From Firmicutes bacterium HGW-Firmicutes-7 (GTDB lineage Bacteria > Bacillota > Clostridia > Lachnospirales > Vallitaleaceae): a stretch of 64,000 nt of DNA. Under the pieces are notes generated by a model. That model saw only the letters and a program-made list of their open reading frames with translations, ran no database searches and was not told where the DNA came from. This document shows positions 1 to 64,000 of this stretch, one piece after another. The number at the start of each line of letters is the position of its first letter. The first letter of the stretch is position 1. The DNA is taken from assembly GCA_002841375.1 (NCBI GenBank), contig PGZO01000023.1, forward strand, positions 1 through 64,000, written 5' to 3'. Position numbers and translations under genes: made by a program.

Positions 1-78
1 AGTAAGACGCCTGTGGAGATAGTAGGTTGCGAGGTCTATGAAACAGGAATTTCTATTGGTAACAATAGAAGCATGTGA
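1..78 (+). CDS. tnpB: C-terminal end of a TnpB-like (IS200/IS605) protein, cut by the window edge
   Basis: The first reading frame is open from base 1 to a TGA at 76-78 and encodes 25 residues. They start KTPVEIVG and end with a polar tail, which resembles the extreme C-terminus of TnpB proteins. The stop codon lies inside the hairpin that forms the right end of such elements, as is usual for tnpB genes whose 3' end overlaps the guide RNA. TnpB is an RNA-guided nuclease encoded by IS200/IS605 and IS607 transposons. The catalytic part lies outside the window, so intactness cannot be judged. The assignment rests mainly on the hairpin context. Confidence 0.6.
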   Translation, partial: SKTPVEIVGCEVYETGISIGNNRSM

Positions 79-118
79 CTTTAGTCATGTGAGGTTCACA
101 AAGAACTCGGGCTTAAAA
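71..118 (+). ncRNA. Right end of an IS200/IS605-type element and 3' end of its putative omega RNA
   Basis: Bases 72-91 form a hairpin: CATGTGAC, loop TTTA, GTCATGTG, eight pairs with two G-U wobbles. The sequence GAGGTTCAC follows at 91-99. A GTGACTTTAGTCA-type hairpin followed by a short conserved GGTTCAC end is the usual right end of clostridial tnpB elements. In characterised systems the guide of the omega RNA is copied from the DNA just after the element, so about 16-20 bases from 100 onward would be the guide. The exact boundary is inferred. Confidence 0.55.
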
Positions 119-222
119 TATCTCAAACAATTGAAATAATCAATAAGTTGAGAACTATAAACCTTATAGCCCAAATTGGGAATGGAGCGTCAACCAAGTA
201 TATATAATAAGAGGTGAAAAAT

Positions 223-765
223 TTGTTAGAGTTTAAAATCACTTTAGATGATGATGACTATTTACTATTCAATCAATATCATTTATTAAATAGTCCTATT
301 GGTAAAAAATCTTTAATATTATTTAGATTTATTATTCCATTCATTTCTTTTATGTTTGTAATTATATTTCTTATTGCAGGCTCTGATTTTCTATTAATTT
401 TGATTGAAGCAATAATGTTGACGATTTTATCTATATTTTGGATTGGTTATAGTAAAAGAATCCTTCTAAAATCTATGAAAAAAAGAATGATAAAAATAAA
501 AAAAGAGGGTAGACTCCCTTATAGCAACGAGGCAATATTAAGGTTCGATAATGAGAGTATATATGAAATTACACCAAAGACTGAAGGTAAGACGAATTAT
601 TCATTGGTTGAAAAAATTGCTGTAACAGAAAAAGCTATTTATATTTATTTTAGCGCTATACAGGCATATATTCTTCCAGTAACCGCTTTTTCAGACGAAA
701 TGGAAAAATTAAAATTTATCGAATTTATCAATTTGAAGGTTGATAGTTTAAGAGATACAAAATAA
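223..765 (+). CDS. YcxB-like membrane protein
   Basis: A protein of about 180 residues with two hydrophobic segments near residues 35-57 and 58-80, a basic stretch, and a C-terminal cytoplasmic domain of beta-strand character. The order and size match YcxB-like proteins, whose role is unknown. The frame is open from GTG 214, but a GAGGTG ribosome site overlaps that codon and sits six bases before TTG 223, so TTG 223 is the more likely start. The gene stands alone just after the transposon end and shares a bidirectional terminator with the hydrolase gene downstream. Confidence 0.6.
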   Translation: MLEFKITLDDDDYLLFNQYHLLNSPIGKKSLILFRFIIPFISFMFVIIFLIAGSDFLLILIEAIMLTILSIFWIGYSKRILLKSMKKRMIKIKKEGRLPYSNEAILRFDNESIYEITPKTEGKTNYSLVEKIAVTEKAIYIYFSAIQAYILPVTAFSDEMEKLKFIEFINLKVDSLRDTK

Positions 766-782
766 TAATAAGACCAACTGCA

Positions 783-825
783 AAATACAAAAGAAACGTA
801 AGATTCATGCGTTTCCTTTGTATTT
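783..825. terminator. Bidirectional terminator between convergent genes
   Basis: Arms AAATACAAAAGAAACG (783-798) and CGTTTCCTTTGTATTT (810-825) pair with one mismatch around an 11-base loop. A-rich and T-rich flanks on either side suit termination of both the YcxB-like gene and the convergent hydrolase gene. Confidence 0.65.
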
Positions 826-839
826 CCCTGTGTGTATAT

Positions 840-1652
840 CTATCTTTCAATAAACTCAGCTAATACGGTGTTAAATTTATCCTTTTGATCGTAGAACGAA
901 GCATGACCACTGAATTCAAATGGTACAAGCGTTGAATTTTTAATTATCTGATTTTGAATTTCTCCCAGCTCAAATGGTACAATTTTATCATGAATCCCAT
1001 GAATAATTAAGGTTGGAACACTTATCGCCTCAAGATCTGTAAAAAATACTTCTCTGATCCACGCTTTTGCCATCTTGGCGGTTGCCCATCCCGCAGCTTG
1101 TAAGCCAACTTGGAAGAACCAATTAGATAGGGCTTCTGTGATAAGTTGAAAAAAGAACATATTACCAAAATCCTGTAGCATCTGAGGGCGATCATTATAT
1201 GTGTCATTAATAATCTTTATTACCATTTCCTTATCCAGTCCGTATGGGAAGTTTGGTCTTTTAATTAGACTTGGGACAGCTGCTGCAAACAAAGCAAGCT
1301 TTGATACACCATACCCATTATATCGTCCCATATATTTGACAGCTATTGCGCCGCCATTAGAATGTCCGGCTAAAATAATATCGTGTAAGTCTAGTGAGTC
1401 TATAACGCATTTTACATCGTCGGCCAAAGTACTAAAGTTATATCCATTAAAAGGTTTATCAGAGTTTCCAAACCCCCTTGTATCGATTCCGATACATCGA
1501 AACCCCATTTCGGGTAGCTTATCAAACTGATATTCAAATAATCTATGACTTCCTGGCCAACCATGATTAAATAGTATGGTTTTTTTACCTTCTGGGTTAA
1601 GGTCTTCTACAAATATTTTAACCTGATCTTTAGTAGTAACATAATATCCCAT
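840..1652 (-). CDS. Alpha/beta hydrolase, haloperoxidase/esterase type
   Basis: A complete 270-residue cytoplasmic alpha/beta hydrolase. Visible motifs are the oxyanion-hole HGWPGS (residues 30-35), the nucleophile elbow GHSNGG with Ser98, an Asp222 in HGIHDK, and His250 in SGHASF, which gives a full catalytic triad. The overall pattern matches the non-haem chloroperoxidase/arylesterase group, enzymes that mainly act as esterases or C-C hydrolases; the substrate cannot be read from sequence. The ATG at 1652 follows a GGAGT ribosome site. The gene is monocistronic and convergent with the preceding gene. Confidence 0.85.
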   Translation of the reverse strand: MGYYVTTKDQVKIFVEDLNPEGKKTILFNHGWPGSHRLFEYQFDKLPEMGFRCIGIDTRGFGNSDKPFNGYNFSTLADDVKCVIDSLDLHDIILAGHSNGGAIAVKYMGRYNGYGVSKLALFAAAVPSLIKRPNFPYGLDKEMVIKIINDTYNDRPQMLQDFGNMFFFQLITEALSNWFFQVGLQAAGWATAKMAKAWIREVFFTDLEAISVPTLIIHGIHDKIVPFELGEIQNQIIKNSTLVPFEFSGHASFYDQKDKFNTVLAEFIER

Positions 1653-1918
1653 AAAGCAACTCCTGATTTATAAACACTCTAAAATAATATACTCAAATGA
1701 ATATAATTTGTGTTATTTTTTCATGTAGCCAACAAAATATTAAAGGATTATCATGAAGCAGAAGATATTGTTTAAACAGCATTTATAAAGGTAGCCGATT
1801 AAGAATGATAATTATGTAAATGTTTATTGAAAATACTTAAACGATAGTATAAGATTATCTAAAGAGAAGGTAGCTTTTTGAAGTGAATTCTACCGTTTAT
1901 CTAAAGGAGGAATAAACA

Positions 1919-3562
1919 ATGAGAAAGTCTTTCTATCTATTTTTGGCAATAATTATGTGCTTATCGTATATAAGTATGACTGTGTTTGCAACAGGTGATG
2001 ATGTAAGTGTCAGAATTGACGGAGAATTGATCGAGTTTGACCAGCCGCCGCTTATAGTTAACGGTCGTACACTTATTCCTATCCGTGCCGTTTGCGAGAA
2101 AATCGGAGCGACGGTTGAATGGGATGATCGCACAAAAACCGCATTAATAACTAAAGACGACACAACAATAAAACTACAAATTGGAAGATATGATATGCAA
2201 GTCAGTGACCAATCCTCTATTTATCTGGATGTGGTACCACAAATATACAATGGTCGTACTCTGATGCCAATACGGGCCATAGCTGAAGGATTAGGTTGTG
2301 AGGTGTTATGGAATGAAGCAAATAGAACGATTGAGATTGAACAATCGGGCACCATTATAGTTCATGGACTTTGGGGTACGCAGGTAAGTGGGGTAACGAA
2401 TTGGGCAGGTATTTCATCTGTTCAACAATTCGCTTATAAAGATGATGGACTTGCATACGCATATGTCAAAGATAATACGCTTATAATTACAACGCCAACA
2501 ACAAAAATAAATATTGAAATGAAATACCCAAAACTAGGCGATGTCAATTCTGATAACAACGGAAATTTTTATATTATATGGGGAAGAGAAGGTGATGTAA
2601 ATACCGATCAGACTATTTTTATTTCCAAATATGCACCAGATGGTACCCATATAAAAACTACAGGATTTACAGGTGAATCCGTTATGGGCGAGGAAGGTAA
2701 TACACAGATTCCATTTATTGCCGGAACTTGTGTATCAACAATCGGAAACGGTTATCTGATGGTAAACTATGGTCGAATAATGTATAACAAACATCAATCG
2801 AATAGTGTTATTGGTGTAAAAATTTCGGATATGTCTCCTGTGGAGTGGGATAGTAAGTGGGATATTCCTTATACGTCTCATTCATTTAACCAAAGTATAA
2901 TTTGGAGCGAAAAAACAGAAGACTTTGTGTACGCCGATCACGGAGATGCATATGGTAGAGGATTTGTTATAAACACAAATGATAATGGAAAGTTATTGTT
3001 TCATTTCTACCTTGAAGCAAATGCAAATTATAATATGTATATAGTCAATAAGACTTTTGCACAACTAGGTGGGCTTGCAGAAACAAGTAAAGGTATTGCC
3101 TTAGTAGGTGCATCTGCAAAATCTATTAGCGAAGAGGTGAAGAATGAAAAGCAAAACTTATTTGTTCAAATATTCGATCCTCAAGCTGAAAAGATCTCCT
3201 CTTCGATGTTTACAGGAGGAACCACGCGAAGTGGTGCACTCTCAATCGATATAAATGATAATAGAAATTCGCCCCTTACAAATGTAACCGACTATGGTGT
3301 ACATTGGCTCACTGACTACACTGACACAGATGTTATTGCTCCTCAAGTTGTTTCAGCGGATGGTAAGGTTGTGATACTGTGGTCGACCGATAAGGACGCA
3401 TTATATATGGTAGTGGCAGCAAGTGGTGAGGTTATAACTCCTGCAACATCATTAGGAGGGATTCCTTTAAACTCATATGAACGTCCTATATATTATAATG
3501 GCTTTGTTTACTGGGTATCTGTTAATGATGGCAGGTTAAAGATTAGGAGTATAAAAATTTAG
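1919..3562 (+). CDS. Secreted protein with copper-amine-oxidase-like stalk domain
   Basis: A 547-residue exported protein with an N-terminal signal peptide (residues 1-25, ending VFA-TG). Residues 48-77 and 111-140 carry two copies of the NGRTL(I/M)PIRA...EV.W motif of the copper amine oxidase N-terminal (stalk) domain, common on clostridial cell-surface proteins. The remaining 400 residues contain repeated beta-strand, tryptophan-rich blades such as those of beta-propellers, without a family I recognise. It probably sits in the cell envelope and binds an unknown partner. An AAAGGAGG site lies seven bases before the ATG. No neighbour is clearly co-transcribed. Confidence 0.75.
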   Translation: MRKSFYLFLAIIMCLSYISMTVFATGDDVSVRIDGELIEFDQPPLIVNGRTLIPIRAVCEKIGATVEWDDRTKTALITKDDTTIKLQIGRYDMQVSDQSSIYLDVVPQIYNGRTLMPIRAIAEGLGCEVLWNEANRTIEIEQSGTIIVHGLWGTQVSGVTNWAGISSVQQFAYKDDGLAYAYVKDNTLIITTPTTKINIEMKYPKLGDVNSDNNGNFYIIWGREGDVNTDQTIFISKYAPDGTHIKTTGFTGESVMGEEGNTQIPFIAGTCVSTIGNGYLMVNYGRIMYNKHQSNSVIGVKISDMSPVEWDSKWDIPYTSHSFNQSIIWSEKTEDFVYADHGDAYGRGFVINTNDNGKLLFHFYLEANANYNMYIVNKTFAQLGGLAETSKGIALVGASAKSISEEVKNEKQNLFVQIFDPQAEKISSSMFTGGTTRSGALSIDINDNRNSPLTNVTDYGVHWLTDYTDTDVIAPQVVSADGKVVILWSTDKDALYMVVAASGEVITPATSLGGIPLNSYERPIYYNGFVYWVSVNDGRLKIRSIKI

Positions 3563-3675
3563 TCGCTATAGTAGTGAGAAGTACAGATTAAAGCTTTTCA
3601 GAGAAGAAAAAACGGGCAAAAATCGGGGCATTCTGATAGGTGTTTTACATAAAAATATCCAGATGAACCTAATAT

Positions 3676-3765
3676 CCAGAGCAGGACGGTGTGGTCAATA
3701 AGACCTTTGTGCAGATGCTGGAGGCACTTGGATATGACATTCAGGTTAACTATGTGAAAAGATAA
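3676..3765 (+). pseudogene. Remnant: C-terminal tail of a small regulator-like gene
   Basis: An open stretch with no start codon encodes about 28 residues ending VNKTFVQMLEALGYDIQVNY and then a basic tail and stop at 3763-3765. This looks like the final helix and strand of small XRE-type antitoxin or regulator proteins, of which ALGYD-like endings are typical. A TAA closes the frame just upstream, so only a tail survives. The family assignment is tentative. Confidence 0.35.
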
Positions 3766-3782
3766 AAGGGGAGAAATGTGTC

Positions 3783-4376
3783 ATGGCAGATGTGTATAAA
3801 TTTAAAGTAAGGCTCTGTGAACTGGAAAGTATTATGTGGCGAGATATAGAAATTACTTCTGTTTCCAGTGTTGCAAAACTTGGATATGCAATATTGGCCG
3901 CATTTGAAAGTACAGCAAGTCATATGTTTAATATAAAGTTTAAAGGAAAGCGTTATGAGATTGTATTTGAAGATGATGACTTCGATGACGAGCCTGCAAT
4001 CGATCCGATTAAAACAAAGCTTTCTGCGTTAAAACTTAATTCAGGAGATAAGCTGAGTATGGAATATGACTACGGTGCAGGATGGGAATTTGAGATAGAA
4101 TTATTATCCGTGACCGAAATGAAGCGCGGAGCAGGAACACACTATCCATATGTTACGGACGGCAAAGGAAAAGGAATTATTGAGGATACTTCACCATATG
4201 AACTTGCTGAAATAGCTGAAAAAACAGATCAAGATGGTATTTTACCCCGAATCGCAGATATGTATTCTAGCAAAGAAGACGAATGGGATTACAGAGATTT
4301 TAACTTAGAGTATTGCAATGTGTTCTTTAAGGATAATGTGTGGAGAATACGGTGTGCATATGAAGAATTCGAATAA
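3783..4376 (+). CDS. Plasmid pRiA4b ORF-3-like protein
   Basis: A 197-residue protein whose N-terminal half (YKFKVRLCELESIMWRDIEI..., then acidic EDDDFDDEP) matches the pRiA4b ORF-3-like family (PF07929), small proteins often found on plasmids and near transposons with no settled biochemical role. The domain spans nearly the whole protein, with the characteristic YDYGAGWEFEI segment near residue 100. An AGGGGAGAA site precedes ATG 3783. It lies among decayed mobile-element genes, consistent with accessory DNA. Confidence 0.75.
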   Translation: MADVYKFKVRLCELESIMWRDIEITSVSSVAKLGYAILAAFESTASHMFNIKFKGKRYEIVFEDDDFDDEPAIDPIKTKLSALKLNSGDKLSMEYDYGAGWEFEIELLSVTEMKRGAGTHYPYVTDGKGKGIIEDTSPYELAEIAEKTDQDGILPRIADMYSSKEDEWDYRDFNLEYCNVFFKDNVWRIRCAYEEFE

Positions 4377-4412
4377 AAAGCAAATACAATCAGATCAGAG
4401 GAGAACGAGTTG

Positions 4413-4634
4413 GTGGATAATTATCTTACATATCAGTCTGATGATCGACTAACAAATATTGAAGTTAAAAGTTCAAGATGAAACAGTAGGTTGACTTAGT
4501 AGCAAATGGCTGATTTATTTCAGGCATCTCGAATCAATTTTGTGGAACACATAAAACACATTCATGATAAAAGTGAACTTGACAAAGACTCAACCTGTCG
4601 GAATTTCCGACAGGTTCGAAAAGAAGGAAATCGT
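4413..4634 (+). pseudogene. Decayed RhuM-family (virulence RhuM-like) gene, N-terminal part
   Basis: From GTG 4413, preceded by GAGGAGA, the first frame gives VDNYLTYQSDDRLTNIEVK, then hits TGA. Shifting frame gives ...QDETV, then, after a missing base, WLT, two TAG codons at the position of a usual glutamine, and QMADLFQASRINFVEHIKHI followed by DKSELDKDST and QVRKEGNR. This order is the N-terminal half of RhuM-family proteins (ETVWLTQ-QMAELFQ, then HI..I, then V..EGNR). At least two frameshifts and in-frame stops show the gene is dead. Homology ends near 4634, where another reading frame takes over. Confidence 0.75.
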
Positions 4635-5031
4635 GAAATGGCACGAGAAATTCCGGATGGTTCAAAGCAAGTGGATTGAAACAAACCAGAATGGGAGGTT
4701 TGAGGCTTTGCAAGAGCAGAGATTTACAAAGAAGGACTGGACGCTTTTTAAAAATAAAATTGCTGATTGGCAGGAAGCCTATATGAATAGGCTTAATAAG
4801 GAATATATAGAATTACTAAGTGAAGACGCTAATCCATCAAAGAAGTTTTGGAGGCTGGACAAGAAAATAAAGGAAGATAGGAAGAAAACGGGTGTTCAAT
4901 TAGAAATGAGCCGGTCGAACCTTATTTATAACATTATTTCACTAATAAATGACGGTGCAATTAGCTTTGAAGATCTCGAAGAGTTCAGTGATGAGCTGAA
5001 GGAAACTGTAAGTGCCTTTGTTGAGAGATAG
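4564..5031 (+). CDS. Hypothetical protein, possibly the C-terminal part of a truncated gene
   Basis: An open frame of 155 codons. Its first 23 codons overlap the RhuM remnant in another frame and are probably not real protein. From about residue 24 (VKWHEKFRMVQ) onward the composition looks natural: charged, helical, rich in K, E and W, ending ELKETVSAFVER. I do not recognise a family. The lack of a ribosome site before ATG 4564 and the join to the RhuM remnant suggest that the 5' end was lost when the two pieces were joined near 4634. The product may not be expressed. Confidence 0.4.
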   Translation: MIKVNLTKTQPVGISDRFEKKEIVKWHEKFRMVQSKWIETNQNGRFEALQEQRFTKKDWTLFKNKIADWQEAYMNRLNKEYIELLSEDANPSKKFWRLDKKIKEDRKKTGVQLEMSRSNLIYNIISLINDGAISFEDLEEFSDELKETVSAFVER

Positions 5032-5314
5032 TTTAGAGTATATGGGTTCAGCATAGTATCGTTTTTTCTATAAGTATTAGTTAATCGATTGTCTACGCCA
5101 AGGTCAAATGCATCTACCAGGAATCTACATTACTGCCTCAACACACGTGGAGACATGTTGTCTGCTTAAACGCTTGTAGGTAATAGGGTTAAGTAGGTAC
5201 ACAGTACTAAATTTCCGGAGTGTGGAAACATAAAAAGAGAATGCATCCTTATTTAAGAACATTAGGATACATTCTTTTTTAATATCGTGTATTAAAATAA
5301 GCCACTGATTTGAA
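5032..5314. other. Non-coding stretch between remnants
   Basis: No gene is visible here. The only clear element is the terminator at 5239-5281. Together with the flanking remnants this forms a run of about 500 bases (5032-5534) without an intact gene. Confidence 0.5.
5239..5281. terminator. Rho-independent terminator
   Basis: Arms GAATGCATCCT (5239-5249) and AGGATACATTC (5264-5274) pair with a single C-A mismatch around a 14-base loop and run into TTTTTT (5275-5280). An A-rich tract precedes the left arm, so it could work in both directions. Confidence 0.65.
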
Positions 5315-5449
5315 TTAGGCTCTAATAGGTGGCTTAAATATTAATACTTTCTTTTCAAAGATTAGTCGGACCAGTTCTTCCGTAGTTACTCCATCGGACA
5401 CATAATCCCCAATGAAATCTAACAAGGCTATGTTTCGCTTGCTGCTTTC
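5315..5449 (-). pseudogene. Remnant: C-terminal tail of an unidentified gene
   Basis: The minus strand is open from about 5449 to a TAA at 5317-5315 and reads ...SSKRNIALLDFIGDYVSDGV, then TTEELVRLIFEKK and a short basic end. It has natural amino-acid composition but no start codon or ribosome site. The helical pattern would suit the C-terminus of a transcriptional regulator of the TetR type, but this is a guess. It abuts the headless ABC ATPase fragment on the other strand. Confidence 0.35.
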
Positions 5450-5534
5450 ACAATTGTGAAAAAAAACGCAAGTGACAAGCCGCTTGCCCATATTGCTGTT
5501 TTAGTGGACAAAATGGGAATGGGTTACCTATACA

Positions 5535-6072
5535 CATAAAGAACCTTTCTCTGGGAAACAAACAGCGTTTGGGACTGGCAAAGGCTATGATACACAATCC
5601 GGATATTTTGATTTTAGATGAGCCTATCAATGGTCTTGACCCTGCCGGAGTAGTGGAAACCAGAAATATGCTTTTAGATTTATCTAAAAATTTTGGTGTC
5701 ACTGTTTTTCTATCCAGTCATCTTCTTGAGGAGCTTGTGAAACTGGCTGATCGAATCGGCATCATCCATGAAGGAAATCTGGTGCAGGAAATTAAAATGG
5801 CACAGTTGGAACAGTCATTAAGAAAGCACCTGATTCTCAGTGGCCGCGATATAATTGCTATGAAGAGCGTACTTTCAGATTATGGGTATCATGTTGAAGA
5901 GAACACAGATGGACACCTTATCCTTTCAGAAGCTCATGCCACGCAGCAACCGGAAAAACTGAATGAATTACTGGTTCGTTCAGGTCAGCCGCCGACACAG
6001 CTAAACATAGTAGTCGAAGATTTGGAAGGTTATTTTTTAAGAACAATTCAAGGCGTAAGGGGGGAATATTGA
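5535..6072 (+). pseudogene. ABC transporter ATPase fragment, BcrA-like, missing the Walker A half
   Basis: The fragment starts at KNLSLGNKQRLGLAKAM, the degenerate signature motif of ABC-2 (bacitracin/lantibiotic export type) ATPases. It continues through Walker B (DILILDEP), the D-loop (NGLDPAG), the switch histidine (SSHLLEEL) and a C-terminal domain, ending at TGA 6070-6072. The first 120 or so residues, with Walker A and Q-loop, are absent, so ATP hydrolysis is not possible. It overlaps the start of the permease stub by TGATG, so the two were once translationally coupled. Confidence 0.8.
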
Positions 6073-6298
6073 TGAATACTTTGTCTTTTGTTTACTGTGA
6101 AATTCGCAAAGTTTATAAGTCAAGCGTTTTTTGGGTTGTCATTGTCGCGATTACCATACTGCCGGTCGTCGCCCTTTTTAAATTCAGCGCTGCGGATGTT
6201 AACTGGAATATGTATTTTGCAGATACCCTGGAATTCTTCACTACATTTTTAGTGCTCGGATTTTCTTTTACTGCCTGTTGGAGTTTTGGGCAAGAGTA
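6072..6298 (+). pseudogene. ABC-2 type permease stub, N-terminal 75 residues
   Basis: ATG 6072 overlaps the ATPase stop codon. The product begins with a short cytoplasmic segment, then a membrane helix (about residues 18-34) and the start of a second (about residues 52-70), ending SFGQEY. This is the usual start of ABC-2 permeases partnered with BcrA-like ATPases, which run to about 250 residues. Here the gene is cut near 6290-6298 and joined to an unrelated SLH-domain sequence, so neither protein is complete. Confidence 0.7.
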
Positions 6299-6652
6299 CT
6301 AAAAGCATTTAATATAGGAATTACAAAGGGCAAGTCACCGACAACATTTGAACCTAATACATTGATAAATCGTCAAGAATGTGCAACTATGCTTTATCGG
6401 ACAATAGTTGCAATTGCACCAGATGGAGACTATAGTACGAATGGTGTTTCAGATTTTACAGATCAAAAATATATTGATTCTTTTGCACTTGAAAGTGCAA
6501 AGTATATGTCTAAACTTGGAATAGTCAAAGGTGATAACGCAGGTAACTTTATGCCAAAAGCTACAACTAATATTCAGAAAGCAGCAGGTTATGGTATGGC
6601 TACAAGGGAACAAGCTATTATTATGAGCTATAGAGCATATAAAAAAATATAA
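6290..6652 (+). pseudogene. SLH-domain (S-layer homology) protein, C-terminal remnant
   Basis: About 120 residues with two SLH-type motifs: LKAFNIGITKGKS..TFEPNTLINRQECATMLYR, and further on DFTD...ESAKYMSKLGIVKGDNAGNFMPK followed by ATREQAIIMSYRAYKKI and a stop at 6650-6652. SLH domains anchor proteins to secondary wall polymers of Gram-positive bacteria. The open frame formally begins at TTG 6278 inside the ABC permease stub, in a different frame, so the fragment has no start of its own. The terminator at 6680 was probably its original one. Confidence 0.8.
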
Positions 6653-6679
6653 TTATAAAACTTCCTCAAATACTAAAAA

Positions 6680-6722
6680 ATAAAGAGTTATCTCATATAT
6701 AGATAATTCTTTATATTTTTTT
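6680..6722 (+). terminator. Rho-independent terminator after the SLH remnant
   Basis: Arms ATAAAGAGTTATCT (6680-6693) and AGATAATTCTTTAT (6701-6714) pair with one mismatch around a 7-base loop and are followed by a T-rich tract. Confidence 0.7.
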
Positions 6723-6724
6723 GT

Positions 6725-6746
6725 CCGCCCTGCATGCTTAGGGCGG
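6725..6746. repeat. Short GC-rich hairpin
   Basis: CCGCCC (6725-6730) and GGGCGG (6741-6746) form a perfect stem with a 10-base loop. It is unusually GC-rich for this AT-rich region and is not followed by a T tract. Function unknown. Confidence 0.5.
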
Positions 6747-6776
6747 TAATAATGAAAAACTAGAAATCAGAAATAA

Positions 6777-6805
6777 TTGTTAATCCTGATATGATACGTT
6801 ATAAT
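6777..6805 (+). promoter_or_regulatory. Putative SigA promoter of the XRE gene
   Basis: TTGTTA (6777-6782), a 17-base spacer and a perfect TATAAT (6800-6805). Two near-palindromic copies of GTTATAATAAC/GTTATATTAAC overlap and follow the -10 box and could be an operator for the XRE protein. Confidence 0.5.
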
Positions 6806-6969
6806 AACTATAAGTCGTTATATTAACTATTTAAAAGAAAAGATGTGAAAAGTGGTAAAATTTCATAATTATTCAAACATAGAAGGGTTTTGACTTAAAC
6901 AAAAGAGAGGGAGGAATAAAAAATGAATTCAGAAGTGCCAACATTAACATTTGTATGCACAATAATAAT

Positions 6970-7248
6970 ATGGACAAGCTGAGCAAGATTATTAAAACTG
7001 CTCGGAAAGAAAATAACCTCACTCGAGAGCAACTAGCTAAGAAAATAAATATTACATCCCGCTATCTCATGTCTATTGAAAATGAAAATAAGAAGCCAAG
7101 CTACAATGTTCTTTTTAATCTTATTCTTGATAACGAACGCTTCGTTTTATTAGCTGTCAGAAATCCGCTATGGGCAGAAGAAAAGTTTGGATTAAGTATA
7201 ATAATTTTGCAAGAGGGTATACAGATGGATGATAGCATGATAATATAG
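6970..7248 (+). CDS. XRE-family helix-turn-helix regulator with an atypical C-terminus
   Basis: Residues 1-45 form a typical XRE DNA-binding domain: KIIKTARKENNLTREQLAKK, ITSRYLMSIENENKKPSYNVLF. The remaining 45 residues do not look like the usual end of small XRE proteins and may come from a frame disruption. Starts at 6955 or at ATG 6970 are possible; neither has a clear ribosome site. The only strong site serves a 19-codon frame at 6923 that overlaps this gene, so expression may depend on translational coupling, or the gene may be damaged at its 5' end. It could regulate itself through repeats near its promoter. Confidence 0.6.
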   Translation: MDKLSKIIKTARKENNLTREQLAKKINITSRYLMSIENENKKPSYNVLFNLILDNERFVLLAVRNPLWAEEKFGLSIIILQEGIQMDDSMII

Positions 7249-7377
7249 AAAACAATAAAATTCCTGATCACAGATATAAAACTGTCGATATTGAACTGCT
7301 TCGAAATAGAACCTATTGCATCAAAGAGGTTTAGTAGACGAAGGGAATTGAATTTTATTTATTCGAAAGGAGTATAT

Positions 7378-8238
7378 ATGTTAGTCAATATGAACGATAT
7401 CTTGCCAATGGCGAGAATAGAAAAACGAGCAGTAGCATTATTTAATGTAGTAAATCTAGAAATGGCAAGAGGAGTTATACGTGCGGCAGAAGAGGTACAG
7501 GCACCAGTGATCATTGGTGCAGCAGAAAGATTGTTAAATTACATTCCTTTAGAAAATTTAGCAGACTTATTATTGCCGATGGCTAAAAGAGCATCGATTC
7601 CAGTAGTTGTACATTTTGACCATTGTATCACAAAAGAGGAATGTATTAAGGCATTAGAACTGGGATTTACGTCTGTTATGTACGATTGTTCAACTGATTC
7701 ATATGAGATTAATGTAAAGAAAATGAAGGAAATGGCAATAATAGCTCATAAGTATGGGGCTTCAATAGAAGGAGAGCTTGGACATGTTTTAGGGGAAGAA
7801 GGGGCAATTACGGGTGTTGAGGCACAAATTGATATAAGTAAATACTATACAGAACCTAATATGGCTAAAGACTTTGTTGAGAGAACGGGTATAGATGCAT
7901 TGGCGATTGCTGTGGGCACAGCTCATGGAACATATAATTTCAAGCCAAAGATTGACTTTAATAGAATAGCCCAAATTAAAGAAAAAATAGAAACACCTTT
8001 GGTTCTGCATGGAGGTAGTGGGTTAAGTAAAAGTGATTTTATTACAGCTATTAGCAATGGCATTAGTAAAATTAATATTTTTACAGAGATCAATATTGCC
8101 GCTGCAAATGCCTTGAGAAGTGGATTGGGTCAAGGGATTTGCGGCATTACAGATGTAATAGAGGCAGAAACAGAAGCAGTTTATAAAGAATCGCTAAAAA
8201 TATTATCACTGTTTTGGAACGGAGAGCAGCATAGCTAA
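7378..8238 (+). CDS. Class II ketose-bisphosphate aldolase (FbaA/GatY family)
   Basis: A 286-residue zinc-dependent class II aldolase. The zinc and catalytic motifs are intact: VVVHFDHC with the catalytic Asp and zinc His, EGELGHVLG, AIAVGTAHGTY and LHGGSGL. The frame is open from 7291, but ATG 7378 follows GAAAGGAG at ideal spacing and begins the family's normal N-terminus. These enzymes cleave a phosphorylated ketose to dihydroxyacetone phosphate and an aldehyde. It precedes the racemase/TRAP/BKACE/kinase genes but is separated from them by a strong terminator, so it may form its own unit. The substrate is not known; fructose or tagatose bisphosphate are possibilities. Confidence 0.85.
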   Translation: MLVNMNDILPMARIEKRAVALFNVVNLEMARGVIRAAEEVQAPVIIGAAERLLNYIPLENLADLLLPMAKRASIPVVVHFDHCITKEECIKALELGFTSVMYDCSTDSYEINVKKMKEMAIIAHKYGASIEGELGHVLGEEGAITGVEAQIDISKYYTEPNMAKDFVERTGIDALAIAVGTAHGTYNFKPKIDFNRIAQIKEKIETPLVLHGGSGLSKSDFITAISNGISKINIFTEINIAAANALRSGLGQGICGITDVIEAETEAVYKESLKILSLFWNGEQHS

Positions 8239-8641
8239 TTAGGAAAAACGCTTGATTCTTAGCGCTTATTATGATGCGAACTGATCTTATATAATGGAGT
8301 TTAGTTTTTTGTCATCCATAAACAAAGAGGTGCTACAAAATGACGTTTGAGTCATGCGGTAGCACCTCTTTGTTTAGTAGATGTATAGTACAATTTAATT
8401 CACATCCTATATTATTTATTCGGATATATGAGGCTATATCATATGCTTAAATGAAATAAGTTATAGAACATCTTACCAGATCGTTCATGAGAGACAGTGG
8501 TGCAGATAGAAAACTGGTAATATTGCACAAAATAATTCGATAATTCTGCGCATAATTGATATATACTTTCAGGAAAATTGATAGTACAATACTTATATAA
8601 CCAACGTAGGACGTTATACAATGATTGGAGGAGGAAACGAA
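8239..8641. other. Intergenic region with one strong terminator
   Basis: Apart from the hairpin at 8321-8375 no gene or clear promoter is visible. The 3' half presumably contains the promoter of the racemase/TRAP operon, but I could not single out a convincing -35/-10 pair. Confidence 0.5.
8321..8375. terminator. Strong rho-independent terminator
   Basis: Arms AACAAAGAGGTGCTAC (8321-8336) and GTAGCACCTCTTTGTT (8359-8374) are a perfect 16-bp inverted repeat with a 22-base loop. The ends are A-rich and T-rich, so it could act in both directions, isolating the aldolase gene from the following operon. Confidence 0.75.
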
Positions 8642-9313
8642 ATGAAAGTAGCTTTGGTTTATACAAGCACAACCCCAGAATTGATTGAATTGGTAGAACA
8701 GGAGGTTGGCAAGGTACTACCAGCAGATGTGGAAGTAATGAGTTATCAAGATCCATCCATTCTTGCAGATGTAAGAACGGCAGGTTATGTTACTGCACCA
8801 GCAGCAGCAAGACTCGTCGGAATGTACATGACAGCAGTTTCAGACGGAGCAGATGCAATTTTAAATCTTTGTTCGTCAGTTGGTGAAGCAGCAGATGCGG
8901 TACAACCTGTGTCTAAGTATATAGGGATACCAATCATACGTGTCGATGAAGAAATGTGTCGTGAAGCGGTAAGAAAAGGAAGTAAAATAGCAGTTATGGC
9001 AACACTAGCTACAACTTTAGAACCTACAAAGAATACAATTCTTAGAGTTGCAAGAGAAATGGGAAAACAGGTAACTTTAATTGATACTTTAGTTGACGGC
9101 GCTTTTGGATTAGATCAGGAGCAATTTAAAGCTTTATTAGATAAAAGAGCTGGAGAAATTGCAGATCAATCAGATGTTATATTATTTGCACAGGGATCTA
9201 TGGCATATTGTGAAACGTTTATTGCGGATAAATACAATAAAACAGTTTTATCAAGCCCAAGGTTTGGTGCAGTTGCTTTAAGAAATGCATTATTAGCAAA
9301 CGGAGTGATGTGA
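8642..9313 (+). CDS. Aspartate/glutamate racemase-family protein
   Basis: A 223-residue cytoplasmic protein of the Asp/Glu/hydantoin racemase superfamily. The two regions carrying catalytic cysteines are visible: ILNLCSSVGEAADA and GSMAYCETFIA. Members racemise amino acids or act as decarboxylases or isomerases on small acids. ATG 8642 follows GGAGGAGG; an ATG at 8621 lies upstream of that site and is unlikely. It is the first gene of a run that continues with a TRAP transporter, a GntR regulator, a BKACE enzyme and a DUF1537 kinase, so it probably isomerises the imported acid or an intermediate. Substrate unknown. Confidence 0.75.
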   Translation: MKVALVYTSTTPELIELVEQEVGKVLPADVEVMSYQDPSILADVRTAGYVTAPAAARLVGMYMTAVSDGADAILNLCSSVGEAADAVQPVSKYIGIPIIRVDEEMCREAVRKGSKIAVMATLATTLEPTKNTILRVAREMGKQVTLIDTLVDGAFGLDQEQFKALLDKRAGEIADQSDVILFAQGSMAYCETFIADKYNKTVLSSPRFGAVALRNALLANGVM

Positions 9314-9391
9314 TACCTATTTTAACATTTTTGATTTTGTAATAACGAAATCATCGTATGTATAATTAAAAAACTATATGGAGGCATTATT

Positions 9392-10432
9392 ATGAAAAAG
9401 AAAATCTTATCAGTACTATTGGTAGCAGCAATATCAGTTTCAATGCTAGTTGGATGCGGGAACTCAGAAAAAAGCAACCCAGAAGGAGGCAATTCAGAAG
9501 GTACAGTTGATCCTCAGATTACTTTGAAATTTGGTTATTCAACAAGTCAAGAAGATCCTCGTGGGCTAGCCGCGGCACAATTTAAAGCAGAAGTTGAAGA
9601 GAAAACAAAGGGATCTGTAACTGTTGAACTTTACCCATCTGGTCAGTTAGGTGGAGATGCTGCTTTAATAGAAGCTATTGCACTTGATTCGGGTACAGTA
9701 GATATAACTGTTACTGATGCAAGTAATTTTGCAACTTATGAACCTAAAATGGGTATCTCAGCACTTCCTTTCCAGTTCTCTAATTTTGAAGATGCTTGGG
9801 CATTTATGGATAGTGACATACAGGCAGAGGCAGAAACATTACTAATTGATAATAATATGCGTGTTTTAGCACATTATGATAATGGATTCCGTTGTGTAAC
9901 AACATCTAAGGTTGCTGTTGAAACACCAGAAGATATGGCTAATATGTTGATTCGTACACCTGAAAATCCTGTTATCATGGCTACTATGACAGCGTTGGGT
10001 GCAAACCCTCAACCTTTGGCATTCTCTGAACTTTACATGGCTCTTCAGCAGGGGACCTATGATGCACAAGAGAATCCAATCCCAGTTATTTATAACAACA
10101 ATTTATTTGAAGTTCAGAAATATTTATCCATTACAAACCACATTTATTCTGGAATGTGTTTTACCATTTCTGAGAGTATATTTAATAAAATGAGTTCATC
10201 ACAGCAGGAAATTGTAACAGCAGCTGCGATTTCTTCACAAGATTTTAATCGTACGACTAATAAACAGCAAACAGAAGAATTACTTGCAAAGTTAGAAGAA
10301 GCAGGAATGACTATTATTGAACCAGATTTAGCACCATTTGTTGAAGCAACTACTATTGTTGCAGAAGATTTAAAAGCTACGTATGGAGATTTACTTGATA
10401 AATTAAATCAATGGCAGGAAGATCGTAAGTAA
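9392..10432 (+). CDS. dctP: TRAP transporter substrate-binding lipoprotein (DctP family)
   Basis: A 346-residue lipoprotein with a signal peptide and lipobox LVGC (Cys22), followed by a Ser/Gly/Glu-rich linker and a DctP domain (LKFGYSTSQEDPRGLAAAQF..., and the mid-protein GFRCVTTSK and NPLAFSELYMALQQGTYDAQENP segments). It captures an organic acid outside the membrane and delivers it to the DctQ/DctM pair encoded next, driven by an ion gradient. The conserved arginine that usually binds the substrate carboxylate lies in MLIRTPENP. The substrate is not known; the enzymes alongside suggest a hydroxy or keto acid. Confidence 0.9.
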   Translation: MKKKILSVLLVAAISVSMLVGCGNSEKSNPEGGNSEGTVDPQITLKFGYSTSQEDPRGLAAAQFKAEVEEKTKGSVTVELYPSGQLGGDAALIEAIALDSGTVDITVTDASNFATYEPKMGISALPFQFSNFEDAWAFMDSDIQAEAETLLIDNNMRVLAHYDNGFRCVTTSKVAVETPEDMANMLIRTPENPVIMATMTALGANPQPLAFSELYMALQQGTYDAQENPIPVIYNNNLFEVQKYLSITNHIYSGMCFTISESIFNKMSSSQQEIVTAAAISSQDFNRTTNKQQTEELLAKLEEAGMTIIEPDLAPFVEATTIVAEDLKATYGDLLDKLNQWQEDRK

Positions 10433-10520
10433 GGATATGATATTCCTATGGGCGCAAATGCCCATAGGGGTTTCAAATTTATGATATGCAAAATAATTTA
10501 GCAGTTGCGGAGGTAGAGAA

Positions 10521-11015
10521 ATGAAAAAGCTACAAGGGTGGATAGATAAAGCTTCGGTTTCTATTTCAGTCATTCTACTAGCGATCATGATGCTTATTTT
10601 AGTACTTAATATTATATTAAGATATACGCCTGGTGTTGGCGGTGTTAAATGGTATATGGAGAGTACACAGTATCTGAATGTCTGGTCAATGTTTGTGGTA
10701 GGGATCTCTATTTGCGCTAGGAAAGATCATTTAAATGTTAATCTGCTTCAAGGTTTGGTAAAAGGAATTGGTCAAAATATTTTGAAATGTCTTGTTGCAT
10801 TCTTTACAGTATTGTTTTACATTGGCTTGGCATATGCTACCTTTATACTTGCTAGTAAATCGGGACAGGATATTTCCACGATGCCAATGTTTAAGATGTC
10901 AATGATATACTGGTTCATACCTATTGTTACAATTTTATCTGCTGCTTCAACAATAATAGCATTAGCAATAGATTTGACAGACAAAAATCAGGTTGAAGGA
11001 GGAGATAAGGCATGA
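10521..11015 (+). CDS. dctQ: TRAP transporter small permease (DctQ family)
   Basis: A 164-residue protein with four predicted membrane helices (about residues 15-33, 50-66, 86-108 and 128-150), the standard DctQ topology. The segment GVGGVKWYMESTQYLNVWSMF matches the family region after helix 1. It pairs with DctM to form the membrane part of the TRAP transporter. The ATG follows GCGGAGG, and its stop overlaps the DctM start (ATGA), which indicates translational coupling. Confidence 0.88.
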   Translation: MKKLQGWIDKASVSISVILLAIMMLILVLNIILRYTPGVGGVKWYMESTQYLNVWSMFVVGISICARKDHLNVNLLQGLVKGIGQNILKCLVAFFTVLFYIGLAYATFILASKSGQDISTMPMFKMSMIYWFIPIVTILSAASTIIALAIDLTDKNQVEGGDKA

Positions 11016-12286
11016 TCGTATTCTTACTTGCTTCATTTTTTATATTATTAGCACTGGGCGTTCCAGTTGCAATGTCATTAGGCCTTGCATCTATGGGTGG
11101 TATTTTGTTCTTAGATGGTGGTAATATGGTTTCAGTAGGACAGCGTGTTTTTGAAGGTATGAACTCTTTTGCATTGCTTGCGATACCACTTTTTACATTT
11201 GCAGGATTTACAATGAGTAAGGGCGGCATATCATCTAGACTTATGAATTTTTGTTATTTGTTAGTAGGACGTTTTACAGGTGGACTGGCTCATGTGAATG
11301 TATTGTCCAGTATGGTTTTCGCGGGTATATCTGGTTCAGCTGTAGCGGATACAGCAGGTGTTAGTGGAATGGTGATGCCTGAGATGGTTAGGAAAGGATA
11401 TAGTAAAAAATTAACCGTTGCTGTTACCTCAGTTTCATCAACAATTGGCATTGTAATTCCTCCGAGTATTCCAATGGTAGTGATTGCCGGTATCTTAAGT
11501 ATATCTACTGGTAAGCTATTCCTAGGTGGTATTATACCTGGTATTTTACTTGGTATAGGTCAAATGGTTGTATCTTATTTCCTAGCTAAAAAGGAAGGTG
11601 TTCCCAAAGAAGAAGGTAAATTTGATATCTGGGCAATCCTTAAGTCATCTTGGAGTTCTATGCCTGCTCTGATTATGCCATTCATTATTATTGGTACGAT
11701 TATTACGGGCATTGTATCTCCAACAGAAGCTGGTGCAATCGCGGTTGTATATGGTCTAGTTGCAGGTGGACTTATTTACAAAGAACTAAAATGGGTAGAT
11801 ATTAAATATTGTTTCGTGGAAACAGCAAGGACAAGTGGCAAAATATTTATTGTAATTGGTGCAGCTAAGTTATTTACTGTAATGCTTACAACTGCAGGCT
11901 TTGACAAGTGGCTAACAAAGACGATGCTCGGATTTTCAACGAATCCAACGGTAATCTTAATTATGATTTTATTAATTTTCTTTGTGGTTACAATGTTTAT
12001 GGAATCCATTGCAACACTAACATTGTTTATGCCTGTAATCTATCCAATTGCAATAGCTGTGGGTATTGATCCTGTTGTATTATCAGTATTAATCACGATT
12101 GTTATTGGTATAGGTTTAGTAACTCCGCCGGTTGGTATGTGCATTTACGTTGCTTGTGATTTAATGAATATGAGAGTTGGACAGGTCATGAAGACAATGG
12201 TTCCGTATTTGCTTGTATCATTATTAGTAATCGTATTATTGATCACCTTCCCGCAACTGATTTTATGGCCAGGAAGTTTTCTTTAG
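11012..12286 (+). CDS. dctM: TRAP transporter large permease (DctM family)
   Basis: A 424-residue, very hydrophobic protein with about 12 membrane segments. Family motifs include GVPVAMSLGLAS near residue 18, PLFTFAGFTMSKGG, FAGISGSAVADTAG and SPTEAGAIAV. DctM forms the translocation pathway with ion coupling. It starts four bases inside the dctQ stop codon, so the P-Q-M order is that of a classical TRAP operon. No frameshift is seen. Confidence 0.92.
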   Translation: MIVFLLASFFILLALGVPVAMSLGLASMGGILFLDGGNMVSVGQRVFEGMNSFALLAIPLFTFAGFTMSKGGISSRLMNFCYLLVGRFTGGLAHVNVLSSMVFAGISGSAVADTAGVSGMVMPEMVRKGYSKKLTVAVTSVSSTIGIVIPPSIPMVVIAGILSISTGKLFLGGIIPGILLGIGQMVVSYFLAKKEGVPKEEGKFDIWAILKSSWSSMPALIMPFIIIGTIITGIVSPTEAGAIAVVYGLVAGGLIYKELKWVDIKYCFVETARTSGKIFIVIGAAKLFTVMLTTAGFDKWLTKTMLGFSTNPTVILIMILLIFFVVTMFMESIATLTLFMPVIYPIAIAVGIDPVVLSVLITIVIGIGLVTPPVGMCIYVACDLMNMRVGQVMKTMVPYLLVSLLVIVLLITFPQLILWPGSFL

Positions 12287-12426
12287 ACAATAAATTATAG
12301 TTATACTATCTAGCGTTGTATATATTATTTATGATATGATAACAGGTAAGCGTATTGGCATTTATTCCTGTTTAGGGTCATAGGGAAGAATGATATACAA
12401 TCTGTAAGAAACGAGGGAGCATAGAT

Positions 12427-13149
12427 ATGAACCAAAAGAGTTATTTAAATGAATCTTTAGGTGGAAAGTCCATTGTTGACAAAATTGTTGATAGTATTAC
12501 AAATGCAATCATCAATGGTGAGTTAAAACCAGGCGATAAAATCCCTACAGAGACAGAATTATGTGAATCTATGGGAGTAGGAAGGAATTCAGTACGTGAA
12601 GCTATTAAGATATTGGATGCATATGGAGTCTTACATATCAAACGTGCAGAAGGTACCTTTGTAAATAAGGAATATAATAGTAAAATGTTGTATCCGATTT
12701 TATACGGCATCATTTTGCAGCAGGATTCTGCTAATCAGATTATTGAACTTCGTAAGGTAATAGATATTGGCATTCTTCAAATTGTTATCAGTAAACTTAC
12801 AAAGGAAAAATTAAAACCAATTGTGAATGCATTGAAAGAGCTAGAAAATGAAATTTATAGTCCAGAAGCTACTGCGAGGAAAATTTTTGAAGCTGATGTG
12901 AAGTTCCATTCGGAAATTGTCTTTGTAACAGAAAATGTAATGCTAGAAAGCATAGGCTATTATGTTGACAAAATTACTAGGCAGTCAAGAATGCATGCAA
13001 TTGATCAGATACTAGAGTTAAAAGCTGAAGATAAATTTCTGGAACTGCATAAAAACCTAGTAAAGCTTCTAGTAGACAAGGAAGCTAAATCAGTTTCAAA
13101 TATTGTAGAAGATCATTATCAGTTTTGGCAGAAAGAAGCAGATGAATGA
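12427..13149 (+). CDS. GntR-family regulator, FadR subfamily (FCD domain)
   Basis: A 240-residue regulator with an N-terminal winged helix (GDKIPTETELCESMGVGRNSVREAIKIL, residues about 37-65, then GTFV) and an all-helical FCD ligand-binding domain with the metal-site type residues in ADVKFHSEIV. FadR-subfamily proteins usually repress catabolic operons and respond to an organic-acid ligand. It lies between the TRAP genes and the BKACE gene on the same strand, so it probably controls this cluster. I did not find a repeated operator. The ATG follows GAGGGAG. Confidence 0.85.
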   Translation: MNQKSYLNESLGGKSIVDKIVDSITNAIINGELKPGDKIPTETELCESMGVGRNSVREAIKILDAYGVLHIKRAEGTFVNKEYNSKMLYPILYGIILQQDSANQIIELRKVIDIGILQIVISKLTKEKLKPIVNALKELENEIYSPEATARKIFEADVKFHSEIVFVTENVMLESIGYYVDKITRQSRMHAIDQILELKAEDKFLELHKNLVKLLVDKEAKSVSNIVEDHYQFWQKEADE

Positions 13150-13222
13150 TTAGTGTGCAGGACACGAACCATTGATTTTGATTGCACAAGTTTTATATGA
13201 ATAAAGGAATGGTGGTAAATAT

Positions 13223-14017
13223 ATGAATAAAGTATTGATCTCTGTGGCACCAGTTTCAGCTACAGATAAAATCATTGATCCTGTTAAAATAGCTAAAGAT
13301 GTTATTGCATGTTCAAAAGCCGGGGCAGCAATGGTTCATTTACATGTACGTGATTTTGAGGGGAACTTGACTAGCGACATGACTGTACTAGAGGAAACAC
13401 TTCGTTTGATTCGTAAGGAATCTGATATTATTATCGAAGTATCAACAGGAGGAATATCGAATCTAACCATTCAGGAGCGTTGTGCACCTTTATATAGTGA
13501 TTTGGTTGAGGCATGTTCCTTAAATGTAGGCTCTACGAATCTTGGAAAGGCTGTTTACTGTAATCCAATTGATGAAGTAGAATATTGCGTTCAGAAATTA
13601 TTGAAAATGAAGAAAACGCCCGAAGTTGAAGTTTTTGAAATTGGACATATTTATGCTATGAAGGAGTTAATGGCTAAGTATACCTTCTGTGATCCAGTAC
13701 TATTCTCTATTGTATTAGGTCATAAGGGAGAAGCGCCTGCAACACCAGAAGCACTAACTGCGATGATTAGTATGATACCGAAGGAAACACTTTGGGGAAT
13801 TACACACGCAAATAGAACAGATTTTTCCATCGTTGCAGCAGCGCTAGGATTAGGAGCAAGCACGGTAAGAATAGGTTTTGAAGACAGTAAATATCTAGAT
13901 GCAGACACAGTAGTAGATACCAACTTGCCACTCGTTCAGAAAACAGTGAGACTCCTTAGAGCGATGGACAAAGAACCATTGACACCCAAGGAAGCAAGAA
14001 AAGTATTCCATATATAA
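13223..14017 (+). CDS. BKACE family enzyme (DUF849, beta-keto acid cleavage)
   Basis: A 264-residue TIM-barrel protein of the DUF849/BKACE family, whose founding member Kce cleaves 3-keto-5-aminohexanoate with acetyl-CoA. Features visible are the zinc-binding HLHVRD (H-x-H), the SLNVGS segment, the EVEVFEIGHI strand and the WGITHANR and TVRIGFEDS motifs near the C-terminus. BKACE enzymes condense a beta-keto acid with acetyl-CoA to give acetoacetate and a new CoA ester. The gene is slightly shorter than Kce (about 276 residues). Downstream, a DUF1537 kinase starts 16 bases away, an uncommon pairing. Confidence 0.82.
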   Translation: MNKVLISVAPVSATDKIIDPVKIAKDVIACSKAGAAMVHLHVRDFEGNLTSDMTVLEETLRLIRKESDIIIEVSTGGISNLTIQERCAPLYSDLVEACSLNVGSTNLGKAVYCNPIDEVEYCVQKLLKMKKTPEVEVFEIGHIYAMKELMAKYTFCDPVLFSIVLGHKGEAPATPEALTAMISMIPKETLWGITHANRTDFSIVAAALGLGASTVRIGFEDSKYLDADTVVDTNLPLVQKTVRLLRAMDKEPLTPKEARKVFHI

Positions 14018-14033
14018 ATGGTAGGTGAAAAAA

Positions 14034-15464
14034 ATGGATAAGGAAACACTTGACATTGATATTCTTAAAAAATATCCCACAATAGAGATAGAGATGGTAG
14101 AAAAGCTCTTAAATCAGGAGATAAAGAAAAACAATGATAAAATTGTGGTATTAGATGATGATCCCACAGGAGTTCAAACCGTACACGATATCTCAGTATA
14201 TACCGATTGGTCCTATGAGAGTATACGAAGTGGATTTGCAGAAAAGAAAAAAATGTTTTATATCCTGACCAATTCAAGAGGATTTTCAATTGAACAAACC
14301 ATTAAGGTACATCATGAGATAGGTCAAAGAATTGCTGAGGTAGCCAAGGAAGTGAATAAAGGCTATTTGATTGTGAGCCGTGGAGATTCTACTTTGAGAG
14401 GGCATTATCCACTTGAAACGGAAATTCTTAGAAATGAAATCGAGAAATTCTCACATCATAAGGTTGATGGTGAGATTCTATGCCCTTTTTTTAAAGAGGG
14501 AGGAAGATATACTATAGACAATATACACTACGTTAAATATAATCAAAAACTGATACCCGCAGGAGAAACAGAATTTGCGAAAGATAAAACCTTTGGTTAT
14601 AAATGCTCGAATTTATGTGCGTATATAGAAGAAAAGACCAATGGAGCATATGCTCAAGAAGATGTGGTTACGATTTCATTAGAAGAGTTACGAGGTGTTA
14701 AACTTCAGGACATTACAGAAAAATTACTGGCTGTTCAAAATTTTGGGAAAGTTGTGGTAAACGCCATAGATTCCTCTGATTTAAAGGTGTTTTGTATTGC
14801 ATTATACCGTGCTATTGCAAAAGGAAAGCGGTTTTTGTTCCGTACGGCAGCAGGTTTCGTCAAGGAACTGGGCGGTATTACCGATAAGCCTTTGCTCACT
14901 AGATCAGAGATGATTGTAATGAATGTAAATACAGGCGGAATTATTGTAGTTGGGTCCCATACATTAAAAACTACAAGCCAGTTGGAAGCCCTAAAGACAG
15001 TTGACGGAATAGAATTCATTGAGTTTAATTCGGATCTTGTTCTAGAGGAAGGTCGTTTGGAAGAGGAAATAAACTCTGTGATTTCGAAAGAGGAGAATTT
15101 TCTGAGAGAGGGAATAACAGTTGTTGTTTATACCAAAAGAAAGTTATTGGCTTTTGAACAGGATACAAAAGAGGATGCACTTCTTCGATCAGTAAAAATA
15201 TCCGAAGCAGTACAGTCGTTGGTTGGTAGACTAACTGTTATCCCTGCCTTTGTTATTGCAAAAGGAGGTATTACCTCTAGTGATATTGGAACGAAGGCAT
15301 TACATGTAATAAAAGCGAATGTACTTGGTCAAATAATGCCAGGAATCCCAGTATGGCAGACTGGAGAGGAAAGTAAGTTTCCTCAAATTCCATATATAAT
15401 ATTCCCAGGAAATGTGGGAGATGAGACGACACTAAAGGAAGCAGTAGAGGTTCTTATTGGATAA
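14034..15464 (+). CDS. Four-carbon acid sugar kinase family protein (DUF1537)
   Basis: A 476-residue member of the DUF1537 kinase family (OtnK, DtnK, LtnK type), which phosphorylates threonate, erythronate or 3-oxo-tetronates with ATP. N-terminal domain motifs: VLDDDPTGVQTVHD (near residue 40) and SRGDSTLRGHYP (near residue 115). The C-terminal nucleotide-binding domain has NTGGIIVVGSHTLKTT, FVIAKGGITSSDI and FPGNVGD. Full length for the family. The frame opens at GTG 14025, but TAGGTG there is a ribosome site for ATG 14034. It is the last gene before a terminator, so the racemase-to-kinase run is probably one transcription unit. Confidence 0.87.
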   Translation: MDKETLDIDILKKYPTIEIEMVEKLLNQEIKKNNDKIVVLDDDPTGVQTVHDISVYTDWSYESIRSGFAEKKKMFYILTNSRGFSIEQTIKVHHEIGQRIAEVAKEVNKGYLIVSRGDSTLRGHYPLETEILRNEIEKFSHHKVDGEILCPFFKEGGRYTIDNIHYVKYNQKLIPAGETEFAKDKTFGYKCSNLCAYIEEKTNGAYAQEDVVTISLEELRGVKLQDITEKLLAVQNFGKVVVNAIDSSDLKVFCIALYRAIAKGKRFLFRTAAGFVKELGGITDKPLLTRSEMIVMNVNTGGIIVVGSHTLKTTSQLEALKTVDGIEFIEFNSDLVLEEGRLEEEINSVISKEENFLREGITVVVYTKRKLLAFEQDTKEDALLRSVKISEAVQSLVGRLTVIPAFVIAKGGITSSDIGTKALHVIKANVLGQIMPGIPVWQTGEESKFPQIPYIIFPGNVGDETTLKEAVEVLIG

Positions 15465-15587
15465 TCATTAGTAAAGAAAAGAAATCATGATGATATGCAT
15501 TTGCTGATTGATTTCTTGATTGAAGGATAGGTTGAAGGATTAAGTACTGTGCAGTGCGAACGAGCTATAGCTATTATTAAAATGATA

Positions 15588-15625
15588 AAAGATCGTAGAC
15601 TTCATGAAAAGTTTACGATCTTTTT
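15588..15625. terminator. Terminator between the kinase and the convergent AraC gene
   Basis: AAAGATCGTA (15588-15597) pairs with TACGATCTTT (15614-15623), with extra pairing inside, followed by TT. The left side is A-rich, so it likely serves both converging transcripts. Confidence 0.75.
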
Positions 15626-15648
15626 GCTATCTATGACTGTACTGGGAG

Positions 15649-16500
15649 TTACTTCGGCATATTTCTGAATTTCATTGGTGATATTTCTACACGAGAAGTA
15701 AAAGCGTTTATAAAGCTAGAACTTGAACTATATCCGAGTGATTCAGCTATCTCTGAGACTGAACTCTGTGTTGTTTTTAACATAGTTTTTGCAATGTTTA
15801 TTTTTGTTAGTGCTATGTACTCAATTGGGGATATGCCAGTCTCTTTTTTAAACAAGTGTGAAAAGTAATAGATACTTAAACTGGCTTGGTCTGCTAGATC
15901 TTTTAAAGTTAAGGATTTACTAATATTGTTGCGGATGTAGTATATAGAGTTTGAAATGATACTTGAGTTTGGAGAAGACGGTGTAGCGAGTATTTCGTTT
16001 ATGGCCTGAGTTAGGCATAAGCAATTATATACGATACAAGAAAGCTCAATATCATTTATGGTTTGCTCATAGTACAGTTTGGTTATTAATTCATAGAGTA
16101 TTTGAGATATTGCCTGATTCGTCTCCAACTGAAATAAAGCACCGCCGTTTTGAGATATGAGATGATTTGTGATCCTGACCGAATCACTACCACCAAAATG
16201 AAGAAACAAAAAATTACAACTCGGATCTGAATAATAGGTATGTGGCTTGTGGCAATCTATTAGTAAGATGTCACCCTTTCTTCCGGTGTATTGTTTGTTT
16301 TCATAATCCAAATGAAGTTGTCCATCGAGGATACAAATCAATAAAGGTTCGGTATTACCTTTTCTTTTGATTTTATAGCCATATTGACAGTGGAAATGTC
16401 CGCAAACCAATAAATAATAATAGTATTTTTCAAATATAGTAGAAGGTGTAAAGAAAAAATAGTGAGAATTTGGAAGGACACCCGTTTCAGTGCAAATCAT
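15649..16500 (-). CDS. AraC-family transcriptional regulator
   Basis: A 283-residue regulator with an N-terminal cupin-type sugar-sensing domain (LHLDYENKQYTGRKGDILLID, then HKPHTYYSD) and a C-terminal double helix-turn-helix: SLTLKDLADQASLSIYYFSH followed by EYIALTKINIAKTMLKTTQ and SVSEIAESLGYSSSSSFINAF. It is transcribed away from the sugar transporter operon that begins at 16757, with 256 bp between the start codons, so it very probably activates that operon in response to its sugar. The ATG at 16500 follows an AGGAGC site. Confidence 0.88.
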   Translation of the reverse strand: MICTETGVLPNSHYFFFTPSTIFEKYYYYLLVCGHFHCQYGYKIKRKGNTEPLLICILDGQLHLDYENKQYTGRKGDILLIDCHKPHTYYSDPSCNFLFLHFGGSDSVRITNHLISQNGGALFQLETNQAISQILYELITKLYYEQTINDIELSCIVYNCLCLTQAINEILATPSSPNSSIISNSIYYIRNNISKSLTLKDLADQASLSIYYFSHLFKKETGISPIEYIALTKINIAKTMLKTTQSSVSEIAESLGYSSSSSFINAFTSRVEISPMKFRNMPK

Positions 16501-16756
16501 AATATGCTCCTTTGTGTTATCGGTTTTATATTTATAGTATAAGTAAAACGAGACAAAAAAGCAAGATGAATAAATTAGTTAGCAACTTGGAGTAATGACT
16601 AGTAATTGGAGAAGTGATATAATTTCAACATGAAACAACAAAGATACGTTAAGCAAATGTACATAATTACCATATAATAATGTAAAAGGTAATTATTAAA
16701 GTGTGGATGTATCGCAATATCAAGAGAATTTTAACTGATGCTAAAAGGAGAAAAAA

Positions 16757-17929
16757 ATGAGAAAAAGCAAGATGAAGAACATTGTTACTGTGCTATTGGT
16801 AGTTGTTACACTGTTTGTTAATGTGGTGGGGTGCACAAAAAGTACGGACACAACTGAAAGCAAACCAAACGTAGAGAACGGAACAACAAATTCAGATACG
16901 AAAGCAAAGGATTCAATCCAAGTAGGAATTGTGTTGCCGACAAAAGATGAACCAAGATGGATTCAAGACCAGACAAGATTTTCAGCAATACTAGATGAAG
17001 CAGGCTTTACATATCAAATACTATTCAGCCAAGGATCATCTGCAACTGAAAAATCAAATGTTGAGACACTAGTATCAAAGGGCATCAAAGTATTAATTAT
17101 ATGTCCTCAAGATACATCTGCAGTTGGTGCAGCAGTACAACTTGCTAAGGATGCAGGCGTTAAGGTCATTGGTTATGACAGACTTATTACTGGAACAGAT
17201 GCCCTTGACTACAATGTAGGCTTTAATAGTGAGTCTGTCGGTGTAGCACAAGGTCAATACTTAATCGACAATGCTACTGGAACAGGTAATCCTTTATATC
17301 TATATGCAGGAGCTCTTTCAGATGAAAACGCATTCGTATTCTTTAAGGGTGCATGGTCCGTTTTACAACCAAAAATTGCAGATGGAACATTTGTTATTAA
17401 AAATTCTGAAGAAGCAAAAAAAGTACAAGACATATTGGAGCTTACTCGCGAACAAATGGCTTCAATATTAGGTCAAATTACTACTGACTGGGATTTTAAC
17501 GTTGCAAAATCCAAAGCAGAGGCACATTTAACATCAGCAAGGGCTGCTGATAAAGGCGGTGTATATGTCCTTGCGCCAAATGATGGAACAGCTCGTGCGA
17601 TAGCTGATGTTTTCGCAATTGATAAAGATGTTACAAGTTATGTGATTACTGGTCAAGATGCCGAAAAAGCTTCTATCCAATATGTAATTGATGGTAAGCA
17701 ATCTATGACTGTATTAAAAGATACTCGTATGTTAACAGATGCAGCAGTAGCTATGGCAAAACAAATTCTTAACAACGAAAAAGTAGTCGTTAATAGTGAA
17801 TATGATAATGGTGCAAAGAAAGTTCCTATGAATCAATTGCCAGTACTTTCTGTAACGAAGGATACTGTAAAGGAATACATTTTTGATTCAGGTTATTATG
17901 AAGCTTCTGAGTTTACAGGATTACAATAA
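16757..17929 (+). CDS. Sugar ABC transporter substrate-binding lipoprotein (ChvE/XylF type)
   Basis: A 390-residue lipoprotein: signal peptide with lipobox VVGC (Cys26), a polar linker and a periplasmic-binding-protein type I fold beginning VGIVLPTKDEPRWIQD. GVKVIGYDRLITGTDALDYNVGFN and YVITGQDAE are shared with ChvE and xylose-binding proteins. It binds a monosaccharide at the cell surface and delivers it to the ATPase and permease encoded next. It begins the operon with the glycyl radical enzyme. A near relative with a different partner set is at 44235. Confidence 0.88.
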   Translation: MRKSKMKNIVTVLLVVVTLFVNVVGCTKSTDTTESKPNVENGTTNSDTKAKDSIQVGIVLPTKDEPRWIQDQTRFSAILDEAGFTYQILFSQGSSATEKSNVETLVSKGIKVLIICPQDTSAVGAAVQLAKDAGVKVIGYDRLITGTDALDYNVGFNSESVGVAQGQYLIDNATGTGNPLYLYAGALSDENAFVFFKGAWSVLQPKIADGTFVIKNSEEAKKVQDILELTREQMASILGQITTDWDFNVAKSKAEAHLTSARAADKGGVYVLAPNDGTARAIADVFAIDKDVTSYVITGQDAEKASIQYVIDGKQSMTVLKDTRMLTDAAVAMAKQILNNEKVVVNSEYDNGAKKVPMNQLPVLSVTKDTVKEYIFDSGYYEASEFTGLQ

Positions 17930-18006
17930 GTATCGATAAGTCGAGAGTTTAGAGCTTGGACCACTTCATCTTTGAAGTGGTTCAATTTCTAGAAGGAGGA
18001 GCCAAA

Positions 18007-19533
18007 ATGAATGATTATATTCTTGAGATGAATAGTATCAGTAAGACCTTTCCGGGAGTGAAGGCGCTTAATAATGTGAGTTTTAAGGTTAAAAGAGGAG
18101 AAATCCATTGCTTAGTTGGTGAAAATGGAGCTGGTAAATCGACCCTTATGAAAGTCTTATCGGGGGTATATCCTCATGGTGAGTATTTAGGAGATATAGT
18201 CTATAATGGCAGAACTCAACAGTTTAAAACGATTGCAGATAGTGAAAAAAATGGTGTTGTCATCATATACCAAGAGCTGGCACTTATTCCGGAACTTAGT
18301 TTGTACGAGAACATCTATTTTGGTCATGAGATTATGAAGGGAAAAGTCATTGATTGGAATGAAACAATTGTAAATAGCAGAGAAATGTTGAAGAAAGTAA
18401 AACTTGATGTTAACCCTTCCATAAAAGTAAAAAACTTGGGTGTTGGTCATCAACAACTGGTAGAGATTGCTAAAGCGTTGAGTAAAGACGTAAAGCTACT
18501 CATATTAGATGAACCTACTGCCGCACTGCATGAACATGATAGTCAGAACTTATTGAAGCTTATTAAGCAACTAAAAGAGCAAGGGGTTACTTGTATCATG
18601 ATTTCTCACAAATTAAAGGAAATAACTGCAATTGCAGACACCATAACTGTGCTTAGAGACGGTGCTACAATTTGTTCTTTGGATTGCCAGGAGCAGCACA
18701 CTACAGAATCAGATATTATCAAACATATGGTTGGGCGTGAGATGGACCATATTTATCCAAAACGTAAAAATCATGAGTTTGGGGAGATTTCATTTGAATT
18801 AAAGGATTGGACAGTTGAAGATCCTATCAAAGGTAGAGAGATTCTCCACAATATTAACATAAACGTAAGAAAAGGCGAGATTGTTGGCCTTCAAGGATTG
18901 ATGGGTGCTGGGAGAACGGAACTAGCGCTTAGTATATTTGGTAATACCACCAAATACAACATAACGGGTGGCGAGATGTTTTTAAGCGGTAAGAAGCAAA
19001 TGTTTAGATCGCCTAAAGATGCCATAAAATCGGGTCTAGCGTATGTTTCTGAAGATCGTAAAGGAAAAGGCTTGGTACTTATTCAGGACATAAAGTTTAA
19101 TACCACCATTGCTAATTTAGAATCCCTTACTGACGGCCAAACAATTAACGAAAATGAAGAAATAAGAATTGCTAACGATTTTAAGAACGCTATTAATATT
19201 AAAGCGCCTTCCATAGAACAAAAGGTTCGGAACTTAAGCGGGGGAAATCAACAAAAAGTTCAATTGGCAAAATGGATGTTTGTTAATCCTAATGTCTTAA
19301 TATTGGATGAACCTACTAGGGGAATAGATGTAGGGGCAAAATTTGAAATCTACACACTCATGAATGAGCTCGTAAAAAAGGGCATGAGCATCATAATGAT
19401 CACATCAGAATTACCAGAGGCTCTTGGTATGAGTGATCGACTTTATGTTATGTCTGAGGGTGCAATCACAGGTGAATTCCTTGCAGAGGAAGCAAATGAG
19501 CACAATGTAATGGCAATGGCAATAAAATCATAG
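18007..19533 (+). CDS. Sugar ABC transporter ATPase, two nucleotide-binding domains (GguA/MglA/XylG type)
   Basis: A 508-residue protein made of two ABC domains. The first has Walker [10 protein letters not shown] (residues 38-46), [15 protein letters not shown] as signature, and [11 protein letters not shown]. The second has the degenerate Walker [11 protein letters not shown] and the signature [14 protein letters not shown] with [11 protein letters not shown]. This architecture is specific to the monosaccharide CUT2 transporters. The frame is open from 17956, but ATG 18007 follows AGGAGGAG and starts the normal N-terminus. It energises uptake with the permease that starts 12 bases downstream. 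Confidence 0.92.
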   Translation: MNDYILEMNSISKTFPGVKALNNVSFKVKRGEIHCLVGENGAGKSTLMKVLSGVYPHGEYLGDIVYNGRTQQFKTIADSEKNGVVIIYQELALIPELSLYENIYFGHEIMKGKVIDWNETIVNSREMLKKVKLDVNPSIKVKNLGVGHQQLVEIAKALSKDVKLLILDEPTAALHEHDSQNLLKLIKQLKEQGVTCIMISHKLKEITAIADTITVLRDGATICSLDCQEQHTTESDIIKHMVGREMDHIYPKRKNHEFGEISFELKDWTVEDPIKGREILHNININVRKGEIVGLQGLMGAGRTELALSIFGNTTKYNITGGEMFLSGKKQMFRSPKDAIKSGLAYVSEDRKGKGLVLIQDIKFNTTIANLESLTDGQTINENEEIRIANDFKNAINIKAPSIEQKVRNLSGGNQQKVQLAKWMFVNPNVLILDEPTRGIDVGAKFEIYTLMNELVKKGMSIIMITSELPEALGMSDRLYVMSEGAITGEFLAEEANEHNVMAMAIKS

Positions 19534-19544
19534 GAGGTTCTGAA

Positions 19545-20741
19545 ATGGAAGTTAATAATCAAAAAGTAGGAATTGGTAAAGAAATAATCTGTTTGATGAA
19601 AACCAATATAAGAGAATATATGATGTATATCGCTTTGGTATTAATCATGATATTTTTCACATGGAAGACTCATGGTGGATTTATTCAGGCAAGAAATATT
19701 TCCAATCTCATAAATCAAGCAGGCTATGTTGCAATACTGGCAATGGGTATGACATTAATCTTAATTCTCAAACATATTGATCTTTCCGTAGGATATGTCG
19801 CGGGGTTTTGCGGAGCAGTTTCAGCCATTTTAATGACAAAATATGGCATTAGTGAATGGATTGTTATTCCATTGGTTATTGCAATTGGACTTCTTATAGG
19901 ATTGTATCAGGGTTTTCTGGTGACAAAAGTTGGTGTTCCTGCGTTCGTTACAACTTTAGCGGGGATGTTTATATTTCGTGGTCTATTGAACTTAACCTTA
20001 CAAAATACAGGAACAATTATTATCCCAAATAAAGGGTTCAATGCGTTATCGAATGGGTTCATACCAGATATACCACTGGGCATGGAAATACATGTACTTA
20101 CACTGTTGATAGGTGCAATTGCAGTAGTTTATATGATTGCTTCAGAAGTTAAAATTAGAAACAATAGAACGAAGTATCAGTTTACTAATCATTCAAAACC
20201 GGTATTTCTTTCTAAATTACTTTTTCTATCAACCATTATTATGTTAATCGTATTTTTACTTGCTAATTATAGTGGGATACCATGGACTGCAGTTACAGTA
20301 GGCATCGTTTTAATTATTTATAATTACATGCTTAACAAGACTAAGTTAGGACGTTATATATATGGTATAGGTGGCAATGAACAAGCCGCAGAATTATCAG
20401 GCATCAACGTGAAAGGTGTTACAATGCTTGCATTTTGCTCTATGAGTGCACTTGCTGCTTTAGCAGGGGTTTTATATACCTCTAGATTACAATCAGCTAC
20501 ACCAACAGCAGGATTAGGATTTGAGCTTGACGCTATCGCATCAGCTTACATTGGTGGTGTTGCTGTAAGTGGGGGTATTGGCAGAGTAACGAATACTATT
20601 ATAGGGACATTAGTCATCATGTCTTTAACGAATGGTATGAATTTAATGGGTGTTGACATTTCTTATCAATATGTTGTAAAAGGTATTATCTTTGTAATCG
20701 CTGTTGCATTTGATGTAAGAACTAGATCTAAAGGAAGGTAG
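19545..20741 (+). CDS. Sugar ABC transporter permease (GguB/XylH type)
   Basis: A 398-residue membrane protein with about ten helices and the CUT2 permease motifs: AMGMTLILILKHIDLSVGYVAGF, the loop ...GVPAFVTTLAGMFIFRG, and the C-terminal [22 protein letters not shown]. The long central region between residues about 180 and 260 and the ELSGINVKG segment match GguB and XylH rather than the shorter RbsC. The start follows TAGGAGG. Together with the two previous genes it forms a complete CUT2 importer. Confidence 0.92.
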   Translation: MEVNNQKVGIGKEIICLMKTNIREYMMYIALVLIMIFFTWKTHGGFIQARNISNLINQAGYVAILAMGMTLILILKHIDLSVGYVAGFCGAVSAILMTKYGISEWIVIPLVIAIGLLIGLYQGFLVTKVGVPAFVTTLAGMFIFRGLLNLTLQNTGTIIIPNKGFNALSNGFIPDIPLGMEIHVLTLLIGAIAVVYMIASEVKIRNNRTKYQFTNHSKPVFLSKLLFLSTIIMLIVFLLANYSGIPWTAVTVGIVLIIYNYMLNKTKLGRYIYGIGGNEQAAELSGINVKGVTMLAFCSMSALAALAGVLYTSRLQSATPTAGLGFELDAIASAYIGGVAVSGGIGRVTNTIIGTLVIMSLTNGMNLMGVDISYQYVVKGIIFVIAVAFDVRTRSKGR

Positions 20742-20745
20742 AATA

Positions 20746-21711
20746 ATGAATTATTATTTAGGTGTTGATCTTGGCGGTACAAATATCGCAGCAGGTGTCG
20801 TTGATGAAGATTATAACATATTGGCCAAAGGTAGTATGCCAACATTTACTGGCCGTCCAACTGAAGAAATCATAAAAGATATGTTTGACCTATCAAAAAA
20901 AGTGGCTGAAGAAGCGGGTATACCACTGAGTAAATTCACCTCTTGGGGAATTGGAATGCCTAGCTATGTTAATCCAAAGAATCATTTATTGGTACATGCC
21001 AATAATTTAGGATGGATCAACTTACCTATCTATGATTTTTTGAAAAAGCATACAGACTTACCAATCTACATCGAAAATGATGCTAATTGCGCCGCTTTGG
21101 GAGAAACTTTAGCCGGTGCTGCAAGAGACTATAATCATGCGATTATGCTTACATTAGGTACTGGAGTTGGCGGAGGCATCATTCTGAATAAAAGAATCTT
21201 TTCTGGTTGTGATTTAATGGGTGCGGAACTGGGACATACTAAGTTGGTTTTTAACGGAATTAACTGCACCTGTGGGCAAAAAGGATGTCTGGAATCATAT
21301 TGTTCTGCAACAGCTTTAATCAGACAGTCACAAGAGCGTTTAAGAAACAATCCAGATTCATTGATATGGGATATGTGTGGCAGAAACCTAGCGAGTATAG
21401 ATGGAAAAATGGTTTTTGATGCTTCTAGAATGGGTGATATAACTGCCAAAAACCTTGTAGAGCAGTACATAGAGTATCTTTCTTGTGGGATTTCCACCTT
21501 TGTGACCATATTTCGCCCAGAGATTATTATACTGGGAGGCGGGTTAGTTGGCGCAGGTCAAGTATTATTCGAACCACTCAATCTGAAAATACATGAAAAT
21601 ACTTTTGCTGCTTCTGAAATCGGTGTTCCGAGGATTGTAAAGGCAGAGCTTGGCAACGATGCTGGGATTATTGGTGCAGCGTTGCTTGAAAAACATACAG
21701 AAAAAAGATAA
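20746..21711 (+). CDS. ROK-family sugar kinase
   Basis: A 321-residue ROK kinase. It has the ATP-binding DLGGTNIAAGV (residues 8-18), catalytic ENDANCAALGE with Asp112, the ELGH segment (His164), and the zinc motif CTCGQKGC (174-181) followed by LES. ROK enzymes phosphorylate glucose, fructose, mannose, allose, ManNAc or GlcNAc at a hydroxyl with ATP. It starts four bases after the permease, so it very likely phosphorylates the imported sugar. Given the mannose-6-phosphate isomerase and NanE-like genes downstream, the product is probably a 6-phosphate with manno-type configuration or one converted to it. Confidence 0.88.
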   Translation: MNYYLGVDLGGTNIAAGVVDEDYNILAKGSMPTFTGRPTEEIIKDMFDLSKKVAEEAGIPLSKFTSWGIGMPSYVNPKNHLLVHANNLGWINLPIYDFLKKHTDLPIYIENDANCAALGETLAGAARDYNHAIMLTLGTGVGGGIILNKRIFSGCDLMGAELGHTKLVFNGINCTCGQKGCLESYCSATALIRQSQERLRNNPDSLIWDMCGRNLASIDGKMVFDASRMGDITAKNLVEQYIEYLSCGISTFVTIFRPEIIILGGGLVGAGQVLFEPLNLKIHENTFAASEIGVPRIVKAELGNDAGIIGAALLEKHTEKR

Positions 21712-21775
21712 ATTGCTATACCTAGATTTTTAAAATGAACATAAAAACTTAATTGTTTATACAAGGAGAAAATTA

Positions 21776-22525
21776 ATGAAAACGACAGACAATAGAAAAA
21801 AAGAAATACTTGAATCTTTTAAAAATGGTTTGATTGTATCTTGCCAGGTTCAACATGATGACCCAATTTACTCTGACGAAATGGTTGTAAAGATGGCTCA
21901 AGCTGCTGTATGGGCAGGGGCAGTTGGAATCAGAGCTAATTCGCCAGAACAGATCAAGGCGATTAAAGAACACGTCAAGTTACCAATCATTGGATTATGG
22001 AAAATTTGGAATGATCATACAGATGTTTTTATTACCCCTACACTGGAGGCAGCGAAAGCAGTTTGGGAAGCAGGTGCTGAAATTATTGCGCTGGATTGTA
22101 CCAGTCAAATAAACAACAATGGCAGACCAGCGTATGAGCTTTTGTCGATTGTAAAAAAAGAAATACCGGATGCCATAATATTTGCAGATGTATCCAATTA
22201 TGAGGAAGCCAAAAGGGCTATTGAGCTTGGAGCTGACATCGTTGGACCAACACTTTATGGATATACAGAAGAAACAAAACATATAGAGCATCCTGATTTA
22301 CGGGAGTTTGCAAGAATGTGTAGAGACTTCAATGAAGAGGTTTATATGATTATGGAAGGGCATATTTACTCACCTGAAGATGCAATTAAATGTCTCTATT
22401 TAGGAGCTCATTCAGTTGTTGTGGGGAGTGCGATTACAAGACCACATTTAATTGCAAAACGATTCGTTGATTTAATGTCAGGATATCAATCCAACTGGCG
22501 TGAAGCAGAAAGAAGCAAGCACTAG
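21776..22525 (+). CDS. NanE-like N-acylmannosamine-6-phosphate 2-epimerase family protein
   Basis: A 249-residue TIM barrel of the NanE family. Conserved landmarks are GLIVSCQ, AVGIRAN, the lysine in LPIIGLWK (catalytic position of NanE), ALDCT, IFADVSNYEEA and VVVGSAITRP. Differences from textbook NanE are a bulky WKIWNDHTDV in place of the usual KRDY-type segment and EGHI where EGRI or EGNI is common, so the substrate may not be ManNAc-6-phosphate. No sialic acid lyase or GlcNAc-6-phosphate deacetylase is nearby, which supports a different 2-epimerisation. The ATG follows AAGGAG. Confidence 0.8.
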   Translation: MKTTDNRKKEILESFKNGLIVSCQVQHDDPIYSDEMVVKMAQAAVWAGAVGIRANSPEQIKAIKEHVKLPIIGLWKIWNDHTDVFITPTLEAAKAVWEAGAEIIALDCTSQINNNGRPAYELLSIVKKEIPDAIIFADVSNYEEAKRAIELGADIVGPTLYGYTEETKHIEHPDLREFARMCRDFNEEVYMIMEGHIYSPEDAIKCLYLGAHSVVVGSAITRPHLIAKRFVDLMSGYQSNWREAERSKH

Positions 22526-22550
22526 ATCAAACAAGTTAGGAGGTAAGAAG

Positions 22551-24830
22551 ATGGCAAAATTTGATGTTAATGGTGAACAAAACGTGGAGGTTAGTATTAA
22601 AATACCTAGCGAAAAATCATTAAATGAGCAGCTAGAAATAATGGAGCTGTATACAAAGAGGCATATGGAATGCTCAAATCAGTCAAACGCATATCGTGAA
22701 GTGGAATGCTTGAAGGTACTATATCCGAGAATGTTTAGAAGCATAGAAACTCAAGACAAAATTGCTGGAAGAATTGATTTTCTACCTATTGGTTTTGGGT
22801 GTGTTACATCCTTGGGTGGTGTTGGGCATTACTGTGTTTTTAATAAATTAAAGAGCTTTCAAGCAAGTCTTGAATATGAAGAAGACAAAAGAAGAGTGGA
22901 TGTTCTGTATGACTATTGGCTAGAAAATGATTTGAAAACACTTTATTGCAATGAAGTTTTAACAGATACGACGATTGGACGTTTTATTGATGTTGAATTT
23001 CCACTGATTGCAACAGCACGTTTATCAGGAATGATGTTGGATTATCCTAAGCTTCTTGAAAAAGGGATTGGAGGTCTCCGAAAAGATATTGAGGAGGTAT
23101 TAAAGCATAACCCATCTAATAATTTCTACATTGGGGCGTTAGGATGTCTAGATATTTTTGTTGACAGTGCAGAACACCTCAGGATGATTGCGATAGGGCA
23201 AATGGAATATTGTAATGAGCAGCGTAGACAAGAACTTGTAATCATTGTAAAGGGTCTAGAAAAAATAAAAAGTGATAAACCAGAAACCTTTCATGAAGCA
23301 ATTCAAATAGTATGGTTATTTGCATTATTGGCTGGCGTCATAAATTACGGAAGACTAGATGATTATCTTGGCCCTTATATGGCTAGAGATATAGACAGTG
23401 GTCTAATAACCGAAGAAGATGCCTATGACTATCTTCTTCGGTTATGGACAATGATTGAGAACCGAAGAACGACAGTTAATGGAAGGATCATAGTCGGAGG
23501 AAGGGGTAGAAAACACCCAGAAGAAGCAGATAGATTTTTACATATCGCGATGAAGGTTGCTAAAAATTGCAGATATGTAGAGCCACAGTTTACCCTAAGA
23601 TTTGATAAGGAAACCAGTGATCAAATTTGGGATGAGGCTTTAGACGCTCTCGGTGCTGGAGCTACATATCCAACACTTTACAACGATGACGTCAATATAC
23701 CGGCAGTTTCTTATGGAATGCGTGTAGATGAAATGACAGCGCAGCAATATGTACCATTTGGTTGTACAGAATTTGTCATTCAAGGTCAAAGTACAGGGAC
23801 GCCTAATGTATGTATCAATTTGCTGAAACTACTCAATATCTTTATGAATGAAGGTATTGATCCGATGGATGGTAAAAATAAAGCTAACGGATGTGTTATA
23901 AAACCTTTAGCTAGTTATAATACCTTTGAAGAATTCTATGAGGGGTATAAAGAATTTTTGAATTACTATTTGGACTTATCTGTATTTGCTCAATATCACT
24001 CCTATGAGGTTATGAATCGTCATGTTTCATTTTTGTTTTCGAGTATTTTGACGGATGATTGTATCCTAAGAGGAAAAGCTCTTCTAGATGGTGGTGTTCG
24101 CTATCTTGGAGGTACAAATGAAACATACGGAAACATTAACACATCAGATTCACTTTGGGTTATTAAACATCTTGTGTTTGATACAAAAAAATATACACTT
24201 GTAGAACTGAATCAAGCGCTTCTGGCAAATTTTGAAGGTTATGAACAGGTAAGAAAAGAGTGCTTGAACTGTGATAAATACGGAAATGACTTAGATACTG
24301 CGGATGGTATGGCAAATGATTTATATGAATTTGTTGCAAAAGGTGTACGTGATCGTGGTATTAAAATTGGGATGCAATATTTTTTAATTGTAATCAGCAA
24401 TAATCAGCTTAACACCGAATGGGGAAATAGAACGGCGGCTTCACCAGATGGGAGATTAAGTGGTATGTACATGAACCCTGCGAACAATCCTCAAGGAGGT
24501 GCAGATAAAAATGGCCCAACTGCATTGCTTAATTCTATTGCTAAATTTGATGCAAAATACCATGCTGGATCGGTTCAAAATATCAAATTTACACCTAAAA
24601 TGTTTAATGAAAACCGCTTCACAATTAAACAATTATTTCGAACGTATTTTGAGCGAGGAGGCTGTCATTTAATGGTGACAGTTATAGATAGAGGTGTGCT
24701 CGAGGATGCTATGAAGTATCCTGAGAAATATCCAAACCTGATTGTAAGGGTTAGTGGGTTTTCAGCTGTATTTGTAAACCTTTCAACGAACGTACAACAA
24801 GAATTATTGAGCAGGATGCTATATGATTAA
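22551..24830 (+). CDS. Glycyl radical enzyme of unassigned subfamily (pyruvate formate-lyase-like)
   Basis: A 759-residue glycyl radical enzyme. The C-terminal radical loop reads RVSGFSAVF with Gly736, and the active-site loop PFGCTEF gives Cys405 and Glu407, the C-x-E pattern of the eliminase/dehydratase-type members rather than the adjacent Cys-Cys of pyruvate formate-lyase. SPDGR (631-635) and GGCHLMVTVIDR (703-714) are family landmarks. The ATG follows AGGAGG; an upstream open stretch from 22500 overlaps nanE and is not likely used. It lies between sugar-phosphate enzymes, with its own activase two genes downstream, so it probably acts on a sugar or sugar phosphate by C-O or C-C bond cleavage. 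I cannot assign it to a described subfamily. Confidence 0.9.
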   Translation: MAKFDVNGEQNVEVSIKIPSEKSLNEQLEIMELYTKRHMECSNQSNAYREVECLKVLYPRMFRSIETQDKIAGRIDFLPIGFGCVTSLGGVGHYCVFNKLKSFQASLEYEEDKRRVDVLYDYWLENDLKTLYCNEVLTDTTIGRFIDVEFPLIATARLSGMMLDYPKLLEKGIGGLRKDIEEVLKHNPSNNFYIGALGCLDIFVDSAEHLRMIAIGQMEYCNEQRRQELVIIVKGLEKIKSDKPETFHEAIQIVWLFALLAGVINYGRLDDYLGPYMARDIDSGLITEEDAYDYLLRLWTMIENRRTTVNGRIIVGGRGRKHPEEADRFLHIAMKVAKNCRYVEPQFTLRFDKETSDQIWDEALDALGAGATYPTLYNDDVNIPAVSYGMRVDEMTAQQYVPFGCTEFVIQGQSTGTPNVCINLLKLLNIFMNEGIDPMDGKNKANGCVIKPLASYNTFEEFYEGYKEFLNYYLDLSVFAQYHSYEVMNRHVSFLFSSILTDDCILRGKALLDGGVRYLGGTNETYGNINTSDSLWVIKHLVFDTKKYTLVELNQALLANFEGYEQVRKECLNCDKYGNDLDTADGMANDLYEFVAKGVRDRGIKIGMQYFLIVISNNQLNTEWGNRTAASPDGRLSGMYMNPANNPQGGADKNGPTALLNSIAKFDAKYHAGSVQNIKFTPKMFNENRFTIKQLFRTYFERGGCHLMVTVIDRGVLEDAMKYPEKYPNLIVRVSGFSAVFVNLSTNVQQELLSRMLYD

Positions 24831-25824
24831 ACCAACCGCAGTGTACCAAAGAAAAAAATTACAGCAGTATAATTCATGGATTCTATTTATTAAGCCAAAT
24901 TTCAAGCAAATGCTTTGGGGTGGTAACAGATTGAAGTCAGATTTTAGTTATGAAATCCCAAATGATCACACTGGTGAATGCTGGGCAGTTAGTGCACATC
25001 CCAATGGAGATTGTCAAATATATACCATATGGGGGAATTCGCCCTATGATGGGAGGTTATTAAGTGATTTATGGCAGAATCAAAAAGAATTATTTGGCGG
25101 ATTACCTGGAGATCAATTTCCGATCTTATTGAAAATCATTGACGCAAAAGCAGATTTGAGCATTCAAGTACATCCGAATGATTCATATGCAGGTATCCAC
25201 GAAGATGGATCTCTTGGGAAAACAGAATGCTGGCTTATTTTGGATTGCGATGAAGATGCACAAATTGTTGTCGGACATAATGCTAGGACTAAAGAAGAGT
25301 TGGTACAAATGATTGAAGAAAAGCGATGGGAAGACTTGATTTGCAAAAAAAGTATTCAACCAGGAGATTTTTTTCAAATAGAACCAGGAATGGTTCATGC
25401 AATAAAAGCTGGTACATTAATACTAGAAATACAGCAGAGTAGTGACATTACATACAGACTATATGATTACGATAGAAATGAAAACGGAATAACAAGAGAA
25501 CTTCATCAGAGTAAAAGTATGGACGTTATAACTTGTCCTTCTCGAGAATTGTCTGACTGCCGAGAACTCAGCAGGCAGCATCTGGCTAAAGGTGTCTTTA
25601 AGGAAAAGTTAGTCCGTTGTCTCTACTATGATGTGGATCGTATTGTGATTAAAGGTTCTTACGTATTCAGCCAACAGGAACCCTTTACGATTCTTTGCAT
25701 ATTAAAAGGTGAAGGTATGATAGATGGCATCTCTATAAAAAAAGGTGATTTCTTTATCTTACCTTCTGGTTATGGTGAATATGCTCTGACGGGAACGCTT
25801 GAGGTTATTAAAGTAGTCAGTTAA
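24823..25824 (+). CDS. manA: Class I mannose-6-phosphate isomerase
   Basis: A 333-residue cupin-type zinc isomerase of the class I phosphomannose isomerase family, Firmicutes short form. Visible features are LKPNFKQMLWGG-type N-terminus, GECWAVSAHPNG, SIQVHPND with zinc ligands (about residue 110), KTECWLIL and the conserved GMVHAIKAGTLILEIQQSSDITYRLYD region. It interconverts mannose 6-phosphate and fructose 6-phosphate. It starts 8 bases inside the end of the glycyl radical enzyme gene, so the two are translationally coupled, which suggests that this locus ends in fructose 6-phosphate. Confidence 0.9.
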   Translation: MIKPTAVYQRKKLQQYNSWILFIKPNFKQMLWGGNRLKSDFSYEIPNDHTGECWAVSAHPNGDCQIYTIWGNSPYDGRLLSDLWQNQKELFGGLPGDQFPILLKIIDAKADLSIQVHPNDSYAGIHEDGSLGKTECWLILDCDEDAQIVVGHNARTKEELVQMIEEKRWEDLICKKSIQPGDFFQIEPGMVHAIKAGTLILEIQQSSDITYRLYDYDRNENGITRELHQSKSMDVITCPSRELSDCRELSRQHLAKGVFKEKLVRCLYYDVDRIVIKGSYVFSQQEPFTILCILKGEGMIDGISIKKGDFFILPSGYGEYALTGTLEVIKVVS

Positions 25825-25875
25825 GTTTTTTGTGTGTTTTGGCAATGAAACAAGAATGGAGATAGGTGAGACAAA

Positions 25876-26790
25876 ATGAGTAAAACATTAGCGATTATGG
25901 AGATTGAACGTTTTGCAATTCATGATGGACCAGGAATCAGAACAACGGTTTTCTTACAAGGATGTCCGCTACATTGTAAATGGTGTGCTAATCCAGAATC
26001 TCAAAAAATAGGAACTAAACTACTATATCTTTCAAACAAATGTAATGGATGTGGTGATTGTTACAGGGCATGTGTTTATAAAGCAATAACATTTGAAAAG
26101 GATCGGCCTGTATTTCATAGGGACAAATGTGTTCAATGTAGGAAATGTGAAGAAGCATGCCTTCAAAATGCAATACATTTTTCTGGTGAAATCATGGAAG
26201 TGGATGAAATAGTGGATATTATTTTAAAAGATAAGGATTATTATCAAAATTCTGGTGGTGGGGTAACTGTCTCTGGAGGTGAAGCATTTGTCCAGTTTGA
26301 AGGATTTTTGGCGTTATTACAGAAATGTAAAGAAAACAACCTTCATACTGCTGTAGAAACTTGTGGGCAATATGATGTAAGAAAAATAAAAGAAGCAATG
26401 CCCCTACTAGATTTATTTCTTTTTGACTTGAAGCATGCCAATGCACAGCAACTATATGAATATACGGGTGGAAACTTGGAGCAAATATTGGAGAACATTC
26501 AATACATAGCGAGCATTGATCCTAATAAAATCATACTTAGAGTTCCGGTATTACCAGGTTTCAATTTTGACGAACAATCCATAAATGATATTTTTAATCT
26601 AGCAGTGGAGTTTGGCATAACGAACATTCACTTGCTGCCCTACCATACGCTAGGGATGAGTAAATATGAACAGTTAGGCTTGAATTATGATTATGCTATT
26701 AAAAATAAAAAGAGCATATTAAAAGAAGAGCTCACTCCATATCAAAAAATGGGTGAAGAAAAGGGGCTGAAGATTCAAATTGGTGGATAA
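25876..26790 (+). CDS. Glycyl-radical-enzyme activating enzyme (radical SAM)
   Basis: A 304-residue radical-SAM protein. The SAM cluster motif is C30-x3-C34-x2-C37 (GCPLHCKWC), preceded by HDGPGIRTTVF. Two ferredoxin-type clusters follow, C56/C59/C62/C66 and C85/C88/C91/C95, as in activases of dehydratase-type glycyl radical enzymes and unlike the PFL activase, which lacks them. GGGVTVSGGEAF is the SAM-binding glycine-rich segment. It installs the glycyl radical on the enzyme encoded at 22551. It is in the same operon, 51 bases after manA. Confidence 0.92.
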   Translation: MSKTLAIMEIERFAIHDGPGIRTTVFLQGCPLHCKWCANPESQKIGTKLLYLSNKCNGCGDCYRACVYKAITFEKDRPVFHRDKCVQCRKCEEACLQNAIHFSGEIMEVDEIVDIILKDKDYYQNSGGGVTVSGGEAFVQFEGFLALLQKCKENNLHTAVETCGQYDVRKIKEAMPLLDLFLFDLKHANAQQLYEYTGGNLEQILENIQYIASIDPNKIILRVPVLPGFNFDEQSINDIFNLAVEFGITNIHLLPYHTLGMSKYEQLGLNYDYAIKNKKSILKEELTPYQKMGEEKGLKIQIGG

Positions 26791-26791
26791 A

Positions 26792-26878
26792 GTGAAAAAG
26801 ATTAGATTTGCTGTTATTGGTACAAATTTTATATCTAAAAGATTTTTAGAGGTAGCATATCTTTCAAATCAATTTTAG
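26792..26878 (+). pseudogene. Gfo/Idh/MocA-family oxidoreductase, 28-codon N-terminal stump
   Basis: GTG 26792, just after the activase stop and with GGTGG as a ribosome site, begins KKIRFAVIGTNFISKRFLEV and stops at TAG 26876-26878. This is the N-terminal Rossmann strand and glycine turn of Gfo/Idh/MocA dehydrogenases (RFAVIGTNFIS...). The rest of the roughly 330-residue protein is missing. The operon therefore probably once contained a sugar dehydrogenase that was lost by deletion. Confidence 0.65.
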
Positions 26879-27007
26879 TTTGATTATATTTAATATCATG
26901 GTACATGTCGTGATATTGACTAAAATGAGAGCGTAGCTAAATTACATAGTACGATTAGTAAGTTTAAATTGTAGTATTTACCTTCCTTATATGTAAAAAC
27001 TGTGGAT

Positions 27008-27667
27008 TTATTTTTTGTACTTAACCACATGCGCAGAAAATGTACTGTAATTATTTTCTTGAGCATTTTGCACGAGAAAAAGCTGTTCTTTTAATTCTTC
27101 AAGATGGCATAACTGTAAAAGACTTTTTATATACTGTTTTCTATGCGCAAATACCTCAACCCCTTCAGGTGACCTTTCAGAATAGTACATATCATTTGTT
27201 TGGCTATAATCTATCTTTCTATCATAATTTTCAGCTTTCACTGTGAAAGAAAAAAATCCACCCGGTTTAATAATTCGAGAAACATCTCTGAAAATTGGTT
27301 CCAGGTCACCTATAAAATGAAAAACACCACAAGAAATAACATGTTGAAATAATGAATTTGAATATGGTAAAGGCAAATCATTCAGATCGTATTGTTTTAG
27401 TTCTTTAGCGATGTTCTTTGTTTTACAGATATGTAACATTTCAACTGAACCATCAATTCCATAAATCTCCAAACCTGCGTTAGCAAATAATGATGAACTT
27501 AATCCTGTGCCTATTCCGATATCCAACAATTTAGAATTGGAGGAAATATACTCAAAACACATACCAAAGAGTATTTCATGTCCATACCAACCATATTCTC
27601 GAGTTTGGTCATCATATGAATTTGCAATATGATCATGTGATTGAACACTTCCTTGGTCATTTTTCAT
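27008..27667 (-). CDS. Class I SAM-dependent methyltransferase
   Basis: A 219-residue methyltransferase with motif I LLDIGIGTGLSSSLF (about residues 44-58), an acidic loop YGIDGSVEML and motif SCGVFHFIGDLEPIF followed by RIIKPGGFFSFTVKA. This is the UbiE/BioC-like pattern of small-molecule methyltransferases, though without further signatures the substrate is unknown. It is alone on the minus strand; the ATG follows GAGGAG. No relation to the sugar operon is evident. Confidence 0.82.
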   Translation of the reverse strand: MKNDQGSVQSHDHIANSYDDQTREYGWYGHEILFGMCFEYISSNSKLLDIGIGTGLSSSLFANAGLEIYGIDGSVEMLHICKTKNIAKELKQYDLNDLPLPYSNSLFQHVISCGVFHFIGDLEPIFRDVSRIIKPGGFFSFTVKAENYDRKIDYSQTNDMYYSERSPEGVEVFAHRKQYIKSLLQLCHLEELKEQLFLVQNAQENNYSTFSAHVVKYKK

Positions 27668-28114
27668 AACAAGCTCCTCGTTCGTCTATTAAGATGTTTT
27701 CTTATTTTCACCTTCAAATTATTGAAAGCTAATGACTATGGCTATTTCGAACAACTGTTGTCTTTAGTCATTCAGCTAAGCAACTACTTCCTAAACTTAG
27801 CTGAATTGCGTAAGCGTATAATATAGGTAAATATTACCTTTCTCCTTTAGTGTTGTCAAGTGGATTGATTTATTAATCTCGGAGTATAATTGCAGAACTT
27901 AATAAATGATAGAATTATTAGGAAAAATGAAATTAACTTGCAAAAAAGGTTGGGATTTGGGAAAGTAAATGTTAAAATATACAAGTAAGGCATGAATTGT
28001 TTATAAAAACATTTGGCTTATAAATATAAGTATTGAGCTCATAATTTAGAAACATATAAATACCATGACCTTTACAAATACAACCAATACTTTAAAGAGA
28101 GGGGAGTACATAAC
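27668..28114. other. Intergenic region without genes
   Basis: About 450 bases between divergent genes. The only structure noticed is the inverted repeat at 27770-27806. AT-rich promoter-like DNA precedes the lipoprotein gene, but no convincing -35/-10 pair was chosen. Confidence 0.5.
27770..27806. repeat. Perfect 11-bp inverted repeat
   Basis: ATTCAGCTAAG (27770-27780) and CTTAGCTGAAT (27796-27806) with a 15-base loop. No T tract follows, so it is not a typical terminator. It lies about 100 bases upstream of the methyltransferase start and could be in that gene's leader. Confidence 0.5.
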
Positions 28115-29230
28115 ATGAATAGAATTATTATGTCATTTTTTATAATTTTTATGCTTGTTTTGACCGCCTGCCAGCAGTCTAGCGAACCTAGCAGCAAAGA
28201 TTATAAACAAGATTTGAGTCAAAGCATTCCACAAAAGGAAGAGAGCGATTACAAGCCGGAAGAAAAAAACTTTATAGGCAATACTGCTGCGAACATGTTA
28301 CAGGGCGCTTATGTGGCAAAGCAGGGCGACTGGGTTTATTATTTTAATGGTTTAAAAGGTATTGTAAAAAGAAACGATATAACCGGAGAAACCAAGGAGG
28401 TTACCACTACCGTAGGGCATCAAATAAGTGTTCTAGGGGATTATATCTATTTTATTAGGGACATCGGTAACGACAATTTGGGCGAGCTGTGGAAGATACG
28501 AACTGACGGCGAGGAGCTTTCAATGGTTGCCGAGGGTCTTTTCTGTGATAGAGGTGAGTACCTTTACAACGCATTTTACGGGGTTGTGGACGATAAAATT
28601 TACTTTGCTCAAGATATACGCCAAACTAACGGCGATATAAAAAGATTTCTCTGTAAAATGAACCTTGATGGGATGGAAAGCGAACCCATCATCGAAGCTG
28701 TTTCTTTTTTAGGTGCCACAGAGACGCATCTTTTTTTCCGAGATTACGATGACCAAAACAATAGAGACCTAGTCAAAGCACTTCCTCTTGACGGAGGATC
28801 CAAAGATTTTATTAGCTTTTTATGTGCTTATTCGGTATTAGGAGAAGCAATAAAAAAACCCTTTAGTGACGACACCTATCCTTATTGCAATATGAATAAA
28901 GACTTTTCTATTACAGGAGACACATTGTATTTTTATAGAAATGCTACCTTTGTTAAGGCACAGGCTGACAACTCTGATCAGTTTACATCAATAGATGATA
29001 TATATTTGGGTTATCCTACTATGAACGTTTACAACGAGACTCTTTTTACTTTAAAAGATGGATTAGTCAAAATTAAATTACAAACTCGCGAAGTAACACA
29101 AATAAATGGATCCAATGCTTATAATATAAACATTGTGGATGATAAATGGATTTATTACCGTGATCGCGATGGCTTTCACCGCGTAGGCCAAGACGGCACT
29201 GATTGGGAACAGCTTGCAAATAAAATCTAG
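28115..29230 (+). CDS. Lipoprotein with DUF5050-like propeller repeats
   Basis: A 371-residue exported lipoprotein with lipobox LTAC (Cys19) and a polar linker. The body has repeated segments of the form DWVYYFN...IVKRND, DYIYFIRD...LWKIRTDGEEL and KWIYYRDRDGFHRVGQDGTD. These tyrosine-rich strands ending in DG..L are typical of DUF5050-type beta-propellers on clostridial surface proteins. No enzyme residues are evident. The ATG follows GAGAGGGGAG. It stands alone, followed by a terminator at 29366. Confidence 0.75.
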   Translation: MNRIIMSFFIIFMLVLTACQQSSEPSSKDYKQDLSQSIPQKEESDYKPEEKNFIGNTAANMLQGAYVAKQGDWVYYFNGLKGIVKRNDITGETKEVTTTVGHQISVLGDYIYFIRDIGNDNLGELWKIRTDGEELSMVAEGLFCDRGEYLYNAFYGVVDDKIYFAQDIRQTNGDIKRFLCKMNLDGMESEPIIEAVSFLGATETHLFFRDYDDQNNRDLVKALPLDGGSKDFISFLCAYSVLGEAIKKPFSDDTYPYCNMNKDFSITGDTLYFYRNATFVKAQADNSDQFTSIDDIYLGYPTMNVYNETLFTLKDGLVKIKLQTREVTQINGSNAYNINIVDDKWIYYRDRDGFHRVGQDGTDWEQLANKI

Positions 29231-29365
29231 CAAAAGAGTTAAAATAATTCCCATATATTATGAAAGGAAAGTTACTGTATCGACGTTCCTTTTTGGTAGC
29301 ATTTAACTTTATTCATTTTAAAAGTGCTTGAATAGTTTGGAGTCTACTAAAAAATTATCCACTGG

Positions 29366-29403
29366 AAAAGGAGAGGAAACCGCTTGGTAGCCTCTCCTTT
29401 TGC
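29366..29403. terminator. Rho-independent terminator
   Basis: AAAAGGAGAGG (29366-29376) and CCTCTCCTTTT (29391-29401) are a perfect 11-bp stem with a 14-base loop ending in a T tract. It can serve the lipoprotein gene and, in reverse, the TetR remnant. Confidence 0.75.
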
Positions 29404-29426
29404 TATAAACGAGTATCGATATATTC

Positions 29427-29663
29427 TTACTTTTTAATCTCTTTCAGTAGTATGCCAAAATGTAGTAGAGTTTTTTCTTTCAAATTAAAATCAGGGTGAC
29501 GGATACACCATTCAAATATAAGTCCTCTAATAGCCATAATAAAGTGTTTAACAAGTGTATCCACAGGTATATCTTTTGTAAACTCCCCTTGTTGTATGCC
29601 CTTACTCATTATATTATTGAACATTTGATAGAGTTCTCGTTGAACAGTAAGGTGATATTTCAA
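29427..29663 (-). pseudogene. TetR-family regulator, C-terminal stump
   Basis: About 78 codons on the minus strand resemble the C-terminal ligand domain of TetR-family proteins (FNNIMSKGIQQGEFTKDIP, VDTLVKHFIMAIRGLIFEWC, then LLKEIKK). The N-terminal helix-turn-helix is missing. The frame closes upstream at a stop near 29676, exactly where the SLH remnant on the other strand begins, so the gene was cut by a rearrangement near 29665-29672. Confidence 0.7.
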
Positions 29664-29671
29664 TTTTGAAT

Positions 29672-29836
29672 AAATTTACAGATAAATCGCAGATATCATC
29701 CTATGAGGTAGAAGGTGTTGCTTCCTTGATAATGGAGGAGTTGATTATGGGCCACAAGAATCTGATTAATCCAATGGGCAATACAACCAGAGCTGAAACA
29801 GCAGTATTCCTCTACAGAATATATAACAAATATTAG
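29672..29836 (+). pseudogene. SLH-domain remnant
   Basis: The frame KFTDKSQISSYEVEGVASLI, then MEELIMGHKNLINPMGNTT and RAETAVFLYRIYNKY, ends at TAG 29834-29836. It is a single C-terminal SLH motif (FTD..., ...LI.G....F.P...TRAE...FLYR). No start codon or upstream part exists. It directly abuts the TetR stump and is a second, independent SLH scar besides that at 6290. Confidence 0.75.
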
Positions 29837-29960
29837 TACATTAGTGCAGGAAGACAAGGGGACATTCCCTTGTCTTTTTGCGTTAACATTAAACTGACAT
29901 TTTTAAATATGTTTATAACAATTTTAATAAAGAAAGAAATAAAGCTATTTATTTAGTTTG

Positions 29961-29989
29961 TTGCGTTTTGGATACAATAATACTATAAT
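29961..29989 (+). promoter_or_regulatory. Probable SigA promoter of the class I aldolase gene
   Basis: TTGCGT (29961-29966), a 17-base spacer and a perfect TATAAT (29984-29989), about 120 bases before the start codon. Confidence 0.6.
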
Positions 29990-30108
29990 TATATACAAAT
30001 AAGGAAGTTTGATGTGCGACTTTGAATTATGATTTACAAGACGAGAGCCCTTTATATTATTCTAAAAATGGTTATGGTGATACAATATAAAATTAAAGGA
30101 GGATTTTT

Positions 30109-30999
30109 ATGAACAATTTGCAGTTAGAACGAATGAAAAATGATAATGGTTTTATTGCAGCACTAGATCAAAGTGGGGGTAGCACACCCAAAGCGCTGGC
30201 AATTTATGGAGTTTCAAAAGAAGCGTATGCGAATGAAGCTGAGATGTTTCAATTGGTTCATGAAATGCGATCAAGGATTATGAAAAGTCCGGCTTTTACG
30301 AAAGAAAGAATTCTTGCGGCTATCCTATTTGAAAAAACAATGGATTTAAGAGTGGATGGAAAATACACGGCAGATTATCTTTGGGAAACGAAAGAGATTT
30401 TATCAATTCTAAAAGTGGATAAGGGGCTAATGGATTTAGAAAATGGTGTTCAATTGATGAAACCTATTCCTAATCTTGATGAATTGCTCGTCCGTGCAAA
30501 AGAACGTCATATCTTTGGCACTAAAATGCGTTCAGTAATAAAAGAGGTAAATGAACTAGGAATAAAAACAATTGTTGACCAACAATTTGAAATTGGTAAA
30601 GTAATCGCAGCGGCAGGATTTGTTCCTATTTTAGAGCCAGAGGTAGATATTCATACACCAAATAAACAAAATGCAGAAGAAATCCTCAAGCAACAATTAC
30701 TAGAGCACTTCAAAACATTAGATACTAACTGCCAAATAATGTTTAAACTTACCATTCCGAATGTTGATAATTTCTATGAAGAGATTATAGAGCATCCTAA
30801 TGTAGTAAGAGTTGTTGCTTTATCGGGAGGATATTCCAGAAATGAAGCAAATGAAAAACTATTAAGGAATCGTAACCTGATTGCTAGTTTCTCAAGAGCA
30901 CTAACGGAAGGGCTAAATGTTAACCAAGGTGAAGCAGAATTTAACAATATGTTAGATGAAGCTATCCAATCAATTTATGATGCATCAATAACAGAGTAG
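30109..30999 (+). CDS. Class I fructose-bisphosphate aldolase
   Basis: A 296-residue Schiff-base (class I) fructose-bisphosphate aldolase of the type found in Firmicutes. The N-terminal [17 protein letters not shown], the FEKTMD segment, KMRSVIKE and the second half with [10 protein letters not shown] and [12 protein letters not shown] are conserved in this family. It cleaves fructose 1,6-bisphosphate to triose phosphates. The ATG follows AAAGGAGG and a promoter lies upstream. The REP-associated transposase begins at the base after its stop codon. Confidence 0.88.
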
Positions 31000-31023
31000 C
31001 ACAAAGGGACGGTTCTTTTGTGT
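30999..31023. repeat. Left REP-like end of the RAYT unit
   Basis: GCACAAAGGGACGGTTCTTT followed by TGTGT; its 17-base core GGGACGGTTCTTTTGTG is inverted at the right end. The flanks can pair to a short hairpin. Confidence 0.75.
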
Positions 31024-31069
31024 TGATGTCGCCTCGGGTTTATGATATACTGAACTTGAGGTGATTTTT

Positions 31070-31828
31070 ATGTCAAGAAAAGCGAGAGAAAAAAGTAGTA
31101 CAGGTATATATCATATTATGTTTAGAGGAATAAATGGGCAAATAATATTTGAAGACTATGAAGATTATGCAAAACTAATTGAAACTTTAAAGGAATATAA
31201 AAAAATATGTGGTTATGAAATTTATGCATATTGTTTTATGAGTAATCATATTCATTTGCTAATAGAAGAAGGAAAAGAAGATTTAGGATTAGTTTTCAGA
31301 AGAATAGGCGCAAAATATGTTTATTGGTATAACTATAAATATAAAAGAAACGGACATTTATTTCAAGATAGATTTAAAAGTGAAGTAGTAGAAAATGAAG
31401 CATATTTTCTAACAGTATTGAGGTATATACACCGAAACCCGATAAGTGCAGGTATTGAGAAAGATATAGAAAAGTATAAGTGGAGTAGTTATAACGAATA
31501 TCTAGATAAGTCAGAGTTATGTAATACTAAATATGTTTTAAACATTTTTTCAACAGATAAAGTTGTGGCAGTTAAAGAATATAAAAGATTTAATAATGAA
31601 ATTAATAATGATCGATGTCTTGAATATAAAAAGTCAGTAAGAATCAACGAAGATGAAGCAAAAAAATATATATTAGAAGTTGCTAAAGTTGATAACACAA
31701 TGCAGGTGCAAAGTTTTGAAAAAACTCAGAGAGATACAACAATCAAAAAGCTAAAAGATATTGGACTATCAATAAGACAAATAGAAAGATTAACAGGAAT
31801 AAGCTTTGCAATAATAAGAAAGATATAA
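31070..31828 (+). CDS. REP-associated tyrosine transposase (Y1, IS200-like)
   Basis: A 252-residue single-strand transposase of the TnpA-REP (RAYT) group. The HUH motif is the histidine pair in SNHIHLLIEEG (about residue 60), and the catalytic tyrosine lies in the YIHRNP segment region typical of RAYTs (VLRYIHRNPISAGI). A C-terminal helix-turn-helix-like part (LKDIGLSIRQIERLTGIS) is also present. ATG 31070 follows TTGAGGTG; the frame is open from GTG 31061. It looks intact and is flanked by its own REP-like ends. Confidence 0.88.
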   Translation: MSRKAREKSSTGIYHIMFRGINGQIIFEDYEDYAKLIETLKEYKKICGYEIYAYCFMSNHIHLLIEEGKEDLGLVFRRIGAKYVYWYNYKYKRNGHLFQDRFKSEVVENEAYFLTVLRYIHRNPISAGIEKDIEKYKWSSYNEYLDKSELCNTKYVLNIFSTDKVVAVKEYKRFNNEINNDRCLEYKKSVRINEDEAKKYILEVAKVDNTMQVQSFEKTQRDTTIKKLKDIGLSIRQIERLTGISFAIIRKI

Positions 31829-31870
31829 GCACAAAAGAACCGTCCCCGCGTGTCCGTCCCCGCGTGTCCC
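31829..31870. repeat. Right REP-like end with a tandem 14-bp repeat
   Basis: Starts GCACAAAAGAACCGTCCCC, the inverse of the left end, and contains CGTCCCCGCGTGTC twice in tandem (31841-31854 and 31855-31868). Confidence 0.75.
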
Positions 31871-31887
31871 GGAAAGGATTATTTATT

Positions 31888-33081
31888 ATGGAGAGAGAAA
31901 TAAAAATTATAGAAAAAGTAGAATGGAGACCCTTTTTAAAGGATGTTTTTATTTGCTCTTTAGGCGCATATGGAGGACCTGAAGCCCACTATGGTGTTTT
32001 TACAGATCAACTAGTCATAAAGAAAGGGTATTTGAACGAAGAGGAACTTGTGGAGCTAATTGCGTTATGTAGCATTCTACCAGGACCAACGAGCACACAG
32101 ACAATTGTAGCCACTGGTTATAAAACGGGAGGCCCACTATTAGCTTTTTTGACGTTGTTGGTATGGGCTTTGCCAGTACTAACAGTTATGACGTTACTTT
32201 CCTTTTTGTACCAATTTTTAGAACGTATGAATATTTCTCAGGTAGGGTTACGTTATATAGGTCCAATGGCAGTTGGATTTATTGTTGTAGCGGCATATCG
32301 TATTGGTCGTAAAGTAGTAACGGATAAAATTACTGTTTTTTTATTACTATTTGGCGCTGTGACGACTTATTTTATAAGAGAACCATGGATTTTTCCGTTA
32401 GTGTTAGTTGTGGGTGGTATAGTGAGTGTTACTTCTTTAAACGAAAAAAATCTTTGGAATCGTATCAAATTAAATCCACCTTGGAGATATTTATTAGCTT
32501 TTGTTGTTTTTGCGATTGGTAGTATTGTTATTGCTTTTATATTTGATCATCGAATTGCTCATTTGTTTGAAAGCTTTTATCGATATGGATACTTAGTTTT
32601 TGGTGGTGGTCAGGTGGTGGTACCTGTCATGTACAGTGAGTTGGTAGAAGTCAATCAATTTATGACCAATCAAGAGTTTTTAACTGGCTATGGACTTGTA
32701 CAAGGCCTTCCAGGACCAATGTTTAGCTTTAGTGCTTATGCAGGAGGAATGGCAGCAAGAGGAGGATCTTCATTGATTCAAGTACTTGGTGCTGTTGCAG
32801 GAGGCATCGGGATTTTTTTGCCGGGACTTCTTTTAATTTTTTTTATTTATCCAATATGGGAAAATCTAAAAAAAATCAAAGGTATAAAAGCATCCTTAAA
32901 AGGGATTAATGCTGTTGCTGGAGGTTTAATTGCAGTAGCTGCGGTAATACTAATGCAAAAAAGTGGTTTTGCAATAGATAATATTATAATCACATTTATG
33001 ACAATGGTGTTTTTATTGACAAAAAAAATACCAGCACCGTTGATTGTAGTACTGGTTCTTATAGTAGGATTTATTGGATAA
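31888..33081 (+). CDS. chrA: Chromate transporter, two-domain form
   Basis: A 397-residue membrane protein of the CHR family with two homologous halves. The first contains FICSLGAYGGPEAHYGVFTDQLV and CSILPGPTSTQ near residues 20-75. The second has YGYLVFGGGQVVVPVMYSELV and GYGLVQGLPGPMFSFSAYAGG near residues 228-290. ChrA exports chromate, though many homologues transport other anions. Start ATG 31888 follows GGAAAGG; an in-frame upstream GTG at 31864 lies in the transposon repeat. It may have been co-transcribed with the class I aldolase before the RAYT inserted. Confidence 0.9.
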   Translation: MEREIKIIEKVEWRPFLKDVFICSLGAYGGPEAHYGVFTDQLVIKKGYLNEEELVELIALCSILPGPTSTQTIVATGYKTGGPLLAFLTLLVWALPVLTVMTLLSFLYQFLERMNISQVGLRYIGPMAVGFIVVAAYRIGRKVVTDKITVFLLLFGAVTTYFIREPWIFPLVLVVGGIVSVTSLNEKNLWNRIKLNPPWRYLLAFVVFAIGSIVIAFIFDHRIAHLFESFYRYGYLVFGGGQVVVPVMYSELVEVNQFMTNQEFLTGYGLVQGLPGPMFSFSAYAGGMAARGGSSLIQVLGAVAGGIGIFLPGLLLIFFIYPIWENLKKIKGIKASLKGINAVAGGLIAVAAVILMQKSGFAIDNIIITFMTMVFLLTKKIPAPLIVVLVLIVGFIG

Positions 33082-33257
33082 AACAATCGGAGTCCTCGCT
33101 TGGTCTATCAAAGCCTAGAACAAATGAGATTTTAAAAAGTATGATGGGTTCCTATGTGGTCAATTTTGATGTTTTTGGATTTTCCGATTTTGAGAGAGTA
33201 GGTTTGATGTATAATACTTTGTATCAACAAAATTTTTACTAAGGAGAATCAAAATTA

Positions 33258-34379
33258 ATGTATATTGCTACATATATCATAGACATAACCGCACTTTTTT
33301 ACTTGATGGGGTTGTTGTATTCCAGTACTGCATTGAATATTTATCGTAAAAAGCCATTTTTAATAGGTATAATCCTTACTGTAATTATAATTCTGTCTGA
33401 AGCAGGGACGGTATTTGCCGACAATGGAAGCTTAAACCTTCGCAGCATAAACATTTTCTGCAATATTCTCGGGTTTGCTCTTACCCCAATGATCCCTATT
33501 GCAATAACATTAATTTTTGACAGAAGGATCCTTAGAACGCATAAACTCTTGCTGGTTCCGACATTAATAAACATCGTTGCTACAGTTTTATCGCCACTAT
33601 TCAGATTTATTTTTTATGTTGATGCTAACAATCAGTATATAAGAGGAGATTACTTTTTTATTTTTATTACAGTTTACATTATTAATTTTTTGTTCCTCGT
33701 TATGAGCACTTTGGATGCAGGCAAAAAGTATAATTATCCGATTATGCGGAAGATGGTTGCGTTATCAATTTTTACTATCATCGGCACAAGTATTCAGCTT
33801 GTAGATCCATTAGTATATTCCTCGTGGCATTGCGTAACATTATCTTTATTCCTATATTTTCTCTTGATGTCTGAGTTTGATAGCAGCTTTGACACACTGA
33901 CCGGTCTCTATAACCGAGCGACTTTTGATAAAGCAGCAAAACAAATGGTGCGGCCAAAGGTGTTTTCCGTTATCATGCTTGATATTAACGATTTCAAATG
34001 TGTTAATGATACATATGGGCATGATTACGGAGATAGAGTTATTAAAAACGTGGCGACAATTATTAGAGAATCGTTTAATAAACATTATACCTGCTATCGT
34101 TTTGGTGGGGATGAATTTTGTATTACAAGCAATGAAACAGATCAAGAAAAGATTGAATTTCAGCTAAGGACTATGACAAATGCTCTTGCAGAAATGCGCG
34201 AGAAAGGTAATCTGTTACCAACAGTCTCTTATGGATATAGTATTTTTCCAGGAGGAGAAAGACTGGATTTCTATAAAATCCTTAAAGAGGCCGACGATCA
34301 GATGTATCACTTCAAAAAGGTTCATAAAGCCGATGCTACCTACGAGACCACCGTTTCTGTATCAGTTCACGATATATAG
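33258..34379 (+). CDS. Membrane-bound diguanylate cyclase (GGDEF)
   Basis: A 373-residue protein with about seven membrane helices in residues 1-210 and a C-terminal GGDEF domain beginning DTLTGLYNRATFD (about residue 215). The catalytic motif is intact, GGDEF at 283-287 in CYRFGGDEFCI, so it should make cyclic di-GMP from two GTP. I see no RxxD inhibitory site five residues before the motif, which argues against product inhibition there. The N-terminal sensor resembles seven-helix (7TM-type) input domains. ATG follows AAGGAGAA. No other c-di-GMP gene is in the window. Confidence 0.87.
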   Translation: MYIATYIIDITALFYLMGLLYSSTALNIYRKKPFLIGIILTVIIILSEAGTVFADNGSLNLRSINIFCNILGFALTPMIPIAITLIFDRRILRTHKLLLVPTLINIVATVLSPLFRFIFYVDANNQYIRGDYFFIFITVYIINFLFLVMSTLDAGKKYNYPIMRKMVALSIFTIIGTSIQLVDPLVYSSWHCVTLSLFLYFLLMSEFDSSFDTLTGLYNRATFDKAAKQMVRPKVFSVIMLDINDFKCVNDTYGHDYGDRVIKNVATIIRESFNKHYTCYRFGGDEFCITSNETDQEKIEFQLRTMTNALAEMREKGNLLPTVSYGYSIFPGGERLDFYKILKEADDQMYHFKKVHKADATYETTVSVSVHDI

Positions 34380-34480
34380 ACAAGGCGCCCAGGTAAAAAA
34401 ATGTTAATAGTGTTGAAGTACTTAAATCAATATATCGAAGAGGGGTAAAATGTTATTTAGGTCAAACAATACATAAGCAA

Positions 34481-34509
34481 TTGACGTACGACATATGGTA
34501 CGATATAAT
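34481..34509 (+). promoter_or_regulatory. Promoter and autoregulatory operator of the toxin-antitoxin pair
   Basis: TTGACG (34481-34486), 17-base spacer, TATAAT (34504-34509). Within it CGTAC (34485-34489) and GTACG (34498-34502) are an inverted repeat spanning the spacer, in the position expected of an antitoxin-bound operator. Confidence 0.65.
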
Positions 34510-34541
34510 AAGTCTATAAATATAATTAGGATGTGAAAATA

Positions 34542-34790
34542 ATGAAAAACATTTCCGTTTCAAATGCAAGAAAAGAAATATATAAGCTTATTGATAAGGT
34601 CAATGAGGAGCATGTGGAGTATATGATTTCTGGGAAGCGAAACAATGCTGTTTTGGTAAGTGAAGAGGATTGGAAATCGATACAAGAAACCTTATATATG
34701 TATGAAACTGGTAATGCCAAGGATATTCTTGAGGGCATGAAAATACCTTTGGAAGATTGTGAGGAATTAGATTGGCAACGTATAAAATAG
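34542..34790 (+). CDS. Type II antitoxin, Phd/YefM family
   Basis: An 82-residue protein starting MKNISVSNARKEIYKLIDKV, the DNA-binding N-terminus of Phd/YefM antitoxins, followed by NAVLVSEEDWKSIQETLYM (typical VLVSEEDW strand/helix) and an acidic C-terminal tail (EGMKIPLEDCEELDW) that would occupy the toxin. It overlaps the toxin gene by 19 bases, and its upstream promoter carries an inverted repeat suitable for autorepression. Confidence 0.88.
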   Translation: MKNISVSNARKEIYKLIDKVNEEHVEYMISGKRNNAVLVSEEDWKSIQETLYMYETGNAKDILEGMKIPLEDCEELDWQRIK

Positions 34791-35041
34791 TTTTCACACC
34801 AAGAGGTAAAAAGGATTTTAAGATAATTATCCATTCTGAATATAAAGAAAAAGTATTTGATTTATTAGAGTATATATCTATAAAACCATATGGAATGCCA
34901 CCTGAGTATAAGGTTTTAAAAGGGGATATGGAGGGTATTGTCTCTCGAAGAATCAGCAGGCAGCATCGATTAGTTTATCAGGTTTATGATGAAGAAAAAA
35001 TAATTAAAGTACTGATGATGTGGACACATTACCATAAATGA
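34772..35041 (+). CDS. Type II toxin, YoeB/Txe (RelE superfamily) mRNA interferase
   Basis: An 89-residue toxin of the YoeB family: YKIVFTPRGKKDFKII, PPEYKVLKGDMEGIVSRRI, SRQHRLVYQVYDEE and the C-terminal HYHK. Catalytic-type residues are kept: the acid in the GD-EG segment, arginines in SRRIS and QHRLVY, and the terminal His and Tyr. Such toxins cut mRNA on the ribosome. It overlaps its antitoxin, which indicates coupled translation. It appears intact. Confidence 0.88.
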   Translation: MATYKIVFTPRGKKDFKIIIHSEYKEKVFDLLEYISIKPYGMPPEYKVLKGDMEGIVSRRISRQHRLVYQVYDEEKIIKVLMMWTHYHK

Positions 35042-35260
35042 ACCATTTCCACACGAACCTTATGTATTAAACTACATCTTTAAGATTATGAAAGTATCCA
35101 TAAAATATAGCAGATGACTAAAAAAACGATATAAGTTTTGTTTTATTGAAAAAAGAGGAGCATCGCTCCGTACTTAAAGTAGTTTTGCGACACTCCATTG
35201 TTTGCATTTTATTTCTAATGTTATGACTCTTTATTATACGAAAAAAAGCAAGCACTTCAA

Positions 35261-36973
35261 CTACTCTTCATATACAATAACTGCTTCCTTTGTACTATTG
35301 ATCCAGTCCACTTTGCAGTTAAGGTTTTCAGCTGAAAATCTTACAGGTACAAAGGTTCTCCCATTTTTGGATGCAGGAGCCACATCCATTTTCTTACTTA
35401 CACCGTTTATCTTTATATCAGTTTTACCCATCCACATTTCTACAGTATTTCCTCTAGCTTTAAGCGTTACTTTTTGAGTTGCACCGTCCCATTCAACTGT
35501 ACCGCCCATGGCTTCAACCACTGCACGGATAGGTACCATGGTTCTTCCGGATATAGTTATTGGTGCTGTGCCTCTACCAGGATCAACTTCTTGATTTATG
35601 CCATCTACGCTCATATTTGGGCTGTCGAGTTTAAGCATTATGAAGTGCTTGAAGCTACCAGGTTTATATATCTTATTGCCGGTTTTTATAGTAAAAGTTG
35701 CAATTGCATCACCAAGCTTTTTCTCTATTCCCTCAAAAGGTCTTGCTTCTGAAAGGACTGGCTTTACGGTGTAATAGTAGGTTGTATTAGGCTCAACATT
35801 TACATCAGCATAAGAGGTACTGGTGATGTAAAAATCAGTTACAGATATTCCCAGATTGTTTTGGGAAGTAGATCTAAAAAGTCTATATCCAAGCCCTTTA
35901 GCTGGTTGCCACATGATTCTTGAGCCAGATTCGAAGGCTTCTGCGCTGCTTCCACCTGATGTGATCACTGGAACTGCAGGTGCCTCCGTTGCAGAGTACA
36001 AGTTAGCCTTCACCGTAGAACGAATATATGCATTCCACCAGGCAACAGCAGCGACTTCCATGTATACATTCGTGGCATCGGCAGGAATAGAAGCTGAAAT
36101 ACTATAGTCAGCAGTATAACTTGCACCTACATCAACATATCCCGTTTCCTTTTTATATTGTTTACCATCAGCACCCTTATAACTCAGATAAGCATTATAA
36201 AAAATTTTTTGCCCTGCGACACCATTATTTCGAATAGTTCCCCAAACCTCGACTAAGCCAGGCTTAAACTCACCCTTATCGTAATAATGTTTGTTTTCAG
36301 CCACACCATCTACTTCATCTTTTATAGTTCCAAGATTGATACCCTTCACGTTATATGTGATAGTGGGTGCTCCAGATGGTACATTAATTCCTACGGTTTT
36401 TTCTCCCGAAGTAGTCGATGTTTGCTTTTGACGATAAAAATCCCCAGTTACCGTAGCACGGATGTAGGCATTCCAGTAAGCAACACAACTGACTTTTATA
36501 TTCACATGACTGGCATCATCAGGAATGAACCCTGAAATTCGATACTCAGCGACATCACCGGGTTCTACTATAATATATCCTGTATTCTCAACTTCATGGA
36601 CTTTGCCGGTAGAATCTGTATAACTCATCAAAGCTGAATAAAATACATTATTATGTTCAGCGTATGCACTGCCTCCATATTTATTATTGGTTACGGTTCC
36701 CCATAATTCTACCTTGCCAGGCTTAAAATTACCTTTTTCATAGATATGATAGTTTTCCGCCACACCGTCCCGCTCCTTGGTAAGAATACCAAAATCCAAA
36801 CCGCTGACATTATAAGTAATTGTCGGTCCATCTCCTTGTGGATTTACACCCACAGTCCCTCTCCCGTCTGCCCTAGCAGGTATCGCTATCCCCGCTAGGC
36901 ATAAGGATACAACCATAATCAGTGCTAACATCCTTGCAGTTATATTCCTCATTGATATTTTCATTTTATTCAA
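35261..36973 (-). CDS. Secreted protein with two duplicated modules, FN3-like domain and stalk domain
   Basis: A 570-residue exported protein. The signal peptide ends around residue 36 (ARA-DG). Residues 41-181 and 193-327 are two copies of one module: both have a PTITYNV strand, a DGVAEN..Y.KG.FKPG segment, an ELWGT/EVWGT strand and end in WNAYIR(A/S)TV. Residues about 331-435 look like a fibronectin type III domain, and the C-terminus carries the copper-amine-oxidase-type stalk motifs (GRTMVPIRAV and NGRTFVPVRF). It is probably a cell-surface structural or binding protein. It is related in its C-terminal part to the gene at 1919. Confidence 0.78.
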   Translation of the reverse strand: MNKMKISMRNITARMLALIMVVSLCLAGIAIPARADGRGTVGVNPQGDGPTITYNVSGLDFGILTKERDGVAENYHIYEKGNFKPGKVELWGTVTNNKYGGSAYAEHNNVFYSALMSYTDSTGKVHEVENTGYIIVEPGDVAEYRISGFIPDDASHVNIKVSCVAYWNAYIRATVTGDFYRQKQTSTTSGEKTVGINVPSGAPTITYNVKGINLGTIKDEVDGVAENKHYYDKGEFKPGLVEVWGTIRNNGVAGQKIFYNAYLSYKGADGKQYKKETGYVDVGASYTADYSISASIPADATNVYMEVAAVAWWNAYIRSTVKANLYSATEAPAVPVITSGGSSAEAFESGSRIMWQPAKGLGYRLFRSTSQNNLGISVTDFYITSTSYADVNVEPNTTYYYTVKPVLSEARPFEGIEKKLGDAIATFTIKTGNKIYKPGSFKHFIMLKLDSPNMSVDGINQEVDPGRGTAPITISGRTMVPIRAVVEAMGGTVEWDGATQKVTLKARGNTVEMWMGKTDIKINGVSKKMDVAPASKNGRTFVPVRFSAENLNCKVDWINSTKEAVIVYEE

Positions 36974-37045
36974 TCCCCTTTCACTTTTAATTGTTGACTT
37001 GGTTCAATTTTATAAATCAAATGTAACAAAATCCAGTCATCCTAG

Positions 37046-37108
37046 AAACACACAAAAGGGGTAGTTTTAATAATACTTCCTACCCAAAAAGTGTAGGAAG
37101 GTATTATT
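37046..37108. repeat. Repeat copy with a hairpin, upstream flank of the LemA group
   Basis: AAACACACAAAAGGGGTAGT (37046-37065) matches 38931-38950 at 17 of 20 positions, and both copies continue with TTC-TACCC and AAAAAG. AATAATACTTCCTAC (37069-37083) pairs with GTAGGAAGGTATTATT (37093-37108). The two copies lie on both sides of the minus-strand genes 37185-38886. Confidence 0.45.
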
Positions 37109-37184
37109 CCTGGGGGACACGGGATAGACTGGTGAGAATTATAAAGAAGATCGCTGGTCATAAGCATTTGGGTCCTCCTTTTTG

Positions 37185-37919
37185 TCAAACCGATGTCACT
37201 ATTTTGGTAAAATACACTAATATATTTTGAACTTTATCAAGGTACTCATCAGGAACGTAGACTTCGACTTTATACCACCCCAATGTATAAGATCGTAAAT
37301 AGGAATATGTAAAAGCTAATTTCCTTGAACTAGCCTCATATTGGACAGCTCTTAACCTAGATCCCCAACCTTTCCACACGTTAAGCATACCGTGAGCATA
37401 AATACCCCTTGATGAAATGTAAACGTATTTTTTCTTGGCTTCTGAAGGTTTTAAATGACTCGTTTGACCTTTTCGTGCCCTTTTCTCATCTAAAACAAGA
37501 TATAGTTTAAATAGTAAAACATTCATCAGTATCAGACCGATTGTTATCAGTAAGCTTACTCCAATGCTCTTTGCAGCTATACTAACCGTTACTGACACAA
37601 TGATTGCAACAAAAGATATTCCCATAACTGCGAAAATCCATCTCCCTTTAGTTGCTTCTTGATAGTCCTTAATATTATGTTTGGTTTCTTCATCCGAATA
37701 AATCCATGAAACAACTAAGTCTGTTCCGCTTAACATTTTTGCCATACAATGATATCTGTTAAGAAACAAAAACACGATAACAAAACAAGATACTGCAAGA
37801 AACATCCCAACAAATGCTGAAGCATAATAATTATTCTGTAGGCTAATAAAAACTGCAATTATTGCAATAAGCATGATCATGATTAAGATCACAATCGCTT
37901 TTGTTTGAGTGTTTTTCAT
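37185..37919 (-). CDS. Four-helix membrane protein of unknown family
   Basis: A 244-residue protein with four hydrophobic helices (about residues 8-26, 32-52, 93-115 and 120-141) and a basic cytoplasmic C-terminal domain of about 90 residues (KKYVYISSRGIYAHGMLNVW, GWYKVEVYVP). The arrangement resembles small membrane proteins with a PH-like tail, but I cannot name the family. It follows the lemA gene by 12 bases on the same strand, so they are probably one operon and functionally linked. Confidence 0.6.
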   Translation of the reverse strand: MKNTQTKAIVILIMIMLIAIIAVFISLQNNYYASAFVGMFLAVSCFVIVFLFLNRYHCMAKMLSGTDLVVSWIYSDEETKHNIKDYQEATKGRWIFAVMGISFVAIIVSVTVSIAAKSIGVSLLITIGLILMNVLLFKLYLVLDEKRARKGQTSHLKPSEAKKKYVYISSRGIYAHGMLNVWKGWGSRLRAVQYEASSRKLAFTYSYLRSYTLGWYKVEVYVPDEYLDKVQNILVYFTKIVTSV

Positions 37920-37931
37920 ATAATACCCCTT

Positions 37932-38492
37932 TCAACGGAATTGAACCTTAGGGGCAGACCGTTCAGACAGGTCAATCTGAAAGAAGGGCAACCCACTTGC
38001 GCCAAATATACCGGCAAATATATTGTTGGGAAAGGCTATGATATATCGGTTATATATCAATACCGTATCATTATAAAACTGTCTATACATGGCTATTTTT
38101 TGTTCCAATTCTCTTAATTGGCTTTGTAAATCCAAGAAGCCCTGGTTTGCTTTTAAATCAGGATATTGTTCAGAAATCGCAAACAACTTGCCAAGGACGC
38201 TGGTGATCGCATCGGATGATTCAATCAACTCGTTGGCAGACTGGGCACCTAAATACATATTTCTTGCTTGGATTACTTTCGCTAGCGTATCTTGTTCATG
38301 CGTTGCATAGGCTGCAACCATTTCTACAAGATTAGGTATCAAATCCGCTCTCATTTTAAGTTGTACATTAATCTGACCCCAGCTATTATCCACCTTGGCT
38401 TTTTTATTAATCATTATGTTATAGAATATAATTAACTGTATTCCAAATAAAATAAGTATTACTACAATACCAATTATCATATACTGCATCAT
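37932..38492 (-). CDS. lemA: LemA family protein
   Basis: A 186-residue LemA-family protein: an N-terminal membrane helix (residues 2-24), then VDNSWGQINVQLKMRADLIPNLVEMV, the LemA signature, and a long helical bundle ending in YNDTVLIYNRYIIAFPNNIFA. These proteins are membrane-anchored with an external four-helix bundle; their molecular role is unsettled. The neighbour upstream is a truncated DUF2207-like gene, the usual LemA partner. Confidence 0.9.
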   Translation of the reverse strand: MMQYMIIGIVVILILFGIQLIIFYNIMINKKAKVDNSWGQINVQLKMRADLIPNLVEMVAAYATHEQDTLAKVIQARNMYLGAQSANELIESSDAITSVLGKLFAISEQYPDLKANQGFLDLQSQLRELEQKIAMYRQFYNDTVLIYNRYIIAFPNNIFAGIFGASGLPFFQIDLSERSAPKVQFR

Positions 38493-38559
38493 AAATCCTC
38501 CCGTTAGGTTAATTGAATTTTAAATCCTATACTTGTTGCTCCTGCGATTTGATCATTTG

Positions 38560-38886
38560 CTAATCCACAACGCCACTTGAACCACCTGATCCACCACCTG
38601 AGTCGCTGCCTCCGGAAGAAAACCCCCCGCCTGACCCTTTTGATGACGCTTTTGATGTAAGATGGATGGTATCTCTCATCAAACTGCTGATCACGTTGCC
38701 AATATGACTTAAGCTCGAATAGGCGACACGATAATTATCATGATCAAGCAAATAAAATAGTCTGTAGTTATCCTGAGCAATTATTATTTGGGGATACTTA
38801 GTAAAGAGTTGCTTTAATAGTTTTTCTGAATATTTCTTCCACATAAAAAGCTCCGATAATTCCTTTTCATCAAGTTTGCCAGGTAT
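38560..38886 (-). pseudogene. C-terminal fragment of a DUF2207-like protein
   Basis: Open from just after a stop at 38889-38887; translation ...KLDEKELSELFMWKKYSEKL runs to a glycine-serine tail (GSGGGFSSGGSDSGGG). That tail and the ELFMW segment match the C-terminus of DUF2207 membrane proteins, which are commonly beside lemA. The rest of such a protein, over 400 residues with its membrane helices, is absent. An ATG at 38844 could start a 94-residue product, but without a good ribosome site. Confidence 0.55.
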
Positions 38887-38930
38887 TTATTTGTCCCTAT
38901 TACCATATTGCCTTCAATCTTTGATATTAA

Positions 38931-38983
38931 AAACACATAAAATAGGTAGTATGGTGAAATTCTACCCACACAAAAAGGGTGGC
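38931..38983. repeat. Second copy of the repeat flanking the LemA group
   Basis: AAACACATAAAATAGGTAGT (38931-38950), then TTCTACCCACACAAAAAGGG; compare 37046-37100. The copies are in the same orientation. Confidence 0.4.
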
Positions 38984-39022
38984 AAAAAGAAAAACGCCTA
39001 AAACATAAGTTTTTAAGCGTTG
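38984..39022 (-). terminator. Terminator of the LuxR-type regulator gene
   Basis: On the minus strand, AACGCTTAAAAAC and GTTTTAGGCGTT form a stem, and TTTTTCTTTTT follows. It lies just after the stop codon of the gene at 39036. Confidence 0.7.
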
Positions 39023-39035
39023 TTGATTTTATATT

Positions 39036-40451
39036 TTATTCTTTTTCTAAAAACAATTTGATCAATTCCATTTTACTGTTAATATTGAGTTTCTGATAAA
39101 TATTCTTGGTATGATATTTCATCGTATTTTCTGTGATAAATAAATTTTCAGCAATTCCTTTATATGTATAGCCTCGCAGCAATAACTTAACGACTTCTTT
39201 TTCTTTTTCAGTCAATTGATTACTATATTTGGATGTCTGTATCGTTTGTTCTTGTTCGGATTCTATGATACGCGAAAATCTTACTAAAAAGACATGGGTT
39301 TGGAGCAGGTTCGTCAGCTGTGCATTAAGTAGGGGCAATACCATTATGACAAAGAAAACAATAATTAGCGCAATTATTGAGGCATTTGTGTAATCGCCTT
39401 TTACAAAAAAGACCTTGTTTCCGATAAACCCGCCAATTAGTATACCCAGTACATTCATTGACAAGCCTATACCTAATATTTTTGCCGGGTTTTCAGAGTA
39501 ATCAAAAAAACTTCCCATAATACTCCACCAAAACATATCACAAACACCAAATGCGCCCAGCATTAAAGTATTAATAATCAGATAGCTTGTAACAGAAGTG
39601 TCCAACCACATAAATGCAATATAGGATAATCCAATCATGGCTAACGCTATGTATAATATATATGCTCTATTGTATTTATCAGACAAATTTCTAAGTATCC
39701 ATAAAGCAAGTATATACGGCACTGCCCAATAATAACTCGCTAGCAACTCATACTGACCGTATGCAGGTGTTACCACTTGATACATAATGCCTGAATTAAT
39801 CGTTATGATGGTTATAAATATACATAGTATTAAAAATGGCTTAAAAATAGATGGAAGCTTCGTTAAATCCTCAGTTTTGTAAATGATCTTTTTTTCCGAA
39901 TCGGCTTCAAGCATAAAAGAAGCTACAAGTGCGGCTATTAGTATACTAACTTCAAGCATAAGGCTTATCTTGGCAGATACATTTACGGTAACTACATTAA
40001 TCATGATCATAATTATATTAGCGTATATCAAAACATCTGCAATCGTTTTATGTCGAATTTCTGTACGAGAATATGTTTTAAAATAAAATCCGGAACTTGA
40101 AATAAAAAGTCCAGCAAAAATTGCGATAATTATCAGTGTTATATACCAAACAATGGAGAATCGTAAAAAGAACATTAATGTGCCTGCAAGACAAATTAAA
40201 ATTGAAACAATCATAGTCATCTTTGCGGTAACTTGTTTTTTAACAATAAAACCACCTGAAAATAATCCCAAAAAATGCCCGATAATCGCTATGAAAATAT
40301 ACTTTGATGGATCTATATTCGCGTTTTCTACTAAGGAATACAGAAGTGGACCTTCAAACGTAAAGGATAGCATCCATGCGGAAAACAAAACAAAGCAGAT
40401 GGAAGACAGCTTTTTTTGGTTTTTGCTTCTCTTAAGATTTGAAATATTCAT
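39036..40451 (-). CDS. Membrane-anchored LuxR-family regulator with MFS-like N-terminus
   Basis: A 471-residue protein with twelve hydrophobic helices in residues 1-395, arranged like a major facilitator transporter (MFS-like), followed by a LuxR-type DNA-binding domain: LTEKEKEVVKLLLRGYTYKGIAENLF and ITENTMKYHTKNIYQKLNI. Such fusions probably sense a ligand in the membrane and regulate transcription. ATG 40451 follows TTGGAG; an earlier in-frame ATG at 40499 has no such site. No target gene is obvious, though the region upstream is long and AT-rich. Confidence 0.82.
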   Translation of the reverse strand: MNISNLKRSKNQKKLSSICFVLFSAWMLSFTFEGPLLYSLVENANIDPSKYIFIAIIGHFLGLFSGGFIVKKQVTAKMTMIVSILICLAGTLMFFLRFSIVWYITLIIIAIFAGLFISSSGFYFKTYSRTEIRHKTIADVLIYANIIMIMINVVTVNVSAKISLMLEVSILIAALVASFMLEADSEKKIIYKTEDLTKLPSIFKPFLILCIFITIITINSGIMYQVVTPAYGQYELLASYYWAVPYILALWILRNLSDKYNRAYILYIALAMIGLSYIAFMWLDTSVTSYLIINTLMLGAFGVCDMFWWSIMGSFFDYSENPAKILGIGLSMNVLGILIGGFIGNKVFFVKGDYTNASIIALIIVFFVIMVLPLLNAQLTNLLQTHVFLVRFSRIIESEQEQTIQTSKYSNQLTEKEKEVVKLLLRGYTYKGIAENLFITENTMKYHTKNIYQKLNINSKMELIKLFLEKE

Positions 40452-40913
40452 TATTAATACTCCAATACGCCAATACTTAGGTTTCTCTCCCTGAGTCAAC
40501 CACCTTTATGATTTATATCTCTAATAGAACTTAAATATAATATTAAGCTACGTGTAGGCCTTTGTCAATTTCTTCTTTCAATGAGTTGTGTGGTGTTAGT
40601 CCCTATAGGCAAGTGAAACGAGCCTTGCTTCATGGAAGGAAGAGTACCTGGTGAAACTATACTGCCATAGATATGTACAAGGTGACTGTGTTTTTAACAA
40701 TTCATCAATAAATGTATATGTTTGTCCAAATAGTTCATACAATTATGCAACAATTGGAGATTAAAACTTGACAAAAGCATTTATCCAATATATATTGGTT
40801 ATTACCAGTGGAAGTTAGAGAATGTTGAGGATCAGTGGTATAGATAGATTGAGAGAAAGTCTATAGTAGTATCCTTAAATAATAATTGATGTTAGGGAAA
40901 AGAGGCGAATAAG
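40452..40913. other. Divergent intergenic region with the promoter and operator of the UTRA regulator
   Basis: The 460 bases between the LuxR-type and GntR-type genes hold one clear promoter/operator (40768-40807). I saw no gene in the rest. Confidence 0.5.
40768..40807 (+). promoter_or_regulatory. Promoter and operator of the GntR/UTRA gene
   Basis: TTGACA (40768-40773), 17-base spacer, TATATT (40791-40796). TGGTTATTACCA (40796-40807), a palindrome of TGGT-N4-ACCA form, begins at the last base of the -10 box. It matches the core of the operator at 41968-41983, so the regulator probably represses its own gene. Confidence 0.7.
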
Positions 40914-41618
40914 ATGAAGAAAGATTCTATACACCAGCAATTTTATTTGGAAATTCTAAGCAAAATAAAATCTGGGGAATGGAAAAAGGGTGACAAAATC
41001 CCGGCAGAGCGGACGTTGTGTGGGCTCTATAATATTAGCAGAACGACAGTAAGAGAGGCACTGAAAAACCTTGAGAATGAAGGCTATGTAGTACGAAAAA
41101 GAGGAAGTGGCAGTTTTGTCAATATTAAGCCAATTAAGCAAGAATTGGCTAAGTTATACACATTAAGAGAGATGTTCATAGAACAAGGAATAAAACATGA
41201 TGTTCGAATATTGGAATTCGAAAATGAACAAGGTAATGAAGAAATCTGTAAAATGCTAAATATAGAAGCAGGGGAAAGAGTTTATAAAATTAATAGAGTT
41301 TTTTTTGCTGCAAGTATTCCTTATACGGTTGAGTATACCTATCTGCCATATTCAAGTGTTCCTGATATTACAAGAGAAATGGTTGAAAATGATGGTTTAT
41401 ACGCCAGCTTGGAAAGGTTAGACAAAAAACCAACCGATGCAGAAGAAATAATTAGAGCAATTGAAATAACTGAAAGACAAAAAGAATTACTTGAGTTGGA
41501 TGATGTGTCCTTTGCGATAGAAACGAAGAGGGTAGCGCGTTCAAACAATACTATTATTGAGTATACAGTTAATATAACACGTAATGATTACTTTGTTTAT
41601 ACGGTCAAATTAGGATAA
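40914..41618 (+). CDS. GntR-family regulator with UTRA domain
   Basis: A 234-residue regulator: an N-terminal winged helix (GDKIPAERTLCGLYNISRTT, VREALKNLENEGYVVRKRGSG) and a C-terminal UTRA domain of the HutC/NagR type (FAASIPYTVEYTYLP). UTRA regulators bind phosphorylated sugars or amino-sugars. The operator-type palindromes upstream of this gene and of the next operon match the TGGT-N4-ACCA half-sites expected of this subfamily. It probably represses the amino-sugar cluster 42067-50041. A terminator follows. Confidence 0.88.
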   Translation: MKKDSIHQQFYLEILSKIKSGEWKKGDKIPAERTLCGLYNISRTTVREALKNLENEGYVVRKRGSGSFVNIKPIKQELAKLYTLREMFIEQGIKHDVRILEFENEQGNEEICKMLNIEAGERVYKINRVFFAASIPYTVEYTYLPYSSVPDITREMVENDGLYASLERLDKKPTDAEEIIRAIEITERQKELLELDDVSFAIETKRVARSNNTIIEYTVNITRNDYFVYTVKLG

Positions 41619-41641
41619 TTACATATAGCGTGTGTTTTTAT

Positions 41642-41683
41642 AGGTATTCGTTCTTTATTATAAAGAATGAATGCCTTTTTTTA
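41642..41683 (+). terminator. Terminator of the UTRA regulator gene
   Basis: AGGTATTCGTTCTTT (41642-41656) and AAAGAATGAATGCCT (41662-41676) pair with two mismatches, followed by TTTTTT. Confidence 0.7.
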
Positions 41684-41770
41684 TCCAGTAGAAAACCCTT
41701 CATGAAATATATTCACCAACTAGAATGAAAATGAAACATGAAAGTTTCGACGTCACATATCAAGTTTATT

Positions 41771-41799
41771 TTCGTAGGAAAGCTCTACTTTCCTACGAA
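41771..41799. repeat. Perfect 12-bp inverted repeat hairpin
   Basis: TTCGTAGGAAAG (41771-41782), loop CTCTA, CTTTCCTACGAA (41788-41799). It lies between the regulator's terminator and the operon promoter and has no T tract, so its role is unknown. Confidence 0.6.
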
Positions 41800-41926
41800 G
41801 CCATAAAAATATTATCCGTAACTTTTGAAAACACTACTGTTATTACATGGAAAGTGGTTTAGTACTTACTGAAATCACTTAAGGTACTAGCTTTTTAACA
41901 CGTTAAAGAACCTTCTTATTGTTTTC

Positions 41927-41983
41927 TTGACAAGAAATAAAAGCGATGATATAATGGTAGTGACCAAAGTGGTAATTACCACT
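41927..41983 (+). promoter_or_regulatory. Promoter and operator of the amino-sugar operon
   Basis: TTGACA (41927-41932), 17-base spacer, TATAAT (41950-41955), then the perfect 16-base palindrome AGTGGTAATTACCACT (41968-41983) downstream of the start region. It shares the TGGT-N4-ACCA core with the site at 40796-40807. A repressor bound there would block transcription start or elongation. Confidence 0.8.
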
Positions 41984-42066
41984 GCAAGAGGTTGCCAATA
42001 AAATGTCATGATAAAACTATTAAATATGATAATGAAACTAACAATCTCTTAATAAAAGGAGTAGGT

Positions 42067-43059
42067 ATGCTGTTCATAGGAATTGATGGTGGTGGAACAA
42101 AGACGGAGTTTTTACTTTGTAATGAAAAAGGAAAAGAATTAGGAACTGTCAAATTGGGCTGTGCAAATATTTGGCAATATGATGAACAAACTGTGACGGA
42201 AGTTTTAGTGGATGGATTAAATAAAATTCTTGCTAGTACAGGTATATCTCCTGAGCAGGTTAGTGGAGTAGGTTTTGGTGCAGCATGTTTTGGTGAAAGT
42301 AAAGAAAAAGATGATCTATACAAGAGAATTTGCAATAAAGTATTTGGGAATGTTTTAGTAGAGATCAAAAGCGATGTTGAAATAGCTTTAATTGCTTCAT
42401 TAGGCTATCAATCAGGAATTAATATTGTCTGTGGTACAGGCTCAATGGCATTTGGTATGGATGATCATGATAAGGTTGAGAGATGTGGCGGATGGGGGCA
42501 TCAAATCGGTGATGAAGGATCTGGTCATTGGCTGGGAAGAAAAGCATTGGAGCTTTTCACTAAGCAATCGGATGGAAGGATTGAAAAGACGATCTTATAC
42601 AAGCTAGTTAAGGAAAAGTTGAACCTAGAAAATGACTTTGACTTAATCACAATGGCTGATAATCTGTTATATGCTAGTCGAACAGATACAGCGGCAATTC
42701 AAAAAATTTTATTTGAAGCGGCTAAGCTAAACGATAAGTATGCAATACAAGCTTATGAAGAAGCGGCAAATGAAATTGTTATGTTGGCAAATGCATTAAG
42801 GAACAAGCTAGATTTTGAAGACACTGTAAAAGTTTCATATTCAGGGGGTGTTTTTCAAGCACGCGATTTTCTGAAGAAACCACTTATTAGAAATCTTAAT
42901 AAACTAGGATTTAAAGTAGTTGAACCGAAGTATTCACCTGTTCAAGGAGCTGCATTTTTAGCGGCAAAACAATTTGATATGCACAATCAATTAATGGAAT
43001 CAATCGATAAAAACAATGAAGAAAAAATAGGAGGAAGTTTTGAAAAGTCAAACATATAA
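42067..43059 (+). CDS. BadF/BadG-type ATPase, probable amino-sugar kinase
   Basis: A 330-residue member of the BadF/BadG/BcrA/BcrD ATPase family, to which N-acetylglucosamine kinases belong. Motifs: IGIDGGGTKTEFLLC phosphate loop, GTGSMAFG, ERCGGWGHQIGDEGSGHWLGRKAL. It most likely phosphorylates the imported sugar with ATP at the 6-position. ATG 42067 follows AAGGAGTAGG; the frame is open upstream but lacks a ribosome site. It is the first gene of the amino-sugar operon and overlaps the next by 20 bases. Confidence 0.85.
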   Translation: MLFIGIDGGGTKTEFLLCNEKGKELGTVKLGCANIWQYDEQTVTEVLVDGLNKILASTGISPEQVSGVGFGAACFGESKEKDDLYKRICNKVFGNVLVEIKSDVEIALIASLGYQSGINIVCGTGSMAFGMDDHDKVERCGGWGHQIGDEGSGHWLGRKALELFTKQSDGRIEKTILYKLVKEKLNLENDFDLITMADNLLYASRTDTAAIQKILFEAAKLNDKYAIQAYEEAANEIVMLANALRNKLDFEDTVKVSYSGGVFQARDFLKKPLIRNLNKLGFKVVEPKYSPVQGAAFLAAKQFDMHNQLMESIDKNNEEKIGGSFEKSNI

Positions 43060-44074
43060 AGAAATCAAAGACCAATACAATCGTTTAGAACAAACACAAA
43101 AGCATCTTAATGAAAGCAACATGGAGATAATTGAAAAGTATAAAAAATATGGCACAATTATTTATGTAGGTTGTGGATCAAGTTATTGTATAGCTAAATC
43201 CCTGTCAGTAGCTACGGTTATGAAGCTAGGAAAAGAGTCATTTGCAATATCAGGTGGAGATTTGATGCAACGAATTGCCGAATATAGAGACGCGCTCAAT
43301 AACAGTTTGGTTGTAGCGATTTCTAGATCCGGAGCTACAAGTGAAATACTTCTGGCATTCGAAAATCTACGCAAAGAAAACATAAATTATGAGACATTAA
43401 GTTTCTCTTGCAGAGAAAATCAAGAATTAGCACGTCTAAGTGATTATGCAATTGAAATGCCATGGGCTTTTGATAAAAGTGTTTGTCAAACAAGTTCAGT
43501 TACAAACCTATATTTTGCAGGGATGAATCTGATTGCAAGAGCAGCTGCAAATGATGAAATGCTAGAGTCATTAAGTCAATTGATTATTAGTGGAAATGAG
43601 TTTCTTTCAAAAACTGAAGAGACGCTAGCTAAAATCGCTGGACTTGATTGGGATCATGGCGTAATCTTAGGTGATTCAGAAGCAGCTGGTATTTGTGAAG
43701 AGGGAGCACTCGCATTTAAAGAGATCTGTCAATTGCCTTCAAATCATTATAATCTATTGGACTCTAGACACGGACCTATTGTCATGATTAATGCAAAGAC
43801 ATTGGTTGTAATGATCATAAGTAATATTAATAATGATTTTGAGCTTAATCTTATTGAGGATTTAAAGAAGAAAAAATGTACAATTGTTACTGTTAGTGGA
43901 GAAGCGCTGGAGATCAGTGGGACGATCAATATTAATGTTGGATTTACGTTGCCTTACGCGGTATTAGGTATTCCGTTTATCAATGTTGTTCAGATGATTA
44001 CAAGTTATAAAGCAGAACTTCTAAATACTGATCCAGACATGCCGGAGGGTCTTGATCCATGGATCACATTGTAA
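43040..44074 (+). CDS. SIS-domain sugar-phosphate isomerase/deaminase (AgaS/GlmS type)
   Basis: A 344-residue protein with two SIS domains. The first has IIYVGCGSSYCIAK and the AISRSGATSEIL phosphosugar site. The second contains the GVILGDSEAAGICEEGALAFKE and DSRHGPIVMI segments, as in the isomerase half of GlmS and in AgaS. AgaS converts galactosamine 6-phosphate to tagatose 6-phosphate with release of ammonia. The start is TTG 43040 with a GGAGGAAG site, and the gene overlaps the kinase gene. With the KbaY-like aldolase and PfkB kinase downstream, an AgaS-like role fits best. Confidence 0.82.
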   Translation: MKSQTYKEIKDQYNRLEQTQKHLNESNMEIIEKYKKYGTIIYVGCGSSYCIAKSLSVATVMKLGKESFAISGGDLMQRIAEYRDALNNSLVVAISRSGATSEILLAFENLRKENINYETLSFSCRENQELARLSDYAIEMPWAFDKSVCQTSSVTNLYFAGMNLIARAAANDEMLESLSQLIISGNEFLSKTEETLAKIAGLDWDHGVILGDSEAAGICEEGALAFKEICQLPSNHYNLLDSRHGPIVMINAKTLVVMIISNINNDFELNLIEDLKKKKCTIVTVSGEALEISGTININVGFTLPYAVLGIPFINVVQMITSYKAELLNTDPDMPEGLDPWITL

Positions 44075-44234
44075 TTTCAATGAATTAAGGCACTGATCAG
44101 TTTAAGTAGCCATTTATACATATACATTAATTGAGTAAAAAGGATAATAGCAGTATTCATTATTTATGTACAGTAACAATTCTGCAAAATAATATTGCAG
44201 GAATAAGATATTCATAATATAAGGAGGAAGAAAA

Positions 44235-45365
44235 ATGAAAAAAGCTATTTATAGTTTTATAGTAATGATGCTATTAATTTCAATGGTTGGATGTGCAGGT
44301 TCAGGTTCAAATGAGAAATCAGAAGTTGAAAATGAGCAGGAAAAAGCAACAGGCAAAGCACCGAAAGGAGAGAAGACAGGACGAGTTGGGGTTTCAATGC
44401 CGACGAAATCCTCTGAACGTTGGATTAGGGATAGTGAAGGAATCAAAGAGGGACTTGAAGCACTTGGATATGAGGTGGACCTTCAGTTTGCTGAGGATCA
44501 CGTAGATGTTCAAGTTTCACAAATCGAGAATATGCTTATGCAAGGGGTTGATGCATTAGTAATTGCGGCTATTGACGGTGCTACGCTTACAACAGTTTGT
44601 AACATGGCAAGAGAGCAAGGCGTTGTAATCATTGCATATGATCGACTCATTATGAATACTGAAGCAGTGGATTATTTTGCAACATTTGATAGTACTGCAA
44701 TTGGTAAATTACAAGGGGGCTATATTGTAGAAAAGCTAGGTTTAAAAGAGGGAAAAGGTCCATTCAATGTTGAAATTTTTGCCGGAAGTTTAGATGATAG
44801 TAATACGCCATTTTATTATGAGGGTGCAATGATGGAATTACAACCATACATTGACAATGGGATGGTTGTAGTAAAAAGTGCGCAAGTTAATCTTAATCAG
44901 GTGGCAACACAAAATTGGGATGGACAAATTGCACAAGCAAGAATGGATAATATCTTAACTGCTTTTTATGCGGATGGCAGTAAGGTTGATGCTGTGGTAT
45001 CACCTTATGATGGATTATCCTTAGGGATACTTTCTGCCCTTAAAGGCATTGGCTATGGAGCTGAAGACTTGCCATATCCAATTATTTCCGGTCAAGATTG
45101 TGAGATTCCATCAATTAAATCAATCATTGCCGGTGAGCAAGCGCAGTCTGTATTTGTAGATACAAGGGAGTTATCAAAAGTCGCTGTTAAGCTTGTTGAC
45201 GAAACCCTTAAGAATGGCGTGGCAGAAGTTAATAGGCTTGAAGCATATGACAATTCTGTAAAGAAAGTGTCTGCAATGGCAATTAGTGCTACATCCGTGG
45301 ATATTGATAACTATGAAGAAGTTCTTATTGGATCAAACTATTACACTGAAGAAGATTTGAAATAA
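44235..45365 (+). CDS. Sugar ABC transporter substrate-binding lipoprotein (ChvE/XylF type), second copy
   Basis: A 376-residue lipoprotein with lipobox MVGC (Cys20) and a Glu/Lys-rich linker. The binding domain (VGVSMPTKSSERWIRDSEGIKEGL, then ALVIAAIDGATLTTV and VIIAYDRLIMNTEAVDYFATF) has the same order as the protein at 16757 and is its paralogue. It delivers sugar to the ATPase and permease that follow. The ATG follows AAGGAGG. Confidence 0.87.
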   Translation: MKKAIYSFIVMMLLISMVGCAGSGSNEKSEVENEQEKATGKAPKGEKTGRVGVSMPTKSSERWIRDSEGIKEGLEALGYEVDLQFAEDHVDVQVSQIENMLMQGVDALVIAAIDGATLTTVCNMAREQGVVIIAYDRLIMNTEAVDYFATFDSTAIGKLQGGYIVEKLGLKEGKGPFNVEIFAGSLDDSNTPFYYEGAMMELQPYIDNGMVVVKSAQVNLNQVATQNWDGQIAQARMDNILTAFYADGSKVDAVVSPYDGLSLGILSALKGIGYGAEDLPYPIISGQDCEIPSIKSIIAGEQAQSVFVDTRELSKVAVKLVDETLKNGVAEVNRLEAYDNSVKKVSAMAISATSVDIDNYEEVLIGSNYYTEEDLK

Positions 45366-45444
45366 TTGTATTGAATTTGTATAATGGTTGCTAGTTACAG
45401 GGCCATTATACATTCTATCAAGTACGAAAGTAAGGGGCGTTAAA

Positions 45445-46989
45445 ATGACAAAAAAAATATTGGAAATGAAAAATATCATAAAAGAATTTCCTGGAGTGAG
45501 AGCACTTGACAATGTTAATTTTAATGTGAATGAGCATGAAATTCATGCACTTGTCGGAGAAAATGGTGCGGGAAAATCAACACTTATGGGTGTTTTGAGT
45601 GGTGTTCATAAATATGATTCCTATAGTGGGGATATCATTTATGATGGTGAGATATGTAAGTTTAAAACAACTAAAGACAGTGAAAAAAAAGGCATAGCGA
45701 TTATCCATCAAGAATTGGCTTTGGTACCTTATCTTTCGATAGCTGAAAATGTTTTTTTAGGTAATGAGTGTAAGACTACGGGTATAATTAATTGGCATGA
45801 TACGCATCGAAGAACAACAGAAGTACTTAATAAAGTAGGGTTGAACATTGATACAAAGACGCTTGTTAAAGATATAGGAGTTGGTAAGCAACAATTAGTT
45901 GAAATTGCCAAGGCGCTATCAAAAGAAGTGAAATTATTGATTCTTGACGAACCAACAGCGGCTTTAAACGATGAAGAAGCTGAGAAGTTGTTAGACTTAT
46001 TACTGAACTTGAAGAAAGAAGGAGTCACATCAATAATCATTACACATAAACTTAATGAGGTCATGAAAGTCGCTGATGAAGTTACGATTATTCGTGACGG
46101 AGCTACAATTGAAACATTGGTAAAAAGTAAAGACATCATTTCTGAAGATAGAATAGTAAAAGGGATGGTTGGCAGGGAGCTTGTTGATCGATATCCTAAA
46201 CGTGAAAAAACAATTGGGGATCTCGTTTTTGAAGTTAAGAACTGGACGGTACATCATCCATTAGATACAAGCCGTATCGTTTTAGACAATATAAATTTAA
46301 AAGTACAAAAAGGTGAAATTGTTGGTATTGCAGGATTGATGGGTGCTGGGCGTACCGAGTTGGCAAAAAGCATATTTGGAAAGTGTTATGGAAGTAAGAT
46401 TACTGGAGAATTAATTAAAGAAGGCAAAAGGTTAGAAATTAATAATGTTTCTCAAGCAATAAAGCAAGGATTTGCCTATATAACTGAAGATCGAAAAGAT
46501 GAGGGATTGGTTCTGATTCATGATATTATGACAAACTTGACATTGTCTAACTTGGAACGAATTAGCAAAATGAATGTAATCGACAAGCATTTAGAAGTCC
46601 ATGAATGTGAACAAATGCTCAAAAAGTTCAATATCAAAGCAACAACTATAATGCAAAAAACAGGTAAACTGTCTGGAGGAAATCAACAGAAAGTTGCAAT
46701 TGGGAAATGGTTATTTACAAATCCTGACATCCTTCTTATGGATGAACCTACTAGAGGAATTGATGTAGGAGCAAAATACGAAATCTATACGATTATCAAT
46801 GAACTTGCTAACCAAGGTAAATATATCATTATCATATCATCAGAAATTAATGAATTATTAGGAATCTGTGATAGGATTTATGTTCTAAATGAAGGTAGAA
46901 TAGTGGGAGAAGTTGAGGGTATTGAAGCGACTCAGGAAGGAATTATGAAAAAAATCATTAGAAATAACAAGGAGGCGGATCTATGCTAA
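45445..46989 (+). CDS. Sugar ABC transporter ATPase, two nucleotide-binding domains, second copy
   Basis: A 514-residue twin-ABC protein. The first domain has GENGAGKST (residues 38-46) and [11 protein letters not shown]; the second has the degenerate [26 protein letters not shown] and [11 protein letters not shown]. The frame extends upstream to 45388, but ATG 45445 follows an AAGGGGCG site and begins the normal N-terminus. It shares high similarity with the ATPase at 18007. It overlaps the permease start by seven bases. Confidence 0.9.
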
Positions 46990-48149
46990 AAAACCAAGAT
47001 GTGCTGAGATCAAATTTAAAAGAATACACACTGGGTATTGCTTTAGTAATCATAATTATACTATTTCAGATATTAACAAATGGAATTTTATTAAAACCAC
47101 AAAATGTTACGAATCTTTTACTACAAAACAGCTATGTTTTAATCTTAGCTATGGGTATGTTGTTGTGTATACTATCGGGTGGCAATATTGATTTATCAGT
47201 TGGGTCGATTGTGGCATTTATTGGTGCAGTATCTGCAACACTCATCGTAAACAACAATATTGGTGTTATACCTGGAATTCTAATTGCACTTTCTATAGGG
47301 CTAGTTATTGGTGCTTGGCAAGGATTTTGGATCGCTGTTGTTGGAATACCATCCTTTATTGTAACCTTGGCGGGCATGCTAACGTTTAGAGGATTGACAT
47401 TAGTTATACTCAATGGCCGTACCATAGGACCTTTTCCAGTTTCTTATCAAGTATTGAGTTCGGGATTTATTCCAGATATTGTTGCGAGTAGTGACATACA
47501 TATCCTTTCAATTATTATTGGTATAGTCATTTCGATTATATTTATTATTAAGGAAGTGTATGATGAAAAGCAAAAAAAACTATATGGAGTACACAGTAAA
47601 TCAAATAATACTTTAATCTTGAAGTTGGTAGCAGGTGTAGCTTTAATCAATATCTTTATATACGTTTTAGCTTCTTATAAAGGAATCTCTGTAATAATGA
47701 TTATCTTATTTGTATTGTATTTTACATATAGTTTCATTACAAAGAAATCTGTCTTTGGAAGGCACATCTACGCAATGGGCGGGAATGTTAAAGCTGCAAA
47801 GTTATCTGGAATAAAAACAAATAAAGTGTTGTTTTTTGTATATGTAAATATGGCTTTACTATCAGCATTGGCAGGAATTGTTATAGCTGGAAGATTAAAC
47901 GCAGCATCACCTAAAGCTGGTGTAGGATTTGAACTGGATGCAATCGCTGCATGTTTCATTGGCGGTGCATCAACTTCAGGTGGAATCGGAACAGTTATGG
48001 GTGTGGTAGTAGGCGCATTAATTATGGGTGTATTAAACAATGGAATGTCCATAATGGGCGTGAGTGTTGATTGGCAACAGGCTATAAAAGGTATAGTTTT
48101 GCTTATTGCAGTGGCATTTGATATCTTGTCAAAAAAGAAATCAAAATAG
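46983..48149 (+). CDS. Sugar ABC transporter permease, second copy
   Basis: A 388-residue membrane protein with about ten helices. CUT2 permease motifs are [48 protein letters not shown] and [22 protein letters not shown]. It is collinear with the permease at 19545, again including the long central insertion. It completes the importer of the amino-sugar operon. Confidence 0.9.
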
Positions 48150-48204
48150 AGAATCTGCGCTAAATATTCATTTACATTTAACTAGATCAATAAAGGAGAA
48201 AGAT

Positions 48205-49065
48205 ATGCCATTAGTAAATTCATTGGAACTCATTCAAAAAGCAAGAGATCACAAGAAGGCAATCGCTGCTTTCAATATACATAATTTAGAAACGATTCAA
48301 GCTGTTATAGAAGGTGCTGCTGAGTTGAATTCACCTGTCATTATTGCTACAACACCTGGTACGTTAGGACATGCAGGCATCGAAAATATTGCGGCTATTG
48401 TTAAAGTATTAGCCCTTCAGGTTAATATTCCCATTGCATTGCACATGGATCACTGTACTTCGTTTGATACCATTGTCGAGTGTATTAAAAGTGGATATAC
48501 ATCTGTCATGATTGATGGAGCCCATCTTGAATATTCAGAGAATGTGGAACTTGTAAAGGCTGTTGTAAGAATGGCTCACGCAGTAGGCGTTCAGGTTGAA
48601 GGTGAAATCGGTAAAATCGGTGGTGTCGAAGATGATCTTTTTGTAAATGAAGCTGATGCGGCATTTACTGTCCCAGCTGAAGCCAAGAAATTTGTTGATG
48701 ATACAGGCATTGATACTTTAGCTGTTGCCATAGGTACCGCTCATGGTATGTACAAAGGTGAACCTAAGTTGGATTATAAACGGATTGAAGAAATCAAGAA
48801 TCTTGTTGAAGTGCCGCTTGTACTTCATGGGGCTTCAGGTGTACCTGATGAGTCTGTAAAGAAAGCTATTTCATTAGGAATGGCTAAGGTAAACATCGCA
48901 ACAGAGCTTAAAAACCCCATGGTTGGTGCTATTAGAAAATCACTTTTGAATCCGGAGCAGAATGATCCACGTAAGTATATGGGGGCTGCAAAAGAGGCAG
49001 TTAAAGAAGTGGTTAAAAATAAGATCAAGCTTTGTGGAACAGTTGGCTTTGCTGCAGAATTCTAG
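48205..49065 (+). CDS. Class II aldolase, tagatose-bisphosphate type (GatY/KbaY)
   Basis: A 286-residue zinc aldolase. It carries the motifs LHMDHC (catalytic Asp, zinc His), EGEIGKIGGVED, AVAIGTAHGMYKGEP and LHGASGV. The end, NDPRKYMGAAKEAVKEVVKN, matches GatY/KbaY tagatose-1,6-bisphosphate aldolases more than FbaA. It produces dihydroxyacetone phosphate and glyceraldehyde 3-phosphate. ATG 48205 follows AAAGGAG. The order with SIS protein and PfkB matches the aga pathway. Confidence 0.88.
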   Translation: MPLVNSLELIQKARDHKKAIAAFNIHNLETIQAVIEGAAELNSPVIIATTPGTLGHAGIENIAAIVKVLALQVNIPIALHMDHCTSFDTIVECIKSGYTSVMIDGAHLEYSENVELVKAVVRMAHAVGVQVEGEIGKIGGVEDDLFVNEADAAFTVPAEAKKFVDDTGIDTLAVAIGTAHGMYKGEPKLDYKRIEEIKNLVEVPLVLHGASGVPDESVKKAISLGMAKVNIATELKNPMVGAIRKSLLNPEQNDPRKYMGAAKEAVKEVVKNKIKLCGTVGFAAEF

Positions 49066-49102
49066 ATTGTAGCAATTGTCGATATGATATAAGGAGGTAA
49101 AA

Positions 49103-50041
49103 ATGATACTTACGGTAACAATGAATCCTGCCATAGATAAAATCTATATGATTGACAATTATCAAATAGGCGAGGTCCATCGTCCTAGTGATATGATTGC
49201 TTCCGCTGGCGGTAAAGGTCTAAATGTTGCTCGAGTGGCTAAATTGATGGGCGAAGAAGTAAGTACAACAGGTCCTCTAGGTGGAGGTAATGGTGCTTAT
49301 ATCAAAAAAGAAATTGAAAAGTTAGGCATAAAACCTCATTTTTGTGATATTGAGGGTGAAACAAGAATTTGTATTAACATTACGGATGTTATCAATCAGC
49401 AGTGTACTGAAATTTTGGAAAGTGGACCAACATTGAACGAAACAGAAGTAGTAAATCAATTGGTTCAATTTGAAGCATTAATCGACCAAGTTGATGTTGT
49501 TGTAATATCAGGTAGCCTTGCAGAAGGATTACCTGTAGATTTCTACGGGAAACTGATAAGTATAGCAAAAACAAAGGCTAAGAAGGTGCTTCTTGATTGC
49601 AGCGGTGAAGCTTTTATTGAAGGTGTTAAAATGAAGCCTTACGCAATCAAACCGAATGAAACTGAGATTGCAGCAATTTATGAGGGATATTCAGAAACGA
49701 TTGAAAATAAGCTCGAAGCTATAAAATTCTTTAAAGATCAAGGCATTGAATTACCGATCATTAGTATGGGGGGAGAGGGTTCTTTGGCTGGATTAGAGGA
49801 TGGCATCTACAAAATTAGTTTGCCTCCCGTGGAAGTAATCAATACGGTTGGGTCAGGAGATTCGTTTATGGCTGGACTTGCAATATCCATACAAAGAGGT
49901 CTTGATAAAAAAACTTGTATGAAAATGGCGACTGCTTGTGGTACGGCCAATACTCAATATCGTAGGACAGGTTATGTAGAACCTGAAACTGTCGATTGGT
50001 ATATGAGGCAAGTTACAATAGAAAAAATAGCAGAGTACTAA
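49103..50041 (+). CDS. PfkB-family kinase (1-phosphofructokinase/tagatose-6-phosphate kinase type)
   Basis: A 312-residue PfkB kinase of the LacC/FruK group: MILTVTMNPAIDKIY, ASAGGKGLNVARV, LGGGNGAYI, the KPNETEI segment and the catalytic VGSGDSFMAGLA. It would add the second phosphate to tagatose 6-phosphate or fructose phosphate. The ATG follows AAGGAGG. It is the last gene of the operon. Confidence 0.88.
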   Translation: MILTVTMNPAIDKIYMIDNYQIGEVHRPSDMIASAGGKGLNVARVAKLMGEEVSTTGPLGGGNGAYIKKEIEKLGIKPHFCDIEGETRICINITDVINQQCTEILESGPTLNETEVVNQLVQFEALIDQVDVVVISGSLAEGLPVDFYGKLISIAKTKAKKVLLDCSGEAFIEGVKMKPYAIKPNETEIAAIYEGYSETIENKLEAIKFFKDQGIELPIISMGGEGSLAGLEDGIYKISLPPVEVINTVGSGDSFMAGLAISIQRGLDKKTCMKMATACGTANTQYRRTGYVEPETVDWYMRQVTIEKIAEY

Positions 50042-50150
50042 TATAATGCACTAAAAGTCAAACATTATGAAATGGTTGAAAAGAAGAATATAATATGTAT
50101 AAAAATCCCTTCGTATGTCGAATATAGTAGATATAGGGAGGGATTAATTT

Positions 50151-50276
50151 ATGGCACTTTTAGAGGGTGATGATAGATGTCAGAGTACTTTTATTACGAG
50201 ATCATTAGACGAACAAATTGGTAATGATAATCCCGATTATGTTATTGACTCCTATCTTAATTGTGTTATGAAGTGA
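50151..50276 (+). pseudogene. IS1182-type transposase, 41-codon N-terminal stub
   Basis: ATG 50151, with GGGAGGG as ribosome site, encodes MALLEGDDRCQSTFITRSLD, then EQIGNDNPDYVIDSYLNCVM, and stops at TGA 50274-50276. The segment matches the start of IS1182-family transposases (...SL(D/E)..I..DNP.RVID.F...). The remaining 450 or so residues are gone. It records a former insertion in this gap. Confidence 0.7.
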
Positions 50277-50277
50277 A

Positions 50278-50796
50278 CTAATCGATGAGTACACCATTTT
50301 TTGATACATCTGGAATTGTACAACGAGTTCGGTCAAAGCAACACGGTCTCTTATCACCCTTTAGCAACTTAGAGCATGCCACATCAATTCTTTTTTTGCG
50401 AGTTTTTGGATTCTTAGTTGAACGGATCCATCGAAACCAATCCCATCTTGCTTTTGTTGTAATGGCATTCCAGTGGGATATAAGACCAGCTGTGGTGATT
50501 GCATCCATAATATCCTCAGGAATCTCAGGCTCACTCCATTCATTGATTGCATCGATATTTAGGGATACGGTTTGACCAATGGGTACCCCAACTTCTTCAA
50601 TTAGCGTGTTGCTTACTTCGAACCAATGGCTTCCTTTTCCGTCCGGTTCCAATGGTGCGTGAAAGCTAATGTCATTCATTGTTCCTTGAATCATAACTAT
50701 GCCACGAGAAGGTAGTTTTTCACTTGAATTTAAAGGAAGCTTTATGATTTTCCATGACTCAATATTTGTTAATGTTGCTTCGAAAAAGATACTCAT
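50278..50796 (-). CDS. DUF1905 and YdeI-like (bacteriocin-protection) protein
   Basis: A 172-residue protein. Residues 1-95 match DUF1905 (FEATLTNIESWKIIKLP, FEVSNTLIEEVGVPIGQTV), and residues about 110-172 match the YdeI/OmpD-associated domain (WNAITTKARWDWFRWIRSTKN, TRKKRIDVACSKLLKGDKRP). Members have been linked to bacteriocin or antimicrobial protection, though the evidence is thin. It begins at ATG 50796 with AAGGAGG. It abuts the IS1182-type stub. Confidence 0.82.
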   Translation of the reverse strand: MSIFFEATLTNIESWKIIKLPLNSSEKLPSRGIVMIQGTMNDISFHAPLEPDGKGSHWFEVSNTLIEEVGVPIGQTVSLNIDAINEWSEPEIPEDIMDAITTAGLISHWNAITTKARWDWFRWIRSTKNPKTRKKRIDVACSKLLKGDKRPCCFDRTRCTIPDVSKNGVLID

Positions 50797-51104
50797 ATAT
50801 ATACCTCCTTTTTAAAAGTCTATACAAAAAAATGTATAGGCTTAATTTTATGCTCTGTTATATTTTTCAATGGATTAACCACAAGAAAAAATGATTTACT
50901 ATATTATGTTATTATATAACAATTTTGTAATTATTAACATTATAAAATTCACATTATTAATTAAGATATTTTCAATGTGTTATTTGCATTGTTGTGTTAT
51001 TTCAGGACATTACAAAAAATTAATTTTTATATATTGACAAATCCATCCTGGCTAGGTATAATAATTTAAGAATAGGAATTATTCCTAATTGTGAGGTGAT
51101 CACC
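50797..51104. other. Divergent promoter region of the PerR-like gene
   Basis: The 308 bases are AT-rich. Only the promoter/operator at 51034-51087 is clear. Confidence 0.5.
51034..51087 (+). promoter_or_regulatory. Promoter and Fur/PerR-type operator of the PerR-like gene
   Basis: TTGACA (51034-51039), 17-base spacer, TATAAT (51057-51062), then the 15-base perfect palindrome TAGGAATTATTCCTA (51073-51087) in the leader, likely an autoregulatory Fur-family box. Confidence 0.75.
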
Positions 51105-51473
51105 ATGACTAAACAAAGGCAATTGATTTTAGACATTATTAGGTCGTCTACGGATCATATGACGGCAGAAGAAATCTTTTTTGAAGCAAAACAAATACAA
51201 TCTTCAATAGCAGTAGGTACTGTTTATCGAAACTTAGGTCTTATGGCAGAAGCTGAAGAAATAAAGCGACTTAGTATGCCAAACGCACCTGATAGATTTG
51301 ATAAAACAACGCGTCCTCATGAGCACATTATTTGTGAGCATTGTGGGAAGTTGTCAGATCTACCTGCTTTTAATCTTAAAGATTATATAGAAAAGCAAAC
51401 AGGTGTTGAGATTTTAGGATACGACTTAAATCTTAGATACGTCTGTGATGATTGTAAAAAGATTGAAGCTTAG
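51105..51473 (+). CDS. perR: Fur-family regulator, PerR-like
   Basis: A 122-residue Fur-family protein. Winged helix: MTAEEIFFEAKQIQSSIAVGTVYRNLGLMAE. Metal-binding: the HEHIICEHCGK and YVCDDCKK pairs of cysteines form the structural zinc site, and histidines and acids around residues 75-90 could form the regulatory site. Beside ahpC and an AhpF-like gene, PerR (peroxide sensing) is the best guess; Zur or Fur cannot be excluded. ATG 51105 follows GAGGTG, which overlaps an in-frame GTG at 51096. Confidence 0.82.
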   Translation: MTKQRQLILDIIRSSTDHMTAEEIFFEAKQIQSSIAVGTVYRNLGLMAEAEEIKRLSMPNAPDRFDKTTRPHEHIICEHCGKLSDLPAFNLKDYIEKQTGVEILGYDLNLRYVCDDCKKIEA

Positions 51474-51590
51474 AAAGCAATCAAACATTTTCTTAAACCA
51501 AGGAGCTTCCAAGAAGGAATCATTGTTAGCTAGGTAATTTTTTCTATTAAATTGTGTAAACATGATCTACAAGTAATTTTTTTTAACAAT

Positions 51591-51621
51591 CTTATTGAGA
51601 ATAACAATCTTTATCAATAAG
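51591..51621. promoter_or_regulatory. Candidate PerR operator upstream of ahpC
   Basis: CTTATTGA (51591-51598) and TCAATAAG (51614-51621) are inverted around an AT-rich centre with TTATC and GAATAAC. A Fur-family box is plausible, but it differs from the site before the regulator gene. Confidence 0.45.
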
Positions 51622-51669
51622 ATATCTAATAAATAACAATACAAAAAACAAAATCAGGAGGATATTATT

Positions 51670-52233
51670 ATGTCATTAATTGGAACTGAAGTAAAACCTT
51701 TTCAAGCTCAAGCATTTCACAACGGGAAATTCGTTACGGTGACGGATGAAGACTACAAAGGAAAGTGGAGCGTAGTATGCTTTTATCCTGCAGACTTTAC
51801 CTTTGTGTGCCCTACAGAATTGGAAGATTTACAAGACAACTATGAAGCATTAAAAGCATTGGGAGTTGAAGTTTATTCTGTTTCTACAGATACCCACTTT
51901 ACACATAAAGCATGGCATGACAGCTCTGAGGCCATCAAAAAAATTACTTATATTATGGTAGGGGATCCTACGCTTACGATTTCCAGAAACTTTGATGTTC
52001 TGATCGAGAACCAAGGTTTAGCAGATCGTGGTACTTTTATTATCGATCCTAATGGCGTAATCCAAGCTATGGAAATCAATGCCGGTGGTATCGGTCGTGA
52101 TGCAAGTACGCTTGTTAATAAGATCAAAGCAGCTCAATATATTTACAACAATCCTGACGAAGTATGCCCAGCAAAGTGGAAAGAAGGCGCTAAGACTTTA
52201 AAACCAAGCCTTGAACTCGTTGGAAAGATTTAA
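51670..52233 (+). CDS. ahpC: Peroxiredoxin AhpC
   Basis: A 187-residue typical 2-Cys peroxiredoxin. The peroxidatic Cys47 lies in [13 protein letters not shown] and the resolving Cys166 in EVCPAKW, with the GGIG and YF-like C-terminal elements weakly visible. It reduces hydrogen peroxide and organic peroxides and is recycled by the flavoprotein encoded 13 bases downstream. The ATG follows AGGAGGAT. A palindrome before it may bind PerR. Confidence 0.94.
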
Positions 52234-52246
52234 TAGGTGAATTATT

Positions 52247-53776
52247 ATGCTACTAGATGCAGAAATTAGACAACAATTATCTGAATACCTGAAGCTGATG
52301 GATGGCGATGTTCACGTAACGATCAGTGCAGGTTCGGATAGCATATCGGATGATATGGTTGCAATGGTAGGCGAGATTGCCGACATGGCACCCCAAATCA
52401 AGGTTGAAAAATCAACATTAGAACGGACACCGAGTTTCAGTATAAATCGACCCGACGAGGAAATCGGTATCGTATTTGCTGGTATTCCATTAGGACATGA
52501 ATTTACATCCCTTGTACTGGCTCTGCTTCAGGTTAGTGGGAGACCGCCTAAGCTCGAGGATAAAACCATTGAGCAAGTTAAAAATCTTAAAGGCGAGTAC
52601 TGTTTTGAAACCTTTATCAGCTTAAACTGTCACAATTGCCCAGATGTTGTTCAGGCACTTAACATGATGAGCTTGTTGAATAAAAATATCCGTCATACAA
52701 TGGTTGATGGAGCAATTTTCAGAGAAGAAGTAGAAAACAAGGGTATTATGGCGGTGCCAGCAGTTTTTCTAAATGGAGAATTATTTGGAACCGGTCGTAT
52801 GACTGTGGAGGACATACTGGCGAAGCTTGAAAAAACAACAGATATATCAGAATTCATGGATAAAGAGCCTTTTGATGTTTTGGTCATCGGAGGCGGACCT
52901 GGGGGTGCTAGTTCTGCAATCTATGCGGCACGTAAGGGTATTCGAACCGGTATTATTTCAGAACGCTTTGGTGGCCAGGTGCTAGATACGATGGGTGTTG
53001 AGAACTTTATAAGTGTCATTTATACAGAGGGACCCAAAATTGCTGCGAGCCTAGAAGAACATGTAAGACACTATAATATTGACATTATGAATAGGCAACG
53101 GGCAAAAGAGATTAAGAAAAAAGAATTAATCGAGGTTGAACTGGAAAACGGAGCCATTATCAAAAGTAAAGCAGTCATTGTTGCGACTGGTGCTAGATGG
53201 CGTAATGTTGGCGTACCAGGGGAAATAGAATTTAAAAACAAAGGTGTTGCTTATTGCCCTCATTGTGATGGACCTTTATTTGAGGGAAAAGATGTTGCTG
53301 TAATCGGCGGAGGTAATTCAGGTATTGAGGCAGCGATAGACCTTGCTGGTATTGTAAGACATGTTACAGTATTGGAATTCATGCCAGAGCTGAAATGCGA
53401 TGCAGTTCTCAATGAGCGTCTGTATAGTCTACCAAATGTCACTGTACTGAAAAATGTACAGACAAAGGAGATTATCGGAGAGGACAAAGTCAATGGAATT
53501 TCTTATATTGAAAGAGTTACGGGTATCGAAAAACATATAAAGTTGCAAGGTGTGTTTGTTCAAATAGGTTTGGTTCCTAATACGGAATGGCTAGGAGATT
53601 ACATTGAGCATAACCGTTTTGGTGAAATTATTGTTGATCGACACGGTGCGACGAATATACCTGGGGTTTTTGCCGCTGGTGACTGTACAGACAGTGTGTT
53701 TAAACAAATTATAATTTCAATGGGATCGGGTGCAACAGCGGCACTAGGTGCTTTCGATTACTTGATGCGTAATTAG
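52247..53776 (+). CDS. ahpF: AhpF-type alkyl hydroperoxide reductase flavoprotein
   Basis: A 509-residue flavoprotein: an N-terminal glutaredoxin-like double domain with Cys128-x-x-Cys131 (NCHNC), then a thioredoxin-reductase body with FAD motif GGGPGG (215-220) and the redox pair Cys337/Cys340 in CPHC. It passes electrons from NAD(P)H to AhpC. It sits directly after ahpC, forming the standard ahpCF pair. Confidence 0.93.
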   Translation: MLLDAEIRQQLSEYLKLMDGDVHVTISAGSDSISDDMVAMVGEIADMAPQIKVEKSTLERTPSFSINRPDEEIGIVFAGIPLGHEFTSLVLALLQVSGRPPKLEDKTIEQVKNLKGEYCFETFISLNCHNCPDVVQALNMMSLLNKNIRHTMVDGAIFREEVENKGIMAVPAVFLNGELFGTGRMTVEDILAKLEKTTDISEFMDKEPFDVLVIGGGPGGASSAIYAARKGIRTGIISERFGGQVLDTMGVENFISVIYTEGPKIAASLEEHVRHYNIDIMNRQRAKEIKKKELIEVELENGAIIKSKAVIVATGARWRNVGVPGEIEFKNKGVAYCPHCDGPLFEGKDVAVIGGGNSGIEAAIDLAGIVRHVTVLEFMPELKCDAVLNERLYSLPNVTVLKNVQTKEIIGEDKVNGISYIERVTGIEKHIKLQGVFVQIGLVPNTEWLGDYIEHNRFGEIIVDRHGATNIPGVFAAGDCTDSVFKQIIISMGSGATAALGAFDYLMRN

Positions 53777-53843
53777 TAAAGGTAGATATTTGTTGATTAA
53801 ATAATAAAAAAGTCTCTTGAAAATATAATGTATTGGCGCACCT

Positions 53844-53883
53844 AAAGGTTGTCAGAATAGAAACTCTGATGGCCTTTTTTTTG
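53844..53883 (+). terminator. Rho-independent terminator of ahpCF
   Basis: AAAGGTTGTCAGA (53844-53856) pairs fully with TCTGATGGCCTTT including three G-U pairs, followed by a run of T. Confidence 0.75.
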
Positions 53884-53929
53884 CACAATAAAAAAGAGGG
53901 GAGTAGAAATTAATTTCATCTACATTTTA

Positions 53930-53988
53930 TTTACAATAATTCTAGCGAGTGATATAATCATATTGAACAAAAAAATAGTTACTGAACA
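53930..53988 (+). promoter_or_regulatory. Promoter and possible operator repeats before the SorC-type gene
   Basis: TTTACA (53930-53935), 17-base spacer, TATAAT (53953-53958). TGAACAAAA occurs twice, at 53964 and 53983, 19 bases apart, in the leader. TGAAC-type half-sites are common for SorC-family regulators. Confidence 0.6.
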
Positions 53989-54012
53989 AAATTTCAAGAA
54001 AGGAGTTTTACA

Positions 54013-54951
54013 ATGAGTATTGTTGACAATAAGAGAATCAGCATAAAGGTCTGTAAATTATATTATGAAGAAGATCTTAGTCAAAAAGAGATCGCAATAG
54101 AGCTAGGTATCTCACGACCTCAAATTAGCAGAATACTGTCGAATGCAAAAAAGAATAACACTGTATCTATAAAAGTAAATAATATATTTGAAAAAGAGAC
54201 TGAATTGGAAGAAAAATTAAAACAAAAATATCCTGTCCATGATGTTTGGGTATTGAAAACGCAAGGGCAGACAGATGAAGTAATATATGAGGAAATGGGA
54301 AAACAAGTAAGTGATCAACTAGATGCATACATCCCCAATAATAGTTTAGTAGGTGTAATGAGTGGGAAAACTATAAGTTCCTTTGTTAACGGCTTAAATT
54401 GCTTTGAAAAGAAAGCACTTGAATTTATACCACTTATTGGCGGTATTGGATCAGATGGTGCAGATTGGCATGCTAATGTCATTGCAAAGAATTTTGCGGA
54501 TAAAATAAATGGGAAATATTATATTTTGAATGCGCCTGTTATTATGAAAACACAACACGCAAAAGAATCATTAATGAATGAGCCTCACATAGGTAATATT
54601 TTAGAGAAGGCAAAAAAGTGCAATGTTGCGATAGTGGGCATAGGACAAGTAGACAACAACTCTACGAATGTAAAAGCTGGAGCATTATCACCTGAAGATA
54701 TGGAACAATTAAACAAGATTGGAGCAAAAGCATCTATTTGTTGCTCATATTTAGATGGTAAGGGAAAGACAATTGATTCTGAAATTTCTCAACGGTCTAT
54801 TGGTGTTACAATCGAGGAGTTAAAAAGATGCAAGAAGATTGTCGCAATTGCTATAGGAAACAGTAAAACTGAAGCTATTAAATCGGTTCTATTAGGCGGT
54901 TTTGTTGATGTATTAATTACAAATATCGAGACTGCTAATAAAATAATATAA
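54013..54951 (+). CDS. SorC/DeoR-type sugar-binding transcriptional regulator
   Basis: A 312-residue SorC-family regulator with an N-terminal helix-turn-helix (DLSQKEIAIELGISRPQISR) and a large effector domain of the NagB-like fold, with VGVMSGKTISSFV, LIGGIGSDGADWHAN and the C-terminal AIAIGNSKTEAIKSVLLGGF. SorC members (SorC, LsrR, CggR) respond to phosphorylated sugars. It is placed just before the transporter and kinase genes, so it likely regulates that operon. The ATG follows AAAGGAG. Confidence 0.88.
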   Translation: MSIVDNKRISIKVCKLYYEEDLSQKEIAIELGISRPQISRILSNAKKNNTVSIKVNNIFEKETELEEKLKQKYPVHDVWVLKTQGQTDEVIYEEMGKQVSDQLDAYIPNNSLVGVMSGKTISSFVNGLNCFEKKALEFIPLIGGIGSDGADWHANVIAKNFADKINGKYYILNAPVIMKTQHAKESLMNEPHIGNILEKAKKCNVAIVGIGQVDNNSTNVKAGALSPEDMEQLNKIGAKASICCSYLDGKGKTIDSEISQRSIGVTIEELKRCKKIVAIAIGNSKTEAIKSVLLGGFVDVLITNIETANKII

Positions 54952-54969
54952 CACACGGGGGTAATTAAA

Positions 54970-55887
54970 ATGAAGAAAGGCATTATGTTAGTGGTTATTT
55001 TATCAATGGTATTTTCTCTTATTGGATGTAGTTCAGGATCAGAAGAAGTAAAAGCAAAACAGGTTTCGATTTTAACACCTTATCTATCATCTGTAACAAC
55101 GAATCAAATGGTAGAAACAATGAAAAAAGGAATTGAAGAAAAAGGTTGGATTGCAAATGTAGTTGATACAAAAGGAGATTTTGCTCAACTTGCAAGCCGA
55201 ATGGAAGATGTTATTTCTTCAAAAACAAATGCGATTGTTATTGTAAGTACAGATCCTAATCAAGTAATAGCCCAAATTGCAAAAGCAGATGAAGAGGGTA
55301 TACCAGTATTTGGGTGCGACAGTGGATTTATTGACGGTATGACACTCAATGCCACCAGTGATAATTCTGTAATGTCAGAAATGATTACACAATATTTATT
55401 TGATGAAATGGGTGGAAAAGGAAAGCTGATTGTGTTATCCCATAGACCACATCCAGGTGTTTTAATGAGAACAGAAAAGCTTGATGAAATGCTTAAGAAT
55501 TATCCAGGTATTGAAGTAATAACGGAACAACATGTTGAAGTGCCAGGACCAATAGAGAACTCTAGAAAAGTGATGGAAAATTTAATACTAGCAAATACAG
55601 AAACAGATTCTATTACAGCGGTTTGGTGTGGATGGGATGAACCAGCGATTGGTGTATCTCAAGCACTAAATGATGCAGGTCGTACTAATGTTATCGTGAC
55701 AGGCATTGATGGAAATAGCCAAGCTGTTGAAATGATCAATTCGGGTAGTACATTAAAGGCTACAGTTTCACAGAACTTCGATGGAATGGCAGAAATTGTT
55801 GTAGGTGAAATGGAAAAAGTATTTAATGGTGAAACAATAGATAAGGGTGACCGTTATGCGCCTGCGACATTAATTACTAAAAAATAG
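54970..55887 (+). CDS. Sugar ABC transporter substrate-binding lipoprotein (RbsB type)
   Basis: A 305-residue lipoprotein with lipobox LIGC (Cys17). The periplasmic-binding fold (VSILTPYLSSVTTNQMVETM, AIVIVSTDPNQVIAQI, VFGCDSGF and TGIDGNSQAVEMI) is that of ribose or allose-binding proteins, shorter than ChvE/XylF. It binds a sugar and hands it to the ATPase and permease encoded next. It starts 18 bases after the regulator. Confidence 0.85.
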   Translation: MKKGIMLVVILSMVFSLIGCSSGSEEVKAKQVSILTPYLSSVTTNQMVETMKKGIEEKGWIANVVDTKGDFAQLASRMEDVISSKTNAIVIVSTDPNQVIAQIAKADEEGIPVFGCDSGFIDGMTLNATSDNSVMSEMITQYLFDEMGGKGKLIVLSHRPHPGVLMRTEKLDEMLKNYPGIEVITEQHVEVPGPIENSRKVMENLILANTETDSITAVWCGWDEPAIGVSQALNDAGRTNVIVTGIDGNSQAVEMINSGSTLKATVSQNFDGMAEIVVGEMEKVFNGETIDKGDRYAPATLITKK

Positions 55888-55916
55888 TATTTTAATGAAT
55901 ATGAAGGGAGTAAGAC

Positions 55917-57395
55917 ATGTTGTTAAGGACAGATGGCGTTACAAAGAAATTTGGAAGTATGTATGCATTAAAAGATATAGATATTAACATTGAGGCAGGC
56001 GAGATCCATGGACTTGTTGGAGAAAACGGTGCAGGGAAATCAACGTTAATTAAAATACTGACAGGCGTTTATCACCTTGATGAAGGTAGTATGATATGGG
56101 AAGGTAAAAAAGTTGAATTATCACACCCTATGGATAGCCATCGATTAGGTATTAACGTCATTCATCAAGATCGGAACCTTATCCCATCCTTTAATGGAAT
56201 TGAAAACATTTATTTAGGGCTGGATTATGAAAAAACAGGTATTCGTGTAAATTGGGGTAAAATGCAAGAAAAAGTTGAGAAATTAATAGAGGAACTGGGC
56301 ATTTCAGTTTCTCTAAATAAGCCAGCTAGTTCGTTAACACCTCCTGAAAAAACACTTTTAGAAATGATAAGAGCAATGATGACGGAATGCAAGTTATTAA
56401 TTTTAGATGAGCCAACGGCTTCTCTTACAGATAAAGAGGCACAAATCCTATTTAAGACAGTTCTTCGATTAAAAAATAAGGGGACATCCATTTTATATGT
56501 TACACATCGATTAGACGAAATATTTCAACTTACAGATCGCATAACCGTCTTTAAGAATGGGCAAAGAGTAAAAACACTTGAAACAAAACATACAGATAAG
56601 GATGGTCTGATCTCTTTAATGACGGACAATTGGACTAGGGAAAATTATGACAACAAGCGAGATAAGGGAGAGGTCGTCCTTTCTGTTAGAAATATTACCT
56701 CGCGAGATCAGAAAGTAAAAGATGCAAGCTTCGAAGTCCATGCAGGAGAAATTTTAGGATTATTTGGACTCGGTGGAAGTGGTCGAACTGAGTTGTTGGA
56801 GTGTATATATGGTCTTAGATCAATGGAAAGAGGATGCATTCAAATTGACCAACAAGAGGTCAAAATAAGCAATCCAGCCCAAGCAATCAAAAGTGGGATG
56901 GTATTAATTTGTGAAGACCGTCGTGGTATGGCATTGGTTGGGGGCTTATCCGTAAAGGATAATATTCTTCTTTCTAATATTGATCAATATGCTCAAAAGG
57001 GCATTTTAAATGAGAAAAGGGAAATTGATGATGCCAATGCAAAGATTAAGTCTTTGTCAATTAAAACAACTGGTTATAAGCAACCTGTTATAGAGTTGTC
57101 AGGCGGTAATCAACAAAAAGTCGTATTTGCAAAAGCCTTGATGACAAACCCTAAAATATTTTTATGTGATGAACCAACTCAAGCAGTGGATGTGAAAACA
57201 AGGGCAGAAATTCACAAGTTATTAGAAGAGAAAGCCAAAGAAGGAAATGCTGTTGTCTTTGTATCCTCAGATTTAAAAGAAGTATTAGAGATCGCTGATT
57301 CTGTTCAAATTATAGCAGCTGGACGGACACGGGATTGTTTGGTTAATCACAATTTAGCAGGAGAGAAAGTATTGCAATGCTGTTATGTAGAATAA
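55917..57395 (+). CDS. Sugar ABC transporter ATPase, two nucleotide-binding domains (RbsA type)
   Basis: A 492-residue twin-ABC protein of the RbsA group. Motifs: GENGAGKST (35-43), [11 protein letters not shown] in the first domain; [27 protein letters not shown] and LCDEPTQAVD in the second domain. It is shorter than those at 18007 and 45445, consistent with RbsA. The last third of the protein lacks oddities. The ATG at 55917 follows GAAGGGAG. Confidence 0.9.
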   Translation: MLLRTDGVTKKFGSMYALKDIDINIEAGEIHGLVGENGAGKSTLIKILTGVYHLDEGSMIWEGKKVELSHPMDSHRLGINVIHQDRNLIPSFNGIENIYLGLDYEKTGIRVNWGKMQEKVEKLIEELGISVSLNKPASSLTPPEKTLLEMIRAMMTECKLLILDEPTASLTDKEAQILFKTVLRLKNKGTSILYVTHRLDEIFQLTDRITVFKNGQRVKTLETKHTDKDGLISLMTDNWTRENYDNKRDKGEVVLSVRNITSRDQKVKDASFEVHAGEILGLFGLGGSGRTELLECIYGLRSMERGCIQIDQQEVKISNPAQAIKSGMVLICEDRRGMALVGGLSVKDNILLSNIDQYAQKGILNEKREIDDANAKIKSLSIKTTGYKQPVIELSGGNQQKVVFAKALMTNPKIFLCDEPTQAVDVKTRAEIHKLLEEKAKEGNAVVFVSSDLKEVLEIADSVQIIAAGRTRDCLVNHNLAGEKVLQCCYVE

Positions 57396-57416
57396 GTAAT
57401 AAGAGAGGATAGCAAC

Positions 57417-58370
57417 ATGAACAAACGAATAAATGCAACTAACGTATTCCGCACATATGGCACAATTATTGCAGGGGTGATAATCATTATTATGTTTAGC
57501 ATTCTTCGCCCACAATCATTTGCCACCATATCTAATGCGATTAATATCACTCGACAGATATCGCTGCTGGTAGTTATATCTATTGGGGCCACGCTCATTA
57601 TGGCGGTGGAAGAATTTGATCTATCAATAGGAGCAATGGCAAGTTTAGGAGGTGTTTTAGCGGCCAAACTATCTGTTAATGGCATACCCGTAATCTTTGC
57701 TTTATTAATTGCATTGGCTATCTGTTTTATTATAGGATATGTTAATGGATATATTGTTACAAAATTTAAGGTGCTTTCATTTATTACAACATTGGCGATG
57801 GGGACAATTATTGGTGGTTTCACTTTTTGGTTTACAGGCGGCTCTACGGTGTTTGAGAACATACCAAAAGGTTTTACCTTTCTAGGGACAAAAACGGTTT
57901 TAAGTTTACCATTGCTATCCATTATTATGTTGCTTTTAACGATCCTATTTTGGTTTATCATGAGGCATACGGTTTTTGGTAGAAAATTATATGCAATAGG
58001 TGGAAATGAAGTAGCTGCTCAAGTATCAGGACTTAATGTTAAAATGAATAAAAATCTAGCATTTGCTCTATGCGGTTCAATGGCAGCATTAACTGGGATG
58101 CTAACTGCATCAAGACTTGGATCGGCACATCCAACGGGTGGTGATGGATTTTTCTTATCGGCATATGCAGCAGTTTTCTTAGGAAGAACAGTTTTTAAAG
58201 AAGGTGTACCGACGATTTGGGGTACTTTTATCGGGGCTGCCATTCTAGGTATTTTAGCAAATGGACTAACGATATTACAAATACCAACATTTATGCAAGA
58301 CATACTCACGGGTATGATTATTATCACAGCAGTTGTGGTACAAAAAATGGGTGCAAATAAACATGAATAA
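57417..58370 (+). CDS. Sugar ABC transporter permease (RbsC type)
   Basis: A 317-residue membrane protein with about nine helices and motifs typical of RbsC: GATLIMAVEEFDLSIGAMASLGG, KVLSFITTLAMGTIIGG, AQVSGLNVK and the C-terminal DGFFLSAYAAVFLGRTVFKEG. It is shorter than the GguB-type permeases at 19545 and 46983 because it lacks their central insertion. Its end overlaps the start of the TrpA-like gene by eight bases. Confidence 0.9.
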   Translation: MNKRINATNVFRTYGTIIAGVIIIIMFSILRPQSFATISNAINITRQISLLVVISIGATLIMAVEEFDLSIGAMASLGGVLAAKLSVNGIPVIFALLIALAICFIIGYVNGYIVTKFKVLSFITTLAMGTIIGGFTFWFTGGSTVFENIPKGFTFLGTKTVLSLPLLSIIMLLLTILFWFIMRHTVFGRKLYAIGGNEVAAQVSGLNVKMNKNLAFALCGSMAALTGMLTASRLGSAHPTGGDGFFLSAYAAVFLGRTVFKEGVPTIWGTFIGAAILGILANGLTILQIPTFMQDILTGMIIITAVVVQKMGANKHE

Positions 58371-59160
58371 AATTAATTCGACGTTAAATGCAAGTACTTT
58401 TCAAAAGAATACGGGAATGCTAGTCGGCTATTTAGTCGCAGGTTATCCAGAAAAACATGATTTTTTTGATATTATTAAAAAGTGTGAAGAAAGTGGAATG
58501 GATATATTTGAAATTGGTTTTCCTAGTAATGATCCATATGGTGATGGTGAAATAATCCAAAAAGCACATAAAATGGTAGACAGAGAAGAAGTAAGACAAA
58601 TAGAGTATTGGAGGCTAATTAGAAAGACAACATCAAAACCTATTTGGATTATGGCTTACAAAGAGGACTTTATAGATACAAAAGTATACTTAAACTTGGC
58701 TAAAGAACATTTGATGGATGCTATCGTGATACCTAATTGCAGTCAGCAAGAGAGACAAGTGATTGGAAAAGAGTTAGCGCCATATAAGGTTGATGTATTA
58801 GGTTTTGTAAATCCAACGATGGATAAAAAAGAATGGGAAGAATGTTTTCTTCAATTTTCATTGGTTTACTTACAGCTATATAGCGGTTTAAGTGGAATGA
58901 ATGTGGAATCGGAACAATATGAAGAACTCCTTCATGAAGCGCTTCAACATGAGGATGTAAAGCCATTTGCAGGCTTTGGGATAAAAACACCTGATAGAGC
59001 AAAAGCGCTTATTAAAAAGGGCTTTACAGGTGCCATTGTTGGAACGGCAATGATTAAGCAATTAAATTATTCAGCAGAGCAGTTGTATAATTATGTTTCA
59101 GAAATGAAAAAAGGTGTATTAGGGCAAGGTGATGAAGATGAAGTATGTAGCGAGTTTTGA
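58363..59160 (+). CDS. Tryptophan synthase alpha-chain-like (TrpA-like) TIM-barrel protein
   Basis: A 265-residue TrpA homologue. The catalytic strand reads DIFEIGFPSNDPYGDGEIIQ: Glu50 and Asp61 correspond to the catalytic Glu49 and Asp60 of TrpA. The phosphate-binding end is also recognisable (FAGFGIKTPDRAKALI and GAIVGTAMI). Real TrpA cleaves indole-3-glycerol phosphate beside TrpB; here no trpB or other trp gene is present, and the gene lies in a sugar ABC transporter/FGGY kinase operon. It is therefore probably a retro-aldolase on a phosphorylated sugar. ATG 58363 lies inside the permease gene, and the 3' end overlaps the kinase gene. Confidence 0.82.
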   Translation: MNKINSTLNASTFQKNTGMLVGYLVAGYPEKHDFFDIIKKCEESGMDIFEIGFPSNDPYGDGEIIQKAHKMVDREEVRQIEYWRLIRKTTSKPIWIMAYKEDFIDTKVYLNLAKEHLMDAIVIPNCSQQERQVIGKELAPYKVDVLGFVNPTMDKKEWEECFLQFSLVYLQLYSGLSGMNVESEQYEELLHEALQHEDVKPFAGFGIKTPDRAKALIKKGFTGAIVGTAMIKQLNYSAEQLYNYVSEMKKGVLGQGDEDEVCSEF

Positions 59161-60613
59161 TATTGGTACGACCGCAACCAAAGGGCTTCTCGTGTCAATT
59201 GATAAACAGGTGATTTGTTCAAAGAGCATAGCTTATAAAACGATTTATAAGGGTGACAAAAAAGAACAGGAACCGGAGGATTGGTATAGGGCTTTTTGCG
59301 AAATTTCTAAGACTTTTTTTGAAAGAGGTTATTTAGCTCAAGATATTATAGGCATTGTCATGAGTGGACAAATGCAAGATCTAATTTGTGTTGACCATTT
59401 AGGACAGCCGCTTGGACCTGCCATCTTATATTCGGATGCAAGAGCCATTCATGAAGCAAAGGAAATCACAAAGAGTATAGGGGAGGACGTCTTATACACA
59501 AGTACTGGAAATAAGCTTGATGGATCAATTCCTTTTGCTAAGCTGTTGTGGGTTATGAGAAATGAGCCTAGCAAATATAATGAAATTTATAAAATATTAA
59601 TAAGTTCAAAAGACTATTGTGTTTCAAAGCTAACCGATCAGTACATAACGGATATGACATCAGCAGCGACCTCTGGACTAATGGACATCCAAGCCAAGAC
59701 CTGGAATAAGATATGGATGAAAAATATGGATTTGGATCCTCAAATACTTCCAGAGCTCAAATATTCCCAAGAATGTGTTGGAGAGGTAACCAAGCGTGCG
59801 TCTATAGAAACGGGATACAATGAAGGCACGAAAGTTTACGCTGGAACCGGTGATGCAGGTGCAACGACTTTAGCCAGTGGTATTGCAAATGCAGGAGAAT
59901 ATAATATTAATATTGGTACATCAGGATGGATTGCGGGTATATCTAAAGATGTTTTACTGAAAGAAAATGTATTTAATTTAGCAGCGATGCAAAAAGATTT
60001 CTTTATCAATGTTATACCTTTTTTAAATGCTGGAGGGGTACACAAATGGATTACTTCAGTATTAGCACCGGAAGATCAAAGTGATCCCTATGCCTATATT
60101 AATTTATTGTTAAATGAGAGTGAAAGTGGTAGCCATGATTTAATGTTTTTACCCTATCTTTCAGGAGAAAGATTTCCAGTTCTTGACGATAAGGCGAAAG
60201 GGTGCTATATCGGAATAACGCCTGAAACAACAAAGAATGATATGGTCAGAGCATGTTTAGAAGCAGTTGCTTTTTCTATAAGGCAAGGATTAGAAGTGAT
60301 TGGTGGAAAAGTGGATAAAATAACACTGATTGGTGGAGGCGCAAAAGTTCAGTTATGGTGTCAAATATTTGCAGATGTATTTGCAAAAACCATATATGTT
60401 TCAGAGGATACAGAATTTATGCCATCCATCGCAATTACAGCCGCAGTTTTCATTAACCAGGGGCTAGAAAAAGACTACAGCAGCTTTATAGATTCATTTT
60501 TGAGTTCAAATAGTTTTACACTGTACCACCCTGTTCAGGGTGATGCAGAAAGATTAAATAAAAAATACAAAAAATATATTGAAATATATCCGGCTGTAAA
60601 GAATTTGTTTTGA
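59138..60613 (+). CDS. FGGY-family carbohydrate kinase
   Basis: A 491-residue FGGY kinase of the xylulokinase/gluconokinase size. The ATPase N-terminus ASFDIGTTATKGLLV, VMSGQMQDLICVD, YSDARA, and the C-terminal half with GTGDAGATTLASG, NIGTSGWIAG, LPYLSGERFP and LIGGGAKVQLWCQIFADV are all in order. Asp in GDAG is the likely catalytic base. Starts at 59129, 59132 and 59138 are possible; AAGGTG before ATG 59138 is best. It overlaps the TrpA-like gene, so the two are co-translated. The sugar phosphorylated is unknown. Confidence 0.87.
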   Translation: MKYVASFDIGTTATKGLLVSIDKQVICSKSIAYKTIYKGDKKEQEPEDWYRAFCEISKTFFERGYLAQDIIGIVMSGQMQDLICVDHLGQPLGPAILYSDARAIHEAKEITKSIGEDVLYTSTGNKLDGSIPFAKLLWVMRNEPSKYNEIYKILISSKDYCVSKLTDQYITDMTSAATSGLMDIQAKTWNKIWMKNMDLDPQILPELKYSQECVGEVTKRASIETGYNEGTKVYAGTGDAGATTLASGIANAGEYNINIGTSGWIAGISKDVLLKENVFNLAAMQKDFFINVIPFLNAGGVHKWITSVLAPEDQSDPYAYINLLLNESESGSHDLMFLPYLSGERFPVLDDKAKGCYIGITPETTKNDMVRACLEAVAFSIRQGLEVIGGKVDKITLIGGGAKVQLWCQIFADVFAKTIYVSEDTEFMPSIAITAAVFINQGLEKDYSSFIDSFLSSNSFTLYHPVQGDAERLNKKYKKYIEIYPAVKNLF

Positions 60614-60691
60614 TCGTTGAAGTGCTTTCATTACAAAATCTTTCTAAGATCTTTCAACTGAAGGCAAAAGAGTTGATGATTTTATATAGTA

Positions 60692-60742
60692 AAATAACAA
60701 AAGTGCGTTTCCATAGTCTGGAAAGGCACTTTTGTTATTCTT
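60692..60742. terminator. Bidirectional terminator between FGGY and HDOD genes
   Basis: AATAACAAAAGTGC (60693-60706) and GCACTTTTGTTATT are a perfect 14-bp inverted repeat, with GTTTCC and GGAAAG extending the stem inside. Confidence 0.75.
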
Positions 60743-60781
60743 CTTATAATCAAACAAATAGCTTAAGATTGCCATTTTTAA

Positions 60782-61630
60782 TTAAGCGATGTACATTGTA
60801 TCGTCAGAAATTAAATCAGCAACTTCAGAAATAATTTCTGATAAGATTGTTTCATCTAAATTCAAAAGCTCCATGGCTGAATCGGAAAAATTATATGCCA
60901 ATCCATCAGAACCTATGTGTAAGCCCATCATCATAACCAAGCCGTCAGCAATATGAGTTATAGCTACTAATTTTAAATTTAAGAGAGCTTTATCAGGTTG
61001 ATGATGATAAGCAATTGCTTCAACTAAATCCTCTGGCAATTTCCATTTTTCTGCAATCTTAGCCCCAACTTGACAATGATTAAAACCTAGTGTTTCTTCC
61101 TCAATTTCAAGGAATGCTTTATTACCCTCATTTATTTGATCCATGATTTTCTGGAATTGTTCATTTAAGTAATGATCTAAAATAATCTTACCTATATCTT
61201 TTAACAAACCAGCAGTATATGCTTGATCTGGTTGTGGAAATTTAACTTTTTTTGCTATTACTCTAGCCGTTATAGCACATATTTGTGACTGTTTCCATAA
61301 TGCTTCTCGTTCTAAGGCATAACCTAATAGTTCAGCTGAAAGAACTTTTCCAACCGAAGAGGCCAAGACCATACTTCGTATTGCTTGGAAGCCTAATAAG
61401 GTGGTTGCTTGTGAAACGGTTTTTATTTGTCTTGATACACCAAAATAAGCTGAATTCGCTAATTTTAAAACTTTAGTTGTAAAGCCTTGGTCTTTTAATA
61501 TTTCATTTTCTATATCACGAATATTTGTCCTAGGATCCTCAACCAACTTAAGAATATTACTTACAGTTTGTGGGAAAATAGGAATTTCATCAATACGACT
61601 TATTAATTCACTGAGGGAAATTGTGCCCAT
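60782..61630 (-). CDS. HDOD domain protein
   Basis: A 282-residue single-domain HDOD protein: residues 5-205 show the HDOD pattern IDEIPIFPQTVSNILKLVED, TTKVLKLANSAYFG, VSQATTLLGFQAIRSMVL, YTAGLLKDIGKIIL and ETLGFNHCQVGAKIAEKWKLPEDLVEAIAYHH. It retains an HD-like DIG/YHH arrangement but without the full phosphodiesterase site of HD-GYP. Such proteins act in signal transduction; the partner is unknown. The ATG at 61630 follows AAGGAGG. Confidence 0.86.
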   Translation of the reverse strand: MGTISLSELISRIDEIPIFPQTVSNILKLVEDPRTNIRDIENEILKDQGFTTKVLKLANSAYFGVSRQIKTVSQATTLLGFQAIRSMVLASSVGKVLSAELLGYALEREALWKQSQICAITARVIAKKVKFPQPDQAYTAGLLKDIGKIILDHYLNEQFQKIMDQINEGNKAFLEIEEETLGFNHCQVGAKIAEKWKLPEDLVEAIAYHHQPDKALLNLKLVAITHIADGLVMMMGLHIGSDGLAYNFSDSAMELLNLDETILSEIISEVADLISDDTMYIA

Positions 61631-62015
61631 TATATTTAGACCTCCTTAAGAAATAATGATGTTACTTATAAAATCGATTATCTAAAATATTCATTCTTTA
61701 TACGTTTATAATACCATATTATATTATTATAATCTATAAGACTTTTGATCGTGTAATTGACCTAAAGATGCAGCAGAAATTGTTTTAGCTTTATAGAATA
61801 AATGCATTTTTATACTTTGGATAGAAAGTAGGGTTTGACCCCCAAAGAGGAGCAAAAATATAGATGGCAAAGGGCGTTAAGTGTAGTCCGTTGACATATA
61901 CAATATTCTTGCTATAATAAGATTAAAATTAAACAATATAAAGAGAAAAGTTTGCTGAGTGCAGGAACTGTGGAATCAATAAGACAATTCATAAAATTGG
62001 AAATGAGGTGTATCA
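61631..62015. other. Intergenic region with the cutC promoter
   Basis: The 385 bases between divergent genes are AT-rich. One promoter is clear (61891-61918). No gene is seen. Confidence 0.5.
61891..61918 (+). promoter_or_regulatory. Probable SigA promoter of cutC
   Basis: TTGACA (61891-61896), 16-base spacer, TATAAT (61913-61918), about 95 bases before the start codon. Confidence 0.65.
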
Positions 62016-62633
62016 ATGACTATAAAAGAAGCCTGTGTAGGTTCATTCATCGAAGCCAAATCAGCTTACCAAAAGGGAGCAGATAGAATAGAACTTTGTA
62101 CGAATCTCACAGAAGGTGGGACAACCCCTAGCTATGGAACAATTGCAATGACTGTAAAAAACATTACCATCCCAGTTTTGGTTATCATTAGACCACGTGG
62201 AGGCAACTTTGTTTATTCAAAGGAAGAAATTGATATCATGTTAGAAGATATCGAGATCTGCAAAAAACTTGGAGTCCACGGAGTTGTAATAGGAGCATTA
62301 ACACCTGAAGGTAGGGTAGACGAAGTCTATACAAAGATACTTATTAGTAAAGCAAAACCAATGCAAATTACCTATCACATGGCCTTTGATGAATTAGAAA
62401 ATCAGGAGCTAGCTCTTGAGCAGTTAGTCAACTTAGGTGTTGATCGTATTTTAACAAAAGGATGCAAAACATGTGCATCTGATGGGCGAGAACGCATCAA
62501 AAAGTTAGTTGACTTAGCAGGTGATCGAATCACCATTATTGCTGGTGGAGGAGTAACTGCTGATAATTATGAGGAACTAATAAATCATACAAAGGTTCAT
62601 GAGGTGCATGGTACTAAAATTGTTGGTATTTGA
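62016..62633 (+). CDS. cutC: CutC family protein
   Basis: A 205-residue TIM-barrel protein of the CutC family (KEACVGSFIEAKSAYQKGADRIELCTNL, LVIIRPRGGNFVYSKEEI, GVVIGALTPEGRVD, TYHMAFDE, ILTKG). CutC was named for copper homeostasis, but its true activity is unsettled. The protein is shorter than many CutC members (around 240 residues) and ends right after VHGTKIVGI, so the C-terminal part may be shortened, although no frame disruption is obvious. ATG follows GAGGTG. Confidence 0.85.
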   Translation: MTIKEACVGSFIEAKSAYQKGADRIELCTNLTEGGTTPSYGTIAMTVKNITIPVLVIIRPRGGNFVYSKEEIDIMLEDIEICKKLGVHGVVIGALTPEGRVDEVYTKILISKAKPMQITYHMAFDELENQELALEQLVNLGVDRILTKGCKTCASDGRERIKKLVDLAGDRITIIAGGGVTADNYEELINHTKVHEVHGTKIVGI

Positions 62634-62718
62634 AGCCTATGACGGCGATTAATTTTTATTAACGAAAACAAATTATAATCAAAATCTTTTCCTTTAGCAG
62701 GAATAATAAATGGTGATA

Positions 62719-63303
62719 TCATTCTCCTTTTCTTGTGCCTAGCACATAAAATGCTTCACCTGCATTCATGAGAAGAGTAAGGATGGTTTTTTCAGATATA
62801 GGAGTGGCATTATCTGCATTAAGTAGCATAGCAAGTCCATGGGTGAATATCCAAGTATACTGTATAAGAGAATCTTGACCTGAAGATGCTAACGCTGCGA
62901 GCGCTTTTGCTTCTTCGCTATCAGCACTAAATTCAGAGAAAAAAGAACTTTTCAAACTACTGCTATTTTCTGCATTAAATTCAATAGGAGCATCGATAGA
63001 AATAAATTTAAAGATGTTTTTCTCGTCTCTAGCAAAAACAACATAACCAAAAGCTAAATTTAAGAAAACGTGTTCTGTATATTTGCGTTGTTGAAAATCT
63101 TTTAAAACCATACGAGATTTTATGCGCAATTCTTGTAATAATTCATCTGTGGAATGGACATGTGAATAGATAGGCATAGTTGAACACCCCAGTTCTTTTG
63201 CTATAGCGCGGGTGGAAACAGCACGCCAACCTTTCTTTCGTAAGAGCTCAAAAGCCGCATCAATTATTTGTTCTCGTGAATATATACTAGTAGTTTGATT
63301 CAT
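62719..63303 (-). CDS. TetR-family transcriptional regulator
   Basis: A 194-residue TetR/AcrR regulator. The helix-turn-helix is SREQIIDAAFELLRKKGWRA, VSTRAIAKELGCSTMPIYSHV. The C-terminal ligand-binding domain has no recognised subfamily. The frame is open from GTG 63315, but GGTGGTG there suits ATG 63303. Three ATAACA-N2-TGTTAT palindromes upstream suggest it represses itself and perhaps something to the right. The nearest gene in that direction is the small XRE gene at 63860. Confidence 0.85.
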   Translation of the reverse strand: MNQTTSIYSREQIIDAAFELLRKKGWRAVSTRAIAKELGCSTMPIYSHVHSTDELLQELRIKSRMVLKDFQQRKYTEHVFLNLAFGYVVFARDEKNIFKFISIDAPIEFNAENSSSLKSSFFSEFSADSEEAKALAALASSGQDSLIQYTWIFTHGLAMLLNADNATPISEKTILTLLMNAGEAFYVLGTRKGE

Positions 63304-63386
63304 TGACATCACCACCCAAAATATTGAATATAATGCACCTCATTTTTATTTAGCAATCTTAATAGCTAGCATATAAATTAATCTCG

Positions 63387-63532
63387 ATAACACTTGTTAT
63401 ATAATATATAAATTATATATAACAAGTGTTATTACGTCAAGTATTCAATGAAAAATATTGATTGAAAGTAAATATATTTTTATATGTATTAATAAAATTA
63501 TCAATCCATGCTTTCATAATAACAGATGTTAT
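63387..63532. promoter_or_regulatory. Three matching palindromic operators, probably for the TetR regulator
   Basis: ATAACACTTGTTAT (63387-63400), ATAACAAGTGTTAT (63419-63432) and ATAACAGATGTTAT (63519-63532). All are ATAACA-N2-TGTTAT. The first two are inverted relative to each other and joined by an AT-rich palindrome, so they form one large hairpin of about 46 bases. They lie 84 to 230 bases upstream of the TetR start codon. Confidence 0.8.
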
Positions 63533-63597
63533 AATAGAATAATTATTTACGCTTTTGTGCCCATTATATTTGATTAAGTTATACCTAAGAATACCTA

Positions 63598-63690
63598 AGA
63601 GCTATATAGAGGATATAGATGGAAATGTCATAATCAATGTACAGGGTGTAACATATAGAAACAAGAAAATTACAGGCGACCTCATTATTT
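63598..63690 (+). pseudogene. Possible remnant of a surface-protein repeat
   Basis: The frame SYIEDIDGNVIINVQGVTYR, NKKITGDLII runs to a TGA at about 63690 and continues as DGVG after it. The pattern (GNV-I-V-GVT..NK-I-GDLII-DGVG) resembles the beta-helical repeats of clostridial S-layer proteins. It is short, has no start codon and the identification is uncertain. Confidence 0.35.
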
Positions 63691-63859
63691 GAGATGGCGT
63701 AGGGATAAATATACTTCTTCCAACCATTGATACTAATTGTTTGAAGACCTATAAAGTAATATATAAAAGATAAAATGTAAAATATAGTTGACATATAATC
63801 ATAAATATGATACACTTTTTTTGAAGAGCAAATAAGTAGAGGAGAGTTGGGGTGATACG

Positions 63860-64000
63860 GTGAGTAAAAATTTAAAATTGAAGTCTGCGCGTGCGGCAAA
63901 GGATATGTCACAAAAGAACATTGCTGATGCTGTAGGAGTAACGAGACAAACTATTAATGCGATTGAGAATGGGGACTATAACCCAACGATTAATTTGTGC
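63860..64000 (+). CDS. Small XRE-family regulator, cut by the window edge
   Basis: GTG 63860, with GGGGTG as ribosome site, opens a 47-codon frame to the window end: KNLKLKSARAAKDMSQKNIA, DAVGVTRQTINAIENGDYNP, TINLC. This is the conserved core of short (about 66-70 residues) XRE-type regulators such as YozG-like proteins, often encoded with a small membrane protein. The C-terminus is beyond the window. Confidence 0.85.
   Translation, partial: MSKNLKLKSARAAKDMSQKNIADAVGVTRQTINAIENGDYNPTINLC

Follow-up and report, generated by a model that had tools for sequence, protein, structure and literature searches.

A TrpA-like protein within a conserved importer and FGGY kinase cassette: a candidate catabolic retro-aldol lyase

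Why should a relative of TrpA, a textbook enzyme for which we know of essentially one bacterial job, be encoded between a sugar permease and a sugar kinase? The question is raised by a stretch of 64,000 nucleotides from Firmicutes bacterium HGW-Firmicutes-7 (contig PGZO01000023.1; the whole stretch is hereafter the window), in which an open reading frame at 58363-59160 on the forward strand encodes a protein of 265 amino acids that matches the Pfam family Trp_syntA (PF00290) at 114.9 bits, against a cut-off of 27 (E 4e-33). The original prediction held that this protein keeps both TrpA catalytic acids and the phosphate-binding end, that neither trpB nor any other trp gene is near, that its gene overlaps those of an RbsC-type permease and an FGGY kinase, and that it cleaves the product of that kinase to a triose phosphate. 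Annotation and layout are confirmed as first described, far beyond chance. On alignment to E. coli TrpA, Glu50 and Asp61 of the window protein correspond to Glu49 and Asp60, and the phosphate end is retained at Gly184, Gly213 and Gly234, with Thr in place of Ser235. The permease gene ends at 58370 and overlaps the TrpA-like gene by 8 nt, while the overlap with the kinase frame is 23-32 nt, depending on whether the kinase starts at GTG 59129 or at ATG 59132 or 59138. The window's contig (C20) yielded no match to trpB (TIGR00263) and no other trp gene; a scrap of PF00218 (the trpC family) at C20:22181-22447 scores 20.4 bits, below its cut-off. Elsewhere in the genome PF00290 has a single match, an ordinary trpA (288 bits) that adjoins trpB on another contig, so that the TrpA-like gene is not the organism's only trpA.

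The relationship to TrpA is also evident in the predicted fold. An AF2 model of the window protein (pLDDT 93.5) finds as its top PDB fold match the TrpA of Salmonella (6xnc_A; Z 32.5, rmsd 2.0, 247 residues), and each fold search lists 50 matches, every one TrpA or BX1, the latter being present among the PDB sequence matches as well. The case of BX1 is comparable in that a TrpA-family protein is there proposed to act without TrpB; however, BX1 is 63% identical to maize TrpA, according to passages of PMC11574760, whereas the window protein is 21-29% identical to the TrpA proteins compared, and is tied to a kinase. Against the NCBIfam trpA model TIGR00262 (cut-off 102.35), the window protein scores 102.5 bits and those of loci L053, L055 and L058 score 118.8, 85.3 and 85.8 bits respectively, compared with 268.6 bits for the genome's own canonical TrpA.

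The gene is the fifth in a forward-strand cassette of six. It is preceded by genes for a SorC/DeoR-type sugar-binding transcriptional regulator (54013-54951; PF04198, 234 bits), a substrate-binding lipoprotein of the RbsB-like Peripla_BP_4 kind (54970-55887; PF13407, 134.5 bits), a two-domain sugar ABC transporter ATPase (55917-57395; similar to the XylG, AraG and RbsA models of NCBIfam, below their equivalog cut-offs) and the RbsC-type permease (57417-58370; PF02653, 131.7 bits), and is followed by that for an XylB-like FGGY kinase (59132-60613 when read from the second of its three possible starts; FGGY_N and FGGY_C domains, PF00370 and PF02782, at 165 and 87 bits). A pattern scan alone places a sigma-70-like promoter match (TTTACA-17-TATAAT) upstream of the regulator at 53930-53958 on the same strand, such sites numbering 25 where shuffling leads one to expect 30.2.

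Is this arrangement an accident of one genome? A scan of named bacterial genomes with the single window protein as query returned no relatives, an alignment-based scan of named bacterial genomes returned 11, and one more (G628) came from 398 genomes of the phylum. All 12 relatives carry the window's genes in the window's order, and they belong to Bacillota, Chloroflexota and Spirochaetota, the hosts of the 11 being five Clostridia records (including Anaerotruncus massiliensis), one Anaerolineaceae MAG, four spirochaete MAGs and one Vallitaleaceae MAG. The six genes are all visible in nine of the relatives (in two of which the kinase is cut by the contig end), and outer genes are missing from the remaining three (L056, L061 and L062) because the contigs end there. 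Taken gene by gene, the ABC ATPase and the permease are each present in 12/12 relatives, the binding protein and the FGGY kinase each in 11, and the regulator in nine, the other three being cut by the contig start. Identity to the window ranges from 39 to 53% for the TrpA-like protein of the 12 relatives and from 46 to 77% for the binding protein in the nine relatives aligned. Moreover, the pairwise identities of the TrpA-like protein, kinase and binding protein are correlated with one another (r 0.90, 0.86 and 0.96 over eight of the 13 loci, leaving aside L056 and L057, whose kinases are cut, and L061, L062 and L073, which have no usable kinase or binding-protein row), as expected if the cassette is inherited as a unit. 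None of 86 flanking ORFs (0-9 kb per side; tblastn 1e-5) is common to more than two of the 13 loci, and consequently we see no sign of a seventh gene or further enzyme in the set. Few genomes carry the cassette: it occurs in 1 of 21 other genomes of the family, 2 of 390 others of the class and 1 of 397 others of the phylum.

TrpA-like proteins are also found in two further kinds of locus. In the PTS type, a TrpA-like protein of 233-241 amino acids is encoded after genes for a PRD/IIA regulator, a IIB component and a GAT-type IIC component; its three representatives lie in two genomes of the window's family (L078 in G011 and L079 in G007) and on a Jeotgalibaca plasmid (L023), with the PTS genes recognised by Pfam in L079 and for IIA and IIC of L023, and read by likeness in L078. 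The PTS phosphorylates what it imports, and in these loci it would replace importer and kinase in supplying a phosphorylated substrate, so that no enzyme other than the TrpA-like protein would be needed in L079 and L023. In L078 an acetamidase/formamidase-like gene stands next on the same strand, and the TrpA-like protein may therefore not be the only enzyme there. A search at 1e-30 for the PTS type in 199 genomes, a sample without any known positive, returned none. In the btpA type (L044), the TrpA-like protein is encoded in an operon with genes for PfkB, a nucleoside phosphorylase, BtpA and Fe-ADH. Relatives of TrpA are thus found more than once in a catabolic context.

Whether sugar-operon TrpA-like proteins form a clade of their own, a check that the original prediction had proposed, was addressed with a tree of 37 TrpA rows (36 with trpB in the same locus, plus E. 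coli), 12 cassette rows, three of the PTS type and five of the btpA type; L062, truncated by a contig end, is absent from all trees. Each group occupies one side of a branch, with support of 100/99 for the cassette type, which stands apart from the 37 TrpA, 100/99 for the PTS type, 95/90 for TrpA (98/89 when the btpA type is removed) and 100/100 for the btpA type. Support for joining the cassette and PTS types is 91/75, becoming 91/62 when three long rows are dropped and 98/89 when the btpA type is; this joining may be helped by long branches, of which the program warns at that point.

What sets the clade apart becomes clear when 13 cassette rows (12 for positions lost in the cut L062) are compared with the 37 TrpA at the active site. 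In E. coli numbering, Glu49, Asp60, Tyr102, Tyr175, Gly181 and Gly184 are retained in 13/13 cassette rows, and Gly211, Phe212, Gly213 and Gly234 in 12/12, with Thr or Ser at the position of Thr183 and Thr at that of Ser235. The position of Asp60, which is Asp in every cassette row, is Asp in 29 and Glu in eight of the TrpA. In contrast, the TrpB-contact side, to which the original prediction had drawn attention, is not conserved. Four residues that we take to be single contacts on the TrpB-facing side are mostly or wholly lost: Asp56 and Ala59, each in 37/37 TrpA, remain in 3/13 and 2/13 cassette rows, while Asn104 (37/37) and Pro132 (34/37) remain in none. Further losses in or near the TrpB-side loops affect Phe/Tyr54 (kept in 0/13), Ser55 (2/13) and Val182 (1/13), and there are two short deletions, before position 90 and at 112-113. 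In TrpA, loops L2 and L6 coordinate with TrpB, as passages of PMC7008512 describe.

The trp genes of the host genomes bear on the same point. With a PF00290 match above 270 bits counted as canonical trpA and a cut-off of 392 for trpB (TIGR00263), the 13 cassette genomes yielded no trpC match in eight cases, no canonical trpA in six and no trpB above cut-off in five. Five genomes (G628, G811, G812, G815 and G819) are without all three. Completeness is 96% for G628, 99% for G812 (whose contig is that of G354) and 88% for G811 (whose contig is that of G161); G628 and G812 carry a TrpB-like protein of 156 bits, below the cut-off. The three genes are all present in another five, including the window's genome, and in L059, whose genome gave no trpC match, the cassette is immediately preceded by a separate canonical trpB-trpA pair. 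Among control genomes, trpC, trpA and trpB matches were found in 14/14, with trpB over the cut-off in 13. Since five of the 13 cassette genomes yielded neither trpC nor canonical trpA nor a trpB above cut-off, the cassette protein is unlikely to serve in tryptophan synthesis. If the gene were a second trpA, stray or diverged but active in this pathway, or encoded a pseudoenzyme partner, this could account for the intact catalytic acids and for acceptance of the window protein by TIGR00262; yet we consider it very improbable in view of the separate clade, the loss of TrpB-side residues, the cassette genomes that yielded no trpC or none of the three genes, and the fixation of the cassette across phyla. 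The cassette protein therefore resembles TrpA in its TIM-barrel fold, its Glu49/Asp60 pair, Tyr175 and the phosphate-binding Gly184, Gly213 and Gly234, but differs in having no trpB partner within the cassette, in its shorter loops, and in its place within an import and kinase operon, including in genomes without the trp pathway.

The neighbouring proteins offer some indication of what the cassette handles. The kinase scores 324 bits against xylulokinase (TIGR01312), below the cut-off of 380.25, and 120 bits against LsrK. In an alignment of kinases from 11 of the 13 loci (L062 is without a kinase and L073 was left out; two rows are cut by contig ends), the catalytic Asp equivalent to XylB D233 is present in 11/11, and His78 of XylB is replaced by Gln in 11/11. 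The pentulose 5-phosphate that xylulokinase produces cannot yield glyceraldehyde 3-phosphate by retro-aldol cleavage, and in this respect the likeness of the kinase to xylulokinase counts against a reading in which that triose is released. Measured against ten positions that we take to be the ribose contacts of RbsB, the binding protein keeps four (D89, R141, D215 and Q235); the other six are changed and yet near-uniform in 10/10 binding proteins, which argues for a single ligand, other than ribose, shared by the cassettes. The best PDB matches of the binding protein are generic ribose-type proteins at low scores, which do not indicate the ligand. A role for the regulator as a sensor of deoxyribose 5-phosphate was considered and rejected, as Ile occupies the aligned position of what we take to be the Schiff-base Lys of B. 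subtilis DeoR and such sensing thus finds no support. The original prediction further noted that the layout recalls the lsr operon for autoinducer-2, and the SorC-type regulator, ABC importer and FGGY kinase are indeed as in the E. coli operon. This parallel is not borne out, and we find autoinducer-2 handling by an lsr variant hardly credible: no LsrF or LsrG match was found in the 13 loci (tblastn 1e-3), the kinase is far from LsrK and nearer XylB, there is one permease instead of two, and the pocket of the binding protein is unlike that of LsrB.

An alternative enzyme in the slot of the TrpA-like protein was sought via relatives of the binding protein and kinase, and none settles the substrate. 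Within 391 genomes of the class, the binding protein was matched at 1e-60 only in three (the window's own and two already known), among the matches listed (at most five candidates per genome). Within 398 genomes of the phylum, the kinase was matched at 1e-130 only in the window's own, a weak test in that the known cassette of G628, with its cut kinase, was missed. A plasmid collection gave relatives of the binding protein at 1e-30 in 12 records, seven of which were examined. Two Nitratireductor plasmid records hold a related importer (binding protein 49%, permease 48%) and a different kinase (28%, not an orthologue) beside canonical trpBA, the TrpA being ordinary (73% to Rhizobium). Acetoin-dehydrogenase-like genes are found in four plasmid records (Tritonibacter, two Rhizobium and Shinella), and the R. 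grahamii record has amidohydrolases and a gamma-glutamyltranspeptidase. TrpA matches on alphaproteobacterial plasmids that at first seemed orphans proved to be ordinary trpFBA loci or, in Tritonibacter, an ordinary-looking TrpA whose stretch shows no trpB; ORF picking gave no TrpA call in L083 (Shinella).

The indole pocket, whose conservation the original prediction had left as a point to be checked, is conserved in part. Its hydrophobic lining at positions 22, 100, 127, 129, 212 and 232 remains within the TrpA range in cassette rows, whereas four other positions have changed: 153 is Phe in 13/13 cassette rows (TrpA 4/37), 155 has gone from Ala/Thr to Asn in 11/13 (0/37), 177 from Val to Gln in 13/13 (0/37), and 178 is Leu in 13/13 (0/37). 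Strand alternation suggests that the polar positions 177 and 155 face inward. A His at position 68 is shared by 13/13 cassette rows and the three PTS-type proteins, and is found in 0/37 TrpA. With a purely polar leaving group one would not expect so TrpA-like a hydrophobic lining, and this counts against the reading that we prefer below. An alternative is that the leaving group is aromatic, in which case an aryl- or indolyl-glycerol, or a similar C-linked compound, would be imported and phosphorylated, and the ring and glyceraldehyde 3-phosphate released. In the TrpA reaction, Asp60 is proposed to take the indole N-H proton (passages of PMC11574760) and Phe212 stacks on indole (passages of PMC6608616). 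We keep this alternative open because both residues, together with the hydrophobic lining, are kept throughout the cassette rows, and because of the trpBA neighbourhoods at L059 and, beside a close importer, on the Nitratireductor plasmids. It is nevertheless unlikely, as the changes at the four pocket positions extend to all, or nearly all, of the cassette rows, the Nitratireductor kinase is non-orthologous and the TrpA there ordinary, the binding protein retains four sugar-contact residues, and the PTS type suits a sugar better than an arylglycerol.

Among the 12 full cassette rows we found no invariant Lys that could serve as a Schiff-base candidate, as in class I aldolases, and a single invariant His, that at position 68, as a possible metal ligand of the class II kind. 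Consequently, a plain sugar aldolase would here have to work without a Schiff base or metal triad, which would be unusual. TIM barrels of the TrpA kind also host isomerases (TrpF and HisA), and the acid pair might instead move protons in a sugar-phosphate isomerase or epimerase that feeds the pentose phosphate pathway without any cleavage, a reading in keeping with a kinase closest to xylulokinase and with a weak His_biosynth similarity of the window protein (19.4 bits, below its cut-off). We hold this to be quite unlikely, since Glu49, Asp60, Tyr175, the loop-6 G-x-(T/S)-G and the phosphate sites (G-F-G and G-(S/T)), which are retro-aldol-associated where studied, are kept, and since the matches listed in the fold searches are TrpA or BX1 throughout.

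The reading we prefer is that the six genes form a self-contained module for uptake and breakdown, in which the TrpA-like protein would be a catabolic lyase working on its own, releasing glyceraldehyde 3-phosphate from the kinase product by retro-aldol cleavage; we rate its chances as about even. The separate clade, the additional trpA in the genome, the loss of the TrpB side and the co-inheritance of the genes make cleavage of the kinase product our best guess from sequence, and import, phosphorylation and retro-aldol cleavage together make the simplest route in which every part has a use. In the scheme that we infer, comprising the order of steps, the bond cleaved, the products and the substrate, the ABC importer would bring in a polyhydroxylated compound, the FGGY kinase would phosphorylate its terminal hydroxyl, and the TrpA-like protein, alone and without TrpB, would apply the acid-base chemistry of TrpA through Glu50 and Asp61. 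TrpA cleaves a bond three carbons from the phosphate, the leaving carbon being stabilised by the ring; here, the C-C bond at that same distance would be broken to give D-glyceraldehyde 3-phosphate and a small carbonyl fragment, for example dihydroxyacetone if a ketohexose 6-phosphate is split, and glycolaldehyde or acetaldehyde if the substrate is an aldopentose or deoxypentose 5-phosphate. By chemical reasoning, matching substrates would be a 2-ketohexose 6-phosphate, an aldopentose or 2-deoxypentose 5-phosphate, or a 3-deoxy-2-keto acid 6-phosphate. More broadly, TrpA chemistry would have been recruited for catabolism with two phosphate supplies, ABC importer plus FGGY kinase in one case and the PTS in the other, and a lyase with neither Schiff-base Lys nor metal site would split a phosphorylated carbohydrate (or aryl-polyol) to glyceraldehyde 3-phosphate, a proposal that we think could equally prove right or wrong.

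Sugar operons that combine an FGGY kinase with an aldolase are familiar. In the rhamnulose pathway, import is followed by a ketose kinase and by an aldolase, a zinc enzyme of another fold, that gives triose phosphate. The cassette would follow the same course from import through kinase and aldolase to triose phosphate, but with a TrpA-type barrel in place of the zinc aldolase. RhaB and RhaD are named in passages of PMC3245297. We found no description of a TrpA-family protein in a sugar operon in the open-access PMC literature, which was searched by titles and abstract openings, with subscription papers and preprints outside its scope. The fold and probable chemistry are already known; in the open-access literature searched we met no account of the setting, the clade or the independence from TrpB and the trp pathway.

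One implication concerns annotation. The NCBIfam trpA model accepts cassette-type proteins, that of the window by 0.15 bits and that of L053 by 16 bits, and genomes without tryptophan synthesis may consequently be credited with trpA. If our preferred reading is true, the cassette represents a type of aldolase and a route of entry into glycolysis that have not been described before. A conserved catabolic relative of TrpA would provide an acid-base aldolase for study and use, and the cassette protein would be a natural example of an allosteric subunit released from its partner.

The protein encoded at 58363-59160 of the window scores 102.5 bits against the NCBIfam trpA model TIGR00262, for which the cut-off is 102.35; the trpA label assigned by automatic annotation will mislead. 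In a spirochaete MAG, the sugar cassette is directly preceded upstream by a canonical trpB-trpA pair (L059:2462-4517), and the genome yielded no trpC match. The genome of Anaerotruncus massiliensis (G813) likewise contains canonical trpA and trpB, and no trpC match was found in it.

A further type of short TrpA-like protein lies alongside genes for BtpA, a nucleoside phosphorylase, PfkB and an Fe-ADH, a gene content established by a Pfam run on locus L044, of which L045-L048 are relatives within one clade. Such proteins are also encoded at G815:C570, G817:C1:348168-349596 and G818:C277:33514-35621. In the cassette genomes G815 and G818 the short protein lies near a second, weak PF00290 match, which may represent BtpA, and in G818 approximately 18 kb separate it from the sugar cassette. 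At one PTS-type locus, the TrpA-like gene is followed on the same strand by an acetamidase/formamidase-like gene (PF03069; L078:6466-7350).

Relatives of the cassette importer were also observed on plasmids. That of Nitratireductor (L088:9027-17376; 49% for the binding protein, 48% for the permease) is accompanied by an FGGY kinase differing from the cassette kinase, and these genes adjoin canonical trpBA and a LysE-type exporter gene. In Tritonibacter, two Rhizobium and Shinella (L092, L093, L094 and L095), a binding protein related to that of the cassette (32-38%) belongs to an operon with a SorC regulator, ABC genes, an FGGY kinase, a carboxymuconolactone decarboxylase-like protein and acetoin-dehydrogenase-like E1 alpha and E1 beta, with E2 annotated in three of the four. 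Speculatively, the substrate broken down by this operon may be a phosphorylated 1-deoxyketose.
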